Below are positions 1-23,134 of a stretch of DNA of 23,134 bases, in pieces. Both the position numbers and the translations under genes were made by a program. The notes beneath the pieces are model-generated. The model made no database searches. It was not told where the DNA came from and saw only the letters and a list, made by a program, of their open reading frames with translations. Origin of the DNA: a virus; IMG/VR virus record IMGVR_UViG_3300017714_000186, positions 1 through 23,134 of that record; one strand, written 5' to 3'. Within the stretch, counting starts at the first letter, position 1. Every line of letters starts with the position of its first letter.

Positions 1-46
1 ACTTCCTTCATCACACCCACTCTCATCTAAAAAGGGTAATGATGAA

Positions 47-274
47 ATGAAAGCAAGTTTTGTTCGTATAGGTCAATCTGTAAGCTGGTCAATCAATAAG
101 GACCCCGACCCACCTTCAACAGTTCATGGTGTCGTAACTAGTATTAATTCTAAAGACAAAGAAGCTACCATGTTAGTTTGGGCAATCATGGAAGATGGTG
201 GTCATAAAAAGACTGATAGAAAAGTCACTATGCCTATTTCTAAATTAACAGTTATTAAAGACATTACTAAATAA
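47..274 (+). CDS. Small Tudor/SH3-like protein upstream of prohead protease
   Basis: A 75-residue protein of unknown role. Its pattern is GQSVSW near residues 9-14, a TVHGVV strand near 25-30, an MLVWAIMEDG strand near 42-51 and a final ISKLTVI strand. This resembles the small all-beta Tudor/SH3-like domains often found just before, or fused to, phage prohead proteases; that family link is from memory, not from a search. The chosen ATG has AAGGG at 32-36, about 10 bases upstream. The same frame is open leftward to base 2 with no stop, so the true start could lie outside the window and this could be the C-terminal domain of a longer protein such as the portal. Alternatively, a gene in another frame ends at TGA 48-50, overlapping this ATG. 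The next gene begins 88 bases later. Confidence 0.6.
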   Translation: MKASFVRIGQSVSWSINKDPDPPSTVHGVVTSINSKDKEATMLVWAIMEDGGHKKTDRKVTMPISKLTVIKDITK

Positions 275-293
275 ATACCACGTACTTTCTAAC

Positions 294-344
294 TATTTGT
301 TATATTTATAACTATATGCACCTAAATAAATCTGTTAACAAATA
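294..344. repeat. 9-bp inverted repeat in the protease leader
   Basis: The 88-base gap before the protease holds TATTTGTTA (294-302) and its perfect complement TAACAAATA (336-344), 33 bases apart. Nested inside is a second perfect inverted repeat, GTTATA-TT-TATAAC (299-312). The right arm ends a few bases before the AGGAG ribosome site at 350-354. A structured leader or an operator are both possible. The region is very AT-rich, so chance is a real alternative. No convincing promoter boxes were seen. Confidence 0.3.
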
Positions 345-362
345 TATTTAGGAGAAGCACTC

Positions 363-1538
363 GTGAGTGAAATTAAAAATATCGACTTAGAGTTTAAGGG
401 AGATAGCGAAGGTAAAGTCTCCGCCGTATTCTCAGTCTTTAATACGTTGGATAGCGACGGTGACGTTGTTGTTCCAAAAGCTATAAAATCAGGATTTAAA
501 TCAGGTTCAGTACCTATGGTATGGGCTCATAAATGGGACATGCCAATTGGTAAAGGCGAAATAAAACAAGATGGCGATAAAGCTACTTTTGAAGGTTCGT
601 TTTTCATGGACACAGAGTCTGGTAAAGAAGCATACAATTTAGTAAAAGCTATGGGTGACTTACAACAATGGTCATTCGGCTATAGAGTCAATGATAGTGA
701 GAGAGGAACATTCGAGAATGAAGGTAAAGAAGCTGATGCCAGGTATCTCAAAGATTTATCTGTTTATGAAGTATCCCCTGTTCTTGTTGGTGCTAACCAA
801 GACACTTACACAATGGCTATAAAATCAAACAATGAACTCGTTAAAGAGCTTGCTGAAGAAAAAGCAGTTCTTGGACATTCAAGTTTTTCTACAGAAGACA
901 CTGAAGAATCAGATGTTGATAAAACAGACACTGTAGAAGAAGTATCAGATGACGAAAAAGGATACGGTAAGTGTTCTTATGAAAAAGATGGAAATTGTGC
1001 AAAAGACATGAAGAAATCTGATGATACAGAAGTTTCGGAAAAAGGGAAACCTTTTTCAGAGGAAGTCAAAGACGTGCTTGCTGCGTTACATGACTTGATG
1101 ACACGAACTAACGCCATTGCGATGTTACGTGCCAAAGATGGAAGGAAAATAGGCGTTAAGGCTACTGAAGCATTAAGGGCAGTTCAGGACGACTTACAAG
1201 AAGCTTGGACCGAATTGGACCAGTTTATTGATACTGTTGGAACCGAAGGTGCTTTAGAACTTGACCTAGAAGATGAACAATCTGAAGAAGTTGATGAATT
1301 TGTTGATGAAGCAGAAATGTCAACTGATGTTGTTGAAGCGGAACCTGAGACAGAAGAAGAAGTTGTAGAGGAATCTACTACTGAACCAGAAGTTGAAGAG
1401 GAAATTGCTGAAGACACTCCAGAAGATAACACAGAATCGGTTGAGTCAGATGACCTTGATGACGAAGTGTGGGCAGAATCTCAAAGACTTATAGCTGATG
1501 CTATAGTCGCTGAGGTATCTGACGACGAACAAGTATAA
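363..1538 (+). CDS. HK97-family prohead protease with long acidic C-terminal extension
   Basis: This is the serine protease (S78/U35 family) that matures the prohead by cutting the capsid protein's N-terminal scaffold domain. Residues 1-155 are the protease domain. The likely catalytic His is H56 in VWAHKWDMPIG, the likely catalytic Ser is S104 in QQWSFGYRV, and the conserved DLSVYEVSPVLVGAN block is at 131-145. The GTG start at 363 has AGGAG at 350-354, eight bases away. Family members are usually about 200 residues; this one has 391. The extension holds a small Cys motif (C204 and C212), a predicted helical stretch at about 231-292 and a strongly acidic Glu/Asp run at about 295-370. The extension may act as a fused internal scaffold or as an inhibitory tail; this is inference. 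The major capsid gene follows after 25 bases. Confidence 0.88.
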   Translation: MSEIKNIDLEFKGDSEGKVSAVFSVFNTLDSDGDVVVPKAIKSGFKSGSVPMVWAHKWDMPIGKGEIKQDGDKATFEGSFFMDTESGKEAYNLVKAMGDLQQWSFGYRVNDSERGTFENEGKEADARYLKDLSVYEVSPVLVGANQDTYTMAIKSNNELVKELAEEKAVLGHSSFSTEDTEESDVDKTDTVEEVSDDEKGYGKCSYEKDGNCAKDMKKSDDTEVSEKGKPFSEEVKDVLAALHDLMTRTNAIAMLRAKDGRKIGVKATEALRAVQDDLQEAWTELDQFIDTVGTEGALELDLEDEQSEEVDEFVDEAEMSTDVVEAEPETEEEVVEESTTEPEVEEEIAEDTPEDNTESVESDDLDDEVWAESQRLIADAIVAEVSDDEQV

Positions 1539-1549
1539 GAATATCTAAT

Positions 1550-1560
1550 AGGAGATAATT
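1550..1560 (+). promoter_or_regulatory. Ribosome binding site for the major capsid GTG start
   Basis: AGGAGATAATT lies nine bases (counted from AGGAG) before the GTG at 1564 and fixes that start. The same 11-base string precedes the 24-residue basic peptide (2873-2883), and a one-base variant precedes the major tail protein (9361-9372). Confidence 0.75.
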
Positions 1561-1563
1561 AAC

Positions 1564-2808
1564 GTGAATAAAGTTACAGAGCTTAAAGAGCAAATCGCTA
1601 AGTCTCGTGAAGAACTCAAAACCGTTTTTGAAGCTCCAGCAGAAGAAGGAAAGTATTCTTCAGACCAAAAAGATAAAATTAAAGGTTTGAATACAGAGCT
1701 TTCTGATTCATTAGACGAACTAAAGATTGAAGAATCAAAAGTTGCTAATGAAAAAGCTATGGAAATTGCAGAAGAAGTTGTTAATCAACTTCCTGTAGTT
1801 GAAGAAGCTCCAGCTGGCGTTAAATCAATAGGTGAGAAATTCACAGATACAGCGGCTTACGCACAATATATGAGCAATGGTGTTAAGGGCGTAGATTCTC
1901 AAGCAGAATTTAAAACCACTTTAAATACCACAGGTTATCCACCAGAGTCTTTAAGAGCACCTGGAATATTGGAGACAGCTTTAAGAGACCCTAATAGCGT
2001 TATTGGATTGTTTGACCAAATTCAAACAGACCAAAATGCTTATGTGTATCTTGAAGAGACAACTTTCACAAACAATGCTGGTGAAATTGCTGAAGCAGGA
2101 GATATTGCTTCCTCAAACGAATCAGCACTTGCATTTACAGAAAGAACAGAATCAGTCAGAAAGATTGCTACGTTCTTACCTGTAACTGATGAGTTGTTAC
2201 AAGATGTTTCTGGTATCCAAGGATACGTGAACTCAAGACTACAAACAATGATGAAATTAAGAATGGACAATCAATTACTTAACGGTAATGGTTCTGCTCC
2301 AAACTTAACTGGTGTATTATCAAAATCTGGAATTTCCGGATTTAACTACAGCAACTATGCAGGAGAACTGAATAGACTTGGACAGGTGTATCAAGCAATT
2401 ACAGATATCAGAAAAAACGCTTTCGTTGAACCTGATGCTATAATTATGCACCCTTCAGATTGGTATCAAGTAGTTACCGCTGTAGGAGATATTGCAACAA
2501 CCACTAGTGGTGCAGCAGCAAAGAATCCATTAATAGTAGCAGCTGGAGGCTTCGGCAACGATGTCACAGCTAAACTATGGGGATTGACTGTTGTTCCATC
2601 ATCTGCTATCGCAGAAGGTACCGCATTAGTCGGTAAATTCGGCGGAGGAGATGCAGCACAAATAATCATGAGACAAGGTGTTGACCTTGCTATTTCTGAT
2701 AGTCATAGTGATTTCTTTGCGAAGAATCAACTTGCAATCAGATTAACCATGAGAATGGGTTTTGCAATCTACAGACCATCAGCTTTCTGTAAAATCACAA
2801 ACTTCTAA
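1564..2808 (+). CDS. Major capsid protein, HK97 fold
   Basis: A 414-residue capsid subunit with the classic HK97 layout. Residues 1-80 are charged and helical, and look like a delta (scaffold) domain removed by the upstream protease during maturation. The E-loop is around 160-185 (ETTFTNNAGEIAEAG). The P-domain and A-domain follow, with the family signature LLNGNG at 238-243 and LTGVL at 248-252. The C-terminal part has the expected alternation of short strands (IIMHPSDWY, GLTVVPS, QLAIRLTMRMGFAIYRP). Translation starts at a GTG. The subunit should form the capsid shell in hundreds of copies, which fits the strong ribosome site and the terminator just after the gene. The delta-domain cleavage point cannot be fixed from sequence alone. 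Confidence 0.95.
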   Translation: MNKVTELKEQIAKSREELKTVFEAPAEEGKYSSDQKDKIKGLNTELSDSLDELKIEESKVANEKAMEIAEEVVNQLPVVEEAPAGVKSIGEKFTDTAAYAQYMSNGVKGVDSQAEFKTTLNTTGYPPESLRAPGILETALRDPNSVIGLFDQIQTDQNAYVYLEETTFTNNAGEIAEAGDIASSNESALAFTERTESVRKIATFLPVTDELLQDVSGIQGYVNSRLQTMMKLRMDNQLLNGNGSAPNLTGVLSKSGISGFNYSNYAGELNRLGQVYQAITDIRKNAFVEPDAIIMHPSDWYQVVTAVGDIATTTSGAAAKNPLIVAAGGFGNDVTAKLWGLTVVPSSAIAEGTALVGKFGGGDAAQIIMRQGVDLAISDSHSDFFAKNQLAIRLTMRMGFAIYRPSAFCKITNF

Positions 2809-2835
2809 GTTTGGATTAAACAGTAGTTTAATGAT

Positions 2836-2864
2836 AAGGGCTTCTTCGGGAGCCCTTTTCTTTT
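2836..2864 (+). terminator. Intrinsic terminator with C(UUCG)G tetraloop after the capsid gene
   Basis: A 9-bp stem (AAGGGCTTC at 2836-2844 with GGAGCCCTT at 2849-2857, one T-G wobble) is capped by a TTCG loop closed by a C-G pair, the extra-stable UUCG tetraloop. The tract TTTTCTTTT (2856-2864) follows. It begins 27 bases after the capsid stop codon. The next gene has no evident promoter, so it probably works as a partial terminator that sets capsid transcripts above those for the downstream connector genes. Confidence 0.88.
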
Positions 2865-2883
2865 AACAATATAGGAGATAATT

Positions 2884-2958
2884 ATGCCAAAAGGCAGAGG
2901 ATACGGAAGAACAACAAGACGTACTGCACCTAAAAAACGTGGTAGCAGAAGAAGATAA
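2884..2958 (+). CDS. 24-residue, highly basic mini-protein
   Basis: This tiny gene sits just after the capsid terminator. It has an ideal ribosome site (AGGAGATAATT directly before the ATG) identical to that of the capsid gene. The peptide begins MPKGRGYGRTT and ends KKRGSRRR; 11 of 24 residues are Lys or Arg and none is acidic. It has no hydrophobic segment. Very short basic proteins of tailed phages and microviruses (for example microvirus J) bind packaged DNA, but no homology is claimed. A DNA-binding virion component or capsid cofactor is the likeliest guess. The strong ribosome site, composition and exact fit between the terminator and the next gene argue that it is real. Confidence 0.68.
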   Translation: MPKGRGYGRTTRRTAPKKRGSRRR

Positions 2959-2997
2959 TACCAATTAATTTGGTTTAATAAGTTAGGATTAATTATT

Positions 2998-3258
2998 ATG
3001 TATACAATTCCAGAAAAGAACATTTATAAGCTACCTGATGGAAAGCTATGGGAAGGTAATCCAGTAGATTTACCTTTTTCACAAGCTGACTTGATTGCTA
3101 AAGCTGGTAAAGAGTACCCTACTGATTGGCTCAAAGAGCAAGGTTGGGGAAAGAAAAAAGCAGCACCTAAAAAAGCTGCCCCTAAACCAGCTGAAAAAGC
3201 AGTCAAAAAATCAGATGTAGAAGATAAATCAGTTAAAAAAGACGTCGAAGACAAGTAG
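2998..3258 (+). CDS. Small protein with histone-H1-like Lys/Ala/Pro tail
   Basis: An 86-residue protein of unknown function. Residues 1-50 look compact (MYTIPEKNIYKLPDGKLWEG, then a helix around 27-38 and DWLKEQGWG). From residue 51 it becomes a low-complexity KKKAAPKKAAPKPAEK tail like histone H1 C-termini, ending in two related blocks, KSDVEDK and KKDVEDK. TAGGA at 2984-2988 is a modest ribosome site. The stop codon overlaps the strong AGGAGGT site of the next gene. Its place between capsid protein and adaptor suggests a head accessory role, perhaps touching DNA through the tail. It follows another very basic small protein. Confidence 0.72.
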   Translation: MYTIPEKNIYKLPDGKLWEGNPVDLPFSQADLIAKAGKEYPTDWLKEQGWGKKKAAPKKAAPKPAEKAVKKSDVEDKSVKKDVEDK

Positions 3259-3267
3259 GAGGTCTAA

Positions 3268-3924
3268 ATGGCTTTCTCTACGGCATCTGATGTCGAGTCA
3301 TATACTCAGATTAATTTTGATTCGAGTATAGAGACACATTTAACAAACAACTTAATACCATTCGTAGATGCAGCTATTGAACAATATGTTGGATATGTAT
3401 TATCACATGGTACTAAAACAGAAACTTTTACAGGAGACCAAACTCAAGAAATTTTCTTAAGACACTTACCTATTCGTTCAATTACTTCTGTAGTAGAAGA
3501 CGGCATTACTTTGACAGAAGGTAATGAGAGTGATTTTGTCTTTTATGGTAGTGGTAGATTGAGAAGATTAGGTAAAAGATGGTCTTACGCTAAAGAACAA
3601 AATATAGTAGTTACATACGTATCTGGATATACCGCATTTGGTGGAGGAGTCTCTACAGATTTACCAATTCAGATTAAAATGGTTTCTTCCAGAGCAGCAG
3701 CTAGATTATTAGAAAATATTTTATCGGTATCATCACAGCAAGAACCAGGTGAGATAAAAGCACAAGGTTCAACAGTAGCTGGTAATTTTAATTTAGCAAT
3801 GTCCGAAAGAATAGGGGATTATTCAGCAGATTATGGAGTAGGAACTGAAGCATTGTCTTTAGCACCTTTAACCAATGCAGATATGAATTTGTTAGCCCCC
3901 TATAGAAAGTCCTATTTTGTATAA
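3268..3924 (+). CDS. Head-tail connector adaptor (HK97 gp6-like)
   Basis: A 218-residue adaptor predicted to form the ring below the portal. It has a helical N-terminus (residues 1-45) and the family's beta block: TFTGDQTQEIFLRHLPIRSI near 52-71, SVVEDGITLTEG, the GSGRLRR turn near 94-100 and NIVVTYVSGYTAFG near 111-124. C-terminal helices (IQIKMVSSRAAARLLENIL) follow at about 133-151. The gene has the best ribosome site in the window, AGGAGGT at 3257-3263. It ends in a TAATG overlap with the next gene. Assignment rests on this strand pattern plus gene order; it is a standard component, somewhat longer than many relatives. Confidence 0.8.
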   Translation: MAFSTASDVESYTQINFDSSIETHLTNNLIPFVDAAIEQYVGYVLSHGTKTETFTGDQTQEIFLRHLPIRSITSVVEDGITLTEGNESDFVFYGSGRLRRLGKRWSYAKEQNIVVTYVSGYTAFGGGVSTDLPIQIKMVSSRAAARLLENILSVSSQQEPGEIKAQGSTVAGNFNLAMSERIGDYSADYGVGTEALSLAPLTNADMNLLAPYRKSYFV

Positions 3925-4550
3925 TGCCAAACAAGGTTACTCCCACACTAGAAGAGGCTAATCAACTCTTTAAAGATAAACCTCAATACAAATTAAAAGA
4001 CTGGGCTAAGGAGTGGGGTGTCTCAATAGAAAGAGTAAGACAAATCAAAGAACAAGCAGGTATAGTTCCTATGTCTGAAATAGATACACGTATTGTAAAT
4101 ACAATTGTTCAAAGAATAAGAAACGGTGAATCAACTCTAACCAATAGAGCTTTATATTCTGGACTACCTATTGGTTATGACAGATTTAGAACTTGGATGA
4201 TAAAAGACCCAAGCATAAAAGAAGAATGTGACTTAGCTAGAGAAGAATATTTATCATCTGATAAAACTGAAAAAAAATGTTACAAATGTGATTTAATATT
4301 TAATATAGATAATTTTAACAAAAGTCAAAAATATAATGATGGATATAACAGATACTGTAAAGATTGTCAGTCAAAAGTTATCGACGAAAATGAAGATATT
4401 AAAAGAAAAACTTGTTTTATGTGTAAAAAATCACTATCTGTTAAAAGTTTTAATAAAAATAGAGCTATGAAAGATGGGTACTCTTTGTTTTGTAAGAACT
4501 GTCAATCAAAAGAACGTAGAACCAAGAGAAGACTAAATAACATAATCTAA
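3924..4550 (+). CDS. Helix-turn-helix protein with two tandem Cys4 zinc ribbons
   Basis: A 208-residue putative DNA-binding protein. Residues 22-46 form a helix-turn-helix whose GVSIERVRQI core resembles sigma-factor region 4. Residues 50-110 hold a second helical unit similar in style to terminase-small-subunit or transposase HTH segments. Two zinc ribbons with identical spacing follow: C119-x2-C122-x22-C145-x2-C148 and C164-x2-C167-x22-C190-x2-C193, a 45-residue repeat with shared FNK, DGY and CQSK motifs. Such ribbons accompany HNH endonucleases in many phages, but no HNH nuclease motif is visible. The gene starts by TAATG overlap, has a weak ribosome site and is very A-rich, suggesting a later arrival. 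It interrupts the adaptor/closure pair. Function is unknown; regulator, packaging factor or degenerate nuclease are options. Confidence 0.7.
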   Translation: MPNKVTPTLEEANQLFKDKPQYKLKDWAKEWGVSIERVRQIKEQAGIVPMSEIDTRIVNTIVQRIRNGESTLTNRALYSGLPIGYDRFRTWMIKDPSIKEECDLAREEYLSSDKTEKKCYKCDLIFNIDNFNKSQKYNDGYNRYCKDCQSKVIDENEDIKRKTCFMCKKSLSVKSFNKNRAMKDGYSLFCKNCQSKERRTKRRLNNII

Positions 4551-4574
4551 TAATCTTAGTGCTAGATTTATAGT

Positions 4575-4922
4575 ATGGCAGGCTCATATCCCGAACGTTT
4601 ATTAATACATAGAGTTACAATTCAAAGAACTACAGGTTCTAATATAGACACTCGTGGATTAGATTCAGATATTTGGTCAGATTCTAGTACTAACATACCT
4701 TGCAGATTAGAGTTTTTAAGTGAAACAGAAAATAGAGAAGGAAGAAATACAGTTATAGAAAACTGGGCAGGATATTTTAATGGTATCGTTGATTTAAAAG
4801 CTTCAGACAGAATTTACTGGAATTCAGAAAATAAGTATTTTGAAGTTTCTAGTTTAAGAAAAAGTCACAACAGAGTAGGAAGACTATTCTCAGTCACAGC
4901 TGATTTAATATATTTTGAATAA
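4575..4922 (+). CDS. Head closure protein (head-tail joining, SPP1 gp16-like)
   Basis: A 115-residue beta-rich protein. The opening LLIHRVTIQRTTG (9-21), a W at residue 34, then IPCRLEFLS (41-49) and late strands VDLKASDRIYW and YFEVSSLRKS match the phage head-tail joining family that closes the connector after packaging. The ribosome site is weak. The ATG lies 25 bases after the zinc-ribbon gene, so the intruder has separated it from its usual partner, the adaptor. It ends in a TAATG overlap with the very large next gene, implying coupled translation. Confidence 0.75.
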   Translation: MAGSYPERLLIHRVTIQRTTGSNIDTRGLDSDIWSDSSTNIPCRLEFLSETENREGRNTVIENWAGYFNGIVDLKASDRIYWNSENKYFEVSSLRKSHNRVGRLFSVTADLIYFE

Positions 4923-7900
4923 TGGCTAATTCTAGTACAAAAAAAGTTGCTAGTCAGTTTGGGGAAACTAGAGTAACAACTAAGACTATGAGTGTTTCAG
5001 AAGGTCGTAAAGATATTATTATATCTAGTAAAACTGAAGCTACAGCATTTAAAACTCTTAGGTATTACAACTGGTCTAAATCTTTTGGTATGAAGACAGA
5101 TTTTTTTAATAAACTATCTGACGGTACTTACAGCACGCTTCAAACATTAAACAATATATCTGCATTTGTAACATCTGATAGTTTAGTTCGTTCTATTGCT
5201 GCTCGTTATGGTTGGGTTGTTGCAGGTAGAGCATTTGGTAAAGTTCAGGGTAAACTTTTACCTCAAGGTGGGGGTCCTTTTGGTAGGTTTATGCGTGTTA
5301 AAGGTGGACAATTTTCAAGAAAAGTTTTAGGTGATTTTATGAATTACTTTACAACTACTGAAATGAAATTTGAGAATATAACAAAAACTCAAAGAGAAAT
5401 ATTAAAGCAATTACAAACAGCAGGAAGCATAGGTCCGACTTGGGCAGGTATGGCACTTGCTGAAGCTATTACAGGAGCACCAGACCCATTTGCTACTCAA
5501 GCAAACAAAGTAATGAAGCATGGGAGAATGGATACTCAAGATAAAGCGGCAGGATTTTCTGATGGTGAAAAAAATAAAACAGATTCTTATTTAAGTAAAA
5601 GAACCGATGTATTACAAAGAATGAGTCAATCTGGTTTAAATGCTCCAGAAATGACTTATTTAATAAAAGCTATGGAAGAAGGTGGAGACCCTGACGATAT
5701 TATGGCAAAGTATCAAAGTCTTAACGAAGATATATTTAGTTCTTTAAATAAACATAACAAGTTTAGTAAAGATTCTTCAAAACTAGTTCAAGGTAGAAGC
5801 GAAGTATATATATCAACGGGTAAAGAAATAAAAGGGGTTCAAGAGACAGAAAAATCTTTTTATATGACGGATAGCGGAACAGGTTCTCATTCAGCGTTTG
5901 ACGAAGATATTACTATGATGCAACAGAATAGAGTCAATGAAGTACTTTCTAAAGCTTTAGGTATAGATTTATATGATGGTCCTATGCAAGTATTCGAAAG
6001 TTTTTTTGGTGGTTCAAGCACACAAATGGGTCCAGATTCTTTAAAATATGGAAAAACAACTAAAACAACAAGGATGGAACAATTATATGACCAAAAAGGT
6101 AAAAGAGGAGAAAAAATTGAAGTTGTTACTGGTGGTACTTTAAAAGATAAAACAGGTGAATATTCTGATATTGATAGTCAGATGGACAGTAATAATTATA
6201 GAACTGTACGTTCCTCAAGTAATATAAAAGAAAACAACTACATAGCTTCAAGACCACAAATAATTAAAGGGTTAAGTATGATGGATGCAAAGAACATGCA
6301 TAAAAAGAATCCCAAAGGTGGTTTTTTAGTTTACGGTATTGAATTTCAATCTCATAAAAGCCTTAGAGATGTTCAACAAATAGAATATGGTGGACCAGCA
6401 ACAGACATAGGTAGAAGTTTAAAAAATAGAAGTGATAGATACATTTATGCTAGAACTATGTTTGTCCACAAAGCTGCACAAAAAGCTGCAAATAAATTAG
6501 GTATTGAAGCAGACCTAAAATTCTCCAAAAGGAGAGGAGATGTTATTGGAACTTTAGCTCAAAGAAGAACAAAAGCAATATCTAACTTTCAAAAAGATAA
6601 AAACCAAAATAATGCTAAAAATGGTGGATTCACATTAATGGTAGATAATAGAGTTAGAGAAGTTATGAAACAAGATGTAATTAGAGCTAGAGGAGCAAAA
6701 CTAAGAGATGGTAATAAAGTTAGCTTTTCTGATATGAAAGTGTCAGATGCTCCGATACAAGCAGGTAAGTATGATAGGTTTGTTAAAGGGCAAAATACCA
6801 TACAGGTTAGAGATGCTGATGGTAATATAATTACAAGAAAATTAGATGCAAAAGATTACCCACCAGAGTTTAAAAACGCCTTTGATAGATTGGAAGAAGA
6901 TTTAAAAAAGAATCTAAAACCTATAAGTGGAGACATGCCTTTATCAGATGAATACTATATATCACGAGCATATACTAAAGATGCAGCACGTAGAAGACAA
7001 ACTCAATTTTTAAGTGATGATTTAGGAACTAACGAATATGGTAATAGAAGACAATTAGACCCAACTCAGTTAAGAAGACAGAATTTTAGAGTTAAAGGTG
7101 GTGTTTGGAGTGCAGATGATATATTAGACCAAGCCTTAGAAGAAAGTGCAAAAGAATTATTTCCTCAGTATATGCGGGCATTAAGTATTGGTCAAAAAGA
7201 AATGGAAACAAGATTAGCTATAGAAGCTAATGCCAAAATGGCTGCTCTTGAAAAAGAAAAACTTAAGGGTGAAGACCTCAGAAGACGCAAGATAGAAATA
7301 GCGGACGAAATGGATGCTATGTACGAGTCAGGTTACGCAGTAGTACAAAACAGAGCTTATAACCAAGTACTTGGAAATTTAGGTCCAAATCATCCAGTCG
7401 TAAGAGAAAAATTAGAAAGTATAAATAATCAAATAGAAAATGTTATTAGAGGTTCTGGTAACAGAAGTGCAAGCCTTATGCCTTTTGCTCCTGTAGTTAT
7501 GAGGTCTAAATATATCAAATATTACAATGCCCTTATGGCTGAGAATAAAGGATTAGCTGATGAAATATTTTCTGAGATTACTAGTAATGGCAAAATCCAA
7601 TTGAGAGCTATAGAAAATCAAATAGGATTTAAAATGGAATTATTTGGTACATCTGCAAGTGGTAAGCCTATGTACAGAAGAGTTGCTCATGAACCTACAA
7701 TAATAGAACCTACTTCAAGAGAAGATATATTAAATCCAAAACCAAAATTTGAGGGTGTTGGAGATTTAAGAAACATAGAAATTTCTGGTAATGCTGGATT
7801 AAATGAAGTCAGCGGTGTTGGTGGTAATGTAAATAAAGGTAAATCAAATTTATTTGGCAATCCTACTGAACAAGATGCGATAAAAGCTTTAGGCGGAGCA

Positions 7901-8533
7901 CCAGGTGGATTAGCTAATTCAAAAACAGTTAGAGGAATAATAGGAGTAGGTGCTGGAAAAGCTAATGCTATGAAAAGTTTAAGAAATGGTAATTTTTTAT
8001 CAAATGCAGAGGATATTACTAGTGCTTTTAATGCTGTAATGGATGATGGAGAAGTTCTTAGGGCATACAAAAATTTAAGAAGTTATGTTAATGTTCACGG
8101 TCCTGCACATAAACAGACTGGAAATATTGGTGGTGGGGGTGGAGCTGGTTTTCAAGCTCTACATGATAAAAAAGGAATAGGTTCTCCTGCTTTTAAAGGT
8201 GCAGTTAGAAACTTATCAGACCAAATATTTTCAAGTGACGATAAATATCTTATGCTACATTTTATTTTGATATTTGAAAACAATGACAATGTTATAAAAG
8301 AAATTCATGACATATTTGACCCAAACTCAAGTTATGGAATGACAACTAGTGGACAAAGCACTGTAAGAGAAGGTAAATCTGTTGGAGATAGATATTTAAC
8401 TGTAGGAAGAAATAGACAAATAAATATAGCTCATATTAATAGGATGAGAGCTGAACTTAAAAATACAAGTAGCAGTCTTTTTGGTAAGGAAATGCATATG
8501 ATAGATATAATTAAAGATATGTTTTTCTTATAA
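4922..8533 (+). CDS. 1203-residue protein in the HK97 gp10 position
   Basis: A very large, basic, mostly hydrophilic protein of unknown function. By gene order it occupies the place of the HK97 gp10-like tail completion protein, normally only about 120-200 residues. A short stretch around residues 475-530 (VYGIEF, then IEYGG at 487-491, an Arg-rich region and ARTMFVHKAAQKAA) resembles the C-terminal strand/helix of that family, so a gp10-like core with large insertions is possible. Residues 780-850 are helical and charged (coiled-coil-like). A GGGGGAG hinge lies at 1070-1076, and the last 120 residues look like a separate folded domain ending in hydrophobic DIIKDMFFL. No catalytic motif was recognised. 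It could also be an ejected internal virion protein. The reading frame is intact and the composition matches its neighbours. Confidence 0.6.
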   Translation: MANSSTKKVASQFGETRVTTKTMSVSEGRKDIIISSKTEATAFKTLRYYNWSKSFGMKTDFFNKLSDGTYSTLQTLNNISAFVTSDSLVRSIAARYGWVVAGRAFGKVQGKLLPQGGGPFGRFMRVKGGQFSRKVLGDFMNYFTTTEMKFENITKTQREILKQLQTAGSIGPTWAGMALAEAITGAPDPFATQANKVMKHGRMDTQDKAAGFSDGEKNKTDSYLSKRTDVLQRMSQSGLNAPEMTYLIKAMEEGGDPDDIMAKYQSLNEDIFSSLNKHNKFSKDSSKLVQGRSEVYISTGKEIKGVQETEKSFYMTDSGTGSHSAFDEDITMMQQNRVNEVLSKALGIDLYDGPMQVFESFFGGSSTQMGPDSLKYGKTTKTTRMEQLYDQKGKRGEKIEVVTGGTLKDKTGEYSDIDSQMDSNNYRTVRSSSNIKENNYIASRPQIIKGLSMMDAKNMHKKNPKGGFLVYGIEFQSHKSLRDVQQIEYGGPATDIGRSLKNRSDRYIYARTMFVHKAAQKAANKLGIEADLKFSKRRGDVIGTLAQRRTKAISNFQKDKNQNNAKNGGFTLMVDNRVREVMKQDVIRARGAKLRDGNKVSFSDMKVSDAPIQAGKYDRFVKGQNTIQVRDADGNIITRKLDAKDYPPEFKNAFDRLEEDLKKNLKPISGDMPLSDEYYISRAYTKDAARRRQTQFLSDDLGTNEYGNRRQLDPTQLRRQNFRVKGGVWSADDILDQALEESAKELFPQYMRALSIGQKEMETRLAIEANAKMAALEKEKLKGEDLRRRKIEIADEMDAMYESGYAVVQNRAYNQVLGNLGPNHPVVREKLESINNQIENVIRGSGNRSASLMPFAPVVMRSKYIKYYNALMAENKGLADEIFSEITSNGKIQLRAIENQIGFKMELFGTSASGKPMYRRVAHEPTIIEPTSREDILNPKPKFEGVGDLRNIEISGNAGLNEVSGVGGNVNKGKSNLFGNPTEQDAIKALGGAPGGLANSKTVRGIIGVGAGKANAMKSLRNGNFLSNAEDITSAFNAVMDDGEVLRAYKNLRSYVNVHGPAHKQTGNIGGGGGAGFQALHDKKGIGSPAFKGAVRNLSDQIFSSDDKYLMLHFILIFENNDNVIKEIHDIFDPNSSYGMTTSGQSTVREGKSVGDRYLTVGRNRQINIAHINRMRAELKNTSSSLFGKEMHMIDIIKDMFFL

Positions 8534-8552
8534 GATATATTAGGATATAATC

Positions 8553-9035
8553 ATGCCTAACAATTTAGACCAAACACAAAAAGCACCACCTGACGCTGAA
8601 ATTATATTAAGAAAATGGGCTATGGGACAGTCTGCTATTACAGATATTACTGGTAATAACATAGCAACAAGACTGCCTCGTGAAGCTAACTTACCTTTTT
8701 TAACTCTTTATAGAGCAGGTGGTCAATTAGTAAATCCAATATCAGAAGTACATATTCAAGCAGCTTTAATGCCTATGGATTGTTTTGCTGGCAAGTGGGG
8801 AGGTTCAGCTAACACTGGAACTCCTGATTATGGAAAAGCATATGAGCTTGCAAATGCCGTGATTCAGTCAGCTTTCAACTATAGTAATGGGTATATATCA
8901 TCTGATGATACAACGCCATTAAGAGCGAAGATTTATGGCTTTCAAATCATGCAGATGCCTACCAGAGTAGAAGAAACTGCAACTGGATTAGGTAGGTACT
9001 CAATAGCATTGAGTATGATGTACAGAGCAGTATAG
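8553..9035 (+). CDS. Tail terminator / tail completion protein
   Basis: A 160-residue protein. Its pattern is typical of the gpU/gp17-like tail terminator that caps the tail tube and joins it to the head: an N-terminal helix (EIILRKWAMGQ), then RLP (41-43), LPFLTLYRAGG (47-57), a long strand with DCFAGKWGG, a helix with AYELANAVIQSAF and a final strand pair around GRYSIALSMMYRA. TAGGA at 8541-8545 gives the ribosome site. Its place between the neck genes and the major tail protein is standard. Confidence 0.77.
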   Translation: MPNNLDQTQKAPPDAEIILRKWAMGQSAITDITGNNIATRLPREANLPFLTLYRAGGQLVNPISEVHIQAALMPMDCFAGKWGGSANTGTPDYGKAYELANAVIQSAFNYSNGYISSDDTTPLRAKIYGFQIMQMPTRVEETATGLGRYSIALSMMYRAV

Positions 9036-9043
9036 GAGACCTT

Positions 9044-9358
9044 ATGTTTGGAAAAGACGATAAAGTCAAAGTTAAGATTAATGCCTTGTTCTCACAGAGC
9101 AAAGCTAAAGACGTTGTGACTGGCATTATGTTCAGTCAAAACGAATGGGTAGAGATTGAGTCCAAAGACTGGGATAGACTAAAGGAAAAAAATTGGACCC
9201 TTGACGGGAAAAATTATCCTTTATTAATTATCGCAGACGAGGAAGTCGCTGAAGATGAAGACAATGAAGCTTCAGATGACTTTGTGGATGAATCAGACAT
9301 TGAAGACTTTGCCAGCAATGGCAGTGTCTTGCAAGATACTGAAGTAGAAGAAGAATAA
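9044..9358 (+). CDS. Small acidic protein between tail terminator and tube protein
   Basis: A 104-residue protein that I do not recognise. Residues 1-64 look like a small beta domain (VKVKINALF, VVTGIMF, EWVEIES, YPLLIIA). Residues 65-104 are almost entirely acidic and probably disordered (about half Asp or Glu). A clean AGGAG (9034-9038) overlaps the stop of the preceding gene. Its position suggests a tail-assembly accessory role; the acidic tail might shield a tube or terminator surface before assembly. That is inference only. Confidence 0.7.
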   Translation: MFGKDDKVKVKINALFSQSKAKDVVTGIMFSQNEWVEIESKDWDRLKEKNWTLDGKNYPLLIIADEEVAEDEDNEASDDFVDESDIEDFASNGSVLQDTEVEEE

Positions 9359-9372
9359 CTAGGAGATAAATT

Positions 9373-10017
9373 ATGCCAAGTACAAATGGTACAATATCTG
9401 AAGTTATTGTCGGAACTGGTGTACTTTATGTTGCACAAATTGCTAATGATGGTAATGCATCTGGCGATTATGTAGCATTTCCAGCTGATAACGGCTCTGG
9501 AGCATGGGCAGCCATGGCTTCAGGCTGGGTAGACGTTGGGTATTCTGAAGACGGTTGGACTCTTGAAATGGATAAAACATTTGAAGATATCATGGTCGCT
9601 GAAGAAATTGACCCAATTGGTACATTTAAGACAGCACAAGAAGTTAGACTAACAGGTGAGCTTGCTCAAGCTGGTATGACTAACTTACAGATTGCATTAG
9701 GTGGCGGTACTTTCACATCAAGTGATACTGTTAATTATGCATCTGATTATGCGTCTTTAATACCACCATCAACTGACGACTTTGATGAGAAATCATTATT
9801 GTTAAAAGTTGACGGACCAGCAGGTGCAGATAGACATGTAGAGATTCCACGTGCAATTAACGTGGGAGCTTTCTCTATGGCTCATCAAAAAGCACCTCAA
9901 AAAGTTGTTATCGCAACTGAGTTTAAAGTACTCTTACCAAAAGCTGTATCACAACATACTGACTTGTTCAGAATTGTTGATAATAAGAACGATACAGACG
10001 TATTCGATATTAACTAA
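9373..10017 (+). CDS. Major tail (tube) protein
   Basis: A 214-residue tail tube subunit. Diagnostic features are the short N-terminal strand (VIVGTGVLYVAQ, 11-22), SGWVDVGYSEDGWTLEMD near 50-67, the DIMVAEEIDPIG block near 72-83, and the following VRLTGELAQAGMTNLQIALG (91-110), which matches the phi13/lambda V-type tube proteins. It carries no C-terminal Ig-like domain, unlike some relatives. The ribosome site AGGAGATAAATT is a near copy of the capsid one, as expected for another abundant product. The tail chaperone genes follow directly. Confidence 0.87.
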   Translation: MPSTNGTISEVIVGTGVLYVAQIANDGNASGDYVAFPADNGSGAWAAMASGWVDVGYSEDGWTLEMDKTFEDIMVAEEIDPIGTFKTAQEVRLTGELAQAGMTNLQIALGGGTFTSSDTVNYASDYASLIPPSTDDFDEKSLLLKVDGPAGADRHVEIPRAINVGAFSMAHQKAPQKVVIATEFKVLLPKAVSQHTDLFRIVDNKNDTDVFDIN

Positions 10018-10043
10018 TATATTAAAAAATAATGATAATGATT

Positions 10044-10049
10044 GGAGGT
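10044..10049 (+). promoter_or_regulatory. Ribosome binding site deciding the chaperone G start
   Basis: GGAGGT lies four bases before the GTG at 10054. A longer reading from TTG at 10042 would begin upstream of this site and has no site of its own, so the GTG is preferred. Confidence 0.75.
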
Positions 10050-10053
10050 CGGC

Positions 10054-10416
10054 GTGGTCGACACAAAAAGATATAAAGACTTTGATGAAGCATCAAAGGA
10101 AGAAGCTAAAGAACCTATTCAGGTTAAATTAAACGGTAATATATATACCTTTCCCCCAGCACTACCAGCTAGAACTGTTTTATCGCAAATGCGATGGATG
10201 GATGAAACTGGTGCAATGCCTACAGCAGCAGTTCCAGAATGGCTATCATCTATTGTAGGTGAAGAAGTTATGGAAGATATTCTTGACGAAGGTGCAACAT
10301 GGGAACAATTAGAAGAGTTACTTCAATTCCTTCTAGCAGAATATCAAATAGTTCAAGAAAACGATGCTGAATTAGAAGTTGAACCAGAAGAGGGTGACGA
10401 AGACAGCCCAAAATAA
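10054..10416 (+). CDS. Tail assembly chaperone, G part
   Basis: A 120-residue chaperone of the lambda gpG type that coats the tape measure protein during tail assembly. It has a short N-terminal strand region (IQVKLNGNIYTFPPA) followed by helices (VLSQMRWMDETG; EEVMEDILDEGATWEQLEELLQFLLAEYQ) and an acidic C-terminus. It lies between tube protein and tape measure gene, the standard position. It is translated from GTG 10054. The last two sense codons before its TAA lie in the slippery heptamer C-CCA-AAA (10407-10413), allowing a -1 shift that makes a 230-residue G-T fusion. Confidence 0.83.
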   Translation: MVDTKRYKDFDEASKEEAKEPIQVKLNGNIYTFPPALPARTVLSQMRWMDETGAMPTAAVPEWLSSIVGEEVMEDILDEGATWEQLEELLQFLLAEYQIVQENDAELEVEPEEGDEDSPK

Positions 10417-10452
10417 CTTTCGAGTCCATGGAGATAGTTTATCGATGGGCTC
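10407..10452 (+). promoter_or_regulatory. Programmed -1 ribosomal frameshift signal for the G-T fusion
   Basis: The slippery heptamer C CCA AAA (10407-10413, phased to the G frame) stands directly before the G stop TAA. Eight bases later begins an 8-bp stem: GAGTCCAT (10422-10429) with ATGGGCTC (10445-10452), one T-G wobble and a 15-base loop. After slipping, the -1 frame reads without a stop into the T part to 10745. Frame, heptamer, spacing and stem all match the frameshift known to be conserved in long-tailed phages. Confidence 0.87.
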
Positions 10453-10745
10453 AGGTTGAAGCAGACTTTCAAAGACACTATCTTGTAGAAGACCCAGGTA
10501 TACTGACATGGAGAAGGTTCATGTTACTACTTGTTAATTTACCTGTAGACTCTTCATCATTTTACGCACCATTTTTAAATGCTGCACAAGAAGGCACTAC
10601 ATATAAATCAGAGTCAGGTCTGGAACCACCTAAAGGTTGGTACAAATCGGAACTTGATAGAATCAAAGGACGTAAAAGACCTAGACAACAAGTATCATTG
10701 GACCAGTTCGTAAAGGAGAGTAAAGGACAAGGTAAGACTAGATAA
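10428..10745 (+). CDS. Tail assembly chaperone, T part (made by -1 frameshift)
   Basis: This is the T domain of the tail chaperone, which in lambda-type systems recruits tube subunits to the tape measure/G complex. The open frame enters at 10413 by frameshifting. The internal ATG at 10428 has no ribosome site, so independent expression is unlikely; I give the ATG only as the conservative left edge. The sequence is rich in aromatic and Trp residues (YRWAQVEADFQRHYLVEDPG, LTWRRFMLLLVNLP) and ends in a basic tail (KGRKRPRQQ, then KESKGQGKTR). Its stop lies three bases before the tape measure ATG. Confidence 0.8.
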   Translation: MEIVYRWAQVEADFQRHYLVEDPGILTWRRFMLLLVNLPVDSSSFYAPFLNAAQEGTTYKSESGLEPPKGWYKSELDRIKGRKRPRQQVSLDQFVKESKGQGKTR

Positions 10746-10748
10746 GAT

Positions 10749-13700
10749 ATGGTTAAAGACGCATCGATAAAGGTGATGCTTGAGTTCCAAGCGAACAACT
10801 CATCACTATCAAAAGCAACTAAAGGCATAGCTAACGAGCTTAGTACTCTTCAGCGTAAGACAGCAACCGTAGCATCTTCTATGACTTCTTTCGTGCCAGC
10901 ATTCGCTGCAGTTGGTGCAGCAGCATTTTCAGCTTTTTCATTTGCAGGTAGAGCAGCAGTACAATTTCAGGACTCATTCGCAGGTGTTAGAAAAACATTA
11001 AACTTTTCAGGTACTGCAGCAAAAAATCAAGAAGCAAATTTTAAAGCTTTATCAGCTTCTTTAGTTGATATCTCAAGAACAACACCTATGGCTGCAAATG
11101 AACTTGCGAGAATAGGCGAAATTGGTGGTCAGTTAGGTATATCAGCTGGTTCAATAACAAAATTTACTAAAACCATATCACAACTAACGGTAGCAACAAC
11201 TATGTCAGCAGAAGAAGCTTCTTTTGCTTTGTCAAGACTTGCAGCTATTACTAGACTACCTGAAAGAAATTTAGGTAACTTAGCTTCTGTACTTGTTAGA
11301 TTAGGTAACGAGTTTGCAGCTACTGAAGGTGAAATAGTAAATACTGCAATGAAGATTGCTTCAGCTTTAGAACTACTTGAATCACCTACTTCAAATGCAG
11401 CAGCAGACTCATTAGCTTTAGCAGCAGCATTAAAACAAGTTGGTCAGCAAACACAAGCTGGTTCTACTGCAGTTGCTAGGTCATTAGACATTATGGCTAC
11501 TGCTGTACTACAAGGTGGTAGAGAACTTTCATTATTTGCAAAAGTAGCAGGTATGACATCAGATACTTTTAGAAACCTTGCAGAAGCATCACCAGCACAA
11601 GCTTTTGTCGCATTTTTAGATGGTTTACAAGCAGTAGGTAATGCTGGTGCAGACACAGTACAGTTACTAGAAGAAGTAGGATTAGGTCAGCAAAGAACAT
11701 TAAGAGCTTTACGTTCTATGGCTTTAGCTTCAGATGATGTTAAAGCTGCTTTAAGTTCTGCTAATGAAGAGTTTGCATTAAATAATGCTTTACAGACTGA
11801 AGCAGAAAAAAGATATGAAACTGTTGTTTCACAAATGGGTATATTGAGAAATAATGTTACTGCTTTAGGTATAGAAACTGGTAATACATTACTAGGTCCT
11901 CTTAATGAAGTTGTTGATGCTTTCACAACTATAGCAGGTGGAACAACATCTCAAGATTTGCAAAACATAGCTAAAAGATTTGTAGGCATAGCATTTGCTA
12001 TGAATAGTGTAATGGTTATGAGAAAAAAAATGACTCAGTTAAACCAAGTTGCACAAGCTGGTGGTTTATCAGGAACTGGTATTGATGGGAAAATAAATTT
12101 AATAGGAGATGTATTTCCTACGGACCCATTAAAAGGAGAACTAGCACATAGAAGAAGAGCTAAAAAAATTCAAGGTCAAGGAGGTGGATTAAATCAAAGA
12201 TTTAATAAACAAGATTTTCTTGCTCAACAAGCAGCAATGGGAAGACCAACTAGGGGTTTTGATAACATTTTGCAAAATGCACAAATTCAAGGTATTGATA
12301 TGTTTGATGCTGAAGCCAACCAAGCTTTAATGGATAAGATTGGTGGGTTTACAGATACTGCACCAGAAGATGTTAGATTTTTAGGTGCAGACGGTAGTGA
12401 AAAATCACTCAGTGGTGGTGAACAGGATAGATTAGCAAATATGCAGGCTTTAAACCAAGAAGGAATAAAGCATTCTCAACAGCTAATTGATATAGAAAAT
12501 ATTGAATCCAATATAGCCGATTTAAAACAAAAAGCACTCAAGCTATCTGAACAAGCTCATGTTCTAACAAAAGATGAAGCTCAAACTAAGATGAAAGACC
12601 CAGATAAAATAAAACAAACAGTTGATGACTTAAATAGTGTTCTTGGAGATACTAAAAAAGTAGATTTTGACGACGATATTGAGGGATTTGAAAAATTACA
12701 AAAACAAGCTGTAGATTACAATATTGCATTGCAAAACCTTGATATGGCTCAAGAAAATTTAATTGACGCTGAAAAACAATTAAGCGATGCAAAAACAATA
12801 GGAAGTGGTGACTATACCAAACAAGCAAAGGCTGTACAGACTGCTCAAAATGAAGTTACCATGTTTACAGAAGCAGTAGAAGATAGTGGCAAAGAGATAA
12901 AAAAATCAGTTAAAAATTTAGATAGTAACAGTACTGCAGTAGATGCTTTAGGAAAAGATTTAGTCAATGTAGTCGAAGATTATGATAAGGTTGGAAATGC
13001 ATCAAGTAAAGTTACAAAACAACAAAAAGCTGACGCTGAAGTAGCACAAGCTTCTCTTAGCGAAACAAATGCAAAAATTAATGAACAAGAAAAAGAATTA
13101 AAACAACTTCAAGCAACTCAAGCACAAGGCGGTTTTATAACACAAAGTGTCGGTGCAGCTTCTGGTATTGCAGGAGTTGACCCTGCAAGAGATAATAATG
13201 CCTTTAGAAGTGTAGGACAAAGTATGAAATTGCTTTCTGGAAATATGACTGTATTTGGTAATGAGACTAAAAAAACAGCAGGCGTATTCAAATCTTTCTT
13301 AAGAATGTTAGGTATGACTAGAAAACAACTTTTAGCTAATAGTAGTGCTATTGTTTCATCTACTCAAGTTACAACAGGTATGAAAGTAGCAACTCAAGGT
13401 TTAACAAATGCCATGATTGGTCTAAAAGCAGCAACTATATCCTTATTGGCTTCGCTTGGAGCAATGGTTGCATTTGGTGCAATTTTTGGATACATAATGA
13501 AGCTATGGGAAAACTCTAAAAAAACTGCTGCAGCTATAAGAGAAATTGGTGATGAGATTAAAAGTGTTATAGACCTACAAGATGAATTAGTATTTAGCGA
13601 TTTACAAAAAGGATTGATAGAAGATGCTTTAGAAAATGAAATGAAAAAGAGAAGTCCAGACCAAACATTAATTAAAACATTCCAACAACAACTATCAGAC

Positions 13701-16700
13701 ATGGATGACGGTATAAATCAGGCTAAATTTAATATAGAACAAAACATGGCTGAAATTGGAAAGTCTATGATGCTTGAAACAACTGAAGATGGTGTAAATG
13801 TAGAAGCCAGATTAGAAGGAATAAATAGAGCCTTAGGTAATACTTTTGATTTAGAAGAATTTTTTGTTGAGGTAGGAAAACAGATAACTGATTTTGAAAA
13901 TGGAACTACTAATACATTATTAAGAACATTACAAAATTTAGAAGAAACCCAAGAAGAAATAGATACTTTAAGAGATGGTGGATTTACAGCTAAAACTAGC
14001 CCTAGATTAAAAGAATTAGAAGAAGAGATTGCAGTATTTGATGTGCTTAGAGATATACAAAGACAAACAGGAAGTGAATTCGAAGATTTCTTAAAAGGTA
14101 CTGGAGATGTATTTGGTATGAACTTTCAAGATACTTTCTCAGGTTCAATACTAGGTGGTGAAGGTGCTTTATCTGACAATGTATCTGGTAGTTTAGCTGA
14201 AAGATTTGGATTAAGTTTTAAAGAATTGGAAGATGGAAGTGTTGGGGTATTTCAAGCAATAGAAGAAGGCTACACAGATATGTATGGAAATATTGCAAGT
14301 GTAGCACAGGAACCAATAGCTGTACTAGCGGCTGATACTTTTGTAGATGAAGATAACAATCCAGTAGATATGGATAAAGTATTAAATGACTTATCTGCAT
14401 ACATAATTCTTGCAGAAACTCTAAGGTCTCAAGCAACTGGTAAAAAAGCTGGAAGCTTAGCTTCATCAAATTCTACTTTTATAAAAATGCAAAATGAAGG
14501 CTTAATTAAACAAATGCAATTCCTAAAAGCTAATGGTGTAATTATGCAAGATGTTGACCCATTTAAAGATAGACAAAGAGCTATTCAAATGGTGGCTAAT
14601 GCTACTAGAGTTTATCAAAAGCAACAAATAGATAAAGCTCAACAAGCAGCAGATACATTAGGAATACTTGAGTTTCAAATGAGTAAATTTGAAAAAGCTC
14701 TTAATGAAAGTCTTCAAAGGTCAGCGGGTAACTTAGCAAGTATATTTACAGAAATACCTTTAACAGTTAGAAAAGGTGTTGATGAAATGTTAAACGAAAT
14801 GATTATAAAAGAAGCTAGACTTAAAAACTTTCAAAATGATATAAAAAGACTTTCAAGCATTGCTCCAATGCTAGCTAAAAACTTAGCTGACCAGGGATTA
14901 GCTGCTAGACAAATGTTAAGTGATTTATTATCAGACCCAGTTGCAGCATTCTCAATGGAAGCCTCAATGAATAGAATTGCACCTTTCAAAGCTGAACAAT
15001 TAGGTTTAAGTGAAGAAGAAATTGAAAGAATGCAAGATGCTGGTCTTAGATTAGGTGACTCAGCTTCTGAAGGTATTATTGTAGGAATACAAAATAGACA
15101 AGCAGAACTAGAACGAGTTTTAATTAGTTCTGTACAAGGAGCAATTGACGCAACTAAATATTCAATTAAAAGCTTTAGCCCATCCAGATTAACTGCGGAA
15201 ATTCTTGGTGAACCTATTAGTCAAGGTATTGCATTAGGTATTGAAAATGAAGAAGGTAAAATTAAAGATACCATGATTAGGGTTGTAGAGAGTGCAATTG
15301 AAGAAACACAATTACTTCTAATGGAAACAAGTGAGGGAATATCTGAACTCTCAAGAGCATTAACAACTATGTTTGCAGTTACAGCTGGAAAGAGAGCATT
15401 GACTGCTGCTAATTATGGAGTGCAGAAATCCGAACAAGCTTTAATGGCAACTAGAAGAAAGAATGCAACCCTACAAGAAAGAATATCTAAAAATCAAATA
15501 GCTCTTCAAAAAGCAGAACTTGAAGGTAGAAAAAATAATATAACTATGACTGAAGAATTAAATATTCTTCAACAAAAAATTTCTATAGACGATATGAAAA
15601 GAGAAATGAGCGGCAAAAAATCTGCATCTGAAAGAAAAGCTATTGCAGATTCCGAAAAAGAATTAGAAGAATTAAGACTTGCTGCTGAAGCAGGTATTGT
15701 AGATTCATTAGATGTTGAAGTTGCGGAAGAAAAACTTGCAGAACTTAAAGGTACCAATAAATCCATTGAAGAACAACGTGTTGCAATATTGCAACTTGCA
15801 GAAGCCGAGAAAAAATTACAGGAAACAGAAAAAGAAGCTAGAGAGGTTGACGAACAACTTATTAGTTTAAGAGAAGAAAATATTAAGTTACTTGATGAAG
15901 CTGCTAATGAATCATTTGAATTACAAACTGCATATGATAATTTAGAGGCTTCAACTGAAGGAGTATTTACTGCTGAAATGAAGTATGCAGAAGCTAGAGA
16001 TAAATTTGATAAATTTGTTAAAGCATCACCTGAATTGTTCGATGCATTAATTTCAGGGTATGGTGGTGTAGGAAGCACTATCGATGCTATAAAAAATAAA
16101 ACTTTAAATTTAGTAAATAGTACTGAAACTGGTGCTGATAGAGCAGTTCTTGCATTACAAAAAATAGTTACTGAGGCTAATAAAACTGCTGCACATTTAA
16201 CATCATTAGATTTATTAGCAGATACACGTTTTGAAAGTGCATCACATGACGAAATGAAAACAAGAAACACGGTAGGTACTGCAAAAGAATTTTTAGAAAT
16301 ATTTAGAGGAACTCCTTTAGAAGGAGTTATAAACGATTTTAAAGATATGTCAGCTACAGGTGCTGGTAGAACATCAGCTATGGATAGGTCAGTATTTAAA
16401 GATATAGATGACTTTATGGCGTCAGAACAAGCACTAGAAGATGCAAGAAGTGGTAAGGATATAACTTTTAGTGATTTTGCAAGAGCCCTTCAATCATATT
16501 TAGGTGTTGCAACAAATGTTGACACAGCAGGTAACATAAACTTTGCTAATGAGCAATTAGAAGGACTAGGAATTGCTGATACAGCTACAGTTGCTCAGGC
16601 TAAAGGAGAAGTAAATGACCAAAGCTTTGGAACAGCTGTATTAGGAGCTAGTGGTGATTACTTGACTAGTGAAATGGGTGACTTATCAAGATTGGCACCT

Positions 16701-17354
16701 AATGAAAAAATAGAATACAACTATGGAATGTCTCAAGCTAGACAAGATAAATTAGGTTTTACTCCTACTACATATGACGTTACAAATAGAGATGATTTAG
16801 TAGCATTGTTTAACAGAGCTACTGGTAGCAATATAAACAGAGTAGAGGAAGTATTAGAATCTTTAGGAATGCGAGGACTACCTCAAACAACGGTAAAACC
16901 AGGACACCCAGACTTTGGTAAGAAAATAAAAGAAGATGGTTCCCTTATATCTGAAACTGATGACCATAGACATAGATACAACAGAGATAAAAATAAGAAG
17001 GGTTACAAAGATGAACTTTTAGGTAATGTTTCAAAATTATTAGATACCTTGGGAGATGGTAGATATGAATATCTATTAAAGAGAAAATATGGTGGTGGTA
17101 TGAAACCTTTCCAAAGAGCATTAGTAGGTGAGTATGGACCTGAAATGGTTACTGCTTTGCCTCAAGGTGGATTGAGAGTAACACCTCAAGGTTCTGAAAG
17201 AGGTGGTAGTATTAATGTCAATAGTTTAAATGTAAATGTAACGGGAGTACCTACTGACCCTGTACAAGCTAGAAAAGCTGCTGTACAAATTCAAAAAGCT
17301 TTGGTCAAATTAGAAAAAGAAGGTGTTTCAGGAACAGGTTTGACGAGGAGATAA
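10749..17354 (+). CDS. Tape measure protein, TP901 family
   Basis: A 2201-residue ruler protein that sets tail length; at about 1.5 angstrom per residue the tail would be near 330 nm. The N-terminal TP901 core covers about residues 70-400 (VQFQDSFAGVRKTL, ARIGEIGGQLGIS, LRSMALASDDVKAAL). A charged coiled coil lies near 560-780. A hydrophobic, possibly membrane-inserting segment is at 889-921 (LLASLGAMVAFGAIFGYIM). At about 1435-1530 two similar blocks occur, LGDSASEGIIVGIQ and LGEPISQGIALGIE, around an SPSRL motif typical of the family. A second long coiled coil spans about 1558-1755. The C-terminus has the usual LVGEYGPEMVTALPQGG motif. The gene ends in a TAATG overlap with the distal tail gene, whose AGGAG lies inside this gene. 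Confidence 0.95.
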   Translation: MVKDASIKVMLEFQANNSSLSKATKGIANELSTLQRKTATVASSMTSFVPAFAAVGAAAFSAFSFAGRAAVQFQDSFAGVRKTLNFSGTAAKNQEANFKALSASLVDISRTTPMAANELARIGEIGGQLGISAGSITKFTKTISQLTVATTMSAEEASFALSRLAAITRLPERNLGNLASVLVRLGNEFAATEGEIVNTAMKIASALELLESPTSNAAADSLALAAALKQVGQQTQAGSTAVARSLDIMATAVLQGGRELSLFAKVAGMTSDTFRNLAEASPAQAFVAFLDGLQAVGNAGADTVQLLEEVGLGQQRTLRALRSMALASDDVKAALSSANEEFALNNALQTEAEKRYETVVSQMGILRNNVTALGIETGNTLLGPLNEVVDAFTTIAGGTTSQDLQNIAKRFVGIAFAMNSVMVMRKKMTQLNQVAQAGGLSGTGIDGKINLIGDVFPTDPLKGELAHRRRAKKIQGQGGGLNQRFNKQDFLAQQAAMGRPTRGFDNILQNAQIQGIDMFDAEANQALMDKIGGFTDTAPEDVRFLGADGSEKSLSGGEQDRLANMQALNQEGIKHSQQLIDIENIESNIADLKQKALKLSEQAHVLTKDEAQTKMKDPDKIKQTVDDLNSVLGDTKKVDFDDDIEGFEKLQKQAVDYNIALQNLDMAQENLIDAEKQLSDAKTIGSGDYTKQAKAVQTAQNEVTMFTEAVEDSGKEIKKSVKNLDSNSTAVDALGKDLVNVVEDYDKVGNASSKVTKQQKADAEVAQASLSETNAKINEQEKELKQLQATQAQGGFITQSVGAASGIAGVDPARDNNAFRSVGQSMKLLSGNMTVFGNETKKTAGVFKSFLRMLGMTRKQLLANSSAIVSSTQVTTGMKVATQGLTNAMIGLKAATISLLASLGAMVAFGAIFGYIMKLWENSKKTAAAIREIGDEIKSVIDLQDELVFSDLQKGLIEDALENEMKKRSPDQTLIKTFQQQLSDMDDGINQAKFNIEQNMAEIGKSMMLETTEDGVNVEARLEGINRALGNTFDLEEFFVEVGKQITDFENGTTNTLLRTLQNLEETQEEIDTLRDGGFTAKTSPRLKELEEEIAVFDVLRDIQRQTGSEFEDFLKGTGDVFGMNFQDTFSGSILGGEGALSDNVSGSLAERFGLSFKELEDGSVGVFQAIEEGYTDMYGNIASVAQEPIAVLAADTFVDEDNNPVDMDKVLNDLSAYIILAETLRSQATGKKAGSLASSNSTFIKMQNEGLIKQMQFLKANGVIMQDVDPFKDRQRAIQMVANATRVYQKQQIDKAQQAADTLGILEFQMSKFEKALNESLQRSAGNLASIFTEIPLTVRKGVDEMLNEMIIKEARLKNFQNDIKRLSSIAPMLAKNLADQGLAARQMLSDLLSDPVAAFSMEASMNRIAPFKAEQLGLSEEEIERMQDAGLRLGDSASEGIIVGIQNRQAELERVLISSVQGAIDATKYSIKSFSPSRLTAEILGEPISQGIALGIENEEGKIKDTMIRVVESAIEETQLLLMETSEGISELSRALTTMFAVTAGKRALTAANYGVQKSEQALMATRRKNATLQERISKNQIALQKAELEGRKNNITMTEELNILQQKISIDDMKREMSGKKSASERKAIADSEKELEELRLAAEAGIVDSLDVEVAEEKLAELKGTNKSIEEQRVAILQLAEAEKKLQETEKEAREVDEQLISLREENIKLLDEAANESFELQTAYDNLEASTEGVFTAEMKYAEARDKFDKFVKASPELFDALISGYGGVGSTIDAIKNKTLNLVNSTETGADRAVLALQKIVTEANKTAAHLTSLDLLADTRFESASHDEMKTRNTVGTAKEFLEIFRGTPLEGVINDFKDMSATGAGRTSAMDRSVFKDIDDFMASEQALEDARSGKDITFSDFARALQSYLGVATNVDTAGNINFANEQLEGLGIADTATVAQAKGEVNDQSFGTAVLGASGDYLTSEMGDLSRLAPNEKIEYNYGMSQARQDKLGFTPTTYDVTNRDDLVALFNRATGSNINRVEEVLESLGMRGLPQTTVKPGHPDFGKKIKEDGSLISETDDHRHRYNRDKNKKGYKDELLGNVSKLLDTLGDGRYEYLLKRKYGGGMKPFQRALVGEYGPEMVTALPQGGLRVTPQGSERGGSINVNSLNVNVTGVPTDPVQARKAAVQIQKALVKLEKEGVSGTGLTRR

Positions 17355-18700
17355 TGGCACATAAAGTACATATTGGTAGATTATCATTTACATCACCTGG
17401 TTCTATTAACTTTGATTCTACTGACGGTGGAAGAGGATTAAGCTTTAATGGTAAAATAGGTGGTGTAGAAATAACACTTGACCACATAAAATATATAAGA
17501 GACGAGTTAGTTTCTATTGCTGCATACGGATTAACTGTACCATTTAGATATGATGGTGATTCTAGTTACGACGGGTATGTCAAAGTTAACTCTAGCTCAG
17601 TCAGTACTCAAAAATATCAACGTGGTGGTTTTAGCTATAGAGTAGATTTAGAGTATTTAGGTCGCTCAGGTGAAGTAGTATTCGAATCAAGATTTACTGG
17701 AGCTTTATTAGATAATGACCATAGTATAACAAGTACTACAAATCAGTTTCATGCAAGTCCTGGTAATCATTATAACTACTATCATCCATCAGAACCAACT
17801 GATGGTACTAGGTTATCTAAAGATGAAACTAGTACTGCTAGTGGTGCATCTACAACTTTAAGATTAAAAACAGATAATAATCTAAGAAATGCAAATGCTA
17901 CATATCACGTAGAACCTTCTGATTTTTACAAAGGTGCGTGTCTAATTAAAACTGGTACGTACGATACTGGTTTTACTTCTACAAACAACGTACAAACAAT
18001 AAGTGATACTGCTAATGAGGTAAGATGCGGTTTGTTTTCAACAAATAATCCTGGTAGTTTAACAATAGAAAATGGTTTGGTAAAAATACAATTTAGTGCT
18101 TCGACTACCCAAGCATTATTTACAAGCTATATCTATGATGTAGCAGATTATCAATCTAGCAAAGATTGGGTATTTACTAAAGGTTCACCAACAGGCTCTA
18201 ATCAATTAGCTAACAACTGGTTGGGTTGGAGAACTATGCAAATATTAAAAAATCACCCAGAATGTGCAACAGTAAGATGTACTACCTATCTTAATGCTGA
18301 TAGTAAAGATGGAAGATTAGTAGTAGATTTTACATTGCGTAGAGGTGCTCATCATGTTTCTATTGTTGCGAATCAATATACATCTAGTAGATTTAATTTA
18401 TCTTTAGCAACAGCTTCAGGAACAAATGCTTCAACAGGTACGGGATATATTTATGACGGTACTTCTAGTCCAGAAGATGGTAATAAATGGTTATTAGGAA
18501 GTCCTGATAGTGCAGCTTCATCTGCACAATTTGATGTAGCTAGAGAAATGTTATATAAAACAGGTGCACAGATGAAAGCATTTATAGGTTATGAATTAGC
18601 ACAGGAGAATGGAAGTATAAACACTGCTGATGCGAAAGACTCAGTAAGGGACCAATATTTAGATAACGTTTACGAATATCAAAAATTAGTTAAGTCATAA
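17354..18700 (+). CDS. Distal tail (Dit-like) protein with extra beta-rich domain
   Basis: A 448-residue protein directly after the tape measure, where Dit proteins sit. Residues 1-125 are beta-rich (VHIGRLSF, GVEITLDHIKYIRDEL, YDGYVKVNSSS, FSYRVDLEYLGRSG) and are the likely Dit-type ring that links tube and hub. Residues 125-430 are a Ser/Thr/Asn-rich beta domain with GRLVVDFTLRRGAHHVSIVA near 313-332; it looks like an inserted or appended surface domain, perhaps for binding host glycans. A short helical end follows (YLDNVYEYQKLVKS). The assignment as Dit is by position and strand pattern only. It overlaps the next gene by TAATG. Confidence 0.6.
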   Translation: MAHKVHIGRLSFTSPGSINFDSTDGGRGLSFNGKIGGVEITLDHIKYIRDELVSIAAYGLTVPFRYDGDSSYDGYVKVNSSSVSTQKYQRGGFSYRVDLEYLGRSGEVVFESRFTGALLDNDHSITSTTNQFHASPGNHYNYYHPSEPTDGTRLSKDETSTASGASTTLRLKTDNNLRNANATYHVEPSDFYKGACLIKTGTYDTGFTSTNNVQTISDTANEVRCGLFSTNNPGSLTIENGLVKIQFSASTTQALFTSYIYDVADYQSSKDWVFTKGSPTGSNQLANNWLGWRTMQILKNHPECATVRCTTYLNADSKDGRLVVDFTLRRGAHHVSIVANQYTSSRFNLSLATASGTNASTGTGYIYDGTSSPEDGNKWLLGSPDSAASSAQFDVAREMLYKTGAQMKAFIGYELAQENGSINTADAKDSVRDQYLDNVYEYQKLVKS

Positions 18701-19389
18701 TGTCAGTTACAGAAAAATTAATGGCTCAAGGTTCATTCAATTTACAATTGGATTATAACAAATTACCTAACTCCGTTTTAAACTCAATAGACGCTTGGGA
18801 CCAAATAGTAATAACACCATCAAGAGTTACCGAAGATGAACTTAATGATTCAGCTATGCTTACATCTTCTGAATATGTTGGTGTCGTAAAATCACTAGGT
18901 CTTGGAGATGACTCAGTAGAAATAGAAGGTGCTGGACTTGGAACATATCTAGGTGATGGAGGTAGTCGTGGTATGCCTATATCTGACCAAGGCGATATTT
19001 CTAACATGAGAAGTTTTGAAAATACATCTTTACAGTTTGTCTTAGATAATAAAGATGGAACACCTTATGGAATTTTAAGAGATGGTAGAGATGGAGGTCT
19101 TAGAAGTATTAGACCTGGAACAATAACTAACCCTACAAAAGAAAGTACTGATTTACTTTTAAATTTTGAAGGAACAGATGATAGCGTAACTACTACTGAC
19201 GCAACCTCAAAAAAACATGATATTAACTTTTACGGAAATGCTCACATAAGTACAGACCAGTCTAAATTTGGTTCTACATCTTTAGAACTAGATGGTGACA
19301 GAGATTATTTAGAAGTAGATTACTCATATCACTTTCAATTTGAGTCTGAAGACTTTACTGTTGAGTGGTGGGAGTACAGGGTTGCGTGA
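18700..19389 (+). CDS. Tail hub N-terminal part carrying half a LamG domain
   Basis: A 229-residue protein that appears to be the front piece of a split tail hub (Gp37-like/Tal type). Residues 1-85 have the hub's first beta domain (GSFNLQLDYNKLP, WDQIVITPSRV, EYVGVVKSLG, SVEIEGAGLGTYLGDG). Residues 86-147 are a linker ending near SIRPGTITNPT. Residues 150-229 are the first half of a LamG/concanavalin-like domain: LLLNFEGTDDS, KFGSTSLELDGDRDYLEVD (189-207) and EDFTVEWWEYR (217-227). It stops at the adjacent codons TGA-TAA in mid-domain; a complete LamG needs about 70-140 more residues. The missing half lies about 455 codons downstream in the same frame. Hub identity is inferred from pattern and position. 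Confidence 0.7.
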   Translation: MSVTEKLMAQGSFNLQLDYNKLPNSVLNSIDAWDQIVITPSRVTEDELNDSAMLTSSEYVGVVKSLGLGDDSVEIEGAGLGTYLGDGGSRGMPISDQGDISNMRSFENTSLQFVLDNKDGTPYGILRDGRDGGLRSIRPGTITNPTKESTDLLLNFEGTDDSVTTTDATSKKHDINFYGNAHISTDQSKFGSTSLELDGDRDYLEVDYSYHFQFESEDFTVEWWEYRVA

Positions 19390-20751
19390 TAAGTTATGCC
19401 ACAATTTGATTTAGCAAATGCAAATGTAAGCTCTAGTGGTTTTACAAATATTAAAAATAGAATAGGTTTCGTTCCGTTTGTCTATGACACGGGCTATCCA
19501 AATTTAGGTAATTACATAGATAATGACCCTGTACCAAGTGGTTCTGATATTTTTTCAGAAAGTATTGGTGGTAGAGTTCCATTTGACCCTGACTTTCATA
19601 ACGGTGTAAGAGGTAACCTAGTTGTAGGTTATGGACATACATATAGAAACGAAGGAGCTCAATGGAGAGGTTCTGATGCTTTGTTTTATGATTTTTATTC
19701 AATAAAAGAGAACGCTGGTGATTCAAATTCAACATCATTTACTATAAACAGTGTAGATTACGCATTTCCAATTCAAAAGGGAGATGTATTTGCTACAACA
19801 GATGATGGTGGTAAGTTTTTAGATGCTTCCAATAATGTTATCACTAAAGGTATAAGAATAAAATATATTGGTGATGATACTGCGAATACTAATCAAAGAT
19901 TTTCAGAATCAATTGCAAGTACTTTATTAAGTGAAGATTTGATTGGTTATAAGAATAAAGTTATAGCTGTATTTAATGGAAGCGAAGATGCTTTTCCCTA
20001 TGACAGTACACTAGCTCAACAACATTTTGATATGATGGTAGGTTTATGTTTTGCAATAGGAAAAGAAGCCTTTGAAGATACTTTCTTTGTTAATAGATAT
20101 AAATTAGTAGATGGCACATCAGTTACAAGTTCTTCAAGTTTGACTGCATACAATGATGCTGGGTACGCTTTAATGTTTCTTGGGGGTAAAGCAAAACCTA
20201 TGGACTATCCAGCTGGCGATGCTTCAAGTTCAAATAACTTATACTTAACAAACAAAGAACCAATAGTAGTAAATGGTGTAAAAGTAACTTGGGAAAATAA
20301 ATTTGTCTGGGACCCTTCTTTAATAAAACAAAGACAAGAAGACATTGATGAACTATTGGGCTCTAATAGTGTTGTTAATCCATCTGCTACTCCTTTAGAC
20401 CCAAGAACAAATTCACAGTGGTATCAAGGACCAGCAATACCTACTGATTTTTTTATGGCTAGACCAAATGCACCTGCTTGGTCTGATGTTGTAACGTCTA
20501 CATTACCTTCTGGTTCTGTAAGCAATACTATTCTCACATTACTTGCTAACGGTCAGGGAGACCAAATACCCCTCTACTACACAGGAGATGCGTCAATTTA
20601 TGCAACAAATCCAGGTAATGAAAATTATTGGGAAGAAGACCCGTTTTATCAAAAAGCTTTTTCTGCCTTCTGGCAAATAAATAATAGGTGGTATAAAGGA
20701 AACCAAACATTTATTGCACCTAGACCTAAGACAACTAATGGACCAGCTGTA
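19387..20751 (+). other. Inserted coding segment that splits the LamG domain
   Basis: The first half of LamG ends with EYRVA (to 19386) and the second half resumes with AQGDGSVPPYIFG (from about 20755). Removing roughly 19387-20751 (about 1365 bases, a multiple of three) would join them in frame at a shared V-A. The segment contains the stop pair TGA-TAA, the new ATG, a lysozyme-like domain and a linker. No direct repeats, transposase or recognisable intron core were seen at its ends, so its mobility, if any, is unknown. Boundaries are uncertain by several codons. Confidence 0.6.
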
Positions 20752-23134
20752 GCTGCACAAGGTGATGGCTCGGTACCTCCTTATATTTTTGGTTTGAATG
20801 ATGGCTCTGGAGAACTAGGAGTATATATAACTAGTACTAGAGCAGAGAGTACCATTGATGGTATTACAGGAATAGACAGTACAATCTGGGACATTGCTGA
20901 TGGTATAAAACTAGGTGATGTTTCTAATGGTCAATGGGTACATAGAGCAATAACTAGAAAAGGTAATAAATTTACAACATGGGAAAACGGTACTTTAGTT
21001 TCTCAATGGAATTCTGATAAGACTATTAAGAGAGTCACTAGAGATGCAAAATCTAGTGGTAGCGATGAAAAAGCATCTATGAATCTTTCTATAGGAAGGA
21101 GTCAACATGCGGATTACTTTAAAGGGTATATAGATGGATTAAAAATAACTAAAGGTGAAGCTTCCTATGATGCTAACTTCACACCTTCTTCATCTGCTCC
21201 AACAGTTGAAAATACATCAAATAGTTATACAGGTCTACACAATGTTGAATCTGTGTATAACGCTTTAAAAAAAATAATGTCTCAAATGGATACAGAATAT
21301 AAAGTTACTAATCAAGGAAAGATTGATTCAGGACCTAGAGAAAATTTATTTGTAGGTCATGGAACAAATGACCCTTTAGCAATTATTGTAAGAGATTCTT
21401 CTGGTGAAGACCCAGGTATTATTGGTTTAAACCCTGATGCTTTAACTACTCAGTTTGAAGCAGAAGATTGGGTTTCTGGTGTCGAATACTTAAAGAATGT
21501 TGGTTCTGATGGTCAAAATATTGATTTAGTAGAAAGATTTTTAACAGACATACCTTATTATGATTTATTTGGTAATCCTTTAGAAAGAGTTGCATATGTT
21601 AACGAACAGGATACAAATGCTCTCATGGCACCCAAAAGAGCAGAAGCTTATTTAGAAGAGTTTACAAGAGTCAAAAAATCATTATCACTATCTTTAGAAT
21701 ACTATGACATTAAAGGAGATTTTGAAGTAGGGGATAATATATTTGTTTATGACCCTGAAGTAGGTTTTGTCGATGATTTAACAAAAGCAATTGCTGATGG
21801 TAGAACAGAACCTTATGAAGCTATTTGGCAAGGTCAATATATTAATCCTGAAAAAATAAGAATTATTGGAATTACTTATCCTATCGAAGATAGCTTTGGA
21901 GTTTATCTAAGGAAGGTAGTTAATAAGAATCCATACACAGTGAAATATATAGATTTAACTGATTATATGATTTTCGAAACAGGTAATACTTCACTTGATG
22001 TCGGAGATTTAGGAAAACAGATTGGAGATGATTTAAGATTTTCTAATCAACTATCTGGTACGACTACAGGTAGAACAGAATACAAACCTGGAAAAGTTAT
22101 TGACCCTGATAATTTGAGTGCAGAAGGTATTAGAACTACATCTAGTTTTTATACTGATGCTTTAGGAACTCAACAATCTATTATTTTTATAGAGTGGAAA
22201 GCTCCAAGAAATACTAGTGGTACTGTTATTGAAAATGGACTTCACTATGAAGTAACTGTTGAGCCAACTAATCCTGCATTAGGGGACGCTACAAGATACT
22301 TTGTACAATGGGGTAACGAAACATTTACTGTTGAAGGTTTACAAAAAGCTACTGATTACAAGGTTGGTGTCCAAGCAGTAACTACAGGTGCAGCTTCTGG
22401 ATTTGTATATGAAACAATTACAACTGCAGTTGATACTGCAAAACCTAATAAACCAGCACAAGCTACAACTATTGCAACAATACAGGGTGCAGTACAAGTA
22501 ATACACCATTTAGGTAGAGCTACAGATAATTCAGGTAATCCAGTAGGTACAGTAGTCAACTTCACATTACCTTCTGATTTATCTTACTTAAATGTTTATG
22601 GTTCTACTACTTCTGGTTTTACTGTTGGAGAATCAACTAAATTAGGAAATATACCATGTGATGCTTCCTTTTTAAGATTAAGCATTCCAGCAGTAGCAAC
22701 ATTAAAAGGTGAATCTTTAGATAGCTCTGCGACTATGTTTTTTAGATTTACTGCAGTAGATAATGCTGGTAATGAATCAGACCCTTCTGACCAACAGACT
22801 GGTAATGCAGACTTAGTTAAAACTGCAAATATTGATGATGCAGCTATCACTACTGCGAAAATACAAAACTTAGCAGTAGGAACAGCAAAGATTGCTGATG
22901 CTGCAATATCTAATGCAAAAATTTCTGACACAATAGAATCTGATAATTACTCAACAGGTACATCTGGTTGGACTATCAAAAAAAACGCAGCAGGTTTTCC
23001 AAATGGTTTTATAGAAATAAGTGATGCAGTAATAAGAGGTAACATAACTGCAACTACAGGAAATATTGGTGGATGGTCTATAGCTAGTAATAAATTAACA
23101 GCAGGTAATTTAGAATTAGATGCTGGTAATACAA
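19396..23134 (+). CDS. Tail tip protein: lysozyme-like domain, second LamG half, hub, FN3-like repeats (partial)
   Basis: An ORF of at least 1246 codons, open at the right edge. Residues 16-320 resemble a GH24 lysozyme: FVPFVYDTG (25-33), VVGYGHTY (76-83), FSESIASTLLSEDLIGYKNKV (169-189), LAQQHFDMMVGLCFAIGKEAF (206-226) and LIKQRQEDIDELL near 309-321. Residues 322-452 are unassigned. Residues 456-600 are a LamG second half (WVHRAITRKGNKF near 514, YFKGYIDGLKI near 574). Residues 605-900 look like the rest of a Gp37-like hub (VESVYNALKKI, VGDNIFVYDPEVG near 778). Two FN3-like units cover about 920-1130, then IDDAAITTAKI-type repeats (1146-1176) and a GNIGGWSI tip motif. The ribosome site is weak (AGGG 14 bases upstream), so translation probably restarts after the upstream stop. 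It should act at the tail tip in wall penetration and adsorption. Confidence 0.72.
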   Translation, partial: MPQFDLANANVSSSGFTNIKNRIGFVPFVYDTGYPNLGNYIDNDPVPSGSDIFSESIGGRVPFDPDFHNGVRGNLVVGYGHTYRNEGAQWRGSDALFYDFYSIKENAGDSNSTSFTINSVDYAFPIQKGDVFATTDDGGKFLDASNNVITKGIRIKYIGDDTANTNQRFSESIASTLLSEDLIGYKNKVIAVFNGSEDAFPYDSTLAQQHFDMMVGLCFAIGKEAFEDTFFVNRYKLVDGTSVTSSSSLTAYNDAGYALMFLGGKAKPMDYPAGDASSSNNLYLTNKEPIVVNGVKVTWENKFVWDPSLIKQRQEDIDELLGSNSVVNPSATPLDPRTNSQWYQGPAIPTDFFMARPNAPAWSDVVTSTLPSGSVSNTILTLLANGQGDQIPLYYTGDASIYATNPGNENYWEEDPFYQKAFSAFWQINNRWYKGNQTFIAPRPKTTNGPAVAAQGDGSVPPYIFGLNDGSGELGVYITSTRAESTIDGITGIDSTIWDIADGIKLGDVSNGQWVHRAITRKGNKFTTWENGTLVSQWNSDKTIKRVTRDAKSSGSDEKASMNLSIGRSQHADYFKGYIDGLKITKGEASYDANFTPSSSAPTVENTSNSYTGLHNVESVYNALKKIMSQMDTEYKVTNQGKIDSGPRENLFVGHGTNDPLAIIVRDSSGEDPGIIGLNPDALTTQFEAEDWVSGVEYLKNVGSDGQNIDLVERFLTDIPYYDLFGNPLERVAYVNEQDTNALMAPKRAEAYLEEFTRVKKSLSLSLEYYDIKGDFEVGDNIFVYDPEVGFVDDLTKAIADGRTEPYEAIWQGQYINPEKIRIIGITYPIEDSFGVYLRKVVNKNPYTVKYIDLTDYMIFETGNTSLDVGDLGKQIGDDLRFSNQLSGTTTGRTEYKPGKVIDPDNLSAEGIRTTSSFYTDALGTQQSIIFIEWKAPRNTSGTVIENGLHYEVTVEPTNPALGDATRYFVQWGNETFTVEGLQKATDYKVGVQAVTTGAASGFVYETITTAVDTAKPNKPAQATTIATIQGAVQVIHHLGRATDNSGNPVGTVVNFTLPSDLSYLNVYGSTTSGFTVGESTKLGNIPCDASFLRLSIPAVATLKGESLDSSATMFFRFTAVDNAGNESDPSDQQTGNADLVKTANIDDAAITTAKIQNLAVGTAKIADAAISNAKISDTIESDNYSTGTSGWTIKKNAAGFPNGFIEISDAVIRGNITATTGNIGGWSIASNKLTAGNLELDAGNT

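Follow-up and report, generated by a model that had tools for sequence, protein, structure and literature searches.

A viral tail hub gene split within its LamG domain by a lysozyme-like insertion, with products that probably co-assemble

The window, by which we mean the whole stretch of viral DNA analysed (23,134 nucleotides), contains two adjacent genes, coding for proteins P1 and P2, between which a single LamG domain is divided. We consider it likely, with a probability of about 0.8, that in a set of uncultured phages a tail hub gene has been split within LamG by a lysozyme-like insertion and that the two proteins co-assemble into one LamG and one hub. The two parts of the domain are complementary, relatives with an uninterrupted domain exist, and the break is monophyletic and has been kept up.

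Gene order in the window

Positions of the relevant features are given in Table 1. The hub gene follows the tape measure and distal tail protein (Dit) genes in the window and in its relatives, the Dit label itself coming from position, and this order points to a Tal/gp27-type hub. For the ORF in the Dit place, Pfam gave no match and PHROG none below E 0.07. The NCBIfam search returned nothing above cut-off.

Table 1. Features of the tail region of the window
Feature	Positions	Strand	Basis or remark
Putative tape measure-like ORF, 2201 aa	10749..17354	+	Length and tail-module position
448-aa ORF, putatively in Dit place	17354..18700	+	Position only
P1 (229 aa): hub N part and LamG N-terminal part	18700..19389	+	Stop TGA
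Hub N part (alignment A2)	18700..19134	+	Shares an ORF with hub C part in the 56 relatives lacking the break
LamG N-terminal part, P1 aa 149-228	19144..19383	+	Intact-LamG profile; PHROG_24074
Junction TGA TAA GTT ATG	19387..19398	+	P1 stop, second stop, P2 start; single frame in window
P2: lysozyme-like segment, LamG C-terminal part, hub C part, fn3, tail-tip region	19396..23134	+	ORF 19396-23133, 1246 aa, open at record end
Inserted segment, about 445 aa, with GH24 lysozyme-like region	19396..20730	+	PF00959, lysozyme profile matches, Foldseek
LamG C-terminal part, P2 aa 446-606	20731..21213	+	Intact-LamG profile; PF13385
Hub C part (alignment A1)	21229..22098	+	Same ORF as hub N part in 56 relatives
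Fibronectin type III domain, P2 aa 926-998	22171..22389	+	PF00041, 32.1 bits
Phage_Tail_Tip region, P2 aa 1162-1223	22879..23064	+	PF09327, 29.5 bits

One LamG domain divided between two proteins

A LamG profile of 227 positions was built from the uninterrupted domains of relatives. The LamG part of P1 in the window corresponds to profile positions 5-85 (60.4 bits) and that of P2 to positions 87-223 (70.6 bits), with no overlap. The same division is seen in the other split hubs. In all 27 contigs P1 matches the profile only at 4-86, its match stopping at position 84-86, and in 26 of 27 P2 matches only from 81 onward, the single miss being L067, where the contig end cuts P2. In 15 of these 26 the match starts only at 120-134, so that profile positions following the break are unmatched there. 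PHROG_24074 is split equally, P1 lying at 413-492 and the P2 part at 543-648. These results bear out the sequence-only reading, according to which P1 ends within a LamG fold and P2 carries the remainder; the parts are complementary and therefore not two full independent LamG domains.

Comparison of each ORF with PF13385 (Laminin_G_3), which that reading had proposed, agreed weakly for P2 (26.9 bits, cut-off 27.6) and failed for P1, which had no match, LamG membership being reached by both parts jointly only. Three uninterrupted-LamG relatives tested scored 51.7-62 bits, among them L053 with 62.0 bits over profile positions 3-140 of 151.

Since 26 contigs besides the window share the identical break, an assembly slip is ruled out; several of them are near-duplicates (L003 and L004 differ at 24 positions). 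The LamG part of P1 is under purifying selection, with dN/dS of 0.04-0.29 in five pairs and saturated dS in two more.

Relatives and hub architectures

The search for uninterrupted relatives was successful, and three architectures were found: hubs without LamG, with N and C parts in a single ORF (33 contigs), hubs with an uninterrupted LamG between these parts, also in a single ORF (23 contigs), and split hubs (27 contigs, window included). Hub N and C parts thus occur together in one ORF in 56 relatives, in agreement with the reading of the sequences flanking the LamG halves as front and back of one hub. The relatives are therefore not a set in which the two proteins are ancestrally separate and no fused form occurs.

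The hub gene being cut inside LamG, both proteins are very probably needed to rebuild the domain. Most likely the P1 and P2 chains would jointly fold to give a single LamG and a single hub; LamG would therefore act as a non-covalent joint, with the lysozyme-like module at a free N-terminus beside it. Both the reassembly in trans and the place of P1 and P2 in the virion are what we infer from these data, and sugar binding by the reassembled LamG is putative. It is improbable that the two proteins are independent, P1 being a stand-alone adaptor with a relic LamG and P2 alone a working hub with a partial lectin fold. They are indeed encoded by separate ORFs, each with its own stop and start, and P2 holds the larger LamG share together with the tail-tip domains, but the constant reach of the P1 LamG part in 27 of 27 contigs, its purifying selection and the 56 relatives with both hub parts in one ORF argue against independence.

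Scanning the genome collection with the hub C profile yielded 105 stretches matching the pattern, none of them a relative. Among named phages, P1 matched 250 records and P2 matched 82; the 40 matches listed for P1 lie in the LamG part and the 40 listed for P2 in the fn3/tail-tip region. A LamG-less hub matched no named phage, and capsid matches, found in 969 records, were all below 60% identity (36% in the best of 15 listed). No isolate with such a hub is therefore available. Proteins of S-SKS1, ACG-2014f, P-SSM4 and other phages are the best database matches of both the P1 LamG part and the uninterrupted hub LamG.

Order of events

In the hub tree, split hubs form one clade (support 100/100). 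The best tree makes this clade sister to the LamG-less one (97/88, with an outgroup long-branch warning), and a clade uniting split and intact-LamG hubs is not rejected (AU p 0.13). In the LamG tree, the 27 hub LamGs used group together against 19 other LamGs (98/93), the latter coming from nine named phage records and two IMG/VR loci, these two being identical. Alignment A6 places LamG at the same site, with matching flanks, in split and uninterrupted hubs. Taken together, the two trees permit either a single gain of LamG followed by a loss or two separate gains.

Because fused hubs exist and the lysozyme segment was encountered in split hubs only, the simplest history leads from hub to LamG insertion to lysozyme insertion. 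In an ancestral single Tal/gp27-type hub gene, LamG would have been inserted between the N and C parts. The loop that follows LamG strand FTVEWWEYR would later have received a GH24-type lysozyme-like segment, along with a stop codon and a new ATG, and P1 and P2 would be made by closely spaced, probably coupled, translation. This order, already suggested from sequence, is largely supported by the fused relatives.

Less probably, LamG entered hubs twice at the same site, in which case LamG and lysozyme may have reached the split hub in one step and it would never have had an uninterrupted LamG. The sister position of split and LamG-less hubs speaks for this; the common clade of hub LamGs, the AU result and the same site with matching flanks speak against it. 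Such a double entry concerns history only and is compatible with co-assembly of P1 and P2. The reversed direction, in which the split hub came first and precise removal of the lysozyme segment gave the uninterrupted-LamG hubs, is very improbable: counts of changes on the tree do not separate gain from loss, but exact excision and restoration of the frame would be required, and distant hubs (L059, L107-109, L182, L183, L185, L186) have neither LamG nor lysozyme and are each encoded by one ORF.

The junction

In the window P1 ends with ...EDFTVEWWEYRVA, followed by TGA TAA GTT ATG. All 27 junctions are stop/ATG pairs with a gap of -1 to +8 nt, and P2 begins with MPQF in every contig. Frame relations 0, 1 and 2 between P1 and P2 were found in 4, 15 and 8 contigs, respectively, which is evidence against recoding. 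Judged by eye, the Shine-Dalgarno sequence is strong in L003-type junctions and not in the window.

Production of one long protein across the junction, by stop readthrough, frameshift or splicing, is hardly credible. The two genes do share a frame in the window, L001, L002 and L068, but not in the other 23 of 27 contigs, where both non-zero relations occur, and the constant MPQF start, the two consecutive stops of the window and the lack of any Rfam match in 18500-21500 all oppose it. No intein family is present among the Pfam matches of the window, and an intron, intein or recoding event that would restore one chain was rejected on these findings.

The inserted segment

The window segment matches PF00959 at P2 aa 148-254 with 20.2 bits (cut-off 22.3); 9 of 16 relative records searched gave a match, one of them above cut-off (the record of L018, 24 bits). 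A 10-row segment profile matches lysozyme 6h9d_A (E 5.6e-4 for the whole chain, 0.019 for the best single stretch), and Foldseek with the read-through model described below returned lysozymes 7m5i_B and 6h9d_A (prob 1.00). Contrary to the lysozyme reading, phmmer with the L069 segment alone matched no lysozyme. On these matches the assignment as a putative GH24 lysozyme homologue holds, though weakly for the window.

At the catalytic E, D and T of GH24 (E11, D20 and T26 in T4 lysozyme), the window has I, T and V. All three are replaced in 12 contigs of the window clade, where Asp directly precedes the D position; L091 has V, D and R, and the other 14 of 27 contigs retain E, D and T. The insertion first described as lysozyme-coding thus keeps its homology, weakly, and loses its catalytic residues in the window clade, where the lysozyme-derived module at the P2 N-terminus is probably inactive. 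Repeated loss of these positions suggests that a structural or binding role, and not catalysis, can be what preserves the module; the function of the putative module would presumably be wall-directed.

In the scan the segment turned up in split hubs alone, at 26 loci that coincide with the 26 contigs having the break; none of the other ORFs at loci L032-L213 contains it. No free-standing relative was found among 49 stretches matching its two patterns, a search that lysozymes without those peptides escape.

It is conceivable, if rather unlikely, that the split LamG is a built-in breaking point: a two-chain lectin would clamp the hub and separate on meeting its ligand, and the P2 chain so released would, with its lysozyme-derived module, either attach to the wall or cause the tail to open. 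If true, evolution would here have produced a lectin switch of two chains within a tail hub.

Structure models and identity of the hub

An AlphaFold2 model was made of a single read-through chain with a linker. As a whole the model is weak (mean pLDDT 61.7, pTM 0.36); ten-residue pLDDT means are 78-91 over residues 151-230 and, apart from a value of 39 at 781-790, 65-95 over 661-840. Residues 146..831 superpose on AbnA domain 4 (5hon_A) with Z 19.2, rmsd 2.9 and 198 of 206 residues aligned, more than either LamG part alone contains; uninterrupted L053 aligns with the same chain over 194 residues (Z 20.4). The model is compatible with one LamG formed from both parts, an outcome favoured by the four uninterrupted-LamG rows in its alignment, and a complete LamG beta-sandwich is predicted in this single-chain model only.

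Tail chains returned by Foldseek for the model were 9m7n_A (E 1.2e-3, prob 1.00) and 3cdd_D (E 5.6e-3, prob 0.98), with low TM-scores. PDB profile searches with hub C gave no relevant relative, and PF06605 in L053 stayed below cut-off (11.5 bits). PF14594 had no match at E<=1 in the window or the relatives tested, which gives the earlier label 'Gp37-like' no support.

Foldseek and VIA lists are dominated by ConA-like lectin domains from a wide range of proteins, among them toxin binding domains; these matches reflect a shared fold only and have no bearing on toxicity. LamG-type proteins were prominent in the BFVD search.

Significance and comparison with known systems

For a core component of the virion, the three architectures make up a natural series that is well sampled, from one gene to one gene with a lectin domain to two genes broken inside that domain. 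Domain insertion can thus result in gene fission, which is retained across long divergence. The LamG pair is also a natural split beta-sandwich for protein complementation, and with split hubs the tolerance of a tail hub to a chain break becomes testable.

Our search of the literature on split tail hubs listed no paper that we recognised as reporting a break inside a domain, and excerpts of PMC12494034, PMC7504290 and PMC13252515 do not describe a split hub. In RcGTA, parts equivalent to T4 gp27 reside, according to passages of PMC7296036, on two mutually binding polypeptides, hub g13 with the attachment domain (residues 1-142) and megatron g15 with the central domain. The same passages number peptidase g14 between them, so in the numbering a wall hydrolase comes between two hub-part proteins, as in split hubs. 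The RcGTA break lies between domains, whereas that of the split hub lies within one beta-sandwich; furthermore, the hydrolase-like module of the split hub is fused to the second protein, P2, and its one-ORF relatives indicate a separate origin. As the RcGTA passages already present a two-polypeptide hub at domain level, the supposed novelty of such hubs falls at that level and only the intradomain break lacks a precedent that we could find.

The LamGs of S-SKS1, ACG-2014f, P-SSM4 and other phage proteins are of the same type as that of the split hub; the other-phage LamGs (the 19 rows above) are each a single-frame match and group apart from hub LamGs. In T4 gp5 the chain break arises by proteolysis and, unlike that of the split hub, lies outside any lectin domain; its lysozyme is active, whereas the catalytic positions are replaced in the window. 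T4 gp27/gp5 resembles the split hub in that its tail hub has a lysozyme domain attached to it, and in its two-chain gp5*-gp5C complex, as excerpted from PMC7650644. For evolved Dit/Tal proteins, passages of PMC7291167 report inserted carbohydrate-binding modules, which in Tal sit in the gp27-like domain, an arrangement shared by the 23 relatives with uninterrupted LamG; those passages describe no chain break, whereas in the split hub the inserted module is itself interrupted.

LamG parts on two ORFs

A profile of the uninterrupted LamG domain (227 positions) was run against 27 P1 and 27 P2 proteins of split tail hubs, P1 carrying the front of the hub (hub N) and P2 a lysozyme-like inserted segment followed by the back (hub C). 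In all 27 P1 the match is confined to profile positions 4-86, and in 26 of 27 P2 to positions from 81 onward, ending at 211-225; the 27th P2 (L067) is truncated by the contig end. The P2 match starts at 81-87, directly at the break, in 11 proteins including the window's, and at 120-134 in 15, where the intervening stretch is too diverged for alignment. The LamG halves are complementary, as the sequence-only reading had held, and these matches, the direct check that reading called for, exclude two full LamG domains.

ORFs of the window discussed in the text
ORF	Positions	Strand	Length	Remarks
P1	18700-19389	+	229 aa	protein end ...EDFTVEWWEYRVA
P2	19396-23133	+	1246 aa	runs open at record end
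208-aa ORF	3924-4550		208 aa	matches endonuclease VII, HNH and Lar-like families in two stretches; among head-tail connector genes
1203-aa ORF	4922-8533		1203 aa	between connector-type genes

Pfam gave zero matches for the window's P1 and, for its P2, LamG (PF13385, 26.9 bits, slightly under cut-off), fn3 and Phage_Tail_Tip, together with Phage_lysozyme (PF00959, 20.2 bits vs cut-off 22.3) within its first 455 aa. On PHROG_24074, P1 covers 413-492 and the P2 part 543-648. Elsewhere in the window, the 208-aa ORF may be a nuclease-like gene that has intruded into the structural module; the 1203-aa ORF has no Pfam match at E<=1 and no PHROG match at E<=0.1.

After the P1 coding end the window reads TGA TAA GTT ATG. 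P2 starts with ATG in 27/27 contigs, between a 1-nt overlap and 8 nt past the P1 stop, and the frame relation is 0, 1 or 2 in 4, 15 and 8 contigs. Because three frame relations occur and every junction has an ATG, neither readthrough nor a single conserved frameshift can account for the junctions. No RNA family matches window 18500-21500. The close spacing suggests that translation of P1 and P2 is coupled. Several split contigs are near-copies, so independent junctions number fewer than 27 (22 and 19 split rows in the hub trees).

For the P1 LamG part, dN/dS is 0.046, 0.039, 0.101, 0.274 and 0.289 in five pairs, dS being saturated in two further ones; remaining segments give 0.03 to 0.25. Judged by its codons, this part is maintained, and its upkeep without a partner is hard to explain.

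Relatives and history of the split

When viral contigs were scanned with the inserted segment, P1 and hub C, as well as with profiles built from them, the hub turned up on 85 contigs including the window. Leaving out L074 and L101, whose contigs end too early, 83 were classed: hub N and hub C share one ORF without LamG in 33, share one ORF with about 228 aa between them in 23, and are split in 27. The 228-aa insert is LamG (51.7-62 bits in 3/3 run against Pfam), and all 23 uninterrupted-LamG hubs have the motif EW(W/Y)EYR followed in frame by the remainder of LamG. A LamG-less hub used as query matched nothing among named phages, and the bacterial and archaeal genome scan found no relative; the hub is therefore known here solely from metagenome virus contigs.

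Uninterrupted-LamG hubs at L166, L167, L171-L176, L181 and L184 have 997-999 aa, vs 1381-1553 aa for complete hubs of the same group, and a differing tail end. At L027 (8001-13394, contig shared with L069), P2 has 1797 aa and appears to have absorbed the next tail gene, a separate ORF in L002-L005 and L015-L018.

In a tree of 52 hubs (19 split, 14 uninterrupted-LamG, 12 LamG-less, 7 distant rows as outgroup), made under LG+G4, the simpler model, with a program warning of long outgroup branches, split, uninterrupted-LamG and LamG-less rows each form a single group (100/100, 100/100, 100/99). The order proposed from sequence alone, hub, then LamG, then lysozyme, is the simplest reading. The inserted segment was encountered in split hubs only (26 loci in its own profile scan, all on the 26 further split contigs). 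However, the best tree makes split hubs sister to LamG-less ones (97/88), as did an earlier 47-row tree at lower support (72.5/89); LamG may have been gained once and then lost in one group, or gained twice. Against two gains, the LamG tree separates the 27 hub LamGs from 19 other rows, drawn from 9 records of named phages and 2 loci in IMG/VR, at 98/93, and for the hub tree a clade of split and uninterrupted-LamG hubs is not rejected (AU p 0.13).

The lysozyme-like segment

Among loci L032-L213, every lysozyme-profile ORF has hub C except L067/L201 (one contig, ending there). Over 16 records, PF00959 matched once in each of nine, all split-hub records, where the match lies in an open frame as long as P2; it matched in none of the 4 unsplit-hub records and missed 3 of the 12 split-hub ones. 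With catalytic positions numbered from T4 lysozyme, the GH24 E, D and T positions are retained in 14 of 27 contigs. In the window's clade (12 contigs) they are replaced by I or V, T or S, and V, an Asp standing one place ahead of the D position; L091, in a different clade, has V, D and R. Two separate split-hub clades (window 19459-19641; same region of L091) have lost catalytic positions and kept the module. Since the replacements in the window's clade and in L091 are separate, lysozyme catalysis was probably lost at least twice, and the window's module is likely a pseudo-enzyme.

Structure models and known systems

A single chain read through the junction and covering window 18700-22098 was modelled from a 38-row alignment, with mean pLDDT 61.7 and pTM 0.36. 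Its LamG parts are the better regions (ten-residue pLDDT means 78-91 over 151-230, and 65-95 over 661-840 with a single dip to 39), and hub C is mostly poor. Residues 146..831 align with AbnA domain 4 (5hon_A) at Z 19.2, rmsd 2.9, 198/206 aligned (VIA-align); residues 145..359 of the uninterrupted hub L053 (mean pLDDT 73.6, pTM 0.59) align with the same chain at Z 20.4, 194 aligned. By these alignments of models, both parts can form one complete LamG with the inserted segment looped out, which is compatibility with two-chain association and not proof of it. Among the matches listed by Foldseek are the Tal of phage NF5 (9m7n_A), the tail protein MuSo2 (3cdd_D) and the lysozymes 7m5i_B and 6h9d_A, at probability 0.98-1.00, TM-scores of the hub chains being low (0.18 and 0.25 by target).

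Beyond the anatomy, history and constraint shown here for the split hub, we infer how P1 and P2 associate, their place and their function. Most likely they would be made in succession, P1 then P2, and co-fold; hub N and hub C would yield a complete hub, the LamG parts a complete lectin domain acting as joint, and the lysozyme-like module would lie at the free N-terminus of P2.

A literature search for a hub broken inside a domain found no case, which, with subscription journals thinly covered, is weak evidence of absence. In RcGTA, gp27 domains are already divided between two polypeptides, the hub and the megatron, a peptidase being numbered in between (PMC7296036), the T4 hub is paired with a lysozyme (PMC7650644), and evolved Tals bear binding modules (PMC7291167). 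The split hub resembles RcGTA in hub parts spread over two polypeptides, T4 in a lysozyme-like module associated with the tail hub, and evolved Tals in a putative binding module carried on the hub. Unlike in RcGTA, its chain break falls inside one domain and uninterrupted one-gene relatives exist, and these features appear to be new.
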